The translations under genes were made by a program, and so were the position numbers. The notes below the pieces were generated by a model, which did no database searches, was not told where the DNA came from, and saw only the letters and a list, made by a program, of their open reading frames with translations. From Lachnospiraceae bacterium (lineage in GTDB: Bacteria > Bacillota > Clostridia > Lachnospirales > Lachnospiraceae): a DNA stretch of 64,000 bases. The number at the start of each line of letters is the position of its first letter. The stretch's first letter is position 1. The DNA lies in contig JAFUIR010000011.1 of the NCBI GenBank assembly GCA_017468395.1, positions 186,001 to 250,000 of the forward strand. Direction: 5' to 3'. Positions 1-64,000 of the stretch are shown piece by piece.

Positions 1-589
1 CGGACAGTTCAGACTGGATGGAATCCCTCCCGCACCCAGAGGAATCCCTCAGATCGAAGTTACTTTCGATATCGATGCAAACGGTATTGTAAACGTATCT
101 GCAAAAGATTTGGGTACAGGTAAAGAGCAGCACATCACTATTACAGCAGGTTCCAGCATGTCTGATGATGAAATCGAAAGAGCAGTAAAAGAAGCGGCTG
201 AATTTGAAGCACAGGATAAGAAACGTAAAGAAGCCGTTGAGACAAGAAATGAAGCAGATTCTTTCGTATTCCAGACTGAAAAGGCATTGAATGAAGTGGG
301 CGATAAAGTAAGCGCAGACGAAAAGGCAGCAGTTCAGGCAGATGTAGATGCACTGAAAGCAATTCTTGAAAGAACCAAAGATCAGGAAATGTCCGACAGT
401 GATTTGGATGAACTGAAAGCCGCAAAAGAAAAACTCATGACCAGCGCACAGGGCGTATTTACAAAGATGTACGAGTCCATGCAGGGCGGCGCAGGAGCAG
501 CAGGTGCTGATATGAGCGGAGCAGCCGGTGCTGAAGCAGGCAGCGCTCCCAACGATGATATTATTGACGGAGACTTCCGCGAGGTATAA
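1..589 (+). CDS. dnaK: Chaperone DnaK (Hsp70), C-terminal part only
   Basis: The reading frame is open from base 2 at the left edge, so the N-terminal ATPase domain lies outside the window. What is visible is the end of the substrate-binding beta-sandwich (a [14 protein letters not shown] stretch followed by [10 protein letters not shown]-like residues), then the helical lid rich in Glu, Lys and Ala, then a Gly/Ala-rich disordered tail that ends in an acidic [11 protein letters not shown]. This is the normal Hsp70 C-terminus. Known role: ATP-dependent folding of cytosolic proteins together with DnaJ and GrpE. dnaJ follows 121 bp downstream with a strong hairpin between them, the usual hrcA-grpE-dnaK-dnaJ order. 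The heat-shock operator, if any, would be upstream and cannot be seen. Confidence 0.97.
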
Positions 590-600
590 AATTACGAAGA

Positions 601-638
601 GAAATTCTAAGGCACCGGAATAGGTGCCTAAGAATTTC
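601..638 (+). promoter_or_regulatory. Strong hairpin between dnaK and dnaJ
   Basis: Bases 601-616 pair with 623-638 over 16 positions with one mismatch, closing a GGAATA loop. No T-run follows, so it is not a typical intrinsic terminator. It probably separates or stabilises the dnaK and dnaJ parts of one transcript (processing site or weak attenuator); that role is inference. Confidence 0.5.
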
Positions 639-710
639 TGTGTTTCGCCAAGGAAGGATGTCCGGTGACATTCTTCGAGGGTAGTTGATTAGTTTGGAGG
701 AAAAGTATAA

Positions 711-1889
711 ATGGCAGAACAGAAGCGAGACTATTATGAGGTGCTCGGCGTAGATAAAAATGCGGATGAAGCAACTCTCAAAAAAGCATATCGTGCCCTT
801 GCCAAAAAATATCATCCCGATATGAATCCCGGCGATCAGGAAGCGGAGAAAAAATTTAAAGAAGCATCAGAAGCTTATGCGGTGCTCAGTGATCCGGAAA
901 AGAAAAGACAGTATGACCAGTTTGGCCACGCAGCCTTTGACGGCGGAGCCGGTGGCGGAATGGGTGGTTTCGATTTTAGCGGAGCAGACTTTGGTGATAT
1001 ATTCGGAGATCTGTTTGGTGATTTGTTTGGTGGCGGCAGAAGAAGCAGCGCCCGCAACAATGGTCCCATGAAGGGAGCAAACCTTCGCACCAGCGTTAGA
1101 ATTACTTTTGAGGAAGCAGTGTTTGGCTGTGAAAAGGAAATTGATCTGACTGTAAAAGAAAACTGTAAGACCTGTAGCGGAACCGGTGCGAAACCCGGAA
1201 CTCATCCCGAAACTTGCGGAAAGTGCGGTGGTAAAGGTCAGGTAATGTTTACCCAGCAGTCTTTCTTCGGAACAGTTCGTAATGTGCAGGCATGTCCCGA
1301 TTGTCAGGGAAGCGGAAAAATTATCCGTGAGAAATGCGTGGATTGTCATGGAACTGGCTATGTGCCCATGAGAAAGCGTTATGCCGTAGATATTCCGGCA
1401 GGTATTGATAACGGACAGTGCAAGAGATTGCCCGGATTGGGTGAACCCGGTACAAACGGTGGTCCCAGAGGCGATGTTTTGGTGGAAGTTATCGTAGGCA
1501 GACATCCCATTTTCCAGCGTCAGGATTACAATATTTACTCCACAGTGCCCATGTCTTTTGCAGTAGCGGCTCTCGGCGGAGAAGTTGTGATTGATACAGT
1601 AGACGGAAAAGTTATTTATGATGTCAAGGCCGGCACACAGACCGACACAAAAGTGCGCCTGAAAGGAAAGGGCGTTCCGACACTCCGTAATAAAGAAATC
1701 CGCGGTGACCACTATGTAACATTGGTGGTACAGGTGCCGGATAGATTGTCTCACGAAGCAAAGGAACTTTTGAGAAAGTTCGACGAAGCCAATGATGACA
1801 GTTTGAACGCTGCAAAGAGTGTATCCGGTCTGGATAAGGGTAATAACGAAAAAGACGGAAAAGATAAAAAGAAAAAATTCTGGAAATAA
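711..1889 (+). CDS. dnaJ: Chaperone protein DnaJ (Hsp40)
   Basis: This 392-residue class I J-protein stimulates the DnaK ATPase and delivers unfolded clients. The J domain carries HPD at residues 35-37. A Gly/Phe-rich linker follows ([17 protein letters not shown]). The zinc-binding region has four CxxCxGxG repeats ([32 protein letters not shown]), then the C-terminal client-binding domains. All family hallmarks are intact. The start is supported by GGAGG at 697-701 ahead of ATG. The C-terminus is a Lys/Asp-rich tail ending in KKKKFWK. It follows dnaK and ends at a clear terminator, so it is the last gene of the operon. Confidence 0.98.
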
Positions 1890-1921
1890 AAAATTTTTTG
1901 GGGTTAATAATTCCCGGTAAA

Positions 1922-1956
1922 AAAGGAACACGGTTTGTATCGTGTTCCTTTCTTTT
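1922..1956 (+). terminator. Intrinsic terminator after dnaJ
   Basis: An 11-bp perfect stem (1922-1932 with 1941-1951) closes an 8-base loop and is followed by CTTTT. The flanking A-run on the left would also let it work in the opposite direction. Confidence 0.85.
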
Positions 1957-1959
1957 GCA

Positions 1960-2183
1960 AGGATTGTTAAAATTTGTGCATGGTAAAGAGATAAATGTTC
2001 CATGCCAAAAAGATGAAGGAGCCATTGCAGCCCTTGTCTGCCCACAGATTCAAATTGATACGCATTTTGCAAGGCGATATCTGTGTCCACGCCAAAACGC
2101 TGGGAAAACAAAATAGAACCGTGAGTTAGGAAGGTCATACCGGCAATCAGGACAATAGTCCACCGGAGCAGGCATGTTTAGGG
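1960..2183 (-). pseudogene. Possible decayed fragment of a membrane-protein gene (dnaJ-sortase gap)
   Basis: The 425-base gap between dnaJ and the sortase gene holds no intact gene. On the - strand, about 70 codons read as protein-like sequence: a hydrophobic stretch (LLRWTIVLIAGMTFLTHG) followed by an FGVDTDI segment and a GRQGLQWLLHLFGM segment, then the frame runs into the dnaJ terminator and becomes antisense of dnaJ. A TAA stop in the same frame lies just upstream. The pattern recalls the N-terminus of polytopic glycosyl/glucosyl-transferase-like membrane proteins, but that resemblance is weak. I read it as a possible gene remnant, not a functional gene. Confidence 0.25.
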
Positions 2184-2205
2184 ACAGTTTACCACCATTT
2201 AATTA

Positions 2206-2250
2206 CATTTTCAATAAAAGGAGCAGTCTTTTATTGAAAATGCTTTTCTT
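2206..2250 (+). terminator. Perfect 15-bp inverted repeat with T-rich flank
   Basis: Bases 2206-2220 and 2228-2242 are perfectly complementary around a 7-base loop and are followed by CTTTTCTTTC. It could terminate any transcript entering the sortase region from the left. It sits just upstream of a good promoter, which fits an insulator-type terminator. Confidence 0.5.
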
Positions 2251-2254
2251 TCAA

Positions 2255-2283
2255 TTGACACTGTAATCTTTAACGACTAAAAT
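2255..2283 (+). promoter_or_regulatory. Sigma-A type promoter for the sortase gene
   Basis: TTGACA (2255-2260) is followed after 17 bases by TAAAAT (2278-2283), with a second TATAAT-like sequence overlapping at 2283-2288. The transcript would start about 30 bases before the sortase start codon. Confidence 0.6.
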
Positions 2284-2320
2284 ATAATAGATTTATTGTG
2301 TCGCATGAAAGGAAATGGAT

Positions 2321-3235
2321 ATGAGTAAGAAAAAAGTTTTGTCTTTTGTTATGCTTATGGCGGCTATTTGCGTGGTTGCTACCGGTTGTGTGATGTTCGG
2401 CGGTTCCTCGGAAGGAGATGAAGTGCTTAGTCCCGATGAGATTGTTCAGTACATGCCTTCTACAGATATGCAGCAGGATGGGACAAGTGTGTCCCCGGAG
2501 AGCGCAGAAAGTGAACCACAACAATCCGAAGTGGCAGAATCCGAACCCGTAGAATCGCAGCCCCAAGATACATCATCTGCAGAGTCCACCGATAAAGCGG
2601 AAGAAAGCAAAGAACCTGAGGTGGTTTTGGTGGAGAATCCCTATGCGGATTACTTTAAACAGAACGGTGATATGGTAGCATGGCTTTCCATTCCCGGTAT
2701 GGTAATTGATTATCCCGTTATGCAGACCCCGGAAAATGAAGAGTATTACTTGAGAAAAGATTTTTATGGTAAAAAAAGCAACGGCGGATGTTTGATTTTG
2801 GACACAGACAGCAGCATCGACCCTATCGGTACCAATCTGATGATTCATGGTCACAACATGAAAGCAAAAACTATGTTTGGAACTTTGATGGAGTATAAAG
2901 ATAAGAATTTTTATGAGGAACATAAATACATTACCCTTACCACGAAAGAAGTTCAGAAAAACTACGAGGTTATGGCTGTATTTTATTCACAGGTATATAA
3001 AAAATCCGATAAAGTATTTAAGTTTTATAAATTTTTCCAGGCAGATACAGAGGAAGAATTTAATGACTTTTACGACAACGTTATGGACCTGGCAGTTTAT
3101 GACACGGGTGTCACTGCTGAGTTTGGGGACAACCTCCTGACCTTGGTTACTTGTGCCTACCATGTTGACAACGGACGTTTTGTTGTGGTCGCAAAAGAGA
3201 TTGAAGACGGCGACAGATATTTGCCGATAGAATAA
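2321..3235 (+). CDS. srtB: Class B sortase, lipoprotein-like N-terminus
   Basis: This cysteine transpeptidase of about 304 residues would act outside the membrane and attach surface proteins to the wall or to each other. Catalytic residues are visible: His178 in IHGHNM, Cys278 in TLVTC and Arg286 in GRFVV; the order and the NPYADYFKQN..MVAWLSIPG..IDYPVMQ segment are typical of class B. The N-terminus is a hydrophobic leader ending in ATGC, which looks like a lipobox, followed by about 80 Ser/Glu/Pro-rich residues that act as a spacer. An ATG six bases earlier (2315) is possible, but AAAGGA at 2308-2313 is correctly spaced only for 2321. No sorted substrate gene is adjacent, so it is probably a housekeeping sortase. 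Confidence 0.88.
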   Translation: MSKKKVLSFVMLMAAICVVATGCVMFGGSSEGDEVLSPDEIVQYMPSTDMQQDGTSVSPESAESEPQQSEVAESEPVESQPQDTSSAESTDKAEESKEPEVVLVENPYADYFKQNGDMVAWLSIPGMVIDYPVMQTPENEEYYLRKDFYGKKSNGGCLILDTDSSIDPIGTNLMIHGHNMKAKTMFGTLMEYKDKNFYEEHKYITLTTKEVQKNYEVMAVFYSQVYKKSDKVFKFYKFFQADTEEEFNDFYDNVMDLAVYDTGVTAEFGDNLLTLVTCAYHVDNGRFVVVAKEIEDGDRYLPIE

Positions 3236-3296
3236 AAATGGTGGCAGCGCCTTGGAGGGGAGCGAACTACCAAATAATGATAGCGAGGAAATAAGC

Positions 3297-4283
3297 ATGA
3301 AATGGGTAAAATTTAGAATAAAAACATTGACAGAGGCAGAAGATATTATTATCAGTACCCTTTATGATATTGGTCTGGAGGGCGCTCAGATTGAAGATAA
3401 AGTTCCTCTGACAGCGTGGGAAAAAGAGCAGATGTTTGTGGATATTTTGCCGGACGGACCGGAAGATGACGGTATCGCCTACTTAAGCTTTTTTGTGGAG
3501 AAAAAGGAAGACGGAAGCTTGGAAGTGAACGGCGAAACTACGGACGAAGAGCAGATTTTGGCGGCGGTGACGGCACAATTGGAAGACCTGCGTCAGTGGA
3601 TGGATATTGGCGAAGGAACTGTTACCGTGGACGAAACAGAGGATATTGACTGGATTAACAATTGGAAACAGTATTTTCATCAGTTTTATATAGATGACAT
3701 CCTTGTCATTCCTTCTTGGGAAAATGTGAAAGTAGAAGATCAGGACAAAATGGTGCTTCATATTGACCCCGGCACAGCCTTCGGTACAGGGATGCATGAG
3801 ACTACACAACTTTGTATCAGACAGTTGCGTAAATATATAAACAAAGATACCGTGCTTTTGGACGTGGGAACGGGAAGCGGTATTTTAGGCATACTTTCCC
3901 TTATGTTCGGTGCCCAAAAGGTAGTGGGAACGGATCTTGACCCTTGTGCAGTTCCTGCAGTGGCAGAAAATATAGAAGCAAACGGTGTTGATGCAAGTGC
4001 TTTTACAATGATGATAGGAAATATTATTACCGAAAAAGAAGTGCAGGATCAGGTGGGCTACGATTGTTACGATATTGTAGTGGCAAATATTCTGGCAGAT
4101 GTGCTGGTGCCCCTGACCCCCGTTATTGTGAATCAAATGAAAAAAGGCGGTATTTACATTACTTCCGGTATCATCGATGACAAAGAAGAAACAGTGGTAA
4201 ATGCCGTGAAAGCAGCAGGATTGGAAGTTCTGGAAGTAACTTATCAGGGCGAGTGGGTAAGCGTAACCGCCCGCAAGAATTAG
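3297..4283 (+). CDS. prmA: Ribosomal protein L11 methyltransferase PrmA
   Basis: A 328-residue SAM-dependent enzyme that trimethylates ribosomal protein L11. The N-terminal substrate-recognition domain begins MKWVKFRIKTLTEAEDII; the linker carries DPGTAFGTGMHETT near residue 157; the SAM motif is LLDVGTGSGILGI; the catalytic-domain motif is VVANILADVL. An upstream in-frame ATG at 3252 would add 15 poorly conserved residues; GAGGAA at 3285-3290 and homologous start position favour 3297. The 3' end precedes the rsmE start by about 60 bases, and the two genes are commonly linked in Firmicutes. Confidence 0.96.
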   Translation: MKWVKFRIKTLTEAEDIIISTLYDIGLEGAQIEDKVPLTAWEKEQMFVDILPDGPEDDGIAYLSFFVEKKEDGSLEVNGETTDEEQILAAVTAQLEDLRQWMDIGEGTVTVDETEDIDWINNWKQYFHQFYIDDILVIPSWENVKVEDQDKMVLHIDPGTAFGTGMHETTQLCIRQLRKYINKDTVLLDVGTGSGILGILSLMFGAQKVVGTDLDPCAVPAVAENIEANGVDASAFTMMIGNIITEKEVQDQVGYDCYDIVVANILADVLVPLTPVIVNQMKKGGIYITSGIIDDKEETVVNAVKAAGLEVLEVTYQGEWVSVTARKN

Positions 4284-4342
4284 AAAACACAGATGCAGTA
4301 GTGTTAAGGCAGGCAAACTGCGCAGAAAGGCTGGTATCTTCG

Positions 4343-5086
4343 GTGTATCAATTTTTTGTGGAACCTGAGCAAATTCAGGGTAAAAATATTTACATTACGG
4401 GCAGTGATGTGAATCATATAAAAAATGTGCTTCGCATGAAAGTGGGCGAGGAAATTGCAGTGAGCAATGGTCAGGACGGGAAAGAATACCGCTGTGGCAT
4501 TGTCAGTCTGGACGAAACAGAAGTTTGCTGCGAACTTCGCTTTGTAAAGGAAGATGGGCTGGAACTGCCGGTGCGGGTGCACTTGTTTCAAGGGTTGCCT
4601 AAGGCGGATAAGATGGAACTGATTATCCAAAAAATGGTAGAACTTGGCGTTTATGAGATTATTCCTGTGGCCACAAAAAGATGTGTTGTAAAACTGGATG
4701 ATAAAAAAGCGGCGTCCAGAAAACAGCGCTGGCAGGGAATTGCGGAGGCTGCGGCAAAGCAGAGTAAAAGACGTATCATTCCCGAAGTTTCGGATGTGAT
4801 GACTTTTGGAGATGCTTTGCAGTATGCGGACAAAATGGATATGAAATTGATTCCCTATGAATTGGCAGAGGGAATGGAAAAGACAAGAGAACTTATGGAA
4901 AACATAGAGCCTGGCTGGGATATTGCGGTTTTCATAGGACCGGAAGGCGGGTTTGAGGAAAGTGAAGTAGAAAAGGCCATGTCAAAGGGGATGGAAGCCG
5001 TCACACTTGGCAAGCGGATTTTGCGTACGGAAACCGCCGGTATGACAGTGATGTCATGGATTATGTATCAAATGGAGGATAGATAG
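4343..5086 (+). CDS. rsmE: 16S rRNA m3U1498 methyltransferase RsmE
   Basis: About 247 residues of the SPOUT superfamily. It methylates N3 of U1498 in 16S rRNA. The N-terminal PUA-like domain starts VYQFFVEPEQIQGKNIYITG with the HIKNVLRMKVGE motif; the C-terminal knot has KADKMELIIQKMVELG, IGPEGGFEESE and LGKRILRTETAG, the SAM-binding signature. A longer frame starts at 4253 inside prmA, but homologues start at the YQFFVE segment, so the GTG at 4343 is taken, with AGAAAGG at 4324-4330 as ribosome-binding site. This makes rsmE a GTG-start gene co-transcribed with prmA. Confidence 0.94.
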   Translation: MYQFFVEPEQIQGKNIYITGSDVNHIKNVLRMKVGEEIAVSNGQDGKEYRCGIVSLDETEVCCELRFVKEDGLELPVRVHLFQGLPKADKMELIIQKMVELGVYEIIPVATKRCVVKLDDKKAASRKQRWQGIAEAAAKQSKRRIIPEVSDVMTFGDALQYADKMDMKLIPYELAEGMEKTRELMENIEPGWDIAVFIGPEGGFEESEVEKAMSKGMEAVTLGKRILRTETAGMTVMSWIMYQMEDR

Positions 5087-5178
5087 GACTATTTTTTTAG
5101 CAACTCTCTATATGACACATTGGCACAAAATATGCATAAAATATTTATAGATAATGACAAGGAAGTGAAGGTAAGATA

Positions 5179-6333
5179 ATGGAAGTGTATTTAGACAACT
5201 CTGCGACAACCAGAGTATTTCCACAAGTGGCTCAAAGCATGGTGGAAATTATGTGTGAACATTACGGAAACCCTTCCAGCATGCACCACAAAGGTGTGGA
5301 AAGTGAGCAGTATATCCGTTATGCGAAAGAAACCCTGGCCAAATTGCTGAAAGTAAATGAAAAAGAAATTTATTTTACTTCCGGAGGCACCGAGTCAGAC
5401 AATCTGGCAATTATCGGTTGCGCCATGGCAAACCACCGCGCAGGAAAACATTTGATTACCACGGTAATTGAGCATCCGGCGGTGTTGCAGACTTTTGCCT
5501 ATCTGGAAAAGCAAGGTTTTCAGGTAACTTATCTTGGTGTGGACGAGACGGGCAGAATCCGTATTGAAGATTTGAAAAGAGCCATCCGCCCCGGCACCAT
5601 TTTAGTGTCTATCATGCACACGAACAATGAAATCGGTTCTCTTCAGCCTATCGCCGAAGCAGGAGCGCTTATAAAGAGGATGAACCCCAATATTTTATTC
5701 CACGTGGATGCCGTACAGGGGTTTGGTAAGTTCCGTATTTATCCTAAAAAGATGAATATTGACTTGTTATCCGTAAGCAGTCATAAGATTCATGGTCCCA
5801 AAGGTGTGGGATTTTTGTATGTAGGTGAGCGCGTGAAAATCCATCCCATAGTGTTCGGCGGCGGGCAGCAAAAGGGTATGCGCTCCGGCACGGAAAATGT
5901 TCCGGGAATTGCGGGAATGGCAAGAGCGGCTGATTTAATGTATGCAAAACTGGAAGAAGATGTTGAACGGCTTTTTACACTCAAGGCAAGATTTATAAAA
6001 GGTTTGGAATCTTTGGAAAATGTGAAGGTAAATGGACTTTGCGGAAAGGATAGTGCCCCTCATATTGTTAGTGTGTCGGTACGCGGTATCCGCAGTGAGG
6101 TGCTGCTTCACGCATTGGAAGACAGAGGCATTTATGTTTCTGCCGGAAGCGCCTGTGCCTCCAATAAGCCTCAGATTTCGGCTACGCTGAAGGCTATCGG
6201 TGTGGAAAAAGATTTGTTGGATTCCACCATCCGCTTCAGTATGTCGGTGTTTACCACAGAAGAAGAAATCGATTATACTTTGAAGGCGCTGTATGATTTG
6301 GTTCCCATGCTTCGTAAATATACAAGAAAATAA
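5179..6333 (+). CDS. Cysteine desulfurase (NifS/IscS family)
   Basis: A 384-residue PLP enzyme that moves sulfur from cysteine onto its own active-site Cys as persulfide, leaving alanine. The PLP lysine is Lys203 in SSHKIHGPKG and the catalytic cysteine is Cys326 in SAGSACASNKP. The N-terminus MEVYLDNSATT is typical. It lies 14 bases before thiI, so its most likely sulfur acceptor is ThiI (the NifZ-ThiI arrangement of Bacillus) and not a general Fe-S scaffold: no iscU or sufU is adjacent. GGAAGTGAAGG precedes the ATG. Confidence 0.94.
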   Translation: MEVYLDNSATTRVFPQVAQSMVEIMCEHYGNPSSMHHKGVESEQYIRYAKETLAKLLKVNEKEIYFTSGGTESDNLAIIGCAMANHRAGKHLITTVIEHPAVLQTFAYLEKQGFQVTYLGVDETGRIRIEDLKRAIRPGTILVSIMHTNNEIGSLQPIAEAGALIKRMNPNILFHVDAVQGFGKFRIYPKKMNIDLLSVSSHKIHGPKGVGFLYVGERVKIHPIVFGGGQQKGMRSGTENVPGIAGMARAADLMYAKLEEDVERLFTLKARFIKGLESLENVKVNGLCGKDSAPHIVSVSVRGIRSEVLLHALEDRGIYVSAGSACASNKPQISATLKAIGVEKDLLDSTIRFSMSVFTTEEEIDYTLKALYDLVPMLRKYTRK

Positions 6334-6347
6334 GAAAGAGGAAGTTT

Positions 6348-7529
6348 ATGTTTAAATCATTTTTGATAAAGTATGCCGAAATCGGCTTAAAAGGTAAGAA
6401 CAGATATTTGTTTGAGGATGCTCTGGTGCAGCAGATTAAGTACGCACTGAAAAAATGTGACGGGGAATTCGCACTCCGTAAAACATCCGGACGCATTTAT
6501 GTGGATGCTCAGACGGACTTCGATTTTGATGAAGTGGTGGAAAGCCTGAAGAAAGTGTTTGGTATTTCCGGTATTTGTCCCGTTGTCCAGATGGAAGATG
6601 AGGGCTTTGAGAAACTTTGTGAGGACGTAATCAAATACATTGATGAAGTTTATCCTGACAAAAATAAGACCTTTAAAGTAATGGCAAGACGTGCAAGGAA
6701 AAATTATCCCTTAGATTCTATGGAAATCAATGCAAAAATGGGCGGTGCCATTTTAAATGCCTTTTCTGAAATGAGCGTTGATGTGCACAACCCGGACATT
6801 ATGCTTAACATTGAAATCCGTGAAAAGATTTATGTATATTCTGAAATTATTCCGGGACCGGGAGGTATGCCGGTGGGTACAGGCGGCAAAGCAATGCTGC
6901 TGTTATCCGGCGGTATTGACTCTCCGGTGGCCGGTTATATGATAGCAAAACGTGGTGTTAAAATTGATGCGGTGTATTTCCATGCGCCGCCATACACCAG
7001 CGAGAGAGCAAAACAGAAGGTAGTTGATTTGGCGAAAATTGTGTCCCGCTATACAGGACCCATTTATTTGCATGTCATCAATTTTACAGACATTCAGATG
7101 TATATTTATGAAAAATGTCCTCATGATGAGTTAACAATCATTATGCGCCGCTATATGATGAAAATAGCCCAGCAGATTGCGAATGAAACAGAGTGTTTGG
7201 GACTTGTAACAGGAGAAAGTATCGGACAGGTTGCCTCCCAGACCATGCAGTCCCTGATAGCCACAAACGATGTATGTGACCTTCCGGTTTACAGACCTTT
7301 GATTGCCTTTGATAAGCAGGACATTGTGGAGATTTCCGAGAAAATCGGAACTTACGAGACATCCATTTTGCCTTACGAAGACTGTTGTACCATTTTTGTG
7401 GCAAAACACCCTGTGACCAAACCGAATCTGAATGTGATTCGCAGACATGAAGAAAATCTGGCGGAAAATATAGACGAACTGGTTAAGACAGCACTTGAGA
7501 CGAAAGAATTGATTATTGCAACAGAATAG
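6348..7529 (+). CDS. thiI: tRNA 4-thiouridine synthetase ThiI
   Basis: A 393-residue enzyme with an N-terminal ferredoxin-like plus THUMP region for tRNA binding and a PP-loop ATPase domain with SGGIDS starting at Ser187. It adenylates U8 of tRNA and inserts sulfur. The protein stops after the PP-loop domain, so there is no C-terminal rhodanese domain; this is the short Bacillus-type ThiI, which receives sulfur directly from a dedicated desulfurase, matching the gene just upstream. A role in thiazole synthesis is unlikely without the rhodanese domain. GAGGAAG precedes the start. Confidence 0.96.
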   Translation: MFKSFLIKYAEIGLKGKNRYLFEDALVQQIKYALKKCDGEFALRKTSGRIYVDAQTDFDFDEVVESLKKVFGISGICPVVQMEDEGFEKLCEDVIKYIDEVYPDKNKTFKVMARRARKNYPLDSMEINAKMGGAILNAFSEMSVDVHNPDIMLNIEIREKIYVYSEIIPGPGGMPVGTGGKAMLLLSGGIDSPVAGYMIAKRGVKIDAVYFHAPPYTSERAKQKVVDLAKIVSRYTGPIYLHVINFTDIQMYIYEKCPHDELTIIMRRYMMKIAQQIANETECLGLVTGESIGQVASQTMQSLIATNDVCDLPVYRPLIAFDKQDIVEISEKIGTYETSILPYEDCCTIFVAKHPVTKPNLNVIRRHEENLAENIDELVKTALETKELIIATE

Positions 7530-7542
7530 AAAATGGTTAACG

Positions 7543-7616
7543 GGTGGACAAATGAAATCTTTTGCCGACACGCTTCCGCTTCGTGAAAAACGTCGCGACA
7601 GATTTATTTGTCCACC
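7543..7616. repeat. Long imperfect hairpin element downstream of thiI
   Basis: Bases 7543-7553 (GGTGGACAAAT) pair perfectly with 7606-7616, and 7555-7560 pair with 7600-7605 with one bulged base, giving a 17-bp outer stem. The 39-base interior can fold further (CGAC at 7566-7569 with GTCG at 7592-7595). A second small hairpin occupies 7646-7665. No T-run follows, so it is not an obvious terminator on the + strand. It has the look of a small palindromic intergenic element. Confidence 0.5.
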
Positions 7617-7673
7617 TCGTCAGTACATTTACTTCCGTTCATGGAGACGGGCCGCTTGCCTCGTCGATATAAC

Positions 7674-7695
7674 AAAAAAATGCCGCTTGCGGCGA
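7674..7695 (-). terminator. Intrinsic terminator for the HPr-like gene
   Basis: Read on the - strand, GCCGC-AA-GCGGC (7682-7693) is followed by ATTTTTTT. It lies 18 bases beyond the stop of the - strand gene. Confidence 0.8.
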
Positions 7696-7710
7696 CATTT
7701 TATGTAAGTC

Positions 7711-7941
7711 TTAGATTAAGTACGGTTTCAGAATATCCAGTACTGCGTCTAAATTTTCTTCAGCATGAATGTTCAAATCAATAGGTTTGGACAAGTCCAG
7801 ACTGAAAATACCCATGATAGATTTTGCATCGATTACGTATCTTCCGGATACAAGGTCGAAGTCATAATCAAACTTGGTAATATCATTAACAAATGATTTT
7901 ACTTTGTCAATGGAGTTTAAAGAGATTGTAACTGTTTTCAT
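7711..7941 (-). CDS. HPr-family-like protein lacking the active-site histidine
   Basis: 76 residues with the length and layout of HPr. The segment RYVIDAKSIMGIFSLDLSKPI matches the part of HPr that surrounds regulatory Ser46 (here Ser41 in AKSIMG), and the C-terminus DAVLDILKPYL fits the last HPr helix. The N-terminal GLHARP motif with the phosphorylated His15 is absent; the equivalent stretch reads SLNSIDKVKSF. It therefore cannot be a PTS phosphocarrier by the normal route. A role as a Crh-like regulator or as an unrelated binding protein is inference. AAGGAGG is correctly placed upstream, and it is transcribed divergently from mtaB. A genuine HPr is at 62738. Confidence 0.8.
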   Translation of the reverse strand: MKTVTISLNSIDKVKSFVNDITKFDYDFDLVSGRYVIDAKSIMGIFSLDLSKPIDLNIHAEENLDAVLDILKPYLI

Positions 7942-7980
7942 TGAAAATTACCTCCTTGAATTTTTCATACCTTCTTTCTC

Positions 7981-8009
7981 ATCTTAATGGGTTAAGGCAT
8001 AAAAGTCAA
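7981..8009 (-). promoter_or_regulatory. Sigma-A type promoter for the HPr-like gene
   Basis: On the - strand TTGACT (8004-8009) is followed after 17 bases by TAAGAT (7981-7986), about 40 bases before the start codon. It overlaps the region that must also hold the divergent mtaB promoter. Confidence 0.5.
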
Positions 8010-8042
8010 TGATAAAACAATACAAAAATCGAAAGGAATAAT

Positions 8043-9407
8043 ATGAAAAATGTAGCATTACATAACCTCGGCTGCAAAACGAACGCTTATGAAATGGACG
8101 TTATGCAACAAATGTTACAAGAAAAAGGCTATTCCATTGTACCATTTGATACAGAGGCTGATATTTACATCATAAATACCTGTACGGTTACCAATATTGC
8201 CGACAGAAAAAGCAGACAGATGCTTCACCGTGCCAAAAAGAAGAATCCCGATGCGGTAGTCGTGGCGGTAGGATGTTATGTGCAGACCGGAAAAGAGGAT
8301 GTGGAAAAGGACAGTGCCATCGACCTGGCAGTGGGTAACAACCGCAAAAAAGATTTGGTGGAGATTTTAGAAGCATTTTTGTCCGAAAGGGAGCAGGAAA
8401 AAGCAAACAAGACGTTAAATGACACAAGTGTCATTGACATAAATCATACAGATGAATACGAGGAAATGACTCTGGAGCAGACAGCAGAACACACCAGAGC
8501 CTATATTAAAATACAGGATGGTTGTAACCAGTTTTGTTCTTATTGTATTATTCCTTACGCCCGGGGCCGGGTACGCAGCCGCAAAGAAGAGGACATTCTC
8601 AGGGAAATCCGGGGCTTGGCTGAAAACGGCTATAAGGAGATTGTTTTAACCGGTATTCATATCAGTTCCTATGGTATTGATTTGGAGGACCGCACAGAAC
8701 ATTACAAGGGGCAGGATTACCTCATTGCATTAGTAGAAAAAATCCATGAAATCTCAGGAATTGAGAGAATCCGTTTAGGTTCTTTGGAACCCCGCATTAT
8801 TACGCAGGACACAGCAAACAGGTTGGCGGCCCTTCCCAAAGTGTGCCCGCATTTTCATTTGTCCCTGCAAAGCGGATGTGATGACACCTTAAAACGGATG
8901 AATAGACATTATACTGCCGGTGAATACTGGAAGTGTGTGGAAAATCTTAGAAAAGCATATGCTCATCCGGCCATTACTACAGATGTGATTGTGGGATTCC
9001 CCGGAGAAACACAGGAAGAATTCGAGCAGACAAGGGACTACCTTGAAAAGTTGAATCTGTATGAAATGCATGTGTTCCGTTATTCTGTGCGAAAAGGAAC
9101 TATGGCGGCTACTATGAAAAATCAAGTGCCGGAACCGGTAAAAGCGCACCGCAGTGACGTTCTTCTTGCCATGGAGCAAAAACAGTCAAAAGATTTCCGC
9201 CAATTTTACATAGGGGCGGAAGTGGAGGTGCTTTACGAAGAGGCGAAAGAGATTAACGGCAAAATTTATCAGGTCGGCCACACAAAAGAGTATGTGAAGG
9301 TTGCAAAAGAAACTGCCCGGGATTTGACCAACAAACTGTGCACGGAAAAGATTTCAGACTTTCTTAAGGATGATATTTTATTGGCCGGTTCGGTTGAATT
9401 TTTGTAA
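8043..9407 (+). CDS. mtaB: tRNA t6A37 methylthiotransferase MtaB
   Basis: 454 residues. This radical-SAM enzyme adds a methylthio group to t6A37 of tRNAs reading ANN codons. The N-terminal UPF0004 domain binds the auxiliary [4Fe-4S] cluster (NLGCKTNAYE, INTCTVT, VGCYVQ). The radical-SAM cluster motif CxxxCxxC is at Cys161, Cys165 and Cys168 (CNQFCSYC), and the TIM-barrel and C-terminal TRAM-like region follow. The GCKTNAYE and ARGRVRSR signatures separate MtaB from MiaB. GAAAGGA at 8031-8036 serves the ATG. Confidence 0.95.
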   Translation: MKNVALHNLGCKTNAYEMDVMQQMLQEKGYSIVPFDTEADIYIINTCTVTNIADRKSRQMLHRAKKKNPDAVVVAVGCYVQTGKEDVEKDSAIDLAVGNNRKKDLVEILEAFLSEREQEKANKTLNDTSVIDINHTDEYEEMTLEQTAEHTRAYIKIQDGCNQFCSYCIIPYARGRVRSRKEEDILREIRGLAENGYKEIVLTGIHISSYGIDLEDRTEHYKGQDYLIALVEKIHEISGIERIRLGSLEPRIITQDTANRLAALPKVCPHFHLSLQSGCDDTLKRMNRHYTAGEYWKCVENLRKAYAHPAITTDVIVGFPGETQEEFEQTRDYLEKLNLYEMHVFRYSVRKGTMAATMKNQVPEPVKAHRSDVLLAMEQKQSKDFRQFYIGAEVEVLYEEAKEINGKIYQVGHTKEYVKVAKETARDLTNKLCTEKISDFLKDDILLAGSVEFL

Positions 9408-9467
9408 GAGATAGGGTAAGATAAAAGTTAGGATAAAAGAGATACGTTATATAATGAGGAAGATGGT

Positions 9468-9731
9468 ATGCAGAATATTGAAAGTACACAGTATTTTAAA
9501 GTAGAGACGGAACCGGTAACAGGCGTAGGCGTAGTATTGGCTACGGTGTATGAGGCTTTGACGGAGAAGGGATATAACCCTGTCAATCAGATTGTGGGTT
9601 ATATTATGAGCGGTGACCCCACTTACATTACCAGTCATAAAAATGCAAGAAGCATGATTATGAAAGTAGAAAGAGACGAACTGGTAGAAGAACTGTTGAC
9701 AAATTATATTAAAACCAAAAAGTGGGAATAA
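9468..9731 (+). CDS. IreB-family regulatory phosphoprotein (UPF0297)
   Basis: 87 residues with the full UPF0297/DUF965 signature: [42 protein letters not shown]. In Enterococcus the homologue IreB is a substrate of the PASTA kinase IreK and affects cephalosporin tolerance. No kinase gene is nearby. It is followed 15 bases later by ruvX, a link conserved across Firmicutes. A TATAAT at 9450-9455 may be a -10 element, but no good -35 is visible. Confidence 0.92.
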
Positions 9732-9746
9732 CGGAGGGAAGGTCTT

Positions 9747-10178
9747 ATGAGAATCATGGGGCTGGATTTCGGTTCCAAAACCGTGGGCGTGGCAATCAGT
9801 GATGAGTTGCTTTATACCGCCCAGGGAAAAGAGATTATACGCCGGAAAGATGAAAATAAACTGCGCCAGACTTTGGCACGGATTGAAGAACTGATTGTAG
9901 AGTACGGAGTGGAAGAAATTGTGCTCGGTCTGCCCAAAAATATGAATAATACAGAGGGGCAGCGGGTAGAACTTACTATGGAGTTCAAAGAGAAACTGGA
10001 GAGAAGAACAGGACTTCCCGTACATATGTGGGACGAGAGGCTGACAACCGTTGCAGCGGATAAGGCTATGATTGAGGCAGGTCTTCGCAGAGAAGAAAGA
10101 AAAGAACATGTAGATAAGATAGCTGCGGTATTCATTTTACAGGGCTATTTGGATATGCGTAGCATGAAGGAGAAGTAG
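9747..10178 (+). CDS. ruvX: Putative pre-16S rRNA nuclease / Holliday junction resolvase-like RuvX (YqgF)
   Basis: 143 residues of the RNase H-like fold. The first strand has the catalytic Asp in [16 protein letters not shown]; the conserved [13 protein letters not shown] and [10 protein letters not shown] motifs and the terminal [16 protein letters not shown] (second catalytic Asp) are present. YqgF homologues mature the 5' end of 16S rRNA; resolvase activity has also been proposed. CGGAGGG precedes the start. It abuts the DUF1292 gene with one base between stop and start. Confidence 0.94.
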
Positions 10179-10179
10179 G

Positions 10180-10443
10180 ATGGAAAAAATTACTTTCCGC
10201 CCGGACGGAGAAGATCCGGTTGATTTTTTTGTATTAGAACAGACCCGCATTGGCGGTTACAATTATATTTTGGTAACAGATTTTGAAGAGGGAGACGGCG
10301 AAGCTCTTATTTTGAAGGACATATCTGCGGACGGAGAGCCGGAGAGTCTCTTCACAATTGTTTCCGATGACGTGGAACTGCAGGCAGTTGCGGAAGTGTT
10401 TGAGAATATGTTGGATGATGTGGAATTTGTGGACGGAGAATAG
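10180..10443 (+). CDS. DUF1292 family protein
   Basis: 87 residues, very acidic. The pattern ITFRPDGEDPVDFFVLEQT..GGYNYILVTDFEEGDGEALILKDI matches the DUF1292 (YrzB-like) family, found next to ruvX in most Firmicutes. Its biochemical role is unknown. Start follows the ruvX stop directly with AAGGAG overlapping the end of ruvX, so translational coupling is likely. Confidence 0.9.
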   Translation: MEKITFRPDGEDPVDFFVLEQTRIGGYNYILVTDFEEGDGEALILKDISADGEPESLFTIVSDDVELQAVAEVFENMLDDVEFVDGE

Positions 10444-10478
10444 TCATCCGACGTGCCCAGAATTCGGAGGTAAAGCGA

Positions 10479-12152
10479 TTGAAGAAAAAAGAGAATATAA
10501 ATGTTTCCAAGCTAAAGATAATTCCTTTGGGAGGCTTGGAGCAAATTGGTATGAACATTACTGCCTTTGAATACGAAGACAGTATTGTTGTGGTGGATTG
10601 CGGTCTGGCGTTTCCGGCAGATGACATGCTGGGTATTGACCTGGTAATCCCCGATGTTACTTATTTGAAAGATAACATTGACAAAGTAAAAGGTTTTGTA
10701 ATTACCCACGGACATGAGGATCACATCGGTTCTTTGCCTTATGTGCTGAAAGAAGTGAATGTGCCGGTTTATGCCACAAAGCTTACTATAGGTTTGATTG
10801 AACATAAATTGAAAGAGCATAACATGCTCAAAGGAACTAAGCGCAAAGTTGTGAAATTTGGTCAGAGTATTAACTTGGGACAATTTCGCGTAGAATTTAT
10901 AAAAACTAATCACAGTATTGTGGATGCATCGGCGCTGGCGATTTACTCTCCGGCAGGTACTGTGGTGCATACAGGTGACTTTAAGGTGGATTATACTCCG
11001 GTATTCGGAGATGCCATTGATTTGCAGAGATTTGCGGAAATCGGTAAAAAAGGCGTACTGGCTCTTTTGTGCGACTCCACTAATGCGGAGCGCCCCGGCT
11101 TTACACAGTCTGAAAAGACCGTGGGACGTACTTTTGATACCCTTTTTGAAGAGCATAAAAATACCCGTATTTTTGTGGCTACATTTGCATCCAACGTGGA
11201 CCGTGTGCAGCAGATTATCAATACGGCATACAAGTTTGGGCGTAAGGTAGTAGTGGAAGGACGGAGCATGGTAAATACCATTGATATCGCTTCCAATTTG
11301 GGATATTTGAATATTCCCGACCGGACTTTGATTGAGATGGATCAACTGAAAAACTACCCCCCCAACCAGCAGGTTATTATTACTACCGGCAGTCAGGGCG
11401 AAAATATGGCGGCGCTCAGCCGTATGGCCAGCGGAATGCACAAAAAGATTGCGGTAGGTGCCGGAGATACAGTTATTCTTTCTTCACATCCCATTCCGGG
11501 AAATGAGAAAGCGGTTACGAAGATTATTAACGAACTGCTTCGCAAAGGAGCGGATGTTATTTTTCAGGATGCCCATGTTTCCGGGCATGCCTGTCAGGAA
11601 GAAATTAAGTTGATTTATACACTTGTGAAACCTAAATATGCAGTGCCTGCCCATGGTGAATATAAACATTTGCGGGCGCAGGCAAAAATCGCAGAAGGTC
11701 TCGGCATGGAAAAAGACAATATCTTTATCCTGTCTTCCGGCGATGTGCTGGAGTTATCCGAGGAAAGTGCTGCCGTAACGGGAAAAGTTCCTGTGGGCGG
11801 TATTTTGGTAGACGGTCTGGGTGTAGGTGATGTCGGAAATGTGGTACTGCGTGACAGACAGCACTTGGCAGAGGATGGTATTCTGATTGTGGTTATGGCT
11901 ATGGACAGATACAGCGGACAGATTGTGTCCGGACCGGACATTGTTTCCAGAGGATTTGTTTATGTCAGAGAATCGGATGTGCTTATGGATGAGGCAAGAG
12001 AAGTGGTTGATGCGGTTGTCCAAAATTGTATCGACAGAGGCATTAGCGACTGGGGCAAGTTAAAAAATACAACCAAAGATGTTTTGGGCGAATATGTGTG
12101 GAAAAAGACAAAACGCCGCCCTATGATTTTGCCCATCATTATGGAAGTATAA
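10479..12152 (+). CDS. Ribonuclease J
   Basis: 557 residues. A metallo-beta-lactamase/beta-CASP nuclease with 5'-3' exonuclease and endonuclease activity in mRNA turnover and rRNA maturation. The zinc motif HGHEDH is at residues 77-82, the second metal ligands are in TNHSIVDASA and VHTGDFKVD, the beta-CASP domain includes LCDSTNAERPG and TTGSQGE, and the last metal His is in PAHGEYKHL. The start is TTG, with CGGAGG at 10465-10470 spaced eight bases before it; no ATG would keep the N-terminal LKIIPLGGLEQIGMN strand. Bacillus-type bacteria carry J1 and J2; which one this matches cannot be decided by eye. Confidence 0.95.
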   Translation: MKKKENINVSKLKIIPLGGLEQIGMNITAFEYEDSIVVVDCGLAFPADDMLGIDLVIPDVTYLKDNIDKVKGFVITHGHEDHIGSLPYVLKEVNVPVYATKLTIGLIEHKLKEHNMLKGTKRKVVKFGQSINLGQFRVEFIKTNHSIVDASALAIYSPAGTVVHTGDFKVDYTPVFGDAIDLQRFAEIGKKGVLALLCDSTNAERPGFTQSEKTVGRTFDTLFEEHKNTRIFVATFASNVDRVQQIINTAYKFGRKVVVEGRSMVNTIDIASNLGYLNIPDRTLIEMDQLKNYPPNQQVIITTGSQGENMAALSRMASGMHKKIAVGAGDTVILSSHPIPGNEKAVTKIINELLRKGADVIFQDAHVSGHACQEEIKLIYTLVKPKYAVPAHGEYKHLRAQAKIAEGLGMEKDNIFILSSGDVLELSEESAAVTGKVPVGGILVDGLGVGDVGNVVLRDRQHLAEDGILIVVMAMDRYSGQIVSGPDIVSRGFVYVRESDVLMDEAREVVDAVVQNCIDRGISDWGKLKNTTKDVLGEYVWKKTKRRPMILPIIMEV

Positions 12153-12180
12153 TTATTGCGTAAAAATCGGAGAACAACTG

Positions 12181-12507
12181 ATGGAACAGATGAAAGAAGC
12201 ACTTGAGGGGTTTATGGAAGCCTTAAAGGAGACACCGGATTATAAAAATTACATCCGGGAAAAAGAAAAGGTAAAGGCACAGCCCAAACTCAAGGAGCAG
12301 ATTGATGAATATCGGAAAAGAAATTTTGAACTGCAAAATCTGACGGAGGAAGAAAATCTCTTTGAAAGAGTAGAGCAGTTTGAACGGGAGTATGCGCAGT
12401 TTCGTGAAAACCCGTTGGTAAGTGATTTCCTGGCGGCAGAATTGGCTCTTTGCAGATTGATTCAGGAAGTGAATTTGGAAATTGCCGCTGCACTTGATTT
12501 TGAGTAG
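12181..12507 (+). CDS. YlbF/YmcA-family protein
   Basis: 108 residues, almost wholly helical, with the YlbF-type pattern ETPDYKNYIREKEKVKAQPKLKEQIDEYR and a C-terminal FLAAELALCRLIQEVN helix. In Bacillus the YlbF-YmcA-YaaT complex directs RNase Y processing. Its position directly after RNase J supports a role in RNA decay. GGAG at 12168-12171 is nine bases before ATG. Confidence 0.85.
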   Translation: MEQMKEALEGFMEALKETPDYKNYIREKEKVKAQPKLKEQIDEYRKRNFELQNLTEEENLFERVEQFEREYAQFRENPLVSDFLAAELALCRLIQEVNLEIAAALDFE

Positions 12508-12518
12508 GAGGAAGTAGC

Positions 12519-12911
12519 ATGAAAATCAGAGAGGTAGTGTTTGCTGCTCTTGGCACCATAGCAAAAGTGGTTGTGACTATATTGGTGGTTTATTATGTAT
12601 ACCAAGGAGCAATGTTGGCCTATGATTACGGCTATCGCATTTTTACGGAACCGGCTATGACAGCAGAAGATGAGGGATGGGATGTTACGGTAACGGTTAC
12701 CAAGGGAAATTCCACAATGGAAATTGCGGAAAATCTGCAGGGTAAAGGTCTTATAAGGGATGCAAAATTGTTTTATCTGCAGAATCTCCTGTCAGAATAC
12801 AAAGATACAATGAAAGCCGGTACTTATGTTTTGAATACCTCCATGACTGCAAAAGAGATGATGGAGATTATGTCAGCAGGTGCAGAAGAAAGTACGGAGA
12901 GCGAAGAATGA
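12519..12911 (+). CDS. Short MltG/YceG N-domain membrane protein
   Basis: 130 residues: one N-terminal membrane helix (about residues 8-30), then an extracytoplasmic region with VTVTKGNSTMEIAENLQGKG..RDAKLFYLQNLLSEYKDTMKAGTYVLNTSMTAKEMM. This matches the LysM-like N-terminal part of the endolytic transglycosylase MltG, but the catalytic domain (about 200 further residues with the Glu active site) is absent. The short form is intact at both ends, so it is a natural short paralogue and not a recent truncation. It may bind peptidoglycan or regulate a full MltG. It overlaps the next gene by ATGA. Confidence 0.8.
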   Translation: MKIREVVFAALGTIAKVVVTILVVYYVYQGAMLAYDYGYRIFTEPAMTAEDEGWDVTVTVTKGNSTMEIAENLQGKGLIRDAKLFYLQNLLSEYKDTMKAGTYVLNTSMTAKEMMEIMSAGAEESTESEE

Positions 12912-13564
12912 TTATAGATGAAAGAATGGTTGCCTTTATTAACTCGTTTGATAAAGGCAACACGCCGTTTTTAAATGTAATAGAAAAATACGCACTTTCT
13001 ACGGATGTTCCCATTATCCGCAAAGAGATGCAGAATTTCCTGAAATTTTTACTTGCTTTTCAAAAGCCCATGCGCATTTTGGAGGTGGGGACTGCCATAG
13101 GATTTTCTGCTCTTTTAATGAGCGAATATGGTCCGGAAAATTGTCACATTACTACTATAGAAAAGTATGAAAAGCGTATCCCCATAGCCAAAGAAAATTT
13201 TGCGAAAGCGGGAAAAGAAGGGAGCATTACGCTGCTTCAGGGCGATGCAACGGATATTTTGAAGACTTTGGAAGGTCCTTATGATTTTATTTTTATGGAT
13301 GCGGCCAAGGGACAGTACATTAATTTTATGCCTGATATTTTAAGGTTGCTTTCCGATGGCGGGCTTCTTGTTTCGGATAATGTGTTACAGGATGGGGATG
13401 TGATAGAATCCCGGTTTGCGGTCACCAGAAGAAACAGAACCATTCACGCCCGTATGAGGGATTACCTTTTTGAACTGACACATCATCCGCTTCTGACCAC
13501 CACTATTGTGCCTCTTGGAGATGGCGTGACGCTGAGTGTGAAAGATGGCACTAAGGATGAATGA
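12908..13564 (+). CDS. O-methyltransferase, TrmR-like (tRNA 5-hydroxyuridine methyltransferase)
   Basis: 218 residues, class I SAM methyltransferase of the caffeoyl-CoA/catechol OMT family: SAM motif ILEVGTAIGFSALLM, acidic ribose ligand ITTIEKYEKRI, and metal-binding FIFMDAAKGQY and LLVSDNVL. In Bacillus the homologue TrmR (YrrM) methylates 5-hydroxyuridine-34 to 5-methoxyuridine and is encoded beside U32 proteins, exactly as here. Start overlaps the previous stop (ATGA). Confidence 0.87.
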   Translation: MIIDERMVAFINSFDKGNTPFLNVIEKYALSTDVPIIRKEMQNFLKFLLAFQKPMRILEVGTAIGFSALLMSEYGPENCHITTIEKYEKRIPIAKENFAKAGKEGSITLLQGDATDILKTLEGPYDFIFMDAAKGQYINFMPDILRLLSDGGLLVSDNVLQDGDVIESRFAVTRRNRTIHARMRDYLFELTHHPLLTTTIVPLGDGVTLSVKDGTKDE

Positions 13565-13607
13565 TAATTGACGTGGAGCACAGATATGTGCAAGAGAGGA
13601 AATTGGT

Positions 13608-14891
13608 ATGAGTGAAAATAGAAGGAAGCCGGAACTGCTGGTACCTGCCAGCAGTTTGGAAGTTTTAAAAACTGCAGTTATTTTTGGCGCAGATGCGGTA
13701 TATATCGGTGGTGAGGCCTTTGGGCTGCGTGCCAAGGCAAAGAATTTTTCCATGGAAGATATGGCAGAGGGTGTTGCTTTTGCCCATGCCCATGGTGTGA
13801 AAGTTTATGTAACTGCCAATATTTTGGCTCATAACGGAGATTTAGAAGGTGCGGAAGCCTATTTTAGGGAACTTTGGGATATGAAGCCGGAAAGGCCGGA
13901 TGCACTGATTATTTCAGACCCCGGTATGTTTACCATTGCGAAAAAAGTTTGTCCCGAAATGGAAATTCATATTTCCACCCAGGCCAACAATACTAACTGG
14001 CAGACCTATCTGTTTTGGTGGAATATGGGCGCAAAACGTGTGGTTTCTGCCAGAGAACTTTCTTTGAAAGAAATCAGGGAGATTCGGGATCATATTCCGG
14101 AGGAAATGGAGATTGAGAGTTTTATTCACGGGGCAATGTGCATTTCCTACTCGGGAAGATGTCTGCTCAGCAGTTATTTTACGGGACGGGATGCCAATCA
14201 GGGTGCCTGCACACATCCCTGCCGTTGGAAATACGCTATTATGGAAGAAAGCCGTCCGGGTGAGTATCTTCCTGTATATGAAAATGAACGCGGAACATAT
14301 ATTTTTAACTCCAAGGATTTGTGTATGATCGAATATATGCCGGAGATGGTGGAAGCAGGAATTGACAGTCTGAAAATTGAGGGACGCATGAAGACTGCGC
14401 TGTATGTGGCTACGGTTGCCAGAACCTACCGCAAAGCCATCGATGATTTCTTTGAATCCGAAGAAAAGTATCGTGAAAATATGGAGTGGTATCGGGCGGA
14501 AATAGCGAAATGTACTTACAGACAATTCACAACCGGTTTCTACTTTGGTAAGCCCGACGAGAACACGCAGATTTACGATAACAATACTTATGTAAACGAA
14601 TATATTTATTTAGGTATTGTAGAGGAAGTTGGAAATTCCGGAGAAAATGTGCCGGAAACGGTTGATGGTAAATTTTTGGTGCGCATCGAGCAGAGAAATA
14701 AATTCTGCGTGGGCGATGAAATTGAGATTATGAAACCAAACGGGGACAATGTGCCTGTGGTTGTGGAAGCATTGTACACAGATGATATGGAAAGTGTGGA
14801 CAGTGCGCCCCATCCCAAACAGGTTTTATGGTTAAAATTGTCACAGGTGCCTGAGAAATATGATTTGCTAAGGGTGAAAAATTCCCGTTGA
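13608..14891 (+). CDS. U32-family protein, TrhP-like (tRNA U34 hydroxylation)
   Basis: 427 residues. The N-terminal TIM-barrel begins RKPELLVPASSLEVLKTAVI with ADAVYIGGEAFGLRAKAKNF. Four cysteines positioned for an Fe-S cluster are Cys178, Cys185, Cys201 and Cys205 (MCISYSGRC, CTHPC). A C-terminal beta-barrel ends the protein. Although annotated historically as collagenase-like peptidases, U32 proteins such as TrhP/YrrNO hydroxylate tRNA U34 using prephenate. Bacillus has two tandem copies; here there is one. The TrmR-like gene just upstream supplies the following methylation step. Confidence 0.9.
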   Translation: MSENRRKPELLVPASSLEVLKTAVIFGADAVYIGGEAFGLRAKAKNFSMEDMAEGVAFAHAHGVKVYVTANILAHNGDLEGAEAYFRELWDMKPERPDALIISDPGMFTIAKKVCPEMEIHISTQANNTNWQTYLFWWNMGAKRVVSARELSLKEIREIRDHIPEEMEIESFIHGAMCISYSGRCLLSSYFTGRDANQGACTHPCRWKYAIMEESRPGEYLPVYENERGTYIFNSKDLCMIEYMPEMVEAGIDSLKIEGRMKTALYVATVARTYRKAIDDFFESEEKYRENMEWYRAEIAKCTYRQFTTGFYFGKPDENTQIYDNNTYVNEYIYLGIVEEVGNSGENVPETVDGKFLVRIEQRNKFCVGDEIEIMKPNGDNVPVVVEALYTDDMESVDSAPHPKQVLWLKLSQVPEKYDLLRVKNSR

Positions 14892-14986
14892 CCGCGAATA
14901 AGCATATATTGTACAATGTTGCAGTAAACTTTCCGTAAGCGAAAACGTAAGAACGGTAGGAAATGCGGAAAGAAAGGGAGAAAAGT

Positions 14987-17098
14987 ATGAGCGAAGTATT
15001 GAATGTGGAAGAAATATTTGCCAGCAACGTATTTACGTTGAGAACCATGAAGGAGCGTTTGCCCAAGAATGTGTATAAAGAAGTAAAACACATAATGGAC
15101 CAGGGCGGCGAACTTTCTCTTGCAACAGCAGATATCGTTGCAAAAGAGATGAAAGACTGGGCGATGGAGCATGGTGCAACCCACTATTGTCATTGGTTCC
15201 AGCCGCTGACAGGTATTACAGCAGAAAAACATGATGCTTTTGTGACCCATCCCGATGAGGAGGGCAGAATGCTCATGGAGTTTTCCGGTAAAGAATTGAT
15301 TAAGGGGGAACCCGATGCTTCTTCTTTCCCTTCCGGTGGTCTGCGTGCTACTTTCGAAGCAAGAGGATATACAGCATGGGATATCACATCTCCTGCATTT
15401 TTAAAAGAAGATGCTACAGGGGTAACACTTTGCATTCCTACAGCATTTTGTTCCTATAAAGGTGAGGCACTTGATACAAAAACACCTTTGCTCCGTTCCA
15501 TGGAAGCAGTCAGCCAGCAGGCACTCCGTATTGTGCGTCTGTTTGGAAATAACGATGCAACAAAGGTAATTCCTTATGTAGGTGCGGAACAGGAATATTT
15601 CCTGGTAGACAGAGAAAAATATCTGAAACGTGAGGACCTTATTTTTGCAGGACGCACTCTGTTCGGTGCGCCCGCGCCCAAGGGACAGGAATTGGAAGAC
15701 CATTATTTTGGTACCATTCGTGAACGGGTAGGTTCCTTTATGAAAGATTTGAATATTGAGTTGTGGAAACTGGGTGTGACAGCAAAGACCCAGCACAATG
15801 AGGCGGCTCCGGCGCAGCATGAACTTGCGCCTATTTACGAAACTGCCAATATTGCGGTTGACCATAACCAACTTGTGATGGAGACGATGAAAAAAGTGGC
15901 AGGCCGTCACGGTCTTGCGTGCCTTTTGCACGAGAAGCCTTTTGCCGGTGTAAACGGTTCCGGTAAACACAATAACTGGTCAATCTGCACCGACAACGGT
16001 GTGAACATGGTAGACCCCGGCGATTCCCCTAATGAAAATGTGCAGTTCCTTTTGGTGCTGGCTTGCATTTTAAAGGCTGTTGACACTCATGCGGATTTGC
16101 TTCGCCAGAGTGCATCCGATGTGGGTAATGACCACAGACTTGGTGCTTGTGAGGCTCCCCCTGCGATTATCTCCATTTTCCTGGGCGAACAGCTTGAGGA
16201 CGTGGTGAAACAGTTGGTGGAAACCGGTGCAGCAAGCCATCTGGTAGACGGCGGAAAACTGGAGACAGGTGTATCTACCCTGCCTGATTTAGTAAAAGAT
16301 GCCACTGACAGAAACAGAACATCACCTTTTGCTTTCACGGGTAATAAATTTGAGTTCCGTATGGTGGGTTCCTCCGATTCAATCGGCAGCCCCAACACCA
16401 TTTTGAATGCCATTGTGGCTGAGGCTTTCTGTGAAGCAGCTGATGAACTGGAGAAAGCAGAAAACTTTGACATGGCTGTGCATGATTTGATTAAGAAATA
16501 CATGACCGAGCACCAGAGAATTATCTTTAACGGTAACGGCTATGCCCAGGAATGGGTAGAAGAAGCGGAAAGACGCGGTCTGCCCAATATCAGTACCATG
16601 ATTGAAGCAGCAAGCACCCTAACTACAGAGAAAGCAGTAAGATTGTTTGAAAAGTTCGGTATCTTTACAAGAGTGGAACTGGAATCCCGTGAGGAAATCC
16701 TGTATGAAACTTATGCAAAGACTATCAACATCGAGGCTCTTACCATGATTGAGATGGCTTCCAAACAGATTCTGCCGGCAGTAATCAAATACACCAAGAC
16801 TTTGGCAGATACAGTGATTGCCGTAAGAGAAGCAGGAGCGGATGCGTCCGTTCAGGCCGAAATCCTGGCAACAGTTTCTGAGAAACTTTCTGAGGCCAAA
16901 GCTGCTCTTACAAAACTGAAAGAACTGGAGGCAAAGGCTTCTAAGATGGCGAATGCAAAAGAGCAGGCGTTTGCCTACAGGGACGAAGTTAAGGTTGCTA
17001 TGGAAGCACTGAGGGCACCTGTAGATGCGCTGGAAATGATGGTAGACAAAGAAATTTGGCCTCTTCCTACATATGCAGAACTGGCATTTGAGGTTTAA
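14987..17098 (+). CDS. glnN: Glutamine synthetase type III (GlnN)
   Basis: 703 residues, the size of GSIII rather than the 450-residue GSI. It condenses ammonia and glutamate with ATP. Catalytic-domain motifs include [46 protein letters not shown] and [17 protein letters not shown]; a long C-terminal helical GSIII-specific region follows. A frame start at 14963 is possible, but AGAAAGGGAG at 14971-14980 points to ATG 14987 ([11 protein letters not shown]). It stands alone with a strong terminator behind it. The 95 bases upstream show no clear promoter or riboswitch to me. Confidence 0.97.
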
Positions 17099-17142
17099 TT
17101 TGAAGTTGACTTCAGGAAAAGTATAAAGTGTGAACTTGTGAT

Positions 17143-17176
17143 TCGCGCCGGATTTCCCGGCGCGATATCTTTTTGA
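17143..17176 (+). terminator. Intrinsic terminator after glnN
   Basis: GC-rich 9-bp stem (TCGCGCCGG at 17143-17151 with 17157-17165), 5-base loop, then TATCTTTTTG. Confidence 0.88.
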
Positions 17177-17242
17177 ATGAATTGAATATATTTTTTGTAC
17201 AAAAAAGATAAATTTTTGGTAAAAATTTTTGGATTAAGGTAT

Positions 17243-17271
17243 TGCAAAAAGGAAATACTTCATGTATAATA
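17243..17271 (+). promoter_or_regulatory. Strong promoter of tRNA-Gln
   Basis: TTGCAA (17243-17248), 17-base spacer, TATAAT (17266-17271), preceded by an A/T-rich tract at 17180-17235 that could be an UP element. The start point would be about 12 bases before the mature tRNA. Confidence 0.8.
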
Positions 17272-17290
17272 CATCAAGTAATCACGATAT

Positions 17291-17362
17291 AGCGCTATCG
17301 CCAAACGGTAAGGCAACGGACTCTGACTCCGTCATTTCAAGGTTCGAATCCTTGTAGCGCTG
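17291..17362 (+). tRNA. tRNA-Gln (anticodon CTG)
   Basis: A complete cloverleaf: acceptor stem AGCGCTA (17291-17297) with TAGCGCT (17355-17361) and discriminator G; D arm GCC..GGTAA..GGC; anticodon stem ACGGA/TCCGT around loop CTCTGAC with anticodon CTG at 17323-17325; T arm CAAGG-TTCGAAT-CCTTG. CCA is not encoded and must be added. It reads CAG glutamine codons. Confidence 0.95.
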
Positions 17363-17367
17363 TTTTC

Positions 17368-17407
17368 AAAAACTCGTAAGTTTATGCTTGCGAGTTTTTT
17401 GTTTTTG
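17368..17407 (+). terminator. Intrinsic terminator after tRNA-Gln
   Basis: AAAACTCGTAAG (17368-17379 region) pairs with CTTGCGAGTTTT, followed by TTGTTTTTG. It begins only six bases past the tRNA. Confidence 0.85.
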
Positions 17408-17427
17408 GGGAAACATTTTTATGGTAA

Positions 17428-18138
17428 AATGCAAAATGTGAGATAAAAAGTGTTACCATTCCGGGCAGCGTAAAGCTTATAGATCGGTCAACTTTTGCCG
17501 GTTGTAAAAAATTAGATACAGTAATTATAGAAGATGGTGTGATAACCATTGGGTACATGGCGTTTTGGAATTGTGTCAATCTCCGTAGCGTAGAAATACC
17601 CGACAGTTTGCTCCGTATCGAAGACAGTGCATTTTCGTCTTGTAGCAGTCTGAAAAAAATAAATATTCCCGATAGTGTTGAAGATATAGCAGAAGATGCT
17701 TTTCTGGGCTGTGATAATCTGGCGGACAGGGAAATGACGGCGCAAATTGAATATGACAGAAGCCGGGAGTATTGGAGCGGTTGGATTTTGGCCTACTATC
17801 AGTGGTATACGGGAAAGAGTTTCAAAGACATTTTTGAGCGCCTTCCCATGAGTGAAGTTCAGCGCTTGTACCCGACTTTGCATGAGGCATCGGAAAGCAA
17901 GTTTGTGGATGTGGCAGATAAAATATGTTTTTTGGAAGCATCGGACACTAAACTGAAAAAAATCCGTAAGAGCAGTGGCTACTCCCAACGTGAATTGGCG
18001 GAGAAGTCAGGGGTTAGTATCAGGATGATTCAACAGTATGAGATAAAAGCAAAAGACATAAATAAGGCAGCAGGAGAGACTTTGATGGCTCTTTCCAGAG
18101 TTTTGGGCTGCACAGTGGAGGACCTTTTGGAAGTATGA
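17428..18138 (+). pseudogene. 5'-truncated LRR_5 / XRE-family fusion gene
   Basis: The frame is open from the stop at 17425-17427 to 18138 and encodes about four BspA-type LRR_5 repeats (SVTIPGSVKLID, IIEDGVITIGYMAFWNC, VEIPDSLLRIEDSAFSSC, INIPDSVEDIAEDAFLGC). The first start codon of any kind is GTG at 17539, in the middle of the repeats and without a good ribosome-binding site, so the true beginning is missing. After the repeats comes a YWSGWILAYYQWYTGKSFKDI..YPTLHEA segment known from a common Firmicutes regulator family, then an XRE helix-turn-helix (LKKIRKSSGYSQRELAEKSG..IQQYE). The protein is thus a fusion of an LRR part with the C-terminal two-thirds of a regulator. The last bases overlap the GH3 start (ATGA). 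A functional shorter product from 17539 is possible. Confidence 0.7.
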
Positions 18139-20375
18139 AGATTACGCAAAAAGATAGAGAAAAAGCAGAATGTTTGTTAAAGGAACTGACCTTAAAGGAA
18201 AAATTGAATATTATTCACGGAACCGGACTGTTTCATACGGGAGCCGTGGAGCGTTTGGGGATTCCGGCGGTGTATATGTCGGACGGGCCTATGGGTGTCC
18301 GCAAGGAAATGAAAGATGATGCGTGGGAGGCCTGCGGCAATACAGAAGATTATGTGACTTACCTGCCCTGTAACAGTGCCATTGCATCCACATGGAATCG
18401 GGAACTGGCCTATGCCTGCGGTCAGGAACTGGGGGAAGAAGCCCGAGGCAGAGGCAAGGATGTGATACTGGCACCGGGGATTAACATTAAGCGTAGTCCT
18501 CTGGGCGGGCGTAATTTTGAGTATATGAGCGAAGACCCTTATTTAACGGCGCAGCAGTGTGTGCCCCTTATTCAGGGTATTCAGGAAAATGACGTGGCGG
18601 CCTGCGTAAAGCACTATGCGCTGAATCATCAGGAATACAGAAGGCTTTGGGTAAACGTGGAAGTGAGCGAGCGGGCGCTTCGGGAGATTTATCTGCCTGC
18701 TTTCGAAGCGGCGGTAAAACAGGCAAATGTCCTTTCGGTAATGGGCGGTTACAATTTATTCCGTGGAGTACGCTGCTGCGAGAACGGCTATCTTTTGGAT
18801 GAGATTTTGCGAAAAGAATGGGGCTTTGAAGGCGTCACTATCTCTGATTGGGGTGGTATTCTGCGCACGAAAGAATCTGCGCAGGTTGGTATGGACGTGG
18901 AGATGTCCATTTACAATAATTTTGATGAGTACTTTTTTGCCAATCCCCTGGAAGAGGCAGTGGAGCGGGGGGAGATTGCCATGGAGAAGGTGGACGAAAA
19001 GGTGCGCCGCATGCTTACGGTAATGTCAGCCCTTCATATGCTGGGCGGTGAGCGAAAGAGCGGTTGTTATAATACCGCTGCCCACCGTGATGTGGCGCTT
19101 CAAACGGCCAGAGAATCAGTAATTTTGCTAAAAAATGAAGAGCAGAGACTGCCTATTTCAAAAGAAAAGACGAAGAAGTTATTGGTTATCGGTCAGAATG
19201 CAGATCGCGTCTATTCCAATGGCGGCGGAAGTTCGGAAATTAAGGCTTTATATGAAATTTCGCCTCTTGCGGGATTAAAGGCGCTGCTGGGCGGTAATAC
19301 GAAAGTGGACTATGTGCGAGGCTACTATGTTCCTGAACTTGCATCCCAGGATGAGAAGTGGCAGGAGAGTAGCTTGAAGGAAACAGGTGTCTTGGGAGAG
19401 GAAACTCATAAAAATCCGGCTTCGGGCATGGATGATGGCAGGCTGGCAATGGGTGTAAACGGTCAGGTGGATTTGCGGGATGGCCAGGTGGCAGAGCCGG
19501 AGATTTTAACAGAAGAAATCCGTCAGAAACGGTTTGAACTGTTGCAGGAAGCGGTGCAAATGGCAGCAACCTACGATGAGGTCATTTTTGTGGGAGGACT
19601 TGATCATAATTATGATGTGGAAAATCAAGACCGCAGGGATATGAAACTGCCCTATGGACAGGAAGAAGTGATTGAGGCGGTGCTTGCGGCAAATCCCAAT
19701 ACGGTGCTTGTGATGATGGCAGGTTCTCCTGTGGAGATGGGAAGTTTTAAGGATAAAGCAAAAGCTATTGTGTGGCAGTGGTATGCAGGCATGGAAGGCG
19801 GAACGGCTCTTGCAGAGGTGCTTTTGGGAGATATAAATCCTTCCGGAAAACTGCCGGAAACCATTCCTTTTACCCATACGGATTGTAGTGCGCATTGTAT
19901 CGGAACATTTGGAGATAAGGATGAAACCGAGTATAAAGAGGGTATCTATGTGGGCTATCGGTATTATGATACCAAGCAGGTGCCTGTAGCATTTTGCTTT
20001 GGACACGGACTGTCCTATACCGAGTTTGCATACAGGGATATACAGGCGGTTCCCATGGAGAAGGACGGTGCGGGAGTCAAGGTCAGTTGCTTGGTAAAAA
20101 ACACCGGCATGCGTGATGGAAAAGAAGTTGTGCAGCTCTATGTGGCTGCTCCAAACAGTGCGGTGGACCGCCCGGCAAAGGAATTAAAGGGCTATGAAAA
20201 AGTGTGGCTCCAAGCAGGGGAGGAAAAATTGGTGGAATTTGAATTGGGTAAGGAAGCGTTTTCTTATTACGACGAAAACCGCAAGTGTTTTTATGTGCAG
20301 CCCGGCGAATATCAAATTATGCTGGGAGCATCTGCTATGGATATAAGACTTGTTGGCAGTGTAAAGCTGCGGTAA
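18135..20375 (+). CDS. Beta-glucosidase, glycoside hydrolase family 3
   Basis: 746 residues with no signal peptide, so cytosolic. It releases terminal beta-linked sugars from short oligosaccharides. The (beta/alpha)8 domain contains PAVYMSDGPMGVR, GRNFEYMSEDP, CVKHYALN and the nucleophile Asp238 in TISDWGG. The GH3-C domain (AQTARESVILLKNEEQRLP-like start, PSGKLPETIPF) and a terminal FnIII-like domain (KNTGMRDGKEVVQLYV) follow. It could act on cellobiose or cellodextrins imported for the cytosolic GH9 enzyme at 35791. It is translationally coupled to the truncated XRE gene. Confidence 0.93.
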   Translation: MKITQKDREKAECLLKELTLKEKLNIIHGTGLFHTGAVERLGIPAVYMSDGPMGVRKEMKDDAWEACGNTEDYVTYLPCNSAIASTWNRELAYACGQELGEEARGRGKDVILAPGINIKRSPLGGRNFEYMSEDPYLTAQQCVPLIQGIQENDVAACVKHYALNHQEYRRLWVNVEVSERALREIYLPAFEAAVKQANVLSVMGGYNLFRGVRCCENGYLLDEILRKEWGFEGVTISDWGGILRTKESAQVGMDVEMSIYNNFDEYFFANPLEEAVERGEIAMEKVDEKVRRMLTVMSALHMLGGERKSGCYNTAAHRDVALQTARESVILLKNEEQRLPISKEKTKKLLVIGQNADRVYSNGGGSSEIKALYEISPLAGLKALLGGNTKVDYVRGYYVPELASQDEKWQESSLKETGVLGEETHKNPASGMDDGRLAMGVNGQVDLRDGQVAEPEILTEEIRQKRFELLQEAVQMAATYDEVIFVGGLDHNYDVENQDRRDMKLPYGQEEVIEAVLAANPNTVLVMMAGSPVEMGSFKDKAKAIVWQWYAGMEGGTALAEVLLGDINPSGKLPETIPFTHTDCSAHCIGTFGDKDETEYKEGIYVGYRYYDTKQVPVAFCFGHGLSYTEFAYRDIQAVPMEKDGAGVKVSCLVKNTGMRDGKEVVQLYVAAPNSAVDRPAKELKGYEKVWLQAGEEKLVEFELGKEAFSYYDENRKCFYVQPGEYQIMLGASAMDIRLVGSVKLR

Positions 20376-20389
20376 GTCTGTTTGTCAGG

Positions 20390-20418
20390 AACCCGGTGGA
20401 GCAATCTGCCGGGTTTTT
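20390..20418 (+). terminator. Intrinsic terminator after the GH3 gene
   Basis: AACCCGG (20390-20396) pairs with CCGGGTT (20409-20415) and is followed by TTTG. Confidence 0.75.
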
Positions 20419-20473
20419 GTACTTTTGGAGTGTTTGGCAGTTTGGGAAAAGGCGCTTATCAGAGAGAAATGCC

Positions 20474-20502
20474 TTGCATAACTTTTGCACAGAAGATATA
20501 AT
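20474..20502 (+). promoter_or_regulatory. Promoter for the thioesterase-cvfB-NACHT directon
   Basis: TTGCAT (20474-20479), 17-base spacer, TATAAT (20497-20502), about 85 bases before the thioesterase start. No terminator is evident before 26616, so it may drive four genes. Confidence 0.6.
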
Positions 20503-20599
20503 TACTACATGCGTACAATGCCGAAAATAGGCTGAAAATCGGCAAACTGGCAGGGCTTAATTGTTTGGTAAAAACAAAGTCTCATAACAGGAGGACGGG

Positions 20600-21313
20600 A
20601 TGTATACTTTTGACAGCAGAATCAGATATAGTGAGAGCGACGGCGAAGCAAAACTTTCACTGGAAGGACTTATAGATTATTTTCAGGACGCATCTACCTT
20701 TCATTCAGAGGATTTGGGTCTGGGGATTCATTATCTAAAAGAGGAACAGAAATTGTGGGTTCTTTCTGCGTGGCAGATTGTGGTGGACAGGTATCCGGCC
20801 ATGGGCGAACGCGTGGTTATAGGAACATTTCCTTACGATTTTAAGGGCTGTTTTGGCAGCAGAAATTTCTTTTTGAAGAGTGAAAGCGGGGAATTTCTGG
20901 CAAAGGCCAATTCCATCTGGACACTTTTGGATTTACAAAACCAGCGCCCTACCAAACCCACTCCTATTATGCTGGAAAAGTATGCCTTGGAAGAAAAATT
21001 GGACATGGAATATGCGCCCCGTAAAATCGAGGTGCCAAAGGGTGGCAGCACCCGGGAAGCAATTTTGGTGCACAGACACCATCTGGATACCAATAACCAT
21101 GTAAATAACGGACAATATGTGCGCATGGCCATGGAATATCTGCCGGAAGACTTTAAAATCGGTCAGATGCGTGCGGAATATAAAAAACAGGCACTGCTTG
21201 GTGATGTGCTTTATCCGCAGGTGGTTTTGCAGGAGGGATTATGTGTGGTATCTCTTGAGGATGCGCAGGGCGCAGTGTATGTAAATGTAGAGTTTAAGAA
21301 GGCGGACGAATAG
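20600..21313 (+). CDS. Acyl-ACP thioesterase
   Basis: 237 residues with two hot-dog folds (FatA/FatB-like). The first repeat reads MYTFDSRIRYSESDGEAKLSLEGLIDYFQDAS-like, and the second carries the catalytic region HLDTNNHVNNGQYVRMA. It hydrolyses acyl-ACP to free fatty acid, which limits or tunes chain length. GGAGGACGGG precedes the start. The next gene begins immediately after its stop. Confidence 0.9.
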   Translation: MYTFDSRIRYSESDGEAKLSLEGLIDYFQDASTFHSEDLGLGIHYLKEEQKLWVLSAWQIVVDRYPAMGERVVIGTFPYDFKGCFGSRNFFLKSESGEFLAKANSIWTLLDLQNQRPTKPTPIMLEKYALEEKLDMEYAPRKIEVPKGGSTREAILVHRHHLDTNNHVNNGQYVRMAMEYLPEDFKIGQMRAEYKKQALLGDVLYPQVVLQEGLCVVSLEDAQGAVYVNVEFKKADE

Positions 21314-22150
21314 ATGTTAAAATTAGGTGAAAAGCAAGTGTTGGAAGTTGTTAAAAAAGTGGAATTCGGGGTGTATTTGGCGGCTTTGGATGGTGATATG
21401 CAGGAGAAGGTTTTACTTCCTGTTAAGCAGGTACCGGATGGAACGGGCATAGGGACAAAACTGGAGGTGTTTTTGTACCGTGATTCCAAGGATCGTATCA
21501 TTGCCACTACCGCAACTCCTCTTTTGGAAATGGGAAAGGTTGCCCGGCTTAAGGTGGCAGAAGTGGCGAAAATAGGTGCTTTTTTGGATTGGGGACTGGA
21601 AAAAGATTTGCTGCTTCCTTTCAAGCAGCAGACCTATCGCGTGAAAGCAGGAGATACTCCTTTGGTTTCCCTTTATATTGATAAAAGTAACAGGTTGTGC
21701 GCTACCATGAATGTATATCCCAATTTGCGCCAGGACAGTCCTTATGAGAAAGATGCAAGGGTCAGCGGACAGGTTTATGAGATTAGCGACAATTTTGGTG
21801 CATTTGTGGCAGTGGATGATTTATACAGCGGATTGATTCCCAAGAAGGAACTTTACGGGGAAATCAAGCCCGGCGATATGGTAGATGCCAGAGTGACGGA
21901 AGTAAAAGAGGATGGAAAACTGAATCTCAGCATCCGAGAGAAGGCTTATCTGCAAATTGGGGAAGATGCGGAGAAAATCATGGAACTTATTGAAAGTTAT
22001 GACGGCGTTTTGCCTTTTACGGAAAAGGCTTCACCGGATGTTATCCGCAGGGAAACGGATATGAGTAAAAATGAGTTTAAACGTGCGGTAGGGAATCTTT
22101 TAAAAAACGGACGTATTGAAATTAAAGAGGGTATTATTCGCAAAAAATAG
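21314..22150 (+). CDS. cvfB: S1 RNA-binding protein, CvfB/YitL family
   Basis: 278 residues: three S1-like OB domains (first about 5-65 with GVYLAAL; second about 75-135 with LKVAEVAKIGAFLDWGLEKDLLLPF; third about 150-215 with GQVYEISDNFGAFVAVDDLYSGLIPKKEL) and a C-terminal winged helix (DMSKNEFKRAVGNLLKNGRIEI). CvfB in staphylococci binds RNA and affects virulence gene expression. The start codon is directly after the thioesterase stop. Confidence 0.9.
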   Translation: MLKLGEKQVLEVVKKVEFGVYLAALDGDMQEKVLLPVKQVPDGTGIGTKLEVFLYRDSKDRIIATTATPLLEMGKVARLKVAEVAKIGAFLDWGLEKDLLLPFKQQTYRVKAGDTPLVSLYIDKSNRLCATMNVYPNLRQDSPYEKDARVSGQVYEISDNFGAFVAVDDLYSGLIPKKELYGEIKPGDMVDARVTEVKEDGKLNLSIREKAYLQIGEDAEKIMELIESYDGVLPFTEKASPDVIRRETDMSKNEFKRAVGNLLKNGRIEIKEGIIRKK

Positions 22151-22179
22151 GATTGGGTACGAAAGAGAAGGAATACGAA

Positions 22180-23748
22180 ATGCAGATAAAAGAGTTGGTA
22201 AATGCAGTCAGAGACTTGGTAAAAAGACCTTTGGGTATCAAAAAACTACAGGAGGGAAAACAGGCGTTTCAGGATTTTTTGGAGACAGAGTGCGCTGTGT
22301 CCGGTTATGGAAAAAAGTGTGTTGCCCATCTGGAGGAAATTGTAGACGAAAACCTGCTGGCTGTTAAGATGCCTGCAACCAGCGAGGCTCTGCAGGAAGA
22401 GGTTCTGTGGGCAAAAGAAGTGTGGGAAAAGATTCAGAGTTATTCCGTGGATGAGGGCGCAGATGAACAAAAAGAATCCCTTTTGGCTCAATATGAATTG
22501 GTGGACAGTCTTTGGAACGGTCAGTTAAGCCCTGTGGAAATATCTGACGGAGAAGAAATAAAAAAGGCAGTGACGGCGCTGTTTGTTGTGCTTGTGAACG
22601 CATGCAGAGTGCGCGCTTTGAGCATTAAGAAGGGCTATGTGAATAACCTGATCCGCAAAATTAATATCGGTGATTATTGTCTGGAAAAAATGGAAGGAGA
22701 AAATGACTATACCGATGAAAATGGTCGTTTTCAAGAGATTCAGGAGCATTTCTTACAATTGCAATGGGGTGGCGAATCAAATCTTCCGATCAATATTAAC
22801 GATGAAGAGGGTTCTTTTAAATTACTGGGGGAGGCCGGCTGCGGTAAGACAACTCAGGCCAGAGAATACTATAGGCAGGCTCTGGAGCGGGGGGCTTATG
22901 ATGAAGATGTTCTGCCCATATGGATTTCCCTGCGCTTACTGGAAGAAGAACAATTAAATAACTTTAAGCAGGTGTTGATTGATTGTATCGGCAAGCCTAT
23001 TACGGAAGAAGATTTTGATTTGCTTGTGAGAGAAGGCATTATTATGCTGTTTTTGGACGGTTACAACGAAGTAATCGGAAGCACGGAAAAACAGATTGCC
23101 AAGAGAAATCTGGCGCGGACCATTGAAAGTATGTACAGAGCCCGTACAAGCGGCGGTCAGGGTGGCAAAGGTGCCCAGATTATTATGACTGACCGAATTA
23201 ACGAATCTACTCCTTCCTGTCTGGAGAGAATACCTTACTATAGGTTGCAGCGCATGGACGACGAGGCGATTGTTGCCTACATGAAAATGTATATGGACGA
23301 TGCTGTACAACTGGAAGAGGCCGAGAAATATGTGGCTGAACTGCAAAAAGATGATGTAGATATTTTTATTCCGGCAAAAATCAATATGATTATAGAGTGT
23401 GCTACCGGGCAAAAAGATTTCCCGGCTCCCGGCAGGATGAATTTCGAAAAGGCATACCTGGATTATATTTTGGATCGTGAACGCATTGAAAAGAAAGAAA
23501 ATGTCAGAGTGTTTAAGGATATGTTTTATCTTGTTGCCAATGCTATGGACGGTCCGGAGGCTGCTAAAACAAAAGCAGAAATTAATGATATTTGGAATGA
23601 ACGTCGCTCACTGGATGACCATGAGGCGGACAGAATTCTTCTTTTGGCGGTGGAGATGGGAATTTTGATTGAGTCCCATAGCGGAAGCCGGATAGAGTAT
23701 AGTTTTAGCTGTAAGGCGTACTATTCTTATTTTAAAGAACAGGCGTAG
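22180..23748 (+). CDS. NACHT-type STAND NTPase
   Basis: About 522 residues. Residues 1-200 are helical and without a domain I recognise. The NTPase core has Walker A GEAGCGKTTQ at 217-226 and a NACHT-style Walker B IMLFLDGYNE at 288-297 (Asp293, second acidic residue Glu297), a sensor-1-like IIMTDR and a helical C-terminal part ending FSCKAYYSYFKEQA. There is no fused TIR, nuclease or repeat domain, unlike most NLR-like defence proteins. A TTG at 22153 could start nine residues earlier; AGAAGGA before ATG 22180 favours the latter. The next gene begins 12 bases downstream, so the two products probably act as partners. Confidence 0.8.
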   Translation: MQIKELVNAVRDLVKRPLGIKKLQEGKQAFQDFLETECAVSGYGKKCVAHLEEIVDENLLAVKMPATSEALQEEVLWAKEVWEKIQSYSVDEGADEQKESLLAQYELVDSLWNGQLSPVEISDGEEIKKAVTALFVVLVNACRVRALSIKKGYVNNLIRKINIGDYCLEKMEGENDYTDENGRFQEIQEHFLQLQWGGESNLPININDEEGSFKLLGEAGCGKTTQAREYYRQALERGAYDEDVLPIWISLRLLEEEQLNNFKQVLIDCIGKPITEEDFDLLVREGIIMLFLDGYNEVIGSTEKQIAKRNLARTIESMYRARTSGGQGGKGAQIIMTDRINESTPSCLERIPYYRLQRMDDEAIVAYMKMYMDDAVQLEEAEKYVAELQKDDVDIFIPAKINMIIECATGQKDFPAPGRMNFEKAYLDYILDRERIEKKENVRVFKDMFYLVANAMDGPEAAKTKAEINDIWNERRSLDDHEADRILLLAVEMGILIESHSGSRIEYSFSCKAYYSYFKEQA

Positions 23749-23760
23749 GAGGAACTTGTA

Positions 23761-26616
23761 TTGTTGACATATGAAGAAATGCAGCAAGAACTTGAAGGCT
23801 GCAGTGACAGCGAGTTGCGCACAAAGTGCAAAGAATATGCAAAGCAGGATTTGGAAGAAGGTTTTTTGGCAGTGCGCTATGTATGGGAAAAAAAGACCCC
23901 TTATGAAGCGGCTACAATGGTAAATAACAGACATTTTTGCACGGCACAGGTGCGTAGGGAATTGAGTGAAAAATTGTTTGATGCATACCGTGGGCAAATG
24001 CGTAAAGTGATTTGCGGAAGCCATGAAGAGACGGCTTTAAACATGATAGAAACTCTTTTGCATCTTACATACAGCTTTCCGATGGAAAGAACCGTGGAGG
24101 TTTGGAGACAAATAGGGGAAAACAAAAGTGCTGTTATTTCCGAACGCTGCGCAAAACAATTAAGCGCATGTTTTGAAAGCAGGGATTTTCCGGCAGTGGT
24201 ACTGTATCCGAAAAATCTGTATGCAATTTATAAAGTCTGCTCCCAGAAAAATCAGAAATGGTTTCTGAGAATGACGGAGATAAGTCTGAAAAATGCCTGC
24301 CAAAGTGAAAAGTGTGTTTTAAACTATAAAAAAGTAAAAATTATGGCAGAAGAAAATCCGGACTTGATGAAAGAATACAGGCAGTATTTGGAACTTCTTT
24401 TGGAAAAGGATTTATCTCAGGAAGCGGGCAGATTTATTGAGCGTCTGGATGATTATTACAAATATGAGGAAACGCCCTTTGGTTATACAAGGGAAGAGTG
24501 GAAGCGTCTGTTTTGTGCCTCGGATGTTACGAGGCTGATAGAGGCTTATTTCCGGTGCGAAAACAGCGGAGGCAGAACCTACACCGTGCAACAGTTGGAA
24601 GAGGATGTATATTCTGTGGAATCCGGCGAATTTGCAAGGTGCTGGGTAAAAATTCTGCGTGTTTTCAGTGAACTGAAAGAATTGTTGGATAAGAGCGAAG
24701 AAGAATTTAGAAACGGATTGGAAGTGCTGAAGGATTGTGAAATGTTCAGCATGGAGACTCAGTTGTACTATATTCCCATTGCCATTGTGCAGGCCGGTAT
24801 CATTAATACTTTGATTGAACGGGAAAGTCCCTGCCTTATGGAATACTTTAGGACCGTGGGAGATAAGAATGTTTATCTGTTCAAGTACCGGAAAGTAATA
24901 AAGGGGCATATGGAACTGGATGAAGTTAAGATGGATTATGAAACCAGGATTAAGCCCTGCCTGCTTGCCTTGAAAAACAAAGAAGAACTGGTGGAATTAT
25001 ATATGAATTCCCACTTAAGATATTACATTGATATCAATGATGTAGTCCGCAATTGTGCAAAATACAGTCCTAAAGGTAATGTGTACAACCTGTTTAAAGA
25101 TTATGAAATTGCGGGAAAAATCACCAGGGTGGAAAACCGTGGTTATAAGATGATGGTACAGCCCAGTCCTCTGGTGGCTTATATTGTCCGGGACAAATCC
25201 GGAGAGGAGTCTTTTTCCAGGGAAGTTATGGGGCAGGCAGAGATAAACCGCAACTGGCAGTATGCCAATATGAAAAAATTGGATTATGCCAAGTTGGGAG
25301 ACTATTGTGTATACAAGTACGAGAGAGTGCGGGATCATGTGATTATCGTCACGGATGTTGTGATTAAGAATGAAAAACATGAACCGTTCAGTCAGGAGGA
25401 AAGCGATGAGCGCCGCCAAAAGTTCCTGGAAGTGGTTTATAAATGGCTGGATAAAGTGGAGGAAACAGGAGAAAGCATTGAATTTCTCGGAAACGAAGGA
25501 GACGGTTTTTTTGATTATGACGCTCCTGTCAGATGTGCTTGTCCGTCTTATTTGGCAGATACACCACAGATGCTTTACGTCCGTGAAAAATTAGCGGAGC
25601 GGATTGTGGAAGTAGTAGCGGGTTTGAAAGGCAGAACCATTGATGCGGTGTTAGCTCAGCTAACCAAAATGTTCCTGAAAGAAGTGGATGAATGCCGTTT
25701 TATTCCCAGTCAGTCCAAAGCCAACATGGGCTCTATTAAAAATCCCGAGATTAGGGAGAATATCAGAGCTTGCGCAAAAAGGTTTCTCAACAGGGAAGAT
25801 GTTTTGGTGGAACAGAAATTTCTTGTGTTTTTTAATACAGCCATGAAATTGGTATGTCCCGTGGAAAGTCTGGCTACTTTGGGAGATGCAAAACTGTGTG
25901 AATATGTGCAAAACCATGGCATCGAGGAATATACTATCCCTGTGCGGTTTGATGGGATGCGAAAATGCTTTGTGCAGACCTGGAAAAATTATAAGGAATA
26001 TTTGCCTTACTATACAGAATATCGTTTTGAATATGAGGGCGAAAAGGATTTTGACCCGAGAGCACAATGGTTTGCGGGTGTTGGGAAAATATTGCCCAAG
26101 GAGAGAACGATTGTACTGAATAATATTTGGGACAAAGATGCGGTAAAAGGAGAAGTACAGGAATATCTCCGGTTGTTTTATGATTTGCGCCGTGCCCAAA
26201 GTTACGAAATAGGATTAGAGAGATTTGGTGAAAATAAGCCCAAAAGAAAAATTGGTTTTGGGTCTTCTACAGTGCGCTATGTGCGGGAATTTACGGATAC
26301 AATCCGGGGAATTTTTGAAAAGCAAAGATACTGTGCGGAAGAGTGTCTGTGGTTGTTGGAGTACATGGAGCAGGATGTAAATAACAATCCGTATACCTGC
26401 AGTGAAGGTAAGCCATGGGTGCAAGAGGCTTTTGATGCGGATAACAGTTTACACAGTATTGTGGAGAAGGCGTGGAAAGGAATGCTTACCGCCCTGACAG
26501 AGCAGAAAGAGGCTATCAGCACTATCAAAGCGGTTTATGAAAAGTCTTTCTTTGCATACTACATTTCCGAAGAGAGGTTTGCTCAGGACCTGGCAGACAT
26601 CGGCTACAAAATATAA
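23761..26616 (+). CDS. Large orphan protein, partner of the NACHT NTPase
   Basis: 951 residues from a TTG start, fixed by AGGAGGA at 23747-23753 seven bases upstream. I do not recognise the family. Residues 1-430 are helical with a repeat-like look (short amphipathic helices, many Cys and Tyr). Residues about 440-535 look like an OB/S1-type barrel (IAGKITRVENRGYKMMV..LGDYCVYKYERV..VIIVTDVV). Residues 540-951 are again mainly helical and contain no catalytic motif I can name. There is no signal peptide or membrane helix. Coupling to the NACHT gene suggests that this is the sensor or effector half of a two-protein system; that is inference. Confidence 0.75.
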   Translation: MLTYEEMQQELEGCSDSELRTKCKEYAKQDLEEGFLAVRYVWEKKTPYEAATMVNNRHFCTAQVRRELSEKLFDAYRGQMRKVICGSHEETALNMIETLLHLTYSFPMERTVEVWRQIGENKSAVISERCAKQLSACFESRDFPAVVLYPKNLYAIYKVCSQKNQKWFLRMTEISLKNACQSEKCVLNYKKVKIMAEENPDLMKEYRQYLELLLEKDLSQEAGRFIERLDDYYKYEETPFGYTREEWKRLFCASDVTRLIEAYFRCENSGGRTYTVQQLEEDVYSVESGEFARCWVKILRVFSELKELLDKSEEEFRNGLEVLKDCEMFSMETQLYYIPIAIVQAGIINTLIERESPCLMEYFRTVGDKNVYLFKYRKVIKGHMELDEVKMDYETRIKPCLLALKNKEELVELYMNSHLRYYIDINDVVRNCAKYSPKGNVYNLFKDYEIAGKITRVENRGYKMMVQPSPLVAYIVRDKSGEESFSREVMGQAEINRNWQYANMKKLDYAKLGDYCVYKYERVRDHVIIVTDVVIKNEKHEPFSQEESDERRQKFLEVVYKWLDKVEETGESIEFLGNEGDGFFDYDAPVRCACPSYLADTPQMLYVREKLAERIVEVVAGLKGRTIDAVLAQLTKMFLKEVDECRFIPSQSKANMGSIKNPEIRENIRACAKRFLNREDVLVEQKFLVFFNTAMKLVCPVESLATLGDAKLCEYVQNHGIEEYTIPVRFDGMRKCFVQTWKNYKEYLPYYTEYRFEYEGEKDFDPRAQWFAGVGKILPKERTIVLNNIWDKDAVKGEVQEYLRLFYDLRRAQSYEIGLERFGENKPKRKIGFGSSTVRYVREFTDTIRGIFEKQRYCAEECLWLLEYMEQDVNNNPYTCSEGKPWVQEAFDADNSLHSIVEKAWKGMLTALTEQKEAISTIKAVYEKSFFAYYISEERFAQDLADIGYKI

Positions 26617-26668
26617 GCGTAAAATAAAGAGTATATGAAATAAAATTTTGTATCAGGTGTCCGTTGTC

Positions 26669-27895
26669 CTATTTATGCAGTTTCCGGCTGAGGAATAACA
26701 GCAGTTTTTTTCCTGCGAAAGCCAGTGCCGCAATTCCGGTTACTACCAGTACAATGGAGGTAACAATTCCAAGGACAGGCGGGTTTTCAGAATTTAACGT
26801 TTGGTCTAAACTCAGTCCCATTGCTATGGTGTCGAATAAGGATAAGGAGCCGAAAATAACCAAAAAGGTATTCATGGCCGAAGCATTCTTTTTGGAAGCT
26901 TCCTCGTCCAAGGTAAAAAGTAAGGTGGACAAATTTTTTTCCATTTCGTCCAATTGCAAAATGACTTCCAGTTCCTCGTAAATTTTTTGGAAATATTCAT
27001 CGTCTGTAACAATGGGATACTGTTTGGTGCCCATGTAACTAAGCATTTCTTTTTTCATGGTACCGGCCTTTCTGGGATGGTATTCCAGATTCTTCATTTT
27101 GCGGTAAATGCCCAGCAAAGACTGATGTTTGCTAATGGCAATGAGGAAGACGGTGCTCAGGGAATTGCAGGTGTCTGCATAAAAAGAATCTTCGCCGTTT
27201 TCCGTGGAGGCGTTGCAGTACACATGCAGATTGTACTGGGAAATGTAGCAAAAGGTGCCGGGAATTCCGCCTTTTTTTAGCGGAGCAGAGCCTTCTGTTA
27301 CGCCTGCAATTTCGGTTTTTTGCTTGTCCTGAATAAGGGACATATTTTGAAAACTGGAAAAAACAAAGGGGCGTTTGCGGCGGTTGTTTGGAAACAGGGT
27401 AATGCCGTAGGCGCTGTTTGCAAGTTCCAGTGATGATTCGATAAATTGTTTGAGGGATATTTTTTCTGTTTCACCTGCGGATAACTCTAAAGAAGAATTT
27501 TGGGTAAACAGATTTTTAACCTGCCCGTGAAAAACAGCAATTTCCTTTCCGTCCGGTGCAGATTCATTTTCTGTGAGAGGATAGGAATAATTTATGATAA
27601 AAAATCCAAGCCCGGTAGAAAAAAGATACAGTTCTGCGCCGCAGTAGGTAAAGGTTTTTCTTGTTTCTCCTGCCCAAAAGGTGATCCGGTCATATGTGGA
27701 GAGATTTTGATGGGAAAACCGGGCTGCACTGTTTAAGTCGCTCAAGGCGTGTCTGTACAATAAGTCCGGCTCTGTGGGAGCAGCGTTTTTCTGCCAGTGG
27801 GAAGATGTATTTAAATGTTTGGTGAATTTTTTTACCTTACCGGATTCAAAAGGTATGATGATTTGCTCCATACTCATTCTTTTGTCTGTTGCCAT
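26669..27895 (-). CDS. Orphan protein with two C-terminal membrane helices
   Basis: 408 residues, convergent with the NACHT pair (52 bases between stops). Residues 1-300 are soluble-looking with no family I recognise. Residues about 300-345 could form a coiled coil (EYFQKIYEELEVILQLDEMEKN). Two hydrophobic segments follow, about 346-368 and 374-400, separated by a short loop, and the protein ends basic (LLFLSRKLHK). This topology (cytosolic domain, helical neck, paired C-terminal helices) recalls CorA-type channels, but the GMN motif is absent. AAGGAGG lies five bases before ATG. No terminator is obvious in the 52-base gap. Confidence 0.7.
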   Translation of the reverse strand: MATDKRMSMEQIIIPFESGKVKKFTKHLNTSSHWQKNAAPTEPDLLYRHALSDLNSAARFSHQNLSTYDRITFWAGETRKTFTYCGAELYLFSTGLGFFIINYSYPLTENESAPDGKEIAVFHGQVKNLFTQNSSLELSAGETEKISLKQFIESSLELANSAYGITLFPNNRRKRPFVFSSFQNMSLIQDKQKTEIAGVTEGSAPLKKGGIPGTFCYISQYNLHVYCNASTENGEDSFYADTCNSLSTVFLIAISKHQSLLGIYRKMKNLEYHPRKAGTMKKEMLSYMGTKQYPIVTDDEYFQKIYEELEVILQLDEMEKNLSTLLFTLDEEASKKNASAMNTFLVIFGSLSLFDTIAMGLSLDQTLNSENPPVLGIVTSIVLVVTGIAALAFAGKKLLLFLSRKLHK

Positions 27896-27994
27896 GGCTG
27901 CCTCCTTAGTGTACCCAATGATTTATGCATTTACTATATCATAGACGGGTGATAAAAGACAATCATTTCGGCGGGATAAAGGGTGATGAAAGTA

Positions 27995-28022
27995 TAGGGA
28001 AAAAACCTGATTAAGCCGATAT
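27995..28022 (+). promoter_or_regulatory. Sigma-D (sigma-28) flagellar-type promoter of yjfB
   Basis: An exact GCCGATAT -10 element lies at 28015-28022; the -35 region TAGGGAAA (27995-28002) is a partial match to TAAAGTTT with a 12-base spacer. Start codon of yjfB is at 28091. The downstream leader can fold into a hairpin (AAAGG..CCTTT around two CCGG elements). Confidence 0.65.
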
Positions 28023-28090
28023 ATATAATGAAAGGTATTCCGGTTATGGCCGGATCTGGCCTTTCTAATACAAAGAGAGGAGGCAACATC

Positions 28091-28282
28091 ATGGATGTAG
28101 CAGCAGTTTCTATGGCACTGGCGAATATTGAACTTGGCACCAAAGTGGGCACAGCAATGCTTGACAAGGCTATGAACACCAATGAAGAGTTGGCAAGCGG
28201 ATTGATTCAGATGATTGACTCCGCAGCAATGGAACGTTCGGTTAACCCGAATGTGGGAGGCAATCTGGACATTAGAATCTAA
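28091..28282 (+). CDS. YjfB-family putative motility protein
   Basis: 63 residues: MDVAAVSMALANIELGTKVGTAML..TNEELASGLIQMIDSAAMERSVNPNVGGNLDIRI, matching the small YjfB family, whose members sit in sigma-D regulons. Exact function is unknown. GAGAGGAGG is placed correctly for the ATG at 28091; a longer frame from 28028 has no ribosome-binding site and overlaps the promoter. The sigma-D promoter upstream supports membership in the flagellar/motility regulon. Confidence 0.85.
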   Translation: MDVAAVSMALANIELGTKVGTAMLDKAMNTNEELASGLIQMIDSAAMERSVNPNVGGNLDIRI

Positions 28283-28302
28283 CTCTTTGTAGAAAACCAC
28301 AA

Positions 28303-28336
28303 AAGGCGTCTGCCACAAGGCAGGCGTTCTTTTTTG
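28303..28336 (+). terminator. Intrinsic terminator after yjfB
   Basis: GCGTCTGCC-ACAA-GGCAGGCGT hairpin (28306-28327) with one G-T pair, followed by TCTTTTTTG. yjfB is therefore monocistronic. Confidence 0.85.
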
Positions 28337-28469
28337 CAAATTTTCACAAAAAAATGTCATATTACTATGGATTTTTTTGTGGAAATGAATTAATATAAAA
28401 AATAGGTTATAGTCTTTTCTTGTAAAAGAAGAGTTTTGTGTTGTTAATTTTGCCAAAGGAGTGAAGCAA

Positions 28470-29555
28470 ATGATATCAAATCAAATTTTACAAAATACAC
28501 TTGATGGGCTTAAGGGGATTGCCAGAGTAGAATTTTGTGTTATGGATGTGGACGGAAAAGAAGTGGCATCTACCTCTGATATGAACGAATGTGCAAGGGC
28601 TGCAGTGGAGTTTGCAGATTCACCGGCGGATTCCCAGGAAATTCAGGGATACCAGTATTTCAAGATTTATGACGAGCAGCAACTGGAATACATATTGGTG
28701 GCCGGCGGAAGCGGAGAAGATGTTTATACTATCGGTAAGATGGTTGCCTTCCAAATCCAGAATCTTTTGGTGGCATATAAAGAGCGCTTCGATAAGGATA
28801 ACTTTATTAAGAACCTGCTGTTAGATAACCTCCTTTTGGTAGATATCTATAGCCGTTCTAAAAAATTACATATCCAGTCCGATGTGGGACGTGTTGTTTT
28901 GATTGTGGAATCTGAAAACGGAAAAGACAACAATGCCCTTGAAGTTGCGCGCACTCATTTTGGCTCTAACAACAAAGATTTTATCACGGCTGTAGATGAA
29001 AATAATGTGATTGTGGTGAAAGATCTGTCCGAGTCTGAGAGCACCAAAGAGATTGAAAAAGTGGCAAAAGCGTTGGAGACAACCCTGGCAAAAGAAGGCA
29101 TGAAAAAAATTCGTGTGGCATATGGCACAATTGTCCATGAAATTAAGGAAGTCAGCCGTTCCTATAAAGAGGCCAAAATGGCTTTGGATGTAGGAAAGAT
29201 TTTCTTTGATGAGAGAAATATTATTGCTTACAGCGAACTTGGTATCGGACGTCTGATCTATCAGTTACCGATTCCTCTTTGTAAAATGTTTATTAAAGAA
29301 ATTTTTGATGGAAAGAGCCCCGACGAATTTGACGAGGAAACTCTGACTACCATTTATAAATTCTTTGAGAACAGCCTGAATGTATCCGAAACATCCAGAC
29401 AATTGTTCATTCATAGAAATACTCTTGTTTACCGTCTGGATAAACTTCAAAAGAGCACAGGTCTGGATCTTCGCGTGTTTGAAGATGCGATTACATTCAA
29501 AATTGCACTCATGGTAGTAAAATACATGAGATATATGGAAACTTTTGAATACTAA
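28470..29555 (+). CDS. CdaR/PucR-type transcriptional regulator
   Basis: 361 residues. The N-terminal region resembles the sugar-diacid-recognition type sensor (MISNQILQNTLDGLKGIARVEFCVMDVDGKEVAST), the middle is a degenerate GGDEF-like CdaR domain (about 135-260), and the C-terminus is the PucR/CdaR helix-turn-helix (FFENSLNVSETSRQLFIHRNTLVYRLDKLQKSTGLDLR). The family activates genes for carboxylate, purine or diacid use; its effector here is unknown. AAAGGAG before ATG 28470 is preferred to the GTG at 28461, which overlaps that site. It lies directly before ftsE, 17 bases, so it may be part of that transcript. Confidence 0.87.
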   Translation: MISNQILQNTLDGLKGIARVEFCVMDVDGKEVASTSDMNECARAAVEFADSPADSQEIQGYQYFKIYDEQQLEYILVAGGSGEDVYTIGKMVAFQIQNLLVAYKERFDKDNFIKNLLLDNLLLVDIYSRSKKLHIQSDVGRVVLIVESENGKDNNALEVARTHFGSNNKDFITAVDENNVIVVKDLSESESTKEIEKVAKALETTLAKEGMKKIRVAYGTIVHEIKEVSRSYKEAKMALDVGKIFFDERNIIAYSELGIGRLIYQLPIPLCKMFIKEIFDGKSPDEFDEETLTTIYKFFENSLNVSETSRQLFIHRNTLVYRLDKLQKSTGLDLRVFEDAITFKIALMVVKYMRYMETFEY

Positions 29556-29572
29556 AAGATAGGGGCTTTTTG

Positions 29573-30316
29573 ATGACTAAAAGAGAACTAAAAAGACAAA
29601 AACGGGAGAAAATGATAGAGGAAGAAGGGTTGATATTCCTGGATGGAGTGAGTAAATCCTATTCCACCGGTGCACCGGCTATAAACGGCGTTACTTTGCA
29701 TATCGGCAGAGGTGAATTTGTATTTATTGTTGGTGACAGCGGCTCCGGTAAATCTACCCTGATTAAGTTGCTTCTCCGCGAACTGACAGCGACCCAGGGA
29801 AAAGTATATGTTATGGGATACGACTTGGCGAAACTGAAACATCGCCAGATACCGAAATACAGACGTTATCTGGGGGTTGTGTTCCAGGATTTCCGCCTTT
29901 TAAAAGACAGAAATGTTTATGAAAATGTGGCTTTTGCACAGAGAATTGTGGAAAAGTCCAGCAAAGAAATCAGACGTAACGTGCCCAGTATTCTGGCAAC
30001 AGTAGGCTTGGCAGGAAAATACAAAGCAAAACCGAAACAACTTTCCGGTGGTGAACAGCAGCGTGTGGCTTTGGCCAGAGCCCTTGTGAACAGACCGGCT
30101 ATTTTGCTTGCAGATGAGCCTACAGGTAATCTGGACCCCAAAAACTCGTGGGAAATCATGCAGCTTTTGGAGGAGATTAACGAAGCGGGCACTACAGTAG
30201 TGGTTGTAACACACAACCGTGAAATCGTAAATGCCATGCGCAAGCGCGTAATCACTATGAAACGCGGTGTGGTAATCAGCGATGTGGAGGAAGGAGAGTA
30301 TAACGATGAAGATTAG
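29573..30316 (+). CDS. ftsE: Cell division ATP-binding protein FtsE
   Basis: 247 residues. ABC ATPase with Walker [10 protein letters not shown], signature [15 protein letters not shown] and Walker [14 protein letters not shown]. An N-terminal Lys/Arg-rich extension of about 18 residues precedes the domain. With FtsX it couples cytosolic ATP hydrolysis to activation of peptidoglycan hydrolases at the septum. TTG at 29570 is an alternative start, but ATG 29573 is preferred. The end overlaps ftsX by 11 bases. Confidence 0.95.
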
Positions 30317-31229
30317 TACATTTTTTTATACTCTCAGACAGGGGCTTCGCAGTCTTCTCAGAAACAAATGGTATACGTTGGCATCTGTTGCTACCATAGC
30401 GGCATGTCTGTTTCTGTTTGGTCTTTTTTATGCAGTTCTTACAAATTTCCAGCATATTGTAAAGAATGCGGAAGAGGTTGTCTGCGTGACGGTATTTTTT
30501 GAAAGCGCAATCGACGGAGAGGAAGTTACGGACGCCAGAATTGCGGAAATCGGCGATTTGATTAATGCCAGAAACGAAGTGGATCCTGCCAAAACTGTGT
30601 TTACCACAGCAGATGAGGCATGGGAAGAATTTAAAGTGCAAATGGATTTTCCGGAGGAGTTTGCAGATGGATTTCCCGACAATCCTCTTGCAAAGAGTGC
30701 GAACTATAAGATTTATTTGAAAGATGTTTCCATGCAGAGCAGTCTGGTAACTTATTTGGAATCCATTCCGGAAATCCGCCGTATCAATAAATCCGAACTG
30801 GCAGCAAGTACTTTGTCCGGCGTAAATCTGCTTATTGCCTATGTTTCTGCGGGAATTATCGTTATTTTGCTTGCAGTGTCGGTGTTCCTTATCAGTAATA
30901 CGGTAACCATCGGTATTTCTATCCGTCAGGAAGAAATTAACATTATGAAATATATTGGCGCAACAGACTTTTTTGTCCGTGCCCCTTTTGTAATCGAAGG
31001 TATGCTGATTGGCCTGATAGGTGCCGGAATTCCTTTGGCTTTGATTTACGGACTTTACAATAAAGTGCTTAGTTATGCCATTACAGAGTTCCCTATGCTA
31101 GTGGAACTGTTAGACTTCCTTCCTGTGGAGGAAGTGTTTGCCGTGCTTACACCTGTGTCATTGCTGGTGGGTATCGGTATTGGTTTTCTGGGTAGTATCT
31201 CTACAGTCAGAAAACATCTTCATGTGTAG
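30306..31229 (+). CDS. ftsX: Cell division protein FtsX
   Basis: 307 residues. Four membrane helices in FtsX arrangement: one at about 22-45, a large extracellular loop (about 50-160, with [26 protein letters not shown]), and three at about 175-197, 225-248 and 275-300. The cytosolic [28 protein letters not shown] coupling segment is typical. The extracellular loop contacts the hydrolase partner, presumably the coiled-coil M23 protein encoded next. GGAAGGAGAG lies upstream of ATG 30306. Confidence 0.95.
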
Positions 31230-31261
31230 TAACAGTTGTTTTGACGAACGGAGAAGTGTAC

Positions 31262-32482
31262 ATGCGAAAAAGCAAAATTGTAATTGCGTTGCTTTTGTGT
31301 CTGTCGCTGGCTTTTGGGATGAATTTTTCCGGCAGCGCAGCCACCTTTGATGATATTACATCCGACAGTATTAAAGACAAACAAAATCAGATTGAAAAAG
31401 CGGAAGACCAAATCGACAGTCTGAAGAATATGCTGACGGATGTAAAGGCTTTGAAAAAAAGTCTGGAAAAAGAAAAGAAGAACCTGACAAAATACGTGGA
31501 GGAGCTGGATAAGAATCTGGAAACCATCCAGACGAAAATTGCTGAGTTGGAACAGTTGATTTCCGAGAAGGAAAAAGAAATTGAGAAAACGCAGAAGCAA
31601 CTGGTAGAGGCTCTCCATGTGGAAGAAAGTCAGTATGAAGCCATGAAAGTGCGCATACAGATGATGTATGAGCAAGGCGATATTTATTATATGGATTTGA
31701 TTTTTGACGGAGGATTTGCGGGTCTGCTCAACCGTTTGGATTTTATTGAGCAGGTGTCGGAGTATGACCGTGAAAAATTGCTGGAATACATGATTAACAG
31801 GGAGTTAATTGAGTATTGCAAAATGCAGTTGGATGCAGACAAGGTAGTTTTGGATGAGGCCAAAGCCGGTGTGGAAGCAGAAAGAGCGGCTCTGGAGGAA
31901 TTGATTAACGAAAAGTCTGCGCAGCTTACAGCCTTTGAAAATGATATTAATAACAAAGCGGCCGCCATCAAAGAATATGAAGCGGAAGTGAAAGAACAGA
32001 CAGAATTAATTGAGGCTTTGGAGGCTGCCGTTGAGGAAGAAAAGAGACAGATTCTGAGAGAAAACGGTGTCGTTTTGGAGTATGACGGTGGTGCGTTCAA
32101 ATTCCCCGTTGCGAAATATACCCGGGTTTCTTCCGAATTTGGTAATCGCCTGCATCCCACTTTGGGAATCTATAAAATGCACAATGGTGTGGACTTGGCA
32201 TCTCCCACAGGAACAGCAATTTACGCGGCTTACGATGGTAAGGTAGTAGCCGCAACCTACAGTTCTACCATGGGTAACTATGTAATGATTAACCACGGTG
32301 GCGGTCTTTATACCATTTACATGCATGCATCGAAATTGTATGTGAAAAATGGTGATATTGTAGTCCGGGGTGATACCATTGCAGCGGTTGGTTCCACGGG
32401 AAGAAGTACAGGACCCCATCTGCATTTTGGTGTCAGATTGAACGGTAGTTATGTCAATCCTTGGAATTATATTTCTAAATGA
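31262..32482 (+). CDS. Peptidoglycan hydrolase / activator with coiled coil and M23 domain
   Basis: 406 residues: Sec signal peptide (KSKIVIALLLCLSLAFGMNFSGSAA), long coiled coil (about 30-265, interrupted near 130-170 as in EnvC/PcsB), and a C-terminal LytM/M23 domain. The zinc motifs are intact: His307 and Asp311 in HNGVD, and His386/His388 in HLHFG, so it should be an active endopeptidase. The position straight after ftsEX identifies it as the likely extracellular partner of FtsX. ATG 31262 with GGAGAAG upstream is chosen over the in-frame ATG at 31241. Confidence 0.92.
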   Translation: MRKSKIVIALLLCLSLAFGMNFSGSAATFDDITSDSIKDKQNQIEKAEDQIDSLKNMLTDVKALKKSLEKEKKNLTKYVEELDKNLETIQTKIAELEQLISEKEKEIEKTQKQLVEALHVEESQYEAMKVRIQMMYEQGDIYYMDLIFDGGFAGLLNRLDFIEQVSEYDREKLLEYMINRELIEYCKMQLDADKVVLDEAKAGVEAERAALEELINEKSAQLTAFENDINNKAAAIKEYEAEVKEQTELIEALEAAVEEEKRQILRENGVVLEYDGGAFKFPVAKYTRVSSEFGNRLHPTLGIYKMHNGVDLASPTGTAIYAAYDGKVVAATYSSTMGNYVMINHGGGLYTIYMHASKLYVKNGDIVVRGDTIAAVGSTGRSTGPHLHFGVRLNGSYVNPWNYISK

Positions 32483-32536
32483 TGGGGGAATCATTAGAGT
32501 GGAAGGATAGCCGTCAGGCAGAAGGTAATAAGTAAA

Positions 32537-33799
32537 ATGGATTTTCGCTATAACCAACAGCAAAAAGATAACAAGAGTGAGAGAACCAAATATTATTGGG
32601 GCGGTATCGCCACAGGAATGGGTGTTTCACTGTTTTTAGTGTTTGTCACCGTTTTGGTGGTAGCTGTTTTCTATGTAGGAATAAAGGGCAATGCAAATCA
32701 GATGGAGGTGTCTCCGGAAGCTTCCGACAGTGCTGTTGTTGAAAAGATGCAGTTAATAGAAGAAGTAATTGATAAGTACTTCTATCAGGAAGAAACTGAC
32801 AAAGAAGCAATGGCAGACGGAATCTATAAGGGCATGGTAAGTTCTTTGGGAGATCCTTATTCTGAGTATTATACTGCGGAAGAATTCGATGAACTTATGA
32901 ATGGTATCGAGGGTATTTACTACGGAATTGGTGCTTATGTCAGTTTGGATGTAGATTCGGGTTATGCAAAAATCAGTGGGATTATTTCCGGTGCCCCTGC
33001 AGAAGAGGCGGATGTCAGGGCTGATGATATCATTTATGCGGTTGACGGTGTAAATACTTATGGCATGAGTCTGGAGGAAGTAGTTGCGCTGATAAAAGGA
33101 CCTGAGGGTACGAAAGTGGTAATTACTTTTGTCCGTGGCGGAGAGTATATAGACATCGAAGTGGAGAGACGTCTTGTGGAGGCGCCTACAGTTGAAACAG
33201 AGATGTTTGATAATGGTATTTCTTATATTCAGATTACCCAGTTTGACGAGGTGACTGTCAAACAGTTTGAAGAAGCGTTATCTGAATCCAGGGATGCCGG
33301 TATGAAGGGACTTATTATTGACCTTCGTTCCAATCCCGGAGGCAGCCTGAATGCCGTTGTAGAGATTGCAAAACGGTTATTGCCCAAAGGACTGATTGTC
33401 TATACAGAGGACAGGGAAGGAAACCGTACGGAGTATTCCTGTGACGGAAAGAAACAGTTGGAAGTACCCTTGGTAGTATTGGTTGACGGTAATTCTGCCA
33501 GTGCTTCTGAAATTTTGGCAGGTGCAATCAAAGACTACAAAATCGGTACTTTAGTGGGCACAACAACCTTTGGAAAGGGCATTGTTCAACAGGCTATTTC
33601 ACTGGGTGACGGTTCGGCGGTAAAACTTACCATCAGCACTTATTATAGTCCTAATGGCAATAACATCCATGGGGTAGGCGTAGAGCCGGATGTGGTTTGC
33701 GAATTTGATGGAGACCGCTATTACAGTGAAGAAGCATATGATAATCAATTGGAGAAGGCAAAAGAAGTATTACTGAATTTGATGCAAACCGCAAATTAG
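32537..33799 (+). CDS. C-terminal processing peptidase, S41 family (CtpA-like)
   Basis: 420 residues. An N-terminal membrane helix (about 22-46) anchors it outside. A helical segment precedes the PDZ domain (about 110-200, with YYGIGAYVSLD and PAEEADVRADDIIYAVDG). The catalytic Ser322 is in SASASEIL and Lys347 in TTFGKGIVQQ, the Ser-Lys dyad spacing typical of CtpA/CtpB. It probably degrades or activates extracytoplasmic proteins; co-location with ftsEX and the M23 gene suggests control of the hydrolase. Confidence 0.93.
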   Translation: MDFRYNQQQKDNKSERTKYYWGGIATGMGVSLFLVFVTVLVVAVFYVGIKGNANQMEVSPEASDSAVVEKMQLIEEVIDKYFYQEETDKEAMADGIYKGMVSSLGDPYSEYYTAEEFDELMNGIEGIYYGIGAYVSLDVDSGYAKISGIISGAPAEEADVRADDIIYAVDGVNTYGMSLEEVVALIKGPEGTKVVITFVRGGEYIDIEVERRLVEAPTVETEMFDNGISYIQITQFDEVTVKQFEEALSESRDAGMKGLIIDLRSNPGGSLNAVVEIAKRLLPKGLIVYTEDREGNRTEYSCDGKKQLEVPLVVLVDGNSASASEILAGAIKDYKIGTLVGTTTFGKGIVQQAISLGDGSAVKLTISTYYSPNGNNIHGVGVEPDVVCEFDGDRYYSEEAYDNQLEKAKEVLLNLMQTAN

Positions 33800-33851
33800 T
33801 AAAAGGTATGCAGATGAGTTGGGGACTCAGAAGTGGGAGAAAGGATTACAA

Positions 33852-35657
33852 ATGAATGATTTAAATATTACCGCCTACCAAAATGAAGAAGGCGAAATAG
33901 CAATGCATTATGGCTTTGTATCCATCAGAAACGGGTACTATTTTGTAAATGCTAACGAAAACTTTTATGAAATGATTGGGTCTAATGTATGCTATTCTAT
34001 TTTGGAAGTGCTGCATCCGGATGACTTAGAGTGCTTTGGAAAGGCTGTTGGTCTGATGGATAAATGCCCGCAGCATATTATCGGAAGACTGCGCTGCTAT
34101 AACAACAAATATCGTTGGTTTTACATGATATTAAAATATAATGGTAAGTTAATAGAAGGATTCCGCTCTTTTGACATTGAATTGAGCGAAATTATGACCA
34201 TTGCAGACAAATTTTTAGAGTACAAATGGAATGTTGATAAGTATCGTAAGTTCATGAGTCTGTATCCCGGTTTGTTTTTTGAGTATGAATTCCGCACAGG
34301 TATTTTTAAGATTTATCAATATCTGGATGGACGTGCGCAGTTGCTTTTGGATGAATCTTTGGAAAAAATCTATGAGAGAGTCCAGCAAAATGAAGACTTT
34401 ACATTTGCCCAAAGATCTGATTTCCAGATTTTATATGAATCATTGCTTAACGGACGTGACCACTTCAAAACTACTGTGGATGCCGTTACTTTGATGAAAG
34501 GGCACGAGGATATCCGCTACGAATTCCGTTTTAGTACAATGTATAAGGATTCTAAAAAAGAGATGGTAGTGGGACTTATTACCGTTGTCAGTGAAAAGCA
34601 GCCGAAGAAGAGTTACTATATGTCTGAAAATGCTTTTGACCCCGGTACCGGTCTTTTGAATAAACGTGCAATTAATGAATATGCCATTGATAAAATTCAG
34701 AACAGGACTCCCGGTGTTTATTTGATTATCATGGATGTAGATGATTTTAAAAAAATCAATGATACCTATGGACACATGTATGGTGATGAAGTGTTGTCCC
34801 AGGTGGCAGAAATCATCAGCAGTGTTTTAAAAGGCAGAGGTATGGCAGGACGATTCGGCGGTGACGAATTCATGGTGGTGCTGGAGGGTGTGGAAACAGA
34901 AACGGAACTTCGCCGCATTATTTCCACCATTAATAAGCATATCAACTGGACCTTTAACATTGATGCAGGCACCATGGTTACTACGTCCATTGGTATTTCA
35001 AAGTTCCCGGAGGACGGAACTACATATGATGAATTGTTCTTAAAGGCTGATAAGTGTCTGTACATTGCAAAAGCAAAAGGTAAAAACCGTTACATTATAT
35101 ACAATGAAGAGAAACACGGAGCGGTTGTAAAAGAAGATAATGCCGGACGCGAAGTAGGTTTGAAGGCAACCATCAGCGAAGAAGAAAAGACCATGATTGT
35201 TTCGGAAATGGTTTTGAAACTTCATAAAGAGGGTAAGGACGCATTGGATGAAGTTATGAAGGATATGCAGTCTTATTTCGATATTGATGGTGTTGCCCTT
35301 TATAAAGGTTCTGATATGAAACGCGTACTTTCCCGGGGTAAATACGTGAACCCTATCCAAAGTCTGAGTTTTGTAGGTGAAGCAGGTTATTTGGAATTTG
35401 TGGATGAACAGGGCTTTTATATGGAAAACAAAATGCAGAGGCTGGAGAACAAATCTGCATTGGCATATCAGATGTATAAAGATCAGGAGACGGCCAAAGT
35501 GATACAGTATATTTTACTGGAAGATAAGAAGCCTATTGCGGCAGTATCTTTTGATTTCTTCAACCGGGCGCCTAAATACGGTACGACGGATATGGGGCTG
35601 ATGCGTATCGTGGGCAGATTGATGGCAGAGACTTTAGCCGGTAGTGATATAGTGTAA
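33852..35657 (+). CDS. GGDEF protein (putative diguanylate cyclase) with N-terminal PAS-like and C-terminal GAF-like regions
   Basis: 601 residues, no membrane segment. Residues 1-110 resemble a PAS fold (GYYFVNANENFYEMIG..VLHPDD), a second sensor-like stretch is at about 125-260, the GGDEF domain is at about 265-425 with an intact GGDEF at 336-340, and residues 450-601 look GAF-like (MQSYFDIDGVALY). The inhibitory RxxD site before GGDEF is not present (KGRGMAGR there), so product feedback is unlikely. It likely makes c-di-GMP in response to a cytosolic signal. ATG 33852 with GAGAAAGGA upstream is preferred to 33819. Confidence 0.88.
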   Translation: MNDLNITAYQNEEGEIAMHYGFVSIRNGYYFVNANENFYEMIGSNVCYSILEVLHPDDLECFGKAVGLMDKCPQHIIGRLRCYNNKYRWFYMILKYNGKLIEGFRSFDIELSEIMTIADKFLEYKWNVDKYRKFMSLYPGLFFEYEFRTGIFKIYQYLDGRAQLLLDESLEKIYERVQQNEDFTFAQRSDFQILYESLLNGRDHFKTTVDAVTLMKGHEDIRYEFRFSTMYKDSKKEMVVGLITVVSEKQPKKSYYMSENAFDPGTGLLNKRAINEYAIDKIQNRTPGVYLIIMDVDDFKKINDTYGHMYGDEVLSQVAEIISSVLKGRGMAGRFGGDEFMVVLEGVETETELRRIISTINKHINWTFNIDAGTMVTTSIGISKFPEDGTTYDELFLKADKCLYIAKAKGKNRYIIYNEEKHGAVVKEDNAGREVGLKATISEEEKTMIVSEMVLKLHKEGKDALDEVMKDMQSYFDIDGVALYKGSDMKRVLSRGKYVNPIQSLSFVGEAGYLEFVDEQGFYMENKMQRLENKSALAYQMYKDQETAKVIQYILLEDKKPIAAVSFDFFNRAPKYGTTDMGLMRIVGRLMAETLAGSDIV

Positions 35658-35704
35658 CAAAAACCCGGGTTAACAGGGGTTGTGAACTTGAAATGGTTGA
35701 TAGC

Positions 35705-35744
35705 GGAACCAAGGTAAGTTTGGGCTTATCTTGGTTCTTTTGAC
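35705..35744 (+). terminator. Intrinsic terminator after the GGDEF gene
   Basis: GAACCAAGGTAAG (35706-35718) pairs with CTTATCTTGGTTC (35725-35737) over 13 bp with one G-T pair, followed by TTTTG. Confidence 0.85.
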
Positions 35745-35768
35745 AGTACCATATAAATGAATTATTTT
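35740..35768 (+). promoter_or_regulatory. Candidate promoter of the GH9 gene
   Basis: TTGACA (35740-35745), 17-base spacer, TATTTT (35763-35768), just past the terminator and 22 bases before the start codon. Confidence 0.45.
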
Positions 35769-35790
35769 TAAAAAGTCTAGGGAGGCAGTT

Positions 35791-37425
35791 ATGGCAATTT
35801 ATCTTAATCAAGAGGGCTATTTGACAAATGTAAAGAAGGTCGCAGTATCAACAAAGGCTTGTACTTTTCAGGTGATGGATGTAAGCTCTAACAAATCTGT
35901 GGCAGAAGGCCGCAGCGGTGCGGGCGTCTTTGATGAGGCGGCGGGAGAAGAGGTTTTTGCGCTGGACTTTTCCGGTGTGAGAAAGCCCGGGAAATATTAC
36001 ATACAAGGGGATGACGGAACCCGTTCCCATACTTTTACTGTTGGGGACAAAATCTACGCAGGATTGCATAAAGACATGATAAAGGCATTGTATTTCCAGC
36101 GCTGCGGCTGCGAACTGAAGGCAGAGCATGCAGGTGTTTATGCGCATGAGGCTTGCCATATAGCGCCTGCGATTTTACTGGAAGATTATATGGCGGGCAC
36201 TGAAAATCCCGAGACTTATGACCTTTGCGGGGGATGGCATGACGCCGGAGATTTTGGCAGATACTCCACGGCGGCATCGGTTGCCCTTGGACATCTGCTT
36301 TATGCCTATAAACTTTTTCCGGAAAGTTTTAAAGACAGTTTGCAGATACCTGAGAGTGGAAATGATATGCCGGATGTTTTGAATGAGTGCCTGTATGAAC
36401 TGGCTTGGCTTATTAAAATGCAACGGGAAGACGGCGGCGTGTACCATAAATTGACAGCATGGAGCCATGCACCTTTTATTATGCCGCAAGAAGACCATGA
36501 TCCGTTTTTAATTTATCCTGTTTCTTCCATGGCTACGGCGGATTATGCGGCAATTATGGCGCTGGCTTCCGGAATTTATAAGGATTTCAGACCGGAGTTT
36601 GCCAAGGAAGCCCTTGAGAAGGCAAAGAAAGCTTGGAACTGGCTTGAAAATAATTCTTATGTGGGCTTTAAGAATCCTGAGGGCAGTAATACCGGTGAAT
36701 ATGATGACGTTTGTGATGAGGATGAGCGCTTTTGGGCGGCTTGTGAGATGCAAAAAGCAGATCCGGCAAATGCGAAAGTATATTTGGAGAGGGCTAAGGT
36801 GTATGCCGAAAAGGTAAGTAAAGTAGATTTTGGTTGGACGGATGTGTCGGCTTTTGGTTCATTGGCGGTGCTGACGGCAGAGGAGGGCTTGTTTCCTGCA
36901 GAATTTGTAAAGGACATTTCGAACGTGGTTTTTGCGGAAGCAGACAGATTGGTGGCTTTGCAAAATAATTCCGGATACGGTGTTGCAATGAAGGCGCAGG
37001 ACTATGTTTGGGGTAGTAATATGGTGGTTTGTAACAGAGGCATGTTGCTTGTTTTGTGTGCGCTGAAATGTAAAGATGTGCAGGCGGATGTATACAAAGA
37101 AGCGGCACTGTCCCAACTTCATTATCTCTTGGGTAAAAATGCCCTTGACGTAAGCTATGTAACGGGGCATGGAGAAAATGCTTATAAAAATCCACATAAC
37201 AGACCTACTGCCAGTGATGGAATTGATGAACCTATGCCCGGCTGGGTGAGCGGTGGTCCTTTTAAGGCGCCTTGTGACGCCGTTGCTATGGAAAAAATTC
37301 CTGTAGGAACGCCGCCCATGAAGTGCTACATTGATCATGTGGACAGTTATTCTACCAATGAAATTACGATTTATTGGAATTCTCCCGCAATTTTTATGAC
37401 AGCGTTTTTTATGCAAGGAGAGTAG
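35791..37425 (+). CDS. Cytosolic glycoside hydrolase family 9 cellodextrinase
   Basis: 544 residues: an Ig-like CelD N-terminal domain (about 1-85) then the (alpha/alpha)6 GH9 barrel. Catalytic residues are Asp151 and Asp154 in GGWHDAGDFGRY and the general acid Glu524 in TNEITIYWNSP. There is no signal peptide, cellulose-binding or dockerin domain, so it should cleave imported cellodextrins inside the cell, as the Ced1-type cellodextrinase of Butyrivibrio does. AGGGAGG precedes ATG. It is followed at six bases by an EamA-family gene. Confidence 0.92.
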   Translation: MAIYLNQEGYLTNVKKVAVSTKACTFQVMDVSSNKSVAEGRSGAGVFDEAAGEEVFALDFSGVRKPGKYYIQGDDGTRSHTFTVGDKIYAGLHKDMIKALYFQRCGCELKAEHAGVYAHEACHIAPAILLEDYMAGTENPETYDLCGGWHDAGDFGRYSTAASVALGHLLYAYKLFPESFKDSLQIPESGNDMPDVLNECLYELAWLIKMQREDGGVYHKLTAWSHAPFIMPQEDHDPFLIYPVSSMATADYAAIMALASGIYKDFRPEFAKEALEKAKKAWNWLENNSYVGFKNPEGSNTGEYDDVCDEDERFWAACEMQKADPANAKVYLERAKVYAEKVSKVDFGWTDVSAFGSLAVLTAEEGLFPAEFVKDISNVVFAEADRLVALQNNSGYGVAMKAQDYVWGSNMVVCNRGMLLVLCALKCKDVQADVYKEAALSQLHYLLGKNALDVSYVTGHGENAYKNPHNRPTASDGIDEPMPGWVSGGPFKAPCDAVAMEKIPVGTPPMKCYIDHVDSYSTNEITIYWNSPAIFMTAFFMQGE

Positions 37426-37431
37426 ACTGAC

Positions 37432-38310
37432 ATGAAGAAACGAAAACAGGCAAAAATTATGTTGAGTCTTTCCATGATTATTTTTGGTACTCTTGGTCTG
37501 TTTACCAGAAATATAGCAGTTGCATCCGGCGAATTGGCGTTGTGCAGAGCGGTATTGGCATCATTGCTGCTTGCAGGGTATTTTGTGGTAAAGAGACAGA
37601 AGATAGATTTTAAGGCAATAAAAAAAGAACTTTTGCTTTTGCTGTTTTCCGGTATAGCCATGGGAATCAATTGGATTTTACTTTTTGAAGCATATAAACA
37701 TACTACTATTTCCATGGCTACCCTAAGTTATTATTTTGCGCCGGTACTGGTAACCCTTGTATGTCCGCTGCTCTTTAGGGAAAAACTCAACAAAAAGCAA
37801 ATTATATGTTTTGTGATGTCTACGGTGGGGTTGGTATTGATTATCGGATTTGAAGGTGTTGCCGGCAAAGGCGCACATCTGCCGGGAATTATGCTGGGGC
37901 TTGGTGCAGCACTGTTTTATGCTACCGTTATTTTGCTGAATAAGTTTATTAAAAATGTGGAAGGGATTCAGCGAACTTTTCTTCAGTTTTTGGCAGCCAT
38001 AATTGTTTTGGCTCCTTATGTGATAGGTACGGGCGGAATGCACCTTCAGATATTGGATGGTAAGGGCTGGATTTGTCTTTTGATTGTGGGACTTATCCAC
38101 ACCGGAATTACATATTGCATGTACTTTTCATCACTAAAAGAATTAAGGGGACAGGAAGTTGCAATTTTAAGTTATTTAGACCCTTTGGTAGCGGTTGTAG
38201 TGTCGGTTTTAATTCTTGGAGAAGGTATTACTTTACCCCAATTAATAGGGGGAATTCTTATTCTTGGGTTCACTTTGTGGAATGAAAAAGGAGAAAATGT
38301 TGACAAATAG
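37432..38310 (+). CDS. EamA/DMT-superfamily transporter
   Basis: 292 residues, ten predicted membrane helices in two EamA repeats (first about 8-140, second about 150-288, with the conserved SYLDPLVAVVVSVLILGE near the end). Such proteins export or exchange small metabolites, often amino acids; the substrate is not deducible. It is probably co-transcribed with the GH9 gene (six-base gap). The -35 element of the liv promoter lies inside its last codons. Confidence 0.88.
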   Translation: MKKRKQAKIMLSLSMIIFGTLGLFTRNIAVASGELALCRAVLASLLLAGYFVVKRQKIDFKAIKKELLLLLFSGIAMGINWILLFEAYKHTTISMATLSYYFAPVLVTLVCPLLFREKLNKKQIICFVMSTVGLVLIIGFEGVAGKGAHLPGIMLGLGAALFYATVILLNKFIKNVEGIQRTFLQFLAAIIVLAPYVIGTGGMHLQILDGKGWICLLIVGLIHTGITYCMYFSSLKELRGQEVAILSYLDPLVAVVVSVLILGEGITLPQLIGGILILGFTLWNEKGENVDK

Positions 38311-38329
38311 ATTGTGTTTGAGTTAATAT
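38300..38329 (+). promoter_or_regulatory. Promoter of livK
   Basis: TTGACA (38300-38305), 18-base spacer, TAATAT (38324-38329), about 38 bases before livK; the -35 overlaps the 3' end of the transporter gene. Confidence 0.6.
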
Positions 38330-38366
38330 TAGGCGAAAGTGACAAAAAACTTAGGAGGATAAAATT

Positions 38367-39521
38367 GTGAAAAAGTTTATTAGTTTTGCACTTGTAACAA
38401 TGCTTTTGGTTGGATGCTTAACCGGTTGCGGTAATAGCGGAGCATCCGATTCAGGCGAATTAGTATTTAAGATTGGTGCGGCAGGTCCTTTGACAGGCGC
38501 TGCTGCAGCATACGGTGATGCTGTTAATAAAGGCGCTCAGATTGCAGTTGATGAAATCAACGCAGCAGGCGGTATTAACGGAATCAAGGTTGAGTTCAAA
38601 ATGGAAGATGATGAACATGATGCAGAGAAGGCTGTCAATGCGTACAACAACCTGAAAGACTGGGGTATGCAGATGATGATGGGAACAGTAACCAGTGCTC
38701 CCTGTATCGCAGTAGAGGCAGAGGCTTCAGCTGACAATATGTTCCTTATCACTCCGTCCGGAACAGCAGTAGATTGTATCAGCGGTTCCAATGCGTTCCG
38801 TCTGTGTTTCTCTGACCCTGCACAGGGTACCAAGTCTGCTGAGTACATCGGCGTGAACAAACTTGCAACAAAAGTTGCTATTATTTATGACAGTTCCGAC
38901 CCTTATTCTTCAGGTATCTGCGAAAGTTTCCAGGCTGAAGCAGCAAAGCAGGGTATCGAAGTAGTTACCAGCCAAGCATTTACTTCCGACAGTAAAACAG
39001 ACTTCAAAGTACAGTTGCAGAAAGCACAAAACAGTGGTGCTGAATTGCTGTTCCTGCCTATTTACTATCAGGAAGCTTCCCTGATTTTGCAGCAGGCAAA
39101 CGATATGAAATATGCACCTAAGATTTTTGGCTGTGACGGTTTGGACGGAATTCTTGGCGTAGAAAACTTTGATGCTAAACTGGCAGAGGGCGTTATGCTC
39201 CTGACACCTTTTGCAGTAGATGCAGAAGATGAAGCAACTAAGAAATTCGTTGCAACCTATGCTGAGAAATACAACAACGAAGTTCCTATCCAGTTTGCAG
39301 CAGATGCATATGATGCAATCTATGCAATCAAAGCAGCTATCGAAGAGTCCGGCGCTACAGCAGATATGTCTGTTTCCGATCTTTGCGATGCAATGAAGGC
39401 TTCTATGACAAAGATTACTTTAAAGGGTCTTACAGGTACCATCACTTGGGATGAGTCCGGTGAACCTAACAAAGAGCCTAAAGCGGTTATTATCAAAGAC
39501 GGCGCATATACAGCAATGTAA
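38367..39521 (+). CDS. livK: Branched-chain amino acid ABC transporter, substrate-binding lipoprotein
   Basis: 384 residues. Signal peptide with lipobox at LTGC (Cys21; LVGC at Cys17 is an alternative), then the Leu/Ile/Val-binding type periplasmic fold: KIGAAGPLTGAAAAYGDAVNKGAQ, IKVEFKMEDDEHDAEKAV, FGCDGLDG. It captures branched-chain amino acids (or related amides) outside the membrane. The start is GTG with TAGGAGGA upstream. A hairpin follows, giving extra transcript for this high-copy component compared with livHMGF. Confidence 0.93.
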   Translation: MKKFISFALVTMLLVGCLTGCGNSGASDSGELVFKIGAAGPLTGAAAAYGDAVNKGAQIAVDEINAAGGINGIKVEFKMEDDEHDAEKAVNAYNNLKDWGMQMMMGTVTSAPCIAVEAEASADNMFLITPSGTAVDCISGSNAFRLCFSDPAQGTKSAEYIGVNKLATKVAIIYDSSDPYSSGICESFQAEAAKQGIEVVTSQAFTSDSKTDFKVQLQKAQNSGAELLFLPIYYQEASLILQQANDMKYAPKIFGCDGLDGILGVENFDAKLAEGVMLLTPFAVDAEDEATKKFVATYAEKYNNEVPIQFAADAYDAIYAIKAAIEESGATADMSVSDLCDAMKASMTKITLKGLTGTITWDESGEPNKEPKAVIIKDGAYTAM

Positions 39522-39532
39522 ATATGATTTAG

Positions 39533-39593
39533 CAGAGGGTGTTCCTTGAGTCGCAAGTGACTTGAGGGATGCCCCTCTTTTTTATGCTATTGT
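39533..39593 (+). terminator. Terminator/attenuator between livK and livH
   Basis: An imperfect 19-bp stem (AGAGGG..CTTGAGTC at 39533-39552 with GACTTGAGGG..CCCTCT at 39559-39578) followed by TTTTTTATG. Partial read-through would set the ratio of binding protein to membrane components. Confidence 0.8.
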
Positions 39594-39605
39594 AGAGGAT
39601 ATGTC

Positions 39606-39635
39606 TTGCTATGACTAAAAAATGTGTGCTATAAT
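39606..39635 (+). promoter_or_regulatory. Second promoter in front of livHMGF
   Basis: TTGCTA (39606-39611), 18-base spacer, TATAAT (39630-39635), 33 bases before livH. Confidence 0.55.
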
Positions 39636-39668
39636 AATTCAATATATTACGCTTAGAGGGTGACGGTT

Positions 39669-40553
39669 ATGAGTTTTATATCGTATTTAATTAACGGCAT
39701 AAGTTTAGGAAGTGTGTATGCGATTATTGCACTTGGTTACACCATGGTATACGGAATTGCAAAAATGTTAAATTTCGCCCATGGCGATGTAATTATGATT
39801 GGTGCATATACAGTTCTTACATTGTTGACGGGTGCGGGAGTTAATCCTTGGATTGCTGTGTTAATCGGAATGGCAACCTGCACTGTTTTGGGAATGTTAA
39901 TCGAAAAGGTTGCATATAAACCTTTGCGAAATGCTTCTTCATCACTGGCGGTACTGATTACTGCAATCGGTGTCAGTTATCTTTTGCAAAACACAGCGCT
40001 TTTGGTGTTCGGAGCGGATACAAAATCATTTATTAACTTTATTCCGGTGCCGTCTGTGTCTATGGCGCAGAGAGAACTGACTATTACGGGGACAACCATT
40101 GTAACCATTGTTGCATGTCTGGTCATTATGTGCGGACTGATGCTGTTTGTGAATAAGACAAAGCCCGGAAGAGCGATGAAGGCGGTTTCGGAAGACCGCG
40201 GTGCAGCGCAGCTTATGGGTGTGAATGTAAATGCAACTATATCACTGACCTTTGCAATAGGGTCCGGTCTGGCGGCGGTTGCAGGTGTGCTCCTTTGTTC
40301 GGCATACCCCAGTTTGACACCGTATACAGGTGCGATGCCCGGTATTAAGGCCTTTGTAGCGGCAGTGTTCGGCGGAATCGGTTCTATCCCCGGAGCTATG
40401 ATTGGCGGAATTTTGCTTGGAATTATTGAGACTTTAGGAAAAGCCTACATATCTTCACAGGTGGCAGATGCAATTGTATTTGCAGTTTTGATTGTAGTTT
40501 TGTTGGTCAAACCTACGGGATTGTTCGGTAAGAATATTCAGGAGAAAGTGTAG
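39669..40553 (+). CDS. livH: Branched-chain amino acid ABC transporter permease LivH
   Basis: 294 residues with eight or so membrane helices; the N-terminal ISLGSVYAIIALGYTMVYGIAKMLNFAHGD motif region and the EAA-like loop (KPGRAMKAVSEDRGAAQLMGVN) identify LivH. AGAGGG precedes ATG 39669; the in-frame GTG at 39660 has no spacing for a ribosome-binding site. It forms the membrane channel with LivM. Confidence 0.94.
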   Translation: MSFISYLINGISLGSVYAIIALGYTMVYGIAKMLNFAHGDVIMIGAYTVLTLLTGAGVNPWIAVLIGMATCTVLGMLIEKVAYKPLRNASSSLAVLITAIGVSYLLQNTALLVFGADTKSFINFIPVPSVSMAQRELTITGTTIVTIVACLVIMCGLMLFVNKTKPGRAMKAVSEDRGAAQLMGVNVNATISLTFAIGSGLAAVAGVLLCSAYPSLTPYTGAMPGIKAFVAAVFGGIGSIPGAMIGGILLGIIETLGKAYISSQVADAIVFAVLIVVLLVKPTGLFGKNIQEKV

Positions 40554-40561
40554 GTACGTTT

Positions 40562-41629
40562 ATGAAAATCAATATTTTAAAAACGATGAACAAAACAACA
40601 AAAAGTAATACTATTACATATTTACTGGTGGCTGTAGTTTATCTTGTGGTGCAGTTACTGGTTAGCACAGGCAATATTTCCAGCCTTATGAAAGGACTTC
40701 TCGTTCCTTTATGTGTATATGCAATTGCGGCAATCTCATTGAATCTGGTAGTAGGTATTTCCGGTGAACTGAGTTTGGGACATGCAGGCTTTATGTGCGT
40801 AGGTGCATATTCCAGTGCTTTCTTTTCAGTTTATGTGGGAGAGGGAATGCCGGAACTTTTGCGTTTTATTTTGGCGATTTTGGTAGGAGCCGGTGTGGCT
40901 GCCGTGTTCGGAATTTTGATTGGAATTCCGGTGCTGAAATTAAGAGGAGACTATTTGGCAATTGTAACCTTGGCTTTTGGCGAAATCATCAAAAACCTGA
41001 TGAATGTTATGTACATAGGACGCGACAGTAAGGGATTGCATTTTTCTGTTAAAGATACCACCAGTCTTAATCTGGAAGCTGACGGACAGGTCATTGTCAA
41101 AGGTGCACTGGGAATTACCGGAACACCGAAAGATTCTACATTTACCATTGGTATAGTGTTGCTTCTCATTGCTTTATTTATTATTTTGAATTTGGTTAAT
41201 TCCAGAAGCGGTCGCGCTATTATGGCTATTCGTGATAACAGAATTGCAGCGGAATCTGTCGGAATTAATGTAACCAAATACAAATTGATGGCGTTTTCCA
41301 TTTCGGCGGCTCTTGCAGGCGTGGCCGGCGTTTTGTATGCCCACAATTTATCCACTTTGACAGTAAAGAAATTTGATTATAATACATCCATACTGATTTT
41401 GGTGTTTGTGGTACTCGGTGGAATCGGCAATATCAGAGGTTCCATGATTGCAGCTGTAATTTTAACGGTCTTGCCGGAGGTTTTGCGAGGACTTTCTGAT
41501 TACCGTATGTTGATATATGCTGTAGTTTTGATTGCAATGATGTTATTTAACTGGGCACCGGCAGCCATTAACTGGAAGGCGAAAATCAAGGCAAAATTTA
41601 AGAATAAGAATGCGAAGGAGGCAGAATAA
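40562..41629 (+). CDS. livM: Branched-chain amino acid ABC transporter permease LivM
   Basis: 355 residues, about nine membrane helices. The SLNLVVGISGELSLGHAGFMCVGAY motif region, the LRGDYLAIVTLAFGEI segment and the cytosolic loop SGRAIMAIRDNRIAAESVGINV are LivM signatures. A Lys-rich C-terminal tail follows. It starts eight bases after the livH stop. Confidence 0.94.
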   Translation: MKINILKTMNKTTKSNTITYLLVAVVYLVVQLLVSTGNISSLMKGLLVPLCVYAIAAISLNLVVGISGELSLGHAGFMCVGAYSSAFFSVYVGEGMPELLRFILAILVGAGVAAVFGILIGIPVLKLRGDYLAIVTLAFGEIIKNLMNVMYIGRDSKGLHFSVKDTTSLNLEADGQVIVKGALGITGTPKDSTFTIGIVLLLIALFIILNLVNSRSGRAIMAIRDNRIAAESVGINVTKYKLMAFSISAALAGVAGVLYAHNLSTLTVKKFDYNTSILILVFVVLGGIGNIRGSMIAAVILTVLPEVLRGLSDYRMLIYAVVLIAMMLFNWAPAAINWKAKIKAKFKNKNAKEAE

Positions 41630-41631
41630 TT

Positions 41632-42390
41632 ATGGCAATGTTAGAAGTAAAAAATTTGTCTATTTCATTCGGCGGTCTTCGCGCGGTAGATGGTTTTGAT
41701 TTAACGATTGAAAAAGGGATGCTTTATGGATTAATCGGTCCTAACGGTGCGGGAAAAACTACAGTGTTTAACCTGCTTACGGGAGTGTACAAACCCAACG
41801 AAGGAATTGTGCGTCTGGACGGCGAGGATATTACCGGTAAGTCCATCATAGAGATTAACAAAGGTGGGATTGCAAGAACTTTTCAGAATATCCGTCTCTT
41901 TAAAGAATTGACAGTGCTGGATAATGTAAAAGCAGGACTGCATAATCACAATACTTATTCTACGATAGAAGGTATTTTCAGACTTCCCGGATATTTCAAA
42001 GTAGAAAAAGCCATGAATCAGCGGGCTATGGAAATATTAAAGGTATTTGATTTGGACGGAGAGGCAGATGTTTTGGCCAGCAATCTTCCTTATGGTAAAC
42101 AACGTAAACTGGAAATTGCCAGAGCCATTGCTACAGAGCCGAAACTGTTGTTGCTGGATGAACCTGCGGCGGGAATGAATCCTAACGAGACCGGTGAGTT
42201 GATGGAAACAATCCGTTTTGTGAGAGAAAAGTTCGACATGACAATTTTGCTTATTGAGCATGATATGAAACTGGTAAGCGGAATTTGTGAAGAGTTGACG
42301 GTATTAAATTTCGGACAGGTGCTTACCCACGGAAAAACGGAAGATGTATTAAATGACCCGGCAGTAATCACGGCATATTTGGGCGAATAG
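41632..42390 (+). CDS. livG: Branched-chain amino acid ABC transporter ATPase LivG
   Basis: 252 residues. Walker A GPNGAGKTT, a LPYGKQRKLEIARAI signature (LivG form of LSGGQ) and Walker B LLLLDEPAAGMN, with the LivG-specific ISFGGLRAVDGFDL start. Two bases separate it from the livM stop. Confidence 0.95.
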   Translation: MAMLEVKNLSISFGGLRAVDGFDLTIEKGMLYGLIGPNGAGKTTVFNLLTGVYKPNEGIVRLDGEDITGKSIIEINKGGIARTFQNIRLFKELTVLDNVKAGLHNHNTYSTIEGIFRLPGYFKVEKAMNQRAMEILKVFDLDGEADVLASNLPYGKQRKLEIARAIATEPKLLLLDEPAAGMNPNETGELMETIRFVREKFDMTILLIEHDMKLVSGICEELTVLNFGQVLTHGKTEDVLNDPAVITAYLGE

Positions 42391-42403
42391 GAGGAAGGTC
42401 AAA

Positions 42404-43114
42404 GTGGCAATGTTGGAAGTAAAAGAGTTACAGGTGTATTATGGTGTAATTCAGGCATTGAAAGACGTTTCTTTTGAAGTAAATCAGGGAGAAGTTATTG
42501 CTTTAATCGGTGCAAACGGAGCGGGAAAAACCACCACTCTTCATACGATTACCGGTCTTTTGCCGGCAAAGCACGGTTCCATTATTTTTGAAGGCGTGGA
42601 TATTACAAGGATGCCTGCTCACAAAATTGTGGAAATGGGAATTGCCCATGTGCCTGAAGGACGACGTGTTTTTTCGCAACTCAGTGTCTACGAGAACCTT
42701 ATAATGGGGGCATATACCAGAAAAGATAAAAAAGAAATTGCGGAGAATTTGGCAAACGTGTATAAACGTTTCCCACGATTGGAAGAGCGTAAAGGCCAAA
42801 GAGCGGGAACACTTTCCGGCGGCGAGCAGCAAATGTTGGCTATGGGGCGTGCCCTGATGTCTAATCCTAAAATGATTGTAATGGATGAACCGTCAATGGG
42901 ACTATCTCCCATCTTTGTAAATGAGATTTTTGATATTATTGAGAAGGTCAGTGCAGCCGGAACAACGGTTCTTTTGGTAGAACAGAATGCAAAAAAATCT
43001 TTATCCATAGCAGATAGAGCCTATGTTCTGGAAACTGGCAAAATTGTACTTTCCGGAGATGCGAAAACGCTGATGAACGATGATTCCATTAAAAAAGCAT
43101 ACCTTGGAGAATAA
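42404..43114 (+). CDS. livF: Branched-chain amino acid ABC transporter ATPase LivF
   Basis: 236 residues. Walker A GANGAGKTT, signature LSGGEQQMLAMGRAL and Walker B MIVMDEPSMGLSP. A GTG start at 42404 with GGAGGAAGG upstream is used; ATG 42410 is two codons in. Last gene of the liv transcript by function. Confidence 0.95.
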   Translation: MAMLEVKELQVYYGVIQALKDVSFEVNQGEVIALIGANGAGKTTTLHTITGLLPAKHGSIIFEGVDITRMPAHKIVEMGIAHVPEGRRVFSQLSVYENLIMGAYTRKDKKEIAENLANVYKRFPRLEERKGQRAGTLSGGEQQMLAMGRALMSNPKMIVMDEPSMGLSPIFVNEIFDIIEKVSAAGTTVLLVEQNAKKSLSIADRAYVLETGKIVLSGDAKTLMNDDSIKKAYLGE

Positions 43115-43130
43115 AAAGGGGGTAGAAAAC

Positions 43131-43754
43131 ATGGAAAAAATTGTAATAACCATTGCGAGACAATACGGAAGCGGAGGAAAAACCGTAGGTAAAATGGTGG
43201 CCGATGAACTTGGCATTCCCTTTTACAGCAGAGACATTATCAGAATGGCATCAGAGGACAGTGGAATCAGTGAAGCGCTGTTTGGTGAGGCAGATGAAAA
43301 ACTGAGAAAAAATTTTCTGTTCAGGCTTTCTAAAAATATTTATGACGGAGATTTGATACCGCCCGAATCTGATGATTTTGTGTCTGATAAGAACTTGTTT
43401 AATTATCAGGCGAAGATTATCAAACAATTGGCGGAGACGGAGTCTTGCGTAATTGTGGGACGATGTGCGGATTATGTACTGCGGGATTATCCCAATGTTA
43501 TGAGTGTGTTTGTACACGCAGATGAAGAATTCTGTTTTGACAGGGCTATGGAGCGTAACAGTATGCCGCCCCGTGAACTGGAAAAATATATTGCTAAGAT
43601 AGATAAATATCGTGGCGATTATTACAAGTATTACACAGGTCAGGATTGGACGGATGCCAGAAACTATGACCTTTGTTTAAACAGTGGCAAACTGGGATTT
43701 GAGAAGTGTAAAGAAGAAATTTTGGCGTATCGCAAAGTGCGGTTTGGGTTATAG
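43131..43754 (+). CDS. Cytidylate kinase-like family protein
   Basis: 207 residues of the P-loop kinase superfamily. A GSGGKTVGKMVADEL P-loop and an Arg-rich lid (RAMERNSMPPRELEKYIAKIDKYRGDYYKYYTG) match the cytidylate-kinase-like group that is frequent in Clostridia beside transporter genes; it is not the standard Cmk. Its substrate is not known. GGGGG precedes ATG 43131, which is preferred to the earlier in-frame ATG at 43080 inside livF. It may belong to the liv transcript (16-base gap). Confidence 0.85.
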   Translation: MEKIVITIARQYGSGGKTVGKMVADELGIPFYSRDIIRMASEDSGISEALFGEADEKLRKNFLFRLSKNIYDGDLIPPESDDFVSDKNLFNYQAKIIKQLAETESCVIVGRCADYVLRDYPNVMSVFVHADEEFCFDRAMERNSMPPRELEKYIAKIDKYRGDYYKYYTGQDWTDARNYDLCLNSGKLGFEKCKEEILAYRKVRFGL

Positions 43755-43775
43755 TGTAAATAAAAAGAAAAACTT

Positions 43776-43818
43776 AAAGTACAGAACAAACATTCGATTT
43801 TGTTCTGTACTTTTATTA
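43776..43818 (+). terminator. Intrinsic terminator after the kinase-like gene
   Basis: AAAGTACAGAACAAA (43776-43790) pairs with TTTGTTCTGTACTTT (43799-43813), then TATT. It ends the liv-kinase transcript and would work on both strands. Confidence 0.85.
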
Positions 43819-43895
43819 TGAGTTCTGTTATAATCATACATGATGAAGGAAATGTATAAGGCATTGCAAGTTACGCACGATAAGGGAGAAGGGAA

Positions 43896-45800
43896 ATGCA
43901 TAACAGTTCGGGATTATTTCAATATTACAATCAATCGGGAATAGCTCCGGAGGAACTTCTTGCGGGCACTTTTGCAAAGCACATTTATCTTTGTGTCCAC
44001 CGGGAAAATGAGAGGTATAAGTCTTATTTGCAGAAATTGTTTTCCGGCTACGGGCAGTCGCTTTATATATGGTCCCATGTGCAGGATCTTTCCCGAATGG
44101 ATGAAAATACATGGAAACTGTATTGTAATGATATTTTGGCAAATAAAATATTCGTGGTATGTGTCTCCAGTGAGTTTATGAGACAGGATGATATTTCATG
44201 GACCGAATTTCGGATGGCAAAACAATTGGGAATGTTGATTTTGCCGATTATTTTTGATGAAAAAGAGTATGAAAAGTTCAATAAATATTCCGATAATTTA
44301 CAAGTGTTGGAAATAGATGATAAAGATACTACCAAGATACCTTTCGAAGAAAAATTACACCGGTATTTAAAAAGTGTATTTGGAATTGCTTTTTCAAAAG
44401 AACGGGAAAAGCAGGCTTCTGTTTTTGATGCGAGACTGGTGATAAGTTACCGCAAAAAGGACCGTAAATTTGTCAGGCCGATTTTGGAGGCAATCCATGC
44501 CCATCCGGATTTGCAATGGGTAGGAGTTTGGTACGATGAGTCAATGCGGCTGGGTGAGGATTACGAGAGTCAGATAAGGGACGAATTCGGAAAGGCAGAT
44601 ATGGCTCTGCTCTTGGTAACGGATAACCTGCTTGAGAAGAATAATCAGGGAAAAGATAATTATGTAGCAGCTATAGAGTATCCTTTTATTTGTGAGTCGA
44701 AGATTCCGTTGATAGCTATTGGGGCAGGTGAACCGGATGAAAGTTCTGTCTCAAAATATTTTGTGGCGGTTGGGGAGCAAATGGGAAAAACGGTACCGCC
44801 CGTGCCGGCTGCAGTTCCCCTTGACAATCCGGAAATGATTGCGGAAAAAATCAAAGAAGTATTGGCTTCCCAAGGTGTTTTGAAAGATCATTCTTCGGTT
44901 GGACCGGAAGAGGCTTATTTTTTGGGAATGGCATATCAAAGTGAATATTTGGTGGAGCAATCTCCGAAGTTGGCAGAAAAATATCTGATACTGGCTGCTG
45001 CGGCGGGAAAACATGAAGCATTTGAGCAGTTGGCAACTAACTATAAACACGGAATCGGTGTAGAGAGAAATATTGACAAGGCAAAAGGAATACAGGAAAA
45101 CTACGTCAAATTTTTGCTTCAAAAGAAAAAAACATGGGATAATAATGATGAAGCAGATGCCATTACCGCACTCAGGGATTTGTGCGAACTGCAGGATATG
45201 GCTCCCCAGTTTAATGACTATCAGTATTGCAGAATATTGGTAGAAATTTGTGAGGAAATATATGAGAGAGAACATTCCCTTTACCATGAGTTAAGAGTAT
45301 ATGAGATGAAACAACGGTATGCAAAAGCCAGGATGCGAAGCCGGATATTTTCTCCCATTGGGGATGGTCTGGAAGGAATGAGCCTGAAAGAGATTTATGA
45401 GGATATTTATTCATTTTATATAAACCTTGGAAATCGGGTACAGCAGGGGGAAATAAAGAAGATAGGTGTAAACTATCTGATAGGACACAGCACCATACCT
45501 TGTGAGGAGTTGAGTTACCTGATAAACAAAGGCTATTTGGAAGCTATGTTCTGTAGAGGACGGTTAGGTTTTCTTTTTGCGAATGTATGGAAAGAAAAGG
45601 CAGAAGGAATCCGGGAAATGGAAAGAGTAATCCGTCTGAAATGGGAACTGGTAAAACTTGCCGGTGACAGATGGGCATATAATTCGCTCCGACAGGATTA
45701 CGAGTGCCTTATCAGGCTTCTTGATAATCATGGTATTTATAAAGCTGTGGAAGATTTTAGTTTGGAATATCAGAAGTATTTGGATGGTGAAATCCTGTAA
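43896..45800 (+). CDS. Tandem TIR-domain protein with Sel1-like repeats
   Basis: 634 residues, cytosolic. TIR domain 1 spans about 28-165 (KHIYLCVHRENERYKSYLQ; WSHVQDLSRM; VVCVSSEFM), with a candidate catalytic Glu104 in SWTEFRMAK. TIR domain 2 spans about 178-300 (DARLVISYRKKDRKFVRPIL; GVWYDESMRLGEDYESQI; ADMALLLVTDNLL), with candidate Glu261 in AAIEYPF. A Sel1/TPR-like segment follows at about 338-405 (EEAYFLGMAY; LAEKYLILAAAAGKHEAFEQLA; HGIGVERN), then a helical C-terminus. Bacterial TIR domains commonly hydrolyse NAD+ or make cyclic-ADP-ribose signals in antiphage systems; whether this one does is inference. It stands alone between a terminator and uvrB, with TATAAT at 43829-43834 as a possible -10. 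AGGGAGAAGGG precedes ATG. Confidence 0.82.
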   Translation: MHNSSGLFQYYNQSGIAPEELLAGTFAKHIYLCVHRENERYKSYLQKLFSGYGQSLYIWSHVQDLSRMDENTWKLYCNDILANKIFVVCVSSEFMRQDDISWTEFRMAKQLGMLILPIIFDEKEYEKFNKYSDNLQVLEIDDKDTTKIPFEEKLHRYLKSVFGIAFSKEREKQASVFDARLVISYRKKDRKFVRPILEAIHAHPDLQWVGVWYDESMRLGEDYESQIRDEFGKADMALLLVTDNLLEKNNQGKDNYVAAIEYPFICESKIPLIAIGAGEPDESSVSKYFVAVGEQMGKTVPPVPAAVPLDNPEMIAEKIKEVLASQGVLKDHSSVGPEEAYFLGMAYQSEYLVEQSPKLAEKYLILAAAAGKHEAFEQLATNYKHGIGVERNIDKAKGIQENYVKFLLQKKKTWDNNDEADAITALRDLCELQDMAPQFNDYQYCRILVEICEEIYEREHSLYHELRVYEMKQRYAKARMRSRIFSPIGDGLEGMSLKEIYEDIYSFYINLGNRVQQGEIKKIGVNYLIGHSTIPCEELSYLINKGYLEAMFCRGRLGFLFANVWKEKAEGIREMERVIRLKWELVKLAGDRWAYNSLRQDYECLIRLLDNHGIYKAVEDFSLEYQKYLDGEIL

Positions 45801-45873
45801 TAAGGTTATGGGCAATTCATATGTTAATAAGTGATGTGGGATTGACATTTTTTGTGGATTTTGGAGGTAAAAT

Positions 45874-47868
45874 ATGCCTATGGAGTTTAAATTGCATTCT
45901 GAATATAAGCCCACCGGCGACCAGCCGCAGGCTATTAAAGCACTTGTGGATGGTTTTAGGGAGGGCAACCAGTTTCAGACTCTGCTGGGGGTTACGGGAT
46001 CGGGCAAGACTTTTACAATGGCAAATGTAATTGCCGCCTTAAATAAACCGACTTTGGTAATCGCACATAACAAAACCCTTGCGGGGCAATTGTACGGTGA
46101 GTTTAAGGAATTTTTTCCCGACAATGCCGTGGAATATTTCGTCAGTTATTACGACTATTACCAACCGGAGGCTTATGTTCCGTCATCGGATACGTATATT
46201 GCAAAAGATTCCTCTATCAACGAGGAAATTGATAAATTGCGCCTGTCTGCCACTGCGTCTTTGACAGAACGGCGGGATGTGGTGGTAGTTGCCAGTGTGT
46301 CCTGCATTTATGGTCTGGGTAGTCCTGACAGTTATCAGGAAATGGTAGTGTCTCTGCGTCCCGGAATGACCAAAGACCGGGATCAGGTTATTCATGAACT
46401 GATTGAACTTCAATATGACCGTAATGAAATGGATATTAAGCGCGGTACTTTCCGGGTGCGCGGCGACGTGCTGGAAATATATCCGGCTCAAGGCGGGGAT
46501 TTTTTGATTCGCATTGAATTTTTTGGCGATGAAATTGACCGCATATGTGAAACAGACCCTCTGACCGGACAAGTACATTCTACTTTGAATCACATATCTA
46601 TATTTCCGGCATCCCACTACGTTGTGCCCCAAGAGCAGATTAACCGTGCTTGTGAACGTATTGAGGCGGAATTGGAAGAACGTATTAAGTATTTTAAAGG
46701 TGAGGATAAATTGTTGGAAGCACAGCGCATATCCGAGCGCACCAACTTTGATATAGAGATGTTGCGGGAAACCGGTGTTTGTTCCGGTATTGAAAATTAT
46801 TCCAGACATTTGAACGGAACTGCTGCAGGAGAGCCCCCGGCGACTCTTATGGACTTTTTTAAAGATGATTTTTTGATTATTATTGATGAATCTCACATGA
46901 CAGTACCCCAGATTCGTGCTATGTATGCAGGGGACAGATCCAGAAAGACTACATTGGTGGATTATGGATTCCGTTTGCCCTCTGCGCTGGATAACAGGCC
47001 ATTGGAATTTGGGGAGTTTGAAGATCGAATTGATCAGATGTTATTTGTTTCTGCAACCCCCTCTACTTATGAGGCAGAGCATGAATTGCTCAGAACGGAG
47101 CAGATTATCCGCCCCACCGGGCTTCTTGACCCGGAGGTTGTGGTGCGCCCTGTGGAAGGGCAGATAGATGACCTTATCGGTGAGGTCCGGGATGTAATCG
47201 GTAAAGGAAGTAAGGTTTTGGTAACGACCCTTACTAAGCGTATGGCAGAAGATTTGACAGACTATATGCGGGAAGTAGGTATTCGTGTAAAGTATTTGCA
47301 TTCGGATATTGATACTTTGGAGCGGGCAGAAATTATCCGCGACATGCGACTGGATGTTTTCGATGTTTTGGTAGGTATCAATCTGCTGCGGGAAGGTTTG
47401 GACATTCCCGAAATTGCATTGGTGGCAATTTTGGATGCGGACAAAGAAGGCTTCCTTCGTTCTGAAACGTCTCTTATTCAGACGATTGGCCGTGCGGCGC
47501 GAAATGCTGACGGACGTGTCATAATGTATGCTGATGTAATGACGGATTCCATGAATGCGGCAATTACGGAAACCAACAGACGACGTGAACTTCAGATGAA
47601 ATATAATGAGGAACATGGTATCACGCCTCAGACAATCCGTAAGGCGGTCAGAGACCTTATCAGTATTTCTAAAGTGGTGGCGCAGGAAGAGGTAAGATTT
47701 GAAAAAGATCCGGAATCCATGAGCCGTAAAGAATTGGAGAAATTAATTGCAGAAGTGCAAAAGAAGATGCAAAAAGCCGCTGCAGATTTAAATTTTGAAG
47801 CTGCGGCAGAACTGCGTGATAAGATGATGGAATTGAAAAAGACTCTTTTAGATTTGGAGAAAAAGTAA
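45874..47868 (+). CDS. uvrB: Excinuclease ABC subunit B (UvrB)
   Basis: 664 residues. Damage-verification helicase of nucleotide excision repair: Walker [10 protein letters not shown], the beta-hairpin [13 protein letters not shown], Walker [13 protein letters not shown]2 motif [11 protein letters not shown] and the C-terminal UVR domain ([16 protein letters not shown]) that contacts UvrC. GGAGG lies eight bases before ATG. The stop overlaps the uvrA start. Confidence 0.97.
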
Positions 47869-50711
47869 TGGATGAAGCATTGAAAATGCGTCCGAGACAG
47901 TATATTAAAATCAGGGGCGCAAAAGAACATAATTTACAAAATATTGATGTAGATATTCCGAGAAATGAATTTGTGGTTCTGACAGGGCTGTCAGGTTCCG
48001 GTAAATCTTCTTTGGCATTCGATACTATTTATGCGGAAGGTCAGCGCAGATATATGGAATCTCTTTCCTCCTATGCCCGCATGTTCTTGGGTCAGATGGA
48101 AAAGCCTAATGTGGAAAAAATTGAAGGATTATCTCCTGCAATTTCCATTGACCAGAAATCCACTAACCGGAATCCCCGTTCTACGGTGGGCACAGTTACG
48201 GAAATTTATGACTATTTCCGTCTGCTCTATGCCAGAATTGGTATTCCCCATTGCCCGGAATGCGGTAGGGAAATTGCGAGACAGACTGTGGATCAAATGG
48301 TGGATCAGATTATGGCTATGGAGCCGGGGACAAAATTACAGTTGCTTGCACCGGTGGTCAGAGGACGCAAGGGGGAACATGTGAAGATATTTGACCGCGC
48401 GAAACGCAGCGGTTATGTCCGCGTCCGCGTTGATGGCAATTTGTATGAACTGTCGGAAGAAATTAAACTGGATAAGAATATTAAGCATAATATCGAGATT
48501 GTAGTAGACCGTCTGGTTGTAAAAGAAGGAATTGAACGTAGACTGGCAGATTCTATTGAGACTGTTTTGGAACTGGCGGAAGGACTTTTGGAAGTTGATG
48601 TTATCGGCGGGGAAACTTTGAATTTCAGTGAAAGTTTTGCCTGCCCGGATTGTGGTGTCAGCATTAGTGAAGTAGAGCCCAGAAGTTTTTCCTTTAACAA
48701 TCCTTTCGGTGCCTGTCCGGTGTGCTTTGGTCTTGGATATAAGATGGAGTTTGATTCGGAACTTATGATTCCTGACAGGAGTCTGAGTATTAACCAAGGA
48801 GCAATAGCAGTTACGGGATGGCAGTCCTGTCAGGATAAGGGCAGTTTTACCAACGCCATTTTGCAGGCTCTTTGTAAAGAATACAAATTTGATTTGGACA
48901 CTCCTTTTGAAAAATATCCGGAAAAAGTACAGAATATTCTTCTTTATGGTACAGACGGAAAAGAAGTGGAAGTGCATTATGTTGGACAGCGAGGCAGAGG
49001 AGTTTATCCTGTTGCGTTTGAAGGAGTCATAAAAAATGTGGAACGCAGATACAGAGAGACAGCCTCTGAGTATATGAAAGCAGAGTATGAGGCTTTTATG
49101 CGTATTACTCCCTGTAACGAGTGTGGAGGTATGCGGTTAAAGAGGGAATCTTTGGCTGTAACGGTATGTGATAAAAACATTCACGAAATTACTTCCTTTT
49201 CTATATCGGAACTGTATGATTTCCTGCAAAATATGCAACTAAGTAGCCAACATCAACTGATCGGCAAGCAAATTCTGAAAGAGATTAGAGCGCGGGTAGG
49301 CTTCCTTATGGATGTGGGACTGAATTATTTGTCTTTGTCCCGCGGAACCGGTACTTTGTCCGGCGGTGAGGCTCAGCGTATCAGGCTGGCAACTCAGATT
49401 GGTTCCGGCTTGGTTGGCGTGTGTTATATTTTGGATGAGCCAAGTATCGGTCTGCATCAGCGTGATAATGACAAACTGATTGCGACACTAAAGAATTTGA
49501 AAGATTTGGGAAATACGCTTATTGTTGTGGAACATGATGAGGATACCATGCGTGCGGCGGACTATATTGTGGATATCGGTCCCGGTGCAGGATGCCATGG
49601 AGGACAGGTTGTGGCTTGCGGAACGGCGCAGGATCTTATGGATACGCCGGGGTCTATTACCGGGCAATATCTCAGCGGAAAGAAAAAAATTCCTGTTCCG
49701 ACGACCCGTAGGAATCCCATAGGAAAACTAACGGTAAGGGGCGCCAGAGAGAATAACCTGAAAAATGTAAACGTGGATTTTCCTTTAGGTGTATTTACAT
49801 GTGTGACAGGAGTGTCAGGTTCGGGAAAGAGTTCTCTTGTGAATGAAATCCTTTATAAACATTTGGCGAGGGATTTAAACCGTGCCAGATGTATTCCGGG
49901 AAAACATGAAGGAATTGATGGTATTGAACAACTGGACAAAGTAATTGATATTGACCAGTCTCCCATCGGACGTACGCCCAGATCCAATCCCGCTACTTAT
50001 ACAGGAGTATTCGACCAAATCCGTGACCTTTTTGCGGCAACTACAGATGCCAAAGCGAAAGGTTATAAAAAGGGCCGGTTCAGTTTTAATGTAAAAGGCG
50101 GAAGATGTGAGGCTTGCAGCGGCGATGGTATTATCAAAATCGAAATGCACTTTTTGCCGGATGTCTATGTCCCTTGTGAGGTTTGCGGAGGAAAACGTTA
50201 TAACCGTGAAACTTTGGAAGTAAAATACAAAGGGAAGAGTATTTTTGATGTTCTGGATATGACTGTGGAAGAGGCAATGCCATTCTTCGAGAACGTGCCC
50301 TCCATCTACAGAAAAATAAAGACTATGTATGATGTGGGATTGTCCTATGTGAAACTTGGTCAGCCTTCCACCCAACTTTCCGGCGGCGAGGCCCAGAGAG
50401 TGAAACTGGCAACAGAACTCAGCAGACGCAGTACGGGCAAAACTATTTATATTTTGGACGAGCCGACTACCGGTCTGCATTTCGCAGATGTGCATAAGTT
50501 GGTGGATATTATTCATCAACTTACGGAAGGCGGAAATACGGTGGTGGTTATTGAGCATAATCTGGATGTCATTAAAACTGCGGACTATATTATAGATATC
50601 GGTCCCGAAGGCGGAGCGGGCGGCGGAACCATTGTGGCTATGGGAACCCCGGAAGAAGTGGCGTCCAATCCGAAATCATACACCGGAAAATATATTAAAA
50701 AGATGTTGTAA
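47868..50711 (+). CDS. uvrA: Excinuclease ABC subunit A (UvrA)
   Basis: 947 residues. Damage-sensing ATPase with two ABC modules: GLSGSGKSS and [10 protein letters not shown]-loops, two LSGGEAQR signatures, and zinc-finger cysteines ([30 protein letters not shown]). The ATG overlaps the uvrB stop (TAATG), so translation is coupled. It ends 66 bases before a terminator hairpin. Confidence 0.97.
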
Positions 50712-50729
50712 AATTTTTTGTAAAAAGTC

Positions 50730-50757
50730 TAAAGTTTTTAGATTATTTTGCCGATAG
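50730..50757 (+). promoter_or_regulatory. Sigma-D (sigma-28) flagellar-type promoter upstream of mbl-flgFG
   Basis: TAAAGTTT (50730-50737), 12-base spacer, GCCGATAG (50750-50757): an eight-of-eight -35 and seven-of-eight -10 match to the flagellar consensus. Transcription would start near 50765, directly before a terminator hairpin, and 200 bases before mbl. Confidence 0.75.
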
Positions 50758-50776
50758 AAGTAATAATAAGGCAGGG

Positions 50777-50826
50777 ACGCAGAAAAAAGGCGGAGGGAAC
50801 CGTTCTCTTTTCTGCGTTTTATTTTT
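50777..50826 (+). terminator. Hairpin with T-run after uvrA
   Basis: ACGCAGAAAA (50777-50786) pairs with TTTTCTGCGT (50808-50817) around a 21-base loop and is followed by TTTATTTTTT. It can end the uvrBA transcript; it would also stop most of the RNA made from the sigma-D promoter just upstream. Confidence 0.8.
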
Positions 50827-50845
50827 TAAAATTTTATGAAAACCC

Positions 50846-50874
50846 TATGAAAATGGAGAATTTTAGGTTATAAT
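50846..50874 (+). promoter_or_regulatory. Possible sigma-A promoter of mbl
   Basis: TATAAT at 50869-50874 preceded at 17 bases by TATGAA (50846-50851); the -35 match is weak. The rest of the 252-base uvrA-mbl gap is A/T-rich with no further feature. Confidence 0.4.
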
Positions 50875-50963
50875 AATTTAGCGTGTTTTATAAAATCCAA
50901 AAAATGAACAGCATTTTTTACTAATCATAAAAATAGATACCATTTTAGAAAGGGATAGTAGTT

Positions 50964-51956
50964 ATGCAATACACAGATATCGGAATCGATTTGGGAACTG
51001 CCAGCATTTTGGTTTACATCAGAGGAAAAGGAGTTGTCCTGAAAGAGCCCTCAGTTGTAGCTTTTGATAGAGATACAAATAAAATTAAAGCAATCGGAGA
51101 GGACGCCAGACTTATGCTGGGTAGAACTCCCGGTAACATTGTAGCGGTCAGACCTCTTCGTCAGGGGGTTATTTCCGACTATACCGTTACGGAAAAAATG
51201 ATGAAATACTTCATCCAGAAAGCTCTTGGAAGAAAGGCATTCCGTAAGCCCCGCATTGCAGTTTGCGTGCCCAGTGGTGTTACTGAAGTAGAAAAGAAAG
51301 CCGTTGAAGATGCTACTTATCAGGCAGGCGCAAGAGAGGTTTCTATTATTGAGGAGCCTATCGCAGCAGCAATCGGTGCGGGAATTGATATTTCTAAACC
51401 CTGCGGAAATATGATTGTAGATATCGGTGGTGGTACTTCTGATATTGCAGTTATTTCCTTGGGTGGTACGGTAGTCAGCGCATCCATCAAAATCGCAGGT
51501 GATGACTTTGATGAAGCGATTGTACGTTACATGAGAAAGAAACACAACCTTCTGATTGGTGAAAGAACAGCGGAAGATTTGAAAATCAAAATTGGTTCCG
51601 CATTCCCCCGGCCGGAAGTGGACTATATGGATGTAAGGGGCCGTAATCTGGTAACAGGTTTGCCCAAGACTGTGAGAGTTTCTTCCGAGGAAACCGAGGA
51701 AGCGCTCCGCGAAACAACAGCACAAATTGTAGAAACCATTCACAGTGTGCTGGAAAAAACTCCGCCCGAGCTTGCAGCGGATATCGCAGACCGCGGTATT
51801 GTTTTGACAGGCGGCGGAAGTTTGCTTAGAGGTTTGGAAGATTTGATTTCTGCCAAAACCGGCATTAATACCATGACGGCTGAAGATCCTATGACAGCAG
51901 TTGCGGTAGGTACCGGTAAATATGTGGAATTCCTTGCCGGTTACAGAGAGGATTAA
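50964..51956 (+). CDS. mbl: MreB/Mbl-type cell shape protein
   Basis: 330 residues of bacterial actin fold: phosphate-1 loop DIGIDLGTASILVYIRGKG, phosphate-2 loop MIVDIGGGTSDIAVISLGG, and the adenosine motif VLTGGGSLLRGLE. It polymerises at the membrane and guides cell-wall synthesis. It is followed by flgF and flgG, the order mbl-flhO-flhP of Bacillus, which supports the Mbl assignment over MreB; no mreC/mreD follow. GAAAGGGA precedes ATG. Confidence 0.93.
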   Translation: MQYTDIGIDLGTASILVYIRGKGVVLKEPSVVAFDRDTNKIKAIGEDARLMLGRTPGNIVAVRPLRQGVISDYTVTEKMMKYFIQKALGRKAFRKPRIAVCVPSGVTEVEKKAVEDATYQAGAREVSIIEEPIAAAIGAGIDISKPCGNMIVDIGGGTSDIAVISLGGTVVSASIKIAGDDFDEAIVRYMRKKHNLLIGERTAEDLKIKIGSAFPRPEVDYMDVRGRNLVTGLPKTVRVSSEETEEALRETTAQIVETIHSVLEKTPPELAADIADRGIVLTGGGSLLRGLEDLISAKTGINTMTAEDPMTAVAVGTGKYVEFLAGYRED

Positions 51957-51977
51957 TACTCGTTAGGAGGAAATGTC

Positions 51978-52754
51978 ATGCTGAAGGGACTTTATACTGC
52001 GCATACGGGACTGAGAAATGAACAGAATAGAATGGATATTATGACCAACAACCTGGCAAATGCATCTACAGTTGGTTTCAAAAAAGAAGGTTCTACCAGC
52101 CAGTCCTTCAGTTCAGTGTTGGCTATTAAAGTAAAGGATGCATCAGTAGGTCTGGCAACCAGAACGCCTATCGGATACAACAACCCCGGTGTAAAAATCG
52201 GCGAAAACTATACCGACTACACCCAGGGCTCCTTTAGAATTACGGACAACACTTTTGATTTGGCATTGTCGGGAGAGGGCTTCTTTGCCATCGAGTTTAC
52301 GAATAAAGCGGGAGAAACTGCTACAAAATATACCAGGTCGGGAGACTTCACTTTAAACAATGAGGGCTATCTGGTAACAAATGAAGGTGATTATGTACTT
52401 GATGAAAACAGTAAGAGAATCAAGTTGAATCCTCTTGCTGATGCCTCTATTAAGTCTGACGGCACTATTGAGCAAAACGGCGTAGAAGTAGCAAAAATTC
52501 AAATAACAGACTTCCAAGATTACAATTACTTGGAAAAATATGGAGAAACTTATTTCCAGCCCGTAGAAGGGGCGGAAATTATTGACTCAAAAGCAACCGT
52601 GAACTCCGGCTATCTGGAAATGTCAAATGTACAGGTAGTCAGTGAAATGGTGAATTTGATTAATATTACCAGACAATATGAAAGTAACCAGAAGGTAATG
52701 CAGACATATGACGGTTCTCTGGATATTGCAGTAAATCAGTTAGGTAAACTGTAA
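51978..52754 (+). CDS. flgF: Flagellar rod/hook-basal body protein FlgF-like (FlhO)
   Basis: 258 residues of the FlgE/F/G family. The N-terminal rod signature MLKGLYTAHTGLRNEQNRMDIMTNNLANASTVGFK-type region and the C-terminal SNVQVVSEMVNLINITRQYESNQKVMQ helix are conserved. It is a proximal rod part secreted by the flagellar export apparatus. GTTAGGAGG precedes ATG. Pairing with flgG immediately downstream distinguishes it from FlgE. Confidence 0.9.
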   Translation: MLKGLYTAHTGLRNEQNRMDIMTNNLANASTVGFKKEGSTSQSFSSVLAIKVKDASVGLATRTPIGYNNPGVKIGENYTDYTQGSFRITDNTFDLALSGEGFFAIEFTNKAGETATKYTRSGDFTLNNEGYLVTNEGDYVLDENSKRIKLNPLADASIKSDGTIEQNGVEVAKIQITDFQDYNYLEKYGETYFQPVEGAEIIDSKATVNSGYLEMSNVQVVSEMVNLINITRQYESNQKVMQTYDGSLDIAVNQLGKL

Positions 52755-52770
52755 ACTAAGGAGGTAGCAC

Positions 52771-53589
52771 ATGGTTAGAAGTTTATGGACAGCCGCGACC
52801 GGAATGCTGGCACAGCAGACCAATATTGATGTAATCGCAAACAACTTATCAAATGTAAATACAACAGGTTATAAAACAGAGGTTAATGAATTTAAATCTC
52901 TGTTGTACCAAAATATACAGACCCGTACCACTTCTGCAAATGGTGAACAGAAGCCCATAGGAGCACAGGTAGGTCTCGGTGTCAGAAATGCATCTGTGAC
53001 AACTATTTTTAAAGATGGTGCATTGCTTGCAAGTGAAAGCGACAGTGCATTTGCTATCAGCGGCGACGGTCTCTTTTCCGTACAAGGTGAAGACGGAAAT
53101 ACATACTATACCCGTAACGGTAATTTCCAGTGGACACTGGCAGCCAATAACGGTATTATGTTGTCCACTTCCGATGGTCTTCCTGTAATCAGTTCCGATG
53201 GAAAACCTATTGTTCTCAGTAATGAATATATGACCAGCCGCATTACCGTAACGGCAGACGGAGAGATTTGCTATCCTGATGAAAATAACAATCCGAAGTC
53301 TCTCGGTATCACATTAGGAGTGTTCCAGTTTACAAATCCCGCAGGTCTGGAAAAGACCGGTGATGGCTTGTTCAAACAGACAGCAGCCAGCGGTGCAGCT
53401 ATAAATGAGGCTACCAGCACTGCTGTACAGAGAAGTAAAGTCAGTCAGGGATTTTTGGAAGGTTCCGGTGTGCAGGTAGTAGATGAAATGGTAAATATGA
53501 TTACTGCCCAGCGTGCTTATGAATTGAATTCCAAAGCAATCACAGCATCTGATGAGATGCTCCAGCAAGCCAATAACTTGCGAAGATAA
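52771..53589 (+). CDS. flgG: Flagellar distal rod protein FlgG-like (FlhP)
   Basis: 272 residues. MVRSLWTAATGMLAQQTNIDVIANNLSNVNTTGYK-type start, a central D1 domain (SGDGLFSVQGEDGNTYYTRNG) and C-terminal GSGVQVVDEMVNMITAQRAYELNSKAI. It forms the distal rod. AAGGAGG is placed correctly; 16 bases separate it from flgF. Confidence 0.93.
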   Translation: MVRSLWTAATGMLAQQTNIDVIANNLSNVNTTGYKTEVNEFKSLLYQNIQTRTTSANGEQKPIGAQVGLGVRNASVTTIFKDGALLASESDSAFAISGDGLFSVQGEDGNTYYTRNGNFQWTLAANNGIMLSTSDGLPVISSDGKPIVLSNEYMTSRITVTADGEICYPDENNNPKSLGITLGVFQFTNPAGLEKTGDGLFKQTAASGAAINEATSTAVQRSKVSQGFLEGSGVQVVDEMVNMITAQRAYELNSKAITASDEMLQQANNLRR

Positions 53590-53622
53590 TGAGTCAAGTG
53601 CATGGCTGAGATGATGTGTTAC

Positions 53623-53659
53623 ATGCTTGCATGTAAATGCATCAGCGAATGCTTGCATG
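53623..53659. repeat. Two 11-bp near-palindromic repeats upstream of the flgJ-like gene
   Basis: ATGCTTGCATG occurs at 53623-53633 and again at 53649-53659, 26 bases apart; the first copy sits in a wider near-palindrome (TTACATGC-TT-GCATGTAA). The second overlaps the approach to the ribosome-binding site at 53663-53669. They may be a binding site or an mRNA hairpin pair. Confidence 0.45.
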
Positions 53660-53677
53660 CGAAAGGAGGAAGCTTCT

Positions 53678-54028
53678 ATGGATATCAGTGGTATCACAGC
53701 TGCATATGCGGATATATATACAAAGCAGCAGAATCAGACGGCGTCTAAACTGGAAACAGAACTTGATGCAGATTTTACGCAAAAAACAGAAGATGAGTTG
53801 ATGGATGCCTGTAAGGAATTTGAGGCCTATTTTTTGGAAATGATGTTTAAAGAAATGATGAATACTATTCCGAAAGATGAAGATTCTGCTTCTTCCTATG
53901 CTTCAGGTATGATGGATTACTATCAGGACTCTATGCTCAGGGAACTGGCCGGACAGTCTACGGAAAGCAGTCCTATGGGATTGGCTCAGATGCTTTATGA
54001 ACAAATGAAAAGAAATTACGGTTTATAA
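53678..54028 (+). CDS. FlgJ N-domain rod-binding protein
   Basis: 116 residues: MDISGITAAYADIYT..ELMDACKEFEAYFLEMMFKEMMNTIPKDE..YYQDSMLRELAGQSTESSPMGLAQMLYEQMK, the rod-capping domain of FlgJ without the muramidase domain found in proteobacteria. It would help rod assembly. AAAGGAGG precedes ATG 53678; the in-frame ATG at 53627 lies in the repeat region and is less likely. Last gene of the mbl-flagellar group. Confidence 0.85.
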   Translation: MDISGITAAYADIYTKQQNQTASKLETELDADFTQKTEDELMDACKEFEAYFLEMMFKEMMNTIPKDEDSASSYASGMMDYYQDSMLRELAGQSTESSPMGLAQMLYEQMKRNYGL

Positions 54029-54047
54029 TTTTAAAAGAACATCAATT

Positions 54048-54090
54048 AATTCCTATCTTGGAAAAGCCAGGATAGGAATTTTAAATTTGA
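54048..54090 (+). terminator. Intrinsic terminator after the flgJ-like gene
   Basis: AATTCCTATCTTGG (54048-54061) pairs with CCAGGATAGGAATT (54067-54080) with one G-T pair, followed by TTAAATTT. Confidence 0.82.
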
Positions 54091-54124
54091 AACTGATACC
54101 AAGGCATGAGAAGAAAGGTTTAAA

Positions 54125-56401
54125 ATGGAAAGTATACAAGGATATGTGGAACATATCATTTTTCAAAATGCAGACAATGGATATACAGTCATGAATCTGG
54201 TGGCAGACGGAGAGGAAATTACCTGTGTGGGGATGCTTAAAGGTATTTCCCAAGGCGAAAGCATTAAGGCGGAAGGGGATTACATTTCACATCCGGTCTA
54301 TGGAAATCAGTTTAAAATCTCGTCTTTTCAGACCACATTGCCGGAAGACAGTGTCAGTATGGAAAGGTATTTGGGCAGTGGTGCTATCCGGGGAGTGGGT
54401 CCGGCGCTGGCGGCCCGTATTGTAAAAAAATTCGGTGCCGATACGTTCAGGATTATCGACGAAGAGCCGGAACGGCTTGTGGAAATTAAGGGAATCAGCG
54501 AGCGTATTGCAAGAGAAATTTCTGCCCAGATGGAGGAAAAAAAGGATTTGCGTGAGGCCATGGTATACTTACAAAAATTCGGGATTTCCAATACTTTAGC
54601 TATAAAAATATATAATACATACGGAAACGGGCTGTACCATGTTATGCAGGAAAACCCCTACCGCCTGGCGGAAGATATACAGGGCGTGGGATTTAAGATT
54701 GCAGATGAAATAGCAGGAAAAATCGGTATACATACCGATTCCGATTATCGGATTCGCAGCGGACTTCTTTACACCTTGTTGCAGGCAGTACAGGAAGGAA
54801 ACACTTATCTCCCGATGGAGATACTGCGTAAAAGGGCGGCAGCACTTTTGGAATTAAAAGAAGAGTATATGGATGCCCAAGTGGCGAATCTTTCCATGGA
54901 TAGAAAAATAGTAATAAAGGGGGCGGAAAATTTATACGCCGGTGTTTCGGGACAAATTTCTGATGAGGCAAAAGTTTTTGCATCTACTTTTTATTTTGCA
55001 GAACTAAATTGTGCCCGGATGTTACACGACCTTAATTTGACTATGGCCGGTTCTGATGGTTTGCTTCCGTCTGAAGAAAAATATATTTTAGAGAGAGTAA
55101 AACGCCTTGACCGGGATTTGGGATTGGAATTGGATGAATTACAGATGAATGCGGTTCTTGAAAGCGTAAAGCATGGACTGCTGATAATATCCGGTGGTCC
55201 CGGCACAGGAAAAACCACAACCATCAATACTATTATCCGATATTTTGAAAGTGAAAATATGGATATCTTTCTGGCGGCGCCTACGGGACGTGCGGCTAAG
55301 CGCATGACGGAGGCGACAGGCTATGAAGCCAGAACGATACACAGAATGTTGGAACTAAACGGAGCCCTTTCTGACGATGAACACCGAAGTGTACGTTTTG
55401 AAAGAAATGAAGAAAATCCGTTGGAGGCAGATGTAATTATTGTAGATGAAATGTCTATGGTGGATTTGACAGTTTTTCAGGCATTGTTAAAAGCAGTTAC
55501 TCCCGGTACCCGTTTGATTCTGGTGGGGGACGTGGATCAGCTTCCTTCGGTAGGTCCGGGACAGATTTTGAGGGATCTTATAGAGAGCGGAGCCTTTCCT
55601 ACCGTGACACTAAAGAAGATTTTCCGTCAGGCGGGAGAAAGTGACATTGTTGTCAATGCGCACAAAATCAATCGGGGAGAACAAATTGCTTTGGACAACA
55701 AAAGTCGTGATTTTTTCTTTCTTGAAAGAAGTGACACTAATGTCATATACAAACATATGGTGCAACTTATCACGGAGAAATTGCCTAAATATGTAGATGC
55801 AGATAGTTTAGATATCCAAGTACTGACACCTATGCGCAAAGGTACCTTGGGAGTGGAGACTTTAAATAAGATTTTACAGGAATATATTAATCCGCCTGCG
55901 GTTGGGAAAAAAGAGCATGTGGCAGGTGATACGGTGCTGCGCATGGGCGATAAAGTGATGCAGATACGGAACAATTACCAGTTGGAATGGGAGGTGCTGA
56001 GCCGGTATGGCATTCCTATTGACAAAGGAATGGGCGTGTTTAACGGTGATGTGGGCAAAATAGTGGAAATAAATGATTATGCCCAGCAATTGGTGGTGGA
56101 ATTTGAGGAACAAAAGCGTGTGACTTATGCTTATGCCGGATTGGAAGAATTGGAACTGGCTTATGCGGTTACTATCCATAAGTCTCAGGGAAGTGAATAT
56201 CCGGCGGTGGTGTTGCCAATTTTAAGCGGTCCGAAAATGTTGCTGAACCGTAACTTGCTTTATACTGCGGTGACGAGAGCCAAAACCTGCGTGACTATTT
56301 TGGGCAGCAGTGAGACCGTGCGTGACATGATTGAAAATGCACAGGTCAGCAGACGGTACACGGCGCTGAGGGATAGGATATGCGAAATTAGGGGAAATTA
56401 G
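54125..56401 (+). CDS. recD2: RecD2-type SF1 helicase
   Basis: 758 residues. N-terminal OB-like region (ESIQGYVEHIIFQNADNGYTVM), helix-hairpin-helix repeats (about 85-220), then the helicase core: Walker A GGPGTGKTTT with Lys363, VIIVDEMSMVDL, LILVGDVDQLPSVGPG, KIFRQAGESDIV and the C-terminal AVTIHKSQGSEYPAVV and YTAVTRAKT. RecD2 proteins act in DNA repair independently of RecBCD. The start has GAGAAGAAAGG upstream. Confidence 0.94.
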   Translation: MESIQGYVEHIIFQNADNGYTVMNLVADGEEITCVGMLKGISQGESIKAEGDYISHPVYGNQFKISSFQTTLPEDSVSMERYLGSGAIRGVGPALAARIVKKFGADTFRIIDEEPERLVEIKGISERIAREISAQMEEKKDLREAMVYLQKFGISNTLAIKIYNTYGNGLYHVMQENPYRLAEDIQGVGFKIADEIAGKIGIHTDSDYRIRSGLLYTLLQAVQEGNTYLPMEILRKRAAALLELKEEYMDAQVANLSMDRKIVIKGAENLYAGVSGQISDEAKVFASTFYFAELNCARMLHDLNLTMAGSDGLLPSEEKYILERVKRLDRDLGLELDELQMNAVLESVKHGLLIISGGPGTGKTTTINTIIRYFESENMDIFLAAPTGRAAKRMTEATGYEARTIHRMLELNGALSDDEHRSVRFERNEENPLEADVIIVDEMSMVDLTVFQALLKAVTPGTRLILVGDVDQLPSVGPGQILRDLIESGAFPTVTLKKIFRQAGESDIVVNAHKINRGEQIALDNKSRDFFFLERSDTNVIYKHMVQLITEKLPKYVDADSLDIQVLTPMRKGTLGVETLNKILQEYINPPAVGKKEHVAGDTVLRMGDKVMQIRNNYQLEWEVLSRYGIPIDKGMGVFNGDVGKIVEINDYAQQLVVEFEEQKRVTYAYAGLEELELAYAVTIHKSQGSEYPAVVLPILSGPKMLLNRNLLYTAVTRAKTCVTILGSSETVRDMIENAQVSRRYTALRDRICEIRGN

Positions 56402-56417
56402 TACAAAGGAGAGAAAA

Positions 56418-57080
56418 TTGAGATTAAAAATTGTGTGGGAATTTTTACTGGGCTTATTGTTTCCGGAGAGGTGTCCCCTCTGTGATGAGCCTGTAAAGAC
56501 GGGGGAAAAGGGATTTTGCCGGGAGTGCCGCAAAAAGTTGCGGATTGTAGGAGAAGGCGGAAAGATGAAAAGAGAGCATGTTGCGGAAGTGAGAGTGCTC
56601 TATGAATATCCTTCCGTGGCACCGGCTGTTTATCGTTTTAAATACAGTGGCCGCAAAAGATACGCCGCTGTTTTTGCAAAAGAAATATATGACGAATTGG
56701 GAGAGGTTATAAAGACCTGGAGGGCAGACGGGATTATTGCGGTTCCCCTTCATCCCAAAAGGCTGAGGAAGCGGGGATATAATCAGGCAGCGCTGCTGGC
56801 AAAGGAACTTTCAAAGTATTTGGGGGTGCCCTTTTACAGTAGCTTGGTGCAACGGATAAAGAATACGGTTCCGCTGAAAGAATTAAATGCCTCGGAGCGC
56901 CAAAATAATTTGAAAAAGGCTTTCAAAATGTGCCAAAATGATGTAAAATTAAATACGATTATAATTGTTGATGACATTTACACTACGGGACAGACCGTAG
57001 AGGAGATGGCAAAGCTGTTATGGTTCCACGGAGTTAAACAAATTTATGTGGTTGCATTGGCCGGAGGGTCGGATGCATAA
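56418..57080 (+). CDS. comF: ComF family protein (phosphoribosyltransferase-like)
   Basis: 220 residues. An N-terminal zinc finger (CPLCDEPV..CRECRKKL) precedes a PRTase domain with the PRPP loop TIIIVDDIYTTGQT and HPKRLRKRGYNQAALLAKEL. It is linked to DNA uptake in competent bacteria. The start is TTG, with AAAGGAGAG upstream. It is followed by yvyF, as in the Bacillus comF-yvyF-flgM region. Confidence 0.9.
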   Translation: MRLKIVWEFLLGLLFPERCPLCDEPVKTGEKGFCRECRKKLRIVGEGGKMKREHVAEVRVLYEYPSVAPAVYRFKYSGRKRYAAVFAKEIYDELGEVIKTWRADGIIAVPLHPKRLRKRGYNQAALLAKELSKYLGVPFYSSLVQRIKNTVPLKELNASERQNNLKKAFKMCQNDVKLNTIIIVDDIYTTGQTVEEMAKLLWFHGVKQIYVVALAGGSDA

Positions 57081-57090
57081 GGAGGAAATT

Positions 57091-57495
57091 ATGAACGTAA
57101 GAAATTGTAGAAAATGCGGAAGAGTTTATAATCATGTGGTGGGTCCTACAATTTGTCCTGCCTGCCGGGAACAAATGGATAAAAAATTCGGAGAAGTAAA
57201 AGAATATGTAAGAGAGCATAGAGGTGCTACAATCAATGAAGTTTCTGAGAAGTGCGAAGTGGAAGTACAGCAGATTCATCAGTGGCTGCGCGAAGAGCGC
57301 CTGGAACTTATGGAAGGTTCAGGAATTGTGCTTCAATGCGAAAGTTGCGGTGCAGTTATTTACAGTGGACGTTTCTGTCAGGGATGTAAGAATGGTTTGG
57401 CAAGAGGCTTAAATAAGTCTATTGCACCTGCTCCCAAGGCAGCTCCCGAACCTGTGAAGCAGACCCGTGACAAAGACAAGATGAGATTCCTGTAA
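57091..57495 (+). CDS. YvyF-family flagellar operon protein (TIGR03826 type)
   Basis: 134 residues. An N-terminal zinc ribbon (NCRKCGRVYNHV..ICPACREQ), a winged-helix segment (VREHRGATINEVSEKCEVEVQQIHQWLREERLEL) and a second Cys set (CESCGAVIYSGRFCQGC) match the YvyF group, which lies beside flgM in Bacillus. No flgM follows here. AAGGAGG before ATG 57091 sets the start; the upstream in-frame start at 57046 lies inside comF. Likely a regulator or assembly factor for flagella; the exact role is unknown. Confidence 0.88.
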   Translation: MNVRNCRKCGRVYNHVVGPTICPACREQMDKKFGEVKEYVREHRGATINEVSEKCEVEVQQIHQWLREERLELMEGSGIVLQCESCGAVIYSGRFCQGCKNGLARGLNKSIAPAPKAAPEPVKQTRDKDKMRFL

Positions 57496-57554
57496 GCAGA
57501 GGAGTTCTGAGTTAATTGTATTTTGAAAAAGGAATTTAAAAGAGGCTTGAAAAG

Positions 57555-57947
57555 ATGCTGAACGAAGAAAGAATTATTTTAATGACAAAGTTGGCATCCT
57601 ACGAAGCACATGAAGGAAAGAAAAACGGAGCCATAGGCAGTTATTTCCGAAGCGATTATGTGGGGATAAAAGTGCTTGGGTCCATGGTGTGCGCAGCGAT
57701 TGTTTTTGCAGTTTGTTTTGCACTGTATATTTTCTATGACTTCGAAGTGTTTATGCAGGATATATATAAAATGGACTTGTTTCTTTTTGCGCAAAACGTG
57801 TTGATTGCTTTTCTGGTTTTTGTGGCAGGTTATGGTTTGTTGTCCTATGTGATATACACAGTGCGTTACAGTAAGGCAAAAAAGGCGCAGAAAAATTATT
57901 ATAACAATCTTAAAAAATTGGCAAGCATGTATGAGAAATCATCATAA
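57555..57947 (+). CDS. Small two-helix membrane protein, unknown
   Basis: 130 residues. A polar N-terminus of about 35 residues is followed by membrane helices at about 36-60 and 72-96, then a basic C-terminal stretch (RYSKAKKAQKNYYNNLKKLASM). I recognise no family. Its position just before another membrane protein and cdaA suggests involvement in membrane or cell-wall homeostasis; inference only. Confidence 0.7.
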   Translation: MLNEERIILMTKLASYEAHEGKKNGAIGSYFRSDYVGIKVLGSMVCAAIVFAVCFALYIFYDFEVFMQDIYKMDLFLFAQNVLIAFLVFVAGYGLLSYVIYTVRYSKAKKAQKNYYNNLKKLASMYEKSS

Positions 57948-57968
57948 GCGGAAAGGTTTTAGTTTGAC

Positions 57969-59180
57969 ATGAGAACTATGCTGGAATTTAAAGAAATATT
58001 GAGAAAAGTATATGGCAAGTATGAAGTGTTCATCCTTCCGGTGGCTAAGTTTTTGCTGGCGCTTTTGACTCTGATGATGGTAAATAGCCGTCTTGGGTAT
58101 ATGGAGGCTGTGGACAACAGTGGAGTTGTGTTGATTGTGTCACTCCTTTGCTCCTTTCTTCCTATGGGATTTATATTGATTTTTGGGGCACTTTTCGTAC
58201 TGCTGCATTTGTATACTTTAGCTATAGAAATGGCATTGGTGGGACTTGCGGTATTCCTGATTATGGGACTTTTGTTCCTGCGTTTTGTGCCAAAGGACTC
58301 TTTGGTTGTATTGTTGACAACTTTGTGTTTTCACTTGAACATCCCCTATGTGATGCCGGTATGTATGGGTCTTGTGGGAACTCCGGCGTCTGCCGTTTCG
58401 GTAGGTTGCGGAGTAGTGGTTCATTACATGATTAACTTTATTTCCAATAATGCAACGGTAATCAGTTCCATAGAGGATTCCGAGGCTACGGTAAGGCTTC
58501 GGATGGTAATTGATTATTTGCTGGGAAACCGTGCTATGTTTGTGGTAGTAGCCGCTTTTGCAATTACGGTGTTTGTGGTATACATTATCAGGCGTATGTC
58601 CATAGACTATAACTGGAGCATTGCAATCATTGCAGGTGCAATGGTGGATGCGGTGGTTCTTTTGATAGGCGATTTGATGTATGATACAAATGTGTCTGTG
58701 GTATGGGTTCTGGTAGGAACTATTGTGGCGGTTTTGATTGCCTTTGTATTACAGTTTTTTGTGTTTAATGTGGATTACCGCCGGACAGAAAAAGTACAGT
58801 TTGAAGATGACGAATATTACTATTATGTAAAAGCAGTGCCGAAAATGACTGTGGCAACACCCACGAAGACTGTGAAAAAGATTAATTCCCAGGTAAGAAC
58901 CGGCAGTGCGCCCAGACCTTACGGTACGGCGACAGGTGCCAGAACATTGGGAGATGATGATGTCCGCGGAAATGCGGTTGCGGGAAACAGGACTTCGGCA
59001 ACAAGGGTGGCATCGGCTGCATCAGGAAGGACTGTTACAACTGAGCGGACGGGAAATCCTAACCGCAGTATGCAACACGACAGACTGTCTGCCGGAAGAA
59101 GTGTTTCTGCAAACAGAACTGTGACAAGTAATTATGAGGAAACTGCGGATCCTTTTTTGGAGGATTTGGAGGACGTATAA
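57969..59180 (+). CDS. Polytopic membrane protein with disordered tail, unknown
   Basis: 403 residues. About seven or eight membrane helices fill residues 17-265 (segments around 18-38, 48-75, 80-105, 115-150, 185-208, 213-232, 240-262). Residues 280-403 form a low-complexity Ser/Thr/Arg/Gly tail (GTATGARTLGDDDVRGNAVAG; ASGRTVTTERTG) ending in the acidic DPFLEDLEDV. No known transporter motif is seen. It stands 33 bases before cdaA and is likely co-transcribed with it. The tail could be a phosphorylation or protein-docking region. Confidence 0.75.
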   Translation: MRTMLEFKEILRKVYGKYEVFILPVAKFLLALLTLMMVNSRLGYMEAVDNSGVVLIVSLLCSFLPMGFILIFGALFVLLHLYTLAIEMALVGLAVFLIMGLLFLRFVPKDSLVVLLTTLCFHLNIPYVMPVCMGLVGTPASAVSVGCGVVVHYMINFISNNATVISSIEDSEATVRLRMVIDYLLGNRAMFVVVAAFAITVFVVYIIRRMSIDYNWSIAIIAGAMVDAVVLLIGDLMYDTNVSVVWVLVGTIVAVLIAFVLQFFVFNVDYRRTEKVQFEDDEYYYYVKAVPKMTVATPTKTVKKINSQVRTGSAPRPYGTATGARTLGDDDVRGNAVAGNRTSATRVASAASGRTVTTERTGNPNRSMQHDRLSAGRSVSANRTVTSNYEETADPFLEDLEDV

Positions 59181-59213
59181 ACACGAAACTATAAATAGTA
59201 TCAGAGGTACGCT

Positions 59214-60095
59214 ATGAATTACATTCAGTCCATGACAGAAGACCTTGACTTGCGTATGCCCACGATGGACATTACGGATGTTGTGGAGATTTTGATTATC
59301 TCCTTTCTGATTTATCACATTTTAATATGGATTAAGAACACCAGAGCATGGTCTTTGCTGAAAGGTATTCTGGTAATCGGTGCATTTCTGCTTGTGGCAG
59401 CGTACTTCCGTATGAATACCATCTTGTGGATGGCAAGTAACATTCTTGGATTTGCGGTTACAGCTGTCATTGTTATTATGCAGCCGGAACTTCGTAAAGC
59501 ACTGGAGGAATTGGGAAATAACAATTTAATCCGCTCTGTTTTGAACTTTGACGTAGTGGGAAGAAGAGAAGAAGGACTGTTTTCCGATAAAACAATCAAT
59601 GAGATTAGCAAGGCCTGCGTGGAGATGGGAAGGGTCAGAACCGGTGCCCTGATAGTCATTCAGCAGAAACAGCCTTTGGGAGATTTTGAAAGAACCGGTA
59701 TTGAAGTAGACGCTATAGTGACAAGCCAGTTGCTTATTAATATTTTTGAACACAACACACCGTTGCACGACGGTGCTGTTATTGTAAGAGGAAACCGTAT
59801 TACTTCGGCGACCTGTTATTTGCCCCTTTCCGACAATCTGAATTTGGATAAAGGTTTGGGTACAAGACATCGTGCAGGTCTGGGTATATCCGAAGTGACA
59901 GACGCTATGACTATTGTGGTTTCTGAGGAAACCGGTAAAATCAGCGTGGCGTATAAAGGAATGCTGGAACGCGGTCTGGATGGAGAGAAACTGAAACAGC
60001 GTTTGAAAAACATTCAAAACAAAGGTGAAAATGAAATCCGTAAACCTAGAAGAAGGGGAGGTAAAGGCAAGAATGAAAAAGAAACTGACAAATAA
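59214..60095 (+). CDS. cdaA: Diadenylate cyclase CdaA
   Basis: 293 residues. Three N-terminal membrane helices (about 23-40, 47-66, 72-92) precede the DAC domain, which holds DGA at 186-188 (LHDGAVIV) and RHR at 218-220 (TRHRAGLG), the residues needed to make c-di-AMP from two ATP. c-di-AMP controls potassium and osmolyte transport and wall integrity. A basic tail ends the protein (KPRRRGGKGKNEKETDK). The gene overlaps cdaR by 23 bases, so they are co-translated. Confidence 0.97.
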   Translation: MNYIQSMTEDLDLRMPTMDITDVVEILIISFLIYHILIWIKNTRAWSLLKGILVIGAFLLVAAYFRMNTILWMASNILGFAVTAVIVIMQPELRKALEELGNNNLIRSVLNFDVVGRREEGLFSDKTINEISKACVEMGRVRTGALIVIQQKQPLGDFERTGIEVDAIVTSQLLINIFEHNTPLHDGAVIVRGNRITSATCYLPLSDNLNLDKGLGTRHRAGLGISEVTDAMTIVVSEETGKISVAYKGMLERGLDGEKLKQRLKNIQNKGENEIRKPRRRGGKGKNEKETDK

Positions 60096-61347
60096 CCTTC
60101 TGCTGAAAATTCTTTCTGTGCTGATTGCCTTCTCGCTTTGGTTTGTAGTAATAAATATTGATGATCCGGTAGATGAAAAAACATTTTCAAATATAAAAGT
60201 AAACCTTATTAACACCGACGTCCTTGCTGCCCAAGACAAAGTGTATGAAGTGCTGGACGGGTCGGATGTCTTAAAAGTTAAAGTGGAAGCCAACCGGTCT
60301 TTGCTCGAAAATTTAAGTGCATCCGATATTGTAGCAGAGGCAGATTTTAAAAAAGTAACAGAGGACAATACGGTAGAAATTAATTTGTATTCTACCCGCT
60401 CTAATGATGAAATCAGAAGTATCAGTAGCGGCGTTACTGCGGTAAAATTAAATGTAGAAGACAAGAAGTCCAAACGCCTTATGCTGAGAACAGAAATAGC
60501 CGGTGAACCTGAGTCGGGATATATCGTAGGAAGTCCTGTGATGGATCAGAACCGTGTTGAAATTTCGGGACCGGAATCAGTGATTTCCGAGATTGCTTCG
60601 GCGGCGTTGAAAGTGGATGTAAGCGATTGGGACAGAGCAATTTTCACATATGCGGACGTGGTTTTGTATGATGCAGACAAAAAAGTAATAGAATCTGATG
60701 CTGTTACTATGAATACAAATCATGTAAAAGTGACAGTGCCTATTTTGCGCACGAAGGTAGTTCCTATTGTGGTAGAGACAACGGGTGTGCCTGCAGAAGG
60801 ATATGCTGCAACAGGCGTAGTGGAACAAAGCGTTAATTCTGTGATGATTGCGGCAGAGGATTCAGTAATTGCCGGTATCAACCGGATTGTAATCCCTAAA
60901 GCAGATTTGGATATTACCGATGATACGGAAACTTTGGAAAAGACTTATAGTATTAAGAGATTTTTACCGGAAAATGTAGTTCTGGCAGATGAGGAAACTA
61001 AGATTACGGTAAAGGTGTTCATCGAAAAACTGAAGGAACAGGCTTTCAAGATTCCGGCAGAACAGATACATTTGGTGGGAGTGCCTAAGGATTATGAAGT
61101 GAAACTGGCGGGTGATGCCACCGAGTTCAATTTGTATCTAAAGGGTCTGGAGGCTGATTTGAAAGCCGTACAAATCAGCGAAATTGAAGGTTTTATCCAG
61201 GTGGACAACTATATGGAAAGTCTGGATGTAGAAAAAGTGGAAGATGGTGTGTACTTAGTATCCATAGAATTTGATTTTAGTGGTAATGTTGTGCAGATCC
61301 GTGATGTGAAAGCGCTGATTAGCATACAAATTATAGAAGAAATGTAA
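60073..61347 (+). CDS. cdaR: CdaA regulatory protein CdaR (YbbR)
   Basis: 424 residues: a short cytosolic N-terminus, one membrane helix (about 10-30, NLLLKILSVLIAFSLWFVV) and four extracellular YbbR repeats, each with the GxP and VxxSGP-type pattern (GEPESGYIVGSP..RVEISGPESVIS; TGVPAEGYAATG). It modulates CdaA across the membrane. ATG 60073 is used, with GGGGAGG upstream; a longer frame at 60025 lies fully inside cdaA. Confidence 0.93.
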   Translation: MKKKLTNNLLLKILSVLIAFSLWFVVINIDDPVDEKTFSNIKVNLINTDVLAAQDKVYEVLDGSDVLKVKVEANRSLLENLSASDIVAEADFKKVTEDNTVEINLYSTRSNDEIRSISSGVTAVKLNVEDKKSKRLMLRTEIAGEPESGYIVGSPVMDQNRVEISGPESVISEIASAALKVDVSDWDRAIFTYADVVLYDADKKVIESDAVTMNTNHVKVTVPILRTKVVPIVVETTGVPAEGYAATGVVEQSVNSVMIAAEDSVIAGINRIVIPKADLDITDDTETLEKTYSIKRFLPENVVLADEETKITVKVFIEKLKEQAFKIPAEQIHLVGVPKDYEVKLAGDATEFNLYLKGLEADLKAVQISEIEGFIQVDNYMESLDVEKVEDGVYLVSIEFDFSGNVVQIRDVKALISIQIIEEM

Positions 61348-61364
61348 AGAAAGGTTTAAAAAAG

Positions 61365-62714
61365 ATGGCACGTTTATTTGGAACAGATGGTGTAAGAGGT
61401 GTAGCAAATGAGGAATTGACTCCCCTTCTTGCTATGCAACTTGGGCAGGCAGGAGCTTGTGTTTTGGCAAAGGAGAAAGAACATAAACCTACAATTATGG
61501 TAGGATGCGATACCCGTATTTCCGGGGATATGTTGGCAAATGCCCTTATGGCCGGTGCTTGTTCTGTAGGAGCAAACTGTATTTATGTAGGAGTCCTTCC
61601 TACGCCGGCGGTGGCTTATCTTGCAAGAAAGTATAAAGTGGATGCCGGAGCGGTTATTTCCGCATCTCACAATCCCGTAGAATTTAACGGAATTAAATTC
61701 TTTGACGGCAAAGGATATAAACTTCCTGATGCCATGGAAGATGAAATTGAGAGTCTGATTAAATCCGGTATGCAGGGAGTGAAGTTCCCTACCGGTACAA
61801 GTATTGGTAAAATCAAATACCGCAACGATGCAAGGGAAGAGTATATTAATCACTCTATCCGCGCCGTAAATGTAAATCTGAATGGTATGAAGATTGTAGT
61901 GGATTGTGCGGAAGGAGCTTCTTATTACACTTCTGTGGAAGCACTTAAAGAACTTGGAGCACAGGTTGTAGCAATACATAACAATCCTGACGGTACAAAT
62001 ATTAATGCAAACTGCGGTTCTACCCATATGGAAGAATTACAGGCAAGAGTTGTATATGAAAAGGCAAATGTTGGTCTGGCTTTTGACGGCGACGCAGACC
62101 GTATGCTGGCAGTAGATGAAAATGGAAATATGGTTGACGGTGACCAGATTATGGCTATCGTGGGCAATCATATGAAAAAACAGGGCAAACTGAAAAACGA
62201 GACAATTGTTACAACTGTCATGAGTAATTTAGGATTTACATTGATGGCTAATAAATATGACATCAAATTGGAACAAACCAAAGTCGGTGACAGATATGTT
62301 TTGGAACGTATGGTAGAAATCGGAGCGAGTCTTGGAGGAGAGCAGTCCGGTCACATTATTTTCCTTGATGAAAATACAACCGGTGACGGTCTGTTGAGTG
62401 CACTGCATTTGCTTGAAGTAATGGTAGATACAGGGGAGAAGTTGTCTGACCTGGCAGAAATTATGCAGGTACTTCCTCAGGCGCTGGTGAATGCAAAGGT
62501 TCCCAATCATAAGAAGGAACATTATATGGAGTATCCCGAAATTGCAGCGGCTATTGAGGAGATTACAAATAAATTCGCAGGTGAAGGAAGAGTGTTGATT
62601 CGTCCTTCCGGAACAGAACCGCTTGTTCGCGTTATGATTGAGGGGAAAGACAAAGCGCAGATTCAGCAGGAGGCTGAAAAACTGGCAAGTTTGATTCAGG
62701 ATATTATGTTTTAA
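61365..62714 (+). CDS. glmM: Phosphoglucosamine mutase GlmM
   Basis: 449 residues. MARLFGTDGVRGVANEELTP start, active-site phosphoserine Ser101 in ISASHNP, metal loop FDGDADR, sugar loop GGEQSGHI and phosphate loop RPSGTEPLVRV. It converts glucosamine-6-P to glucosamine-1-P for UDP-GlcNAc. The cdaA-cdaR-glmM order is conserved in Firmicutes, and GlmM binds CdaA and lowers its activity. Confidence 0.98.
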   Translation: MARLFGTDGVRGVANEELTPLLAMQLGQAGACVLAKEKEHKPTIMVGCDTRISGDMLANALMAGACSVGANCIYVGVLPTPAVAYLARKYKVDAGAVISASHNPVEFNGIKFFDGKGYKLPDAMEDEIESLIKSGMQGVKFPTGTSIGKIKYRNDAREEYINHSIRAVNVNLNGMKIVVDCAEGASYYTSVEALKELGAQVVAIHNNPDGTNINANCGSTHMEELQARVVYEKANVGLAFDGDADRMLAVDENGNMVDGDQIMAIVGNHMKKQGKLKNETIVTTVMSNLGFTLMANKYDIKLEQTKVGDRYVLERMVEIGASLGGEQSGHIIFLDENTTGDGLLSALHLLEVMVDTGEKLSDLAEIMQVLPQALVNAKVPNHKKEHYMEYPEIAAAIEEITNKFAGEGRVLIRPSGTEPLVRVMIEGKDKAQIQQEAEKLASLIQDIMF

Positions 62715-62737
62715 CCGGCAAAAGGAGGGCGATTGCA

Positions 62738-63001
62738 ATGGTAAGTCAGAAAGTGGTCATTAAGAATCCTACAGGGTTGCATTTAAGACCTGCGGGTATT
62801 TTGTGCAAAGAGGCAATGCAGTTTAAATCTCTTATCACATTCACTGTAAAAGAGAATACCGCAAATGCAAAGAGCGTACTGAGTGTTTTGGGTGCGTGTG
62901 TTAAATGCGGCGATGAAATTGAGTTTATTTGTGAAGGAATAGACGAAGAGGATGCGCTGAAAACTCTGGTAGAGTTGGTAGAAAGCGGACTCGGCGAATA
63001 A
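62738..63001 (+). CDS. ptsH: Phosphocarrier protein HPr
   Basis: 87 residues. The PTS phosphorylation site His15 lies in GLHLRPAG and the HPr-kinase site Ser46 in AKSVLSVLG, so both catalytic and regulatory residues are present. AAAGGAGG precedes ATG. It may be a canonical HPr or a paralogue, as enzyme I (ptsI) is not beside it. Contrast it with the histidine-less copy at 7711. Confidence 0.92.
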   Translation: MVSQKVVIKNPTGLHLRPAGILCKEAMQFKSLITFTVKENTANAKSVLSVLGACVKCGDEIEFICEGIDEEDALKTLVELVESGLGE

Positions 63002-63053
63002 TTCATCATAGAAACAAACAGTGAGTAAGAAACGTAAATAAAAACGTAAAATA

Positions 63054-63092
63054 AAAACAGGTAAGCCTCATGTGGGCTTACCTGTTTTGTTG
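63054..63092. terminator. Bidirectional terminator between ptsH and the DUF3048 gene
   Basis: AAAACAGGTAAGCC (63054-63067) pairs perfectly with GGCTTACCTGTTTT (63075-63088) over 14 bp; T-runs on both strands allow termination from both sides. The two genes converge on it. Confidence 0.9.
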
Positions 63093-63100
63093 TTTCAAGA

Positions 63101-64000
63101 TTAATCAAAAATTACGTTTCTGCCTTCCTGAGCGATAGCAATAAAGGTTTTACCGGGATTGAGTTCGATTTCGTTTCCGTCTTTATCGTAATATCTGGTA
63201 GGAGCATAATCGCTTTCTTTTTCCCATGTAATAGGAATGCATTTGCCCTGTGTGAAGTAATATCCGTCCATGGTGTTATCCACAACGTGGAATTTCAAAT
63301 ATTTGTTGTCGGGACGGTATTCCCATCTGGTGTTCTGAACGATAACGTTTGTGAAAGTCAACTGTTCGCCGGTAACTTCATCAACCTGCGCATTTCCGTA
63401 AAGGAATTTGTAGTAAACGCCTTCTTCTTCGTTGTATTGAAGGGAAGTACGTGTAGTAGTAAATACTTTGGACAAATCAATTTTTTCTGCATCGCGTACA
63501 CCGGGAGCGTCTTCCAGAGTGTTAAGTTCACTTGCGAAGTTGAAGTGGTCTTTTACATAGTAATCATCACGATGCTCTAACTGGTAATCCAGTTTGTTCA
63601 TATTTTTCTTAAGACTTGTGCCATCGGTATATCCATTGTGAATGTTAGGGTTTTCGGGATCGGAACGCCAGAATGCCTGATTACCTGTTGCGGGTGCGCC
63701 TACATCTGCAGTACCGATGGTACTACCTGTCAGGTTTTCAAATTCATCACGCTCTACCAATTCTACCAAATAGAAAGGACCACCCCAGTGAACAAAGAAT
63801 GCATCCCATTCCATAGCCCAATAACCATAATAGTCACGGCCGCTTCGAATGTTACCGATTTTTTCCATGTCCTGCCATCCTTCGATAACACCCATCTGTC
63901 TGGACATGCCGCCTTCTTCCATTGCTTCATAGAGAACGCCTGCAGCGCCGATGTTGTACTGAGGCTGAGAACCTTTATCGGTAGGGAACATAACAGCGAT
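63101..64000 (-). CDS. DUF3048 (YerB-like) protein, C-terminal part
   Basis: At least 300 residues; the frame runs off the right edge, so the start and any signal peptide are not seen. The visible part begins IAVMFPTDKGSQPQYNIG, continues with AAGVLYEAMEEGGMSR and GNIRSGRDYYGYWAMEWDAFFVHWGGP, then a second lobe with DGYYFTQGKCIPITWEKESD and LNPGKTFIAIAQ. This is the DUF3048 pattern of YerB-like proteins, normally secreted lipoproteins in Firmicutes whose role is unknown. It converges with ptsH on a shared terminator. Confidence 0.87.
   Translation of the reverse strand: MAVMFPTDKGSQPQYNIGAAGVLYEAMEEGGMSRQMGVIEGWQDMEKIGNIRSGRDYYGYWAMEWDAFFVHWGGPFYLVELVERDEFENLTGSTIGTADVGAPATGNQAFWRSDPENPNIHNGYTDGTSLKKNMNKLDYQLEHRDDYYVKDHFNFASELNTLEDAPGVRDAEKIDLSKVFTTTRTSLQYNEEEGVYYKFLYGNAQVDEVTGEQLTFTNVIVQNTRWEYRPDNKYLKFHVVDNTMDGYYFTQGKCIPITWEKESDYAPTRYYDKDGNEIELNPGKTFIAIAQEGRNVIFD

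Follow-up and report, generated by a model that had tools for sequence, protein, structure and literature searches.

A putative two-gene, NLR-like NACHT module inserted behind cvfB in a Lachnospiraceae genome

Bacterial NACHT proteins, as presented in the sections of PMC12169576 available to us, are tripartite single chains, an arrangement in which the passage from recognition to the NTPase is difficult to study. In Anantharaman et al. 2013 (PMC3710099, in excerpt), HEPN is described on single chains together with STAND-ATPase, TPR and S1, and some bacterial HEPN-STAND proteins are reported to have C-terminal cold-shock-like OB folds; the examples given include Npun_F6454, MED222_16016, Desac_1927 and gi 229028907 of Bacillus cereus. 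The gene pair analyzed here resembles those proteins, as excerpted, in its Rx4H domain (in two relatives), its STAND/NACHT NTPase, its helical stretches and possibly its OB modules. It differs from them in being spread over two chains and, in the copy under study, in lacking Rx4H at the corresponding place, a comparison made by description only. Like bNACHT proteins (PMC12169576, same sections) and the Rhizobium etli plasmid protein WP_011053289, it has a NACHT module with an end motif and a domain ahead; their C-terminal sensing region is on the same chain, whereas here it would be a separate gene. In those sections, bNACHT clade 14 (SNaCT) likewise has no discernible effector, but it does have a C-terminal domain. 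CoCoNuT systems, as far as the available text of PMC11090510 describes them, share the theme of HEPN with cold-shock OB folds and a proposed targeting of RNA, but contain a McrB-type GTPase and McrC, to which neither protein of our pair has a Pfam match. In PDC-S60, a PADLOC candidate defence family, the NTPase part is matched by the NACHT protein of one relative (G350, 5.3e-8); unlike our pair, however, the model spans 1027 positions on a single chain, and the NACHT proteins of the copy under study and of a second relative (G335) do not match it. A literature search of open-licence PMC papers found no two-gene NACHT/partner system of this kind, and the partner family and the two-chain split are the parts that look new.

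The window, by which we mean the whole 64,000-nucleotide stretch analyzed (G000:C6:186001-250000), contains two open reading frames of 522 and 951 residues with a 12-base gap; the ORF list bears out both, as the initial annotation had described them. Gene 1 (22180..23748, + strand) encodes a NACHT (STAND) NTPase according to the ORF list, Pfam and motif reading. Its match to Pfam NACHT PF05729 (E 6.1e-7, 29.8 bits) is above the 26.7 cut-off, and Walker A GEAGCGKT (residue 217; 22828..22851, + strand, calculated from the residue number), LFLDGYNE and TDR are intact, which confirms the NACHT identity proposed earlier. The same motifs are present in the pairs of G350 and G335. With 29.8 bits and both Walker A and B, gene 1 has the NTPase of bNACHT proteins; it has no sensor on the same chain, and we do not class it as a bNACHT member. 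Residues 473-518 give a weak nSTAND_NTPase4 match (Pfam, E 0.0044, below cut-off), and an end-of-NTPase motif, FSCKAYYSYF, was recognized by eye with the stop four residues later. A TTG at 22153 is a second candidate start. Pfam recovered no effector domain at the N-terminus of gene 1 and no DNA-binding family in either protein, and PADLOC models matched neither window gene nor the G335 pair.

At the junction (23746..23761, + strand, read from the sequence), the TAG stop of gene 1 is overlapped by an AGGAGG (23747-23752), and 8 bases separate the latter from the TTG start of gene 2 at 23761. Gene 2 (23761..26616, + strand; ORF list and family searches) encodes a 951-residue partner of no known family, the probable sensor chain. 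The first reading of the locus could not place this protein, nor could we: Pfam, PADLOC and PHROGs gave no match, and NCBIfam (E 0.52) and PDB sequences (E 0.83) gave chance-level matches and nothing better. Membership of a known housekeeping family, the result named beforehand as counting against the pair, was not seen in any of these five collections. PPR designs found by PDB profile (0.0027) were rejected as noise, with no single stretch passing alone, and NLRC4 (0.17) and other weak PDB profile matches were set aside likewise.

When gene 2 was searched in four segments against Pfam, no OB, S1 or cold-shock domain was matched, and the sole match, CHAP (E 0.033), fell below the cut-off. An AF2 model built from a 3-row alignment (pLDDT 44, pTM 0.30) is, at this low confidence, mostly helical, with strands between residues 453 and 536 where pLDDT is 24-37. 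The central OB/S1-like region that had been suggested for this protein was not confirmed: it has no domain match and its strands appear only in the model. Foldseek against the PDB returned nothing at E <= 0.001 among the best 50 of 493 matches, from a model too poor to speak on the fold. The unit YMNSHLR at residue 414 is common to the G350 and G335 partners; no further copy of it occurs within the window partner. Gene 2 could be a rapidly diverging repeat protein, largely helical, that may include beta modules binding nucleic acid.

Comparison with relatives' loci delimits a block of 5940 bp without counterpart, running from the CvfB stop to a yjfB-like gene (22151..28090). CvfB stops at 22150, and the NACHT ATG follows at 22180 on the same strand. 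All 18 same-genus relatives examined have cvfB, and the pair is absent from the site in every one (1.5-kb flanks, E 1e-4). The distance from cvfB to the yjfB-like gene is 17-202 bp in 16 of the 18, versus 5940 bp in the window. Behind cvfB come yjfB and/or PucR in 18/18, and a thioesterase lies ahead in 17/18; three further loci from other families (L063-L065) were uninformative for this comparison. Because the 18 relatives lack the pair at this site, we regard it as an insert and not as part of the CvfB operon. The housekeeping directon noted in the initial annotation is therefore real as a host operon, but the pair does not belong to it and was inserted behind it. The junction behind cvfB is also variable elsewhere: two relatives (L054 and L058) have a different gene there, glycerophosphodiesterase-like by eye, between cvfB and PucR, with PucR at 956 and 962 bp.

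The block holds a third open reading frame, orf408 (26669..27895, − strand; ORF list, Pfam, hydrophobicity), a convergent orphan of 408 residues whose single hydrophobic peak is close to the C-terminus. It is present in 1 of 138 genus genomes and is an unproven candidate for membership of the module. Between gene 2 and orf408, a repeat search detected an inverted repeat with 17-nt arms, 82% complementary (26596..26661), a possible terminator. At 22152 and 27911, a 9-bp inverted repeat, ATTGGGTAC/GTACCCAAT, flanks the block; matches of at least 9 arose in 82 of 500 shuffles and a third copy of the motif lies within the window, and the repeat was dropped as evidence for insertion ends. No significant terminal repeat was found at the block ends, no recombinase family among its three ORFs (Pfam), and no Rfam match over 20400-28600. 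Elsewhere in the window, a 199-residue protein (17539-18138, + strand) joins BspA-type leucine-rich repeats (LRR_5) to a Cro/C1 helix-turn-helix.

Two further genomes of the genus carry NACHT and partner genes in the same order, for a total of 3 of 138. G350 has a 544-residue NACHT protein followed on the same strand, after a 79-base gap, by a 1011-residue partner; in G335 a 661-residue NACHT protein and a 1030-residue partner follow each other on the same strand with a 0-base gap. Identity to these relatives is 25-27% for NACHT and 22-23% for the partner, and the similarity between the G350 and G335 partners is non-significant (E 16, whole sequence). Their NACHT proteins score 40.4 bits (G350) and 23.0 bits (G335, below the 26.7 Pfam cut-off). 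Records with the pair include a roe-deer rumen Lachnospiraceae MAG (L020) and the bacterial MAG NALB_7861_1 (L021). The two genes occur in the same order in all three genus genomes where either is confidently found, so that the failure to co-occur named earlier as a refuting result was not seen.

The partner was searched by profile over 138 genus genomes and NACHT by single sequence over 101 of these. Single-sequence searches of the 101 gave, besides the window, partner matches in G350 and G364 and NACHT matches in G335, G350 and G386. The G364 match looks like noise, a 162-residue frame with an internal stop and no adjoining NACHT-like ORF of at least 150 residues; so does the G386 match, which lies inside an ABC transporter (by eye). 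The three-row partner profile detected 3 of 138 genus genomes, a single one of 348 drawn across the family, namely the genome of the window, and 1 of 348 phylum-wide, after two of three matches were removed as noise (G795, U32-peptidase-like by eye; G554, a 67-residue frame with four stops); built from the same three sequences that it found, the profile shows rarity and not new members. A second NACHT match in the window's own genome, on contig C3, is below cut-off and inside an ABC-type ATPase (by eye). Six further NACHT matches in the family sample had no partner in the ORFs read; for two of these the contig ends no more than 850 bases downstream, and only three of the six scored again at E <= 1 in a search of their ORFs. 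Five pattern scans found no relatives in viral contigs, and of two scans of genome contigs the first found none and the second only the two known relatives. The window partner was not found in plasmids or phages, the G335 partner and the window NACHT not in plasmids, and the G335 NACHT not in phages. The G350 NACHT protein matches 30 plasmid records, and three of these loci were read.

The surroundings of the pair differ between genomes. In G350, the NACHT gene is immediately preceded on the same strand, at a distance of 48 bases, by a MoxR ATPase gene and a DUF2201 zincin-VWA gene; with the pair, these genes (L010:12015-14884, − strand) make a possible four-gene cluster. MoxR-vWA pairs are also found outside conflict systems with STAND NTPases. 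In the portion of PMC7159879 available, MoxR-vWA genes are placed in conflict systems with STAND NTPases. The G335 pair adjoins an AAA-ATPase_like/PDDEXK_9 gene. Behind the G335 pair, on the partner's strand and 261 bases on, lies a gene for a 1186-residue protein with PF05183 RdRP (2.3e-9) and a GGADYDGD motif (L011:504-4064, −, equal to L020:12314-15874, +); the gap holds promoter-like sequence (by eye). Relatives of this RdRP occur in 7 phage and 3 Bacillus plasmid records, and weaker ones in 5 other of the 138 genomes. One, in MT835651.1 (L035, 3489-9028, labelled Bacteriophage sp.), is 32% identical over 53% of the query and sits between a 338-residue protein (nuclease-like by eye) and a 342-residue protein; no NACHT/partner pair was among the ORFs read beside it. 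Transposase-like and bacterial-looking genes surround the RdRP of MT835651.1, and the record may not be phage. The G335 RdRP protein has no match in the window genome, and neither does PF05183, but the latter search was silent in control genomes too. We treat the RdRP link as a lead only.

Where the chain is cut can be seen from fused homologues. WP_011053289 (1471 residues) is a single-chain homologue of the G350 version: it aligns to residues 221-531 of the 544-residue G350 NACHT and then runs on for 958 residues, with NCAB2 at its C-terminus (5.1e-28) and an HNH-like N-terminus (E 0.024, below cut-off). The G350 protein ends 13 residues past the last aligned residue. Since it stops near the end of the NTPase module, and the R. 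etli tail is about as long as a partner, gene 1 ends about where a sensor would start. Matches to Sinorhizobium and Leptolyngbya proteins stop earlier, with 699 and 410 residues remaining. The boundary argument rests on the G350 alignment and the window end motif seen by eye; at E <= 1, no match links the window NACHT to the R. etli protein, and the window NACHT matches only three other longer NACHT proteins over the NTPase core (0.005-0.017). The partner profile did not match any of six longer NACHT proteins at E <= 100. Two separate ORFs are found in 3/3 genomes, with no same-chain C-terminal sensor in the window copy. Co-occurrence in three genomes and a gene end close to where NTPase and sensor meet in fused homologues support the split NLR-like pair first suggested for this locus.

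Upstream of Walker A, each relative has one R[ND]xxxH: RNSLIH at 141 in G350 and RNAASH at 243 in G335. The two align, 107 and 114 residues before Walker A, respectively. Singly, the motif arose in 1334 (G350) and 713 (G335) of 20000 shuffles and is weak evidence; both motifs within 10 residues of equal distance to Walker A arose in 6 of 20000. This paired control strengthens a HEPN reading of the two relatives, by roughly the amount that the boundary argument loses through the lack of a match between the window NACHT and the R. etli protein. In the excerpts of PMC3710099, Rx4-6H is the HEPN active site, and HEPN domains that lost it exist. The G350 motif (141-146) falls where the excerpted text places the HEPN motif, in a model whose confidence is too low to rely on (AF2 pLDDT 40 for the N-terminal stretch, with a low-confidence helix at 128-145 and then a loop). 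Pfam HEPN gave no match at E up to 10, and Foldseek of this poor model against the PDB gave none at E <= 0.001 and no recognizable HEPN among the best 50 of 147 matches. From the motifs we infer that the N-terminal domain of gene 1 is HEPN-derived. In the window copy, no R[NDHE]x3-5H lies upstream of Walker A, and residues 98-118, the aligned place, contain neither R nor H; a loose Rx6H (RFQEIQEH, 183-190) lies in the linker before Walker A. Loss of Rx4H here thus means loss at the aligned place, and we do not class window gene 1 as a HEPN member. The earlier statement that the NTPase has no effector of its own needs correcting, in that both relatives carry an N-terminal Rx4H, missing from the aligned place in the window copy.

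Taken together, these data show a real two-gene module, inserted in the window genome and scattered in the genus, which most likely works like a split NLR. With a little better than even confidence, we read it as a horizontally moving NLR-like conflict module, probably anti-phage, in which gene 2 would supply, as a chain of its own, the sensor that other NACHT proteins carry at their C-terminus. Gene 1 would be the NTPase switch, made up of a HEPN-derived N-terminal domain and a NACHT module finishing at the customary end motif. The gene 2 product would bind both an infection signal and the NTPase module, and the NACHT part would oligomerize on ATP, bringing the N-terminal domains together. 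For G350 and G335, the joined domains could yield a working HEPN ribonuclease whose RNA cleavage arrests growth. The window domain, without Rx4H at the aligned place, would probably only dimerize or bind, and the output would have to lie elsewhere (in gene 2 or a recruited protein) or would have been lost. A putative defence role of the pair is plausible.

Two alternatives are unlikely. In a toxin-antitoxin-like system, NACHT would be an RNA-cutting (HEPN) toxin restrained by gene 2, serving maintenance of the element and not sensing, as suggested by Rx4H in both relatives, adjacency of the genes in all three genomes and the inserted setting. However, a partner of 951-1030 residues would be large for an antitoxin, and the window copy has no motif, yet both ORFs remain open. 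Alternatively, the window pair could be a decaying remnant, now without function after loss of its effector; R and H are missing at the Rx4H place, and the N-terminus before Walker A is shorter (216 versus 247 and 356 residues in G350 and G335), but the long ORFs, the NTPase motifs and the ribosome-binding site are all intact.

The remaining readings are much less probable. MalT-like proteins are STAND regulators. A NACHT regulator of transcription or metabolism with a scaffold partner would accord with the emphasis of the available portion of PMC7159879, where bacterial STAND NTPases are studied mainly as transcription regulators, but it is very unlikely given that Pfam finds no DNA-binding family in either protein and that the distribution is rare and scattered. 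An RNA-surveillance NLR on separate chains is highly improbable: in it, the partner would recognize RNA that is foreign or aberrant and thereby enable HEPN-NACHT to oligomerize, the adjacent two-barrel-type RNA-dependent RNA polymerase of the roe-deer rumen MAG would feed or amplify the signal, and the RNase of the window lineage would have become a domain for assembly without catalysis. Least probable, and mostly refuted, is the endogenous RNA- or stress-sensing role once proposed from the thioesterase and CvfB neighbours, in one operon with that S1 protein: the tight same-strand spacing from the CvfB stop to the NACHT ATG favours it, but all 18 relatives lack the pair in the cvfB flanks and the other two pairs have different neighbours.

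The two-gene module has several consequences for how such systems are studied. Gene 2 represents an additional large protein family, for which our searches located relatives in the three genomes only. The window copy offers a case of a presumed immune-receptor ribonuclease that seemingly lacks its active site while the remainder is intact. Finally, a natural split near the joint would allow sensor and switch to be purified, mixed and swapped separately.
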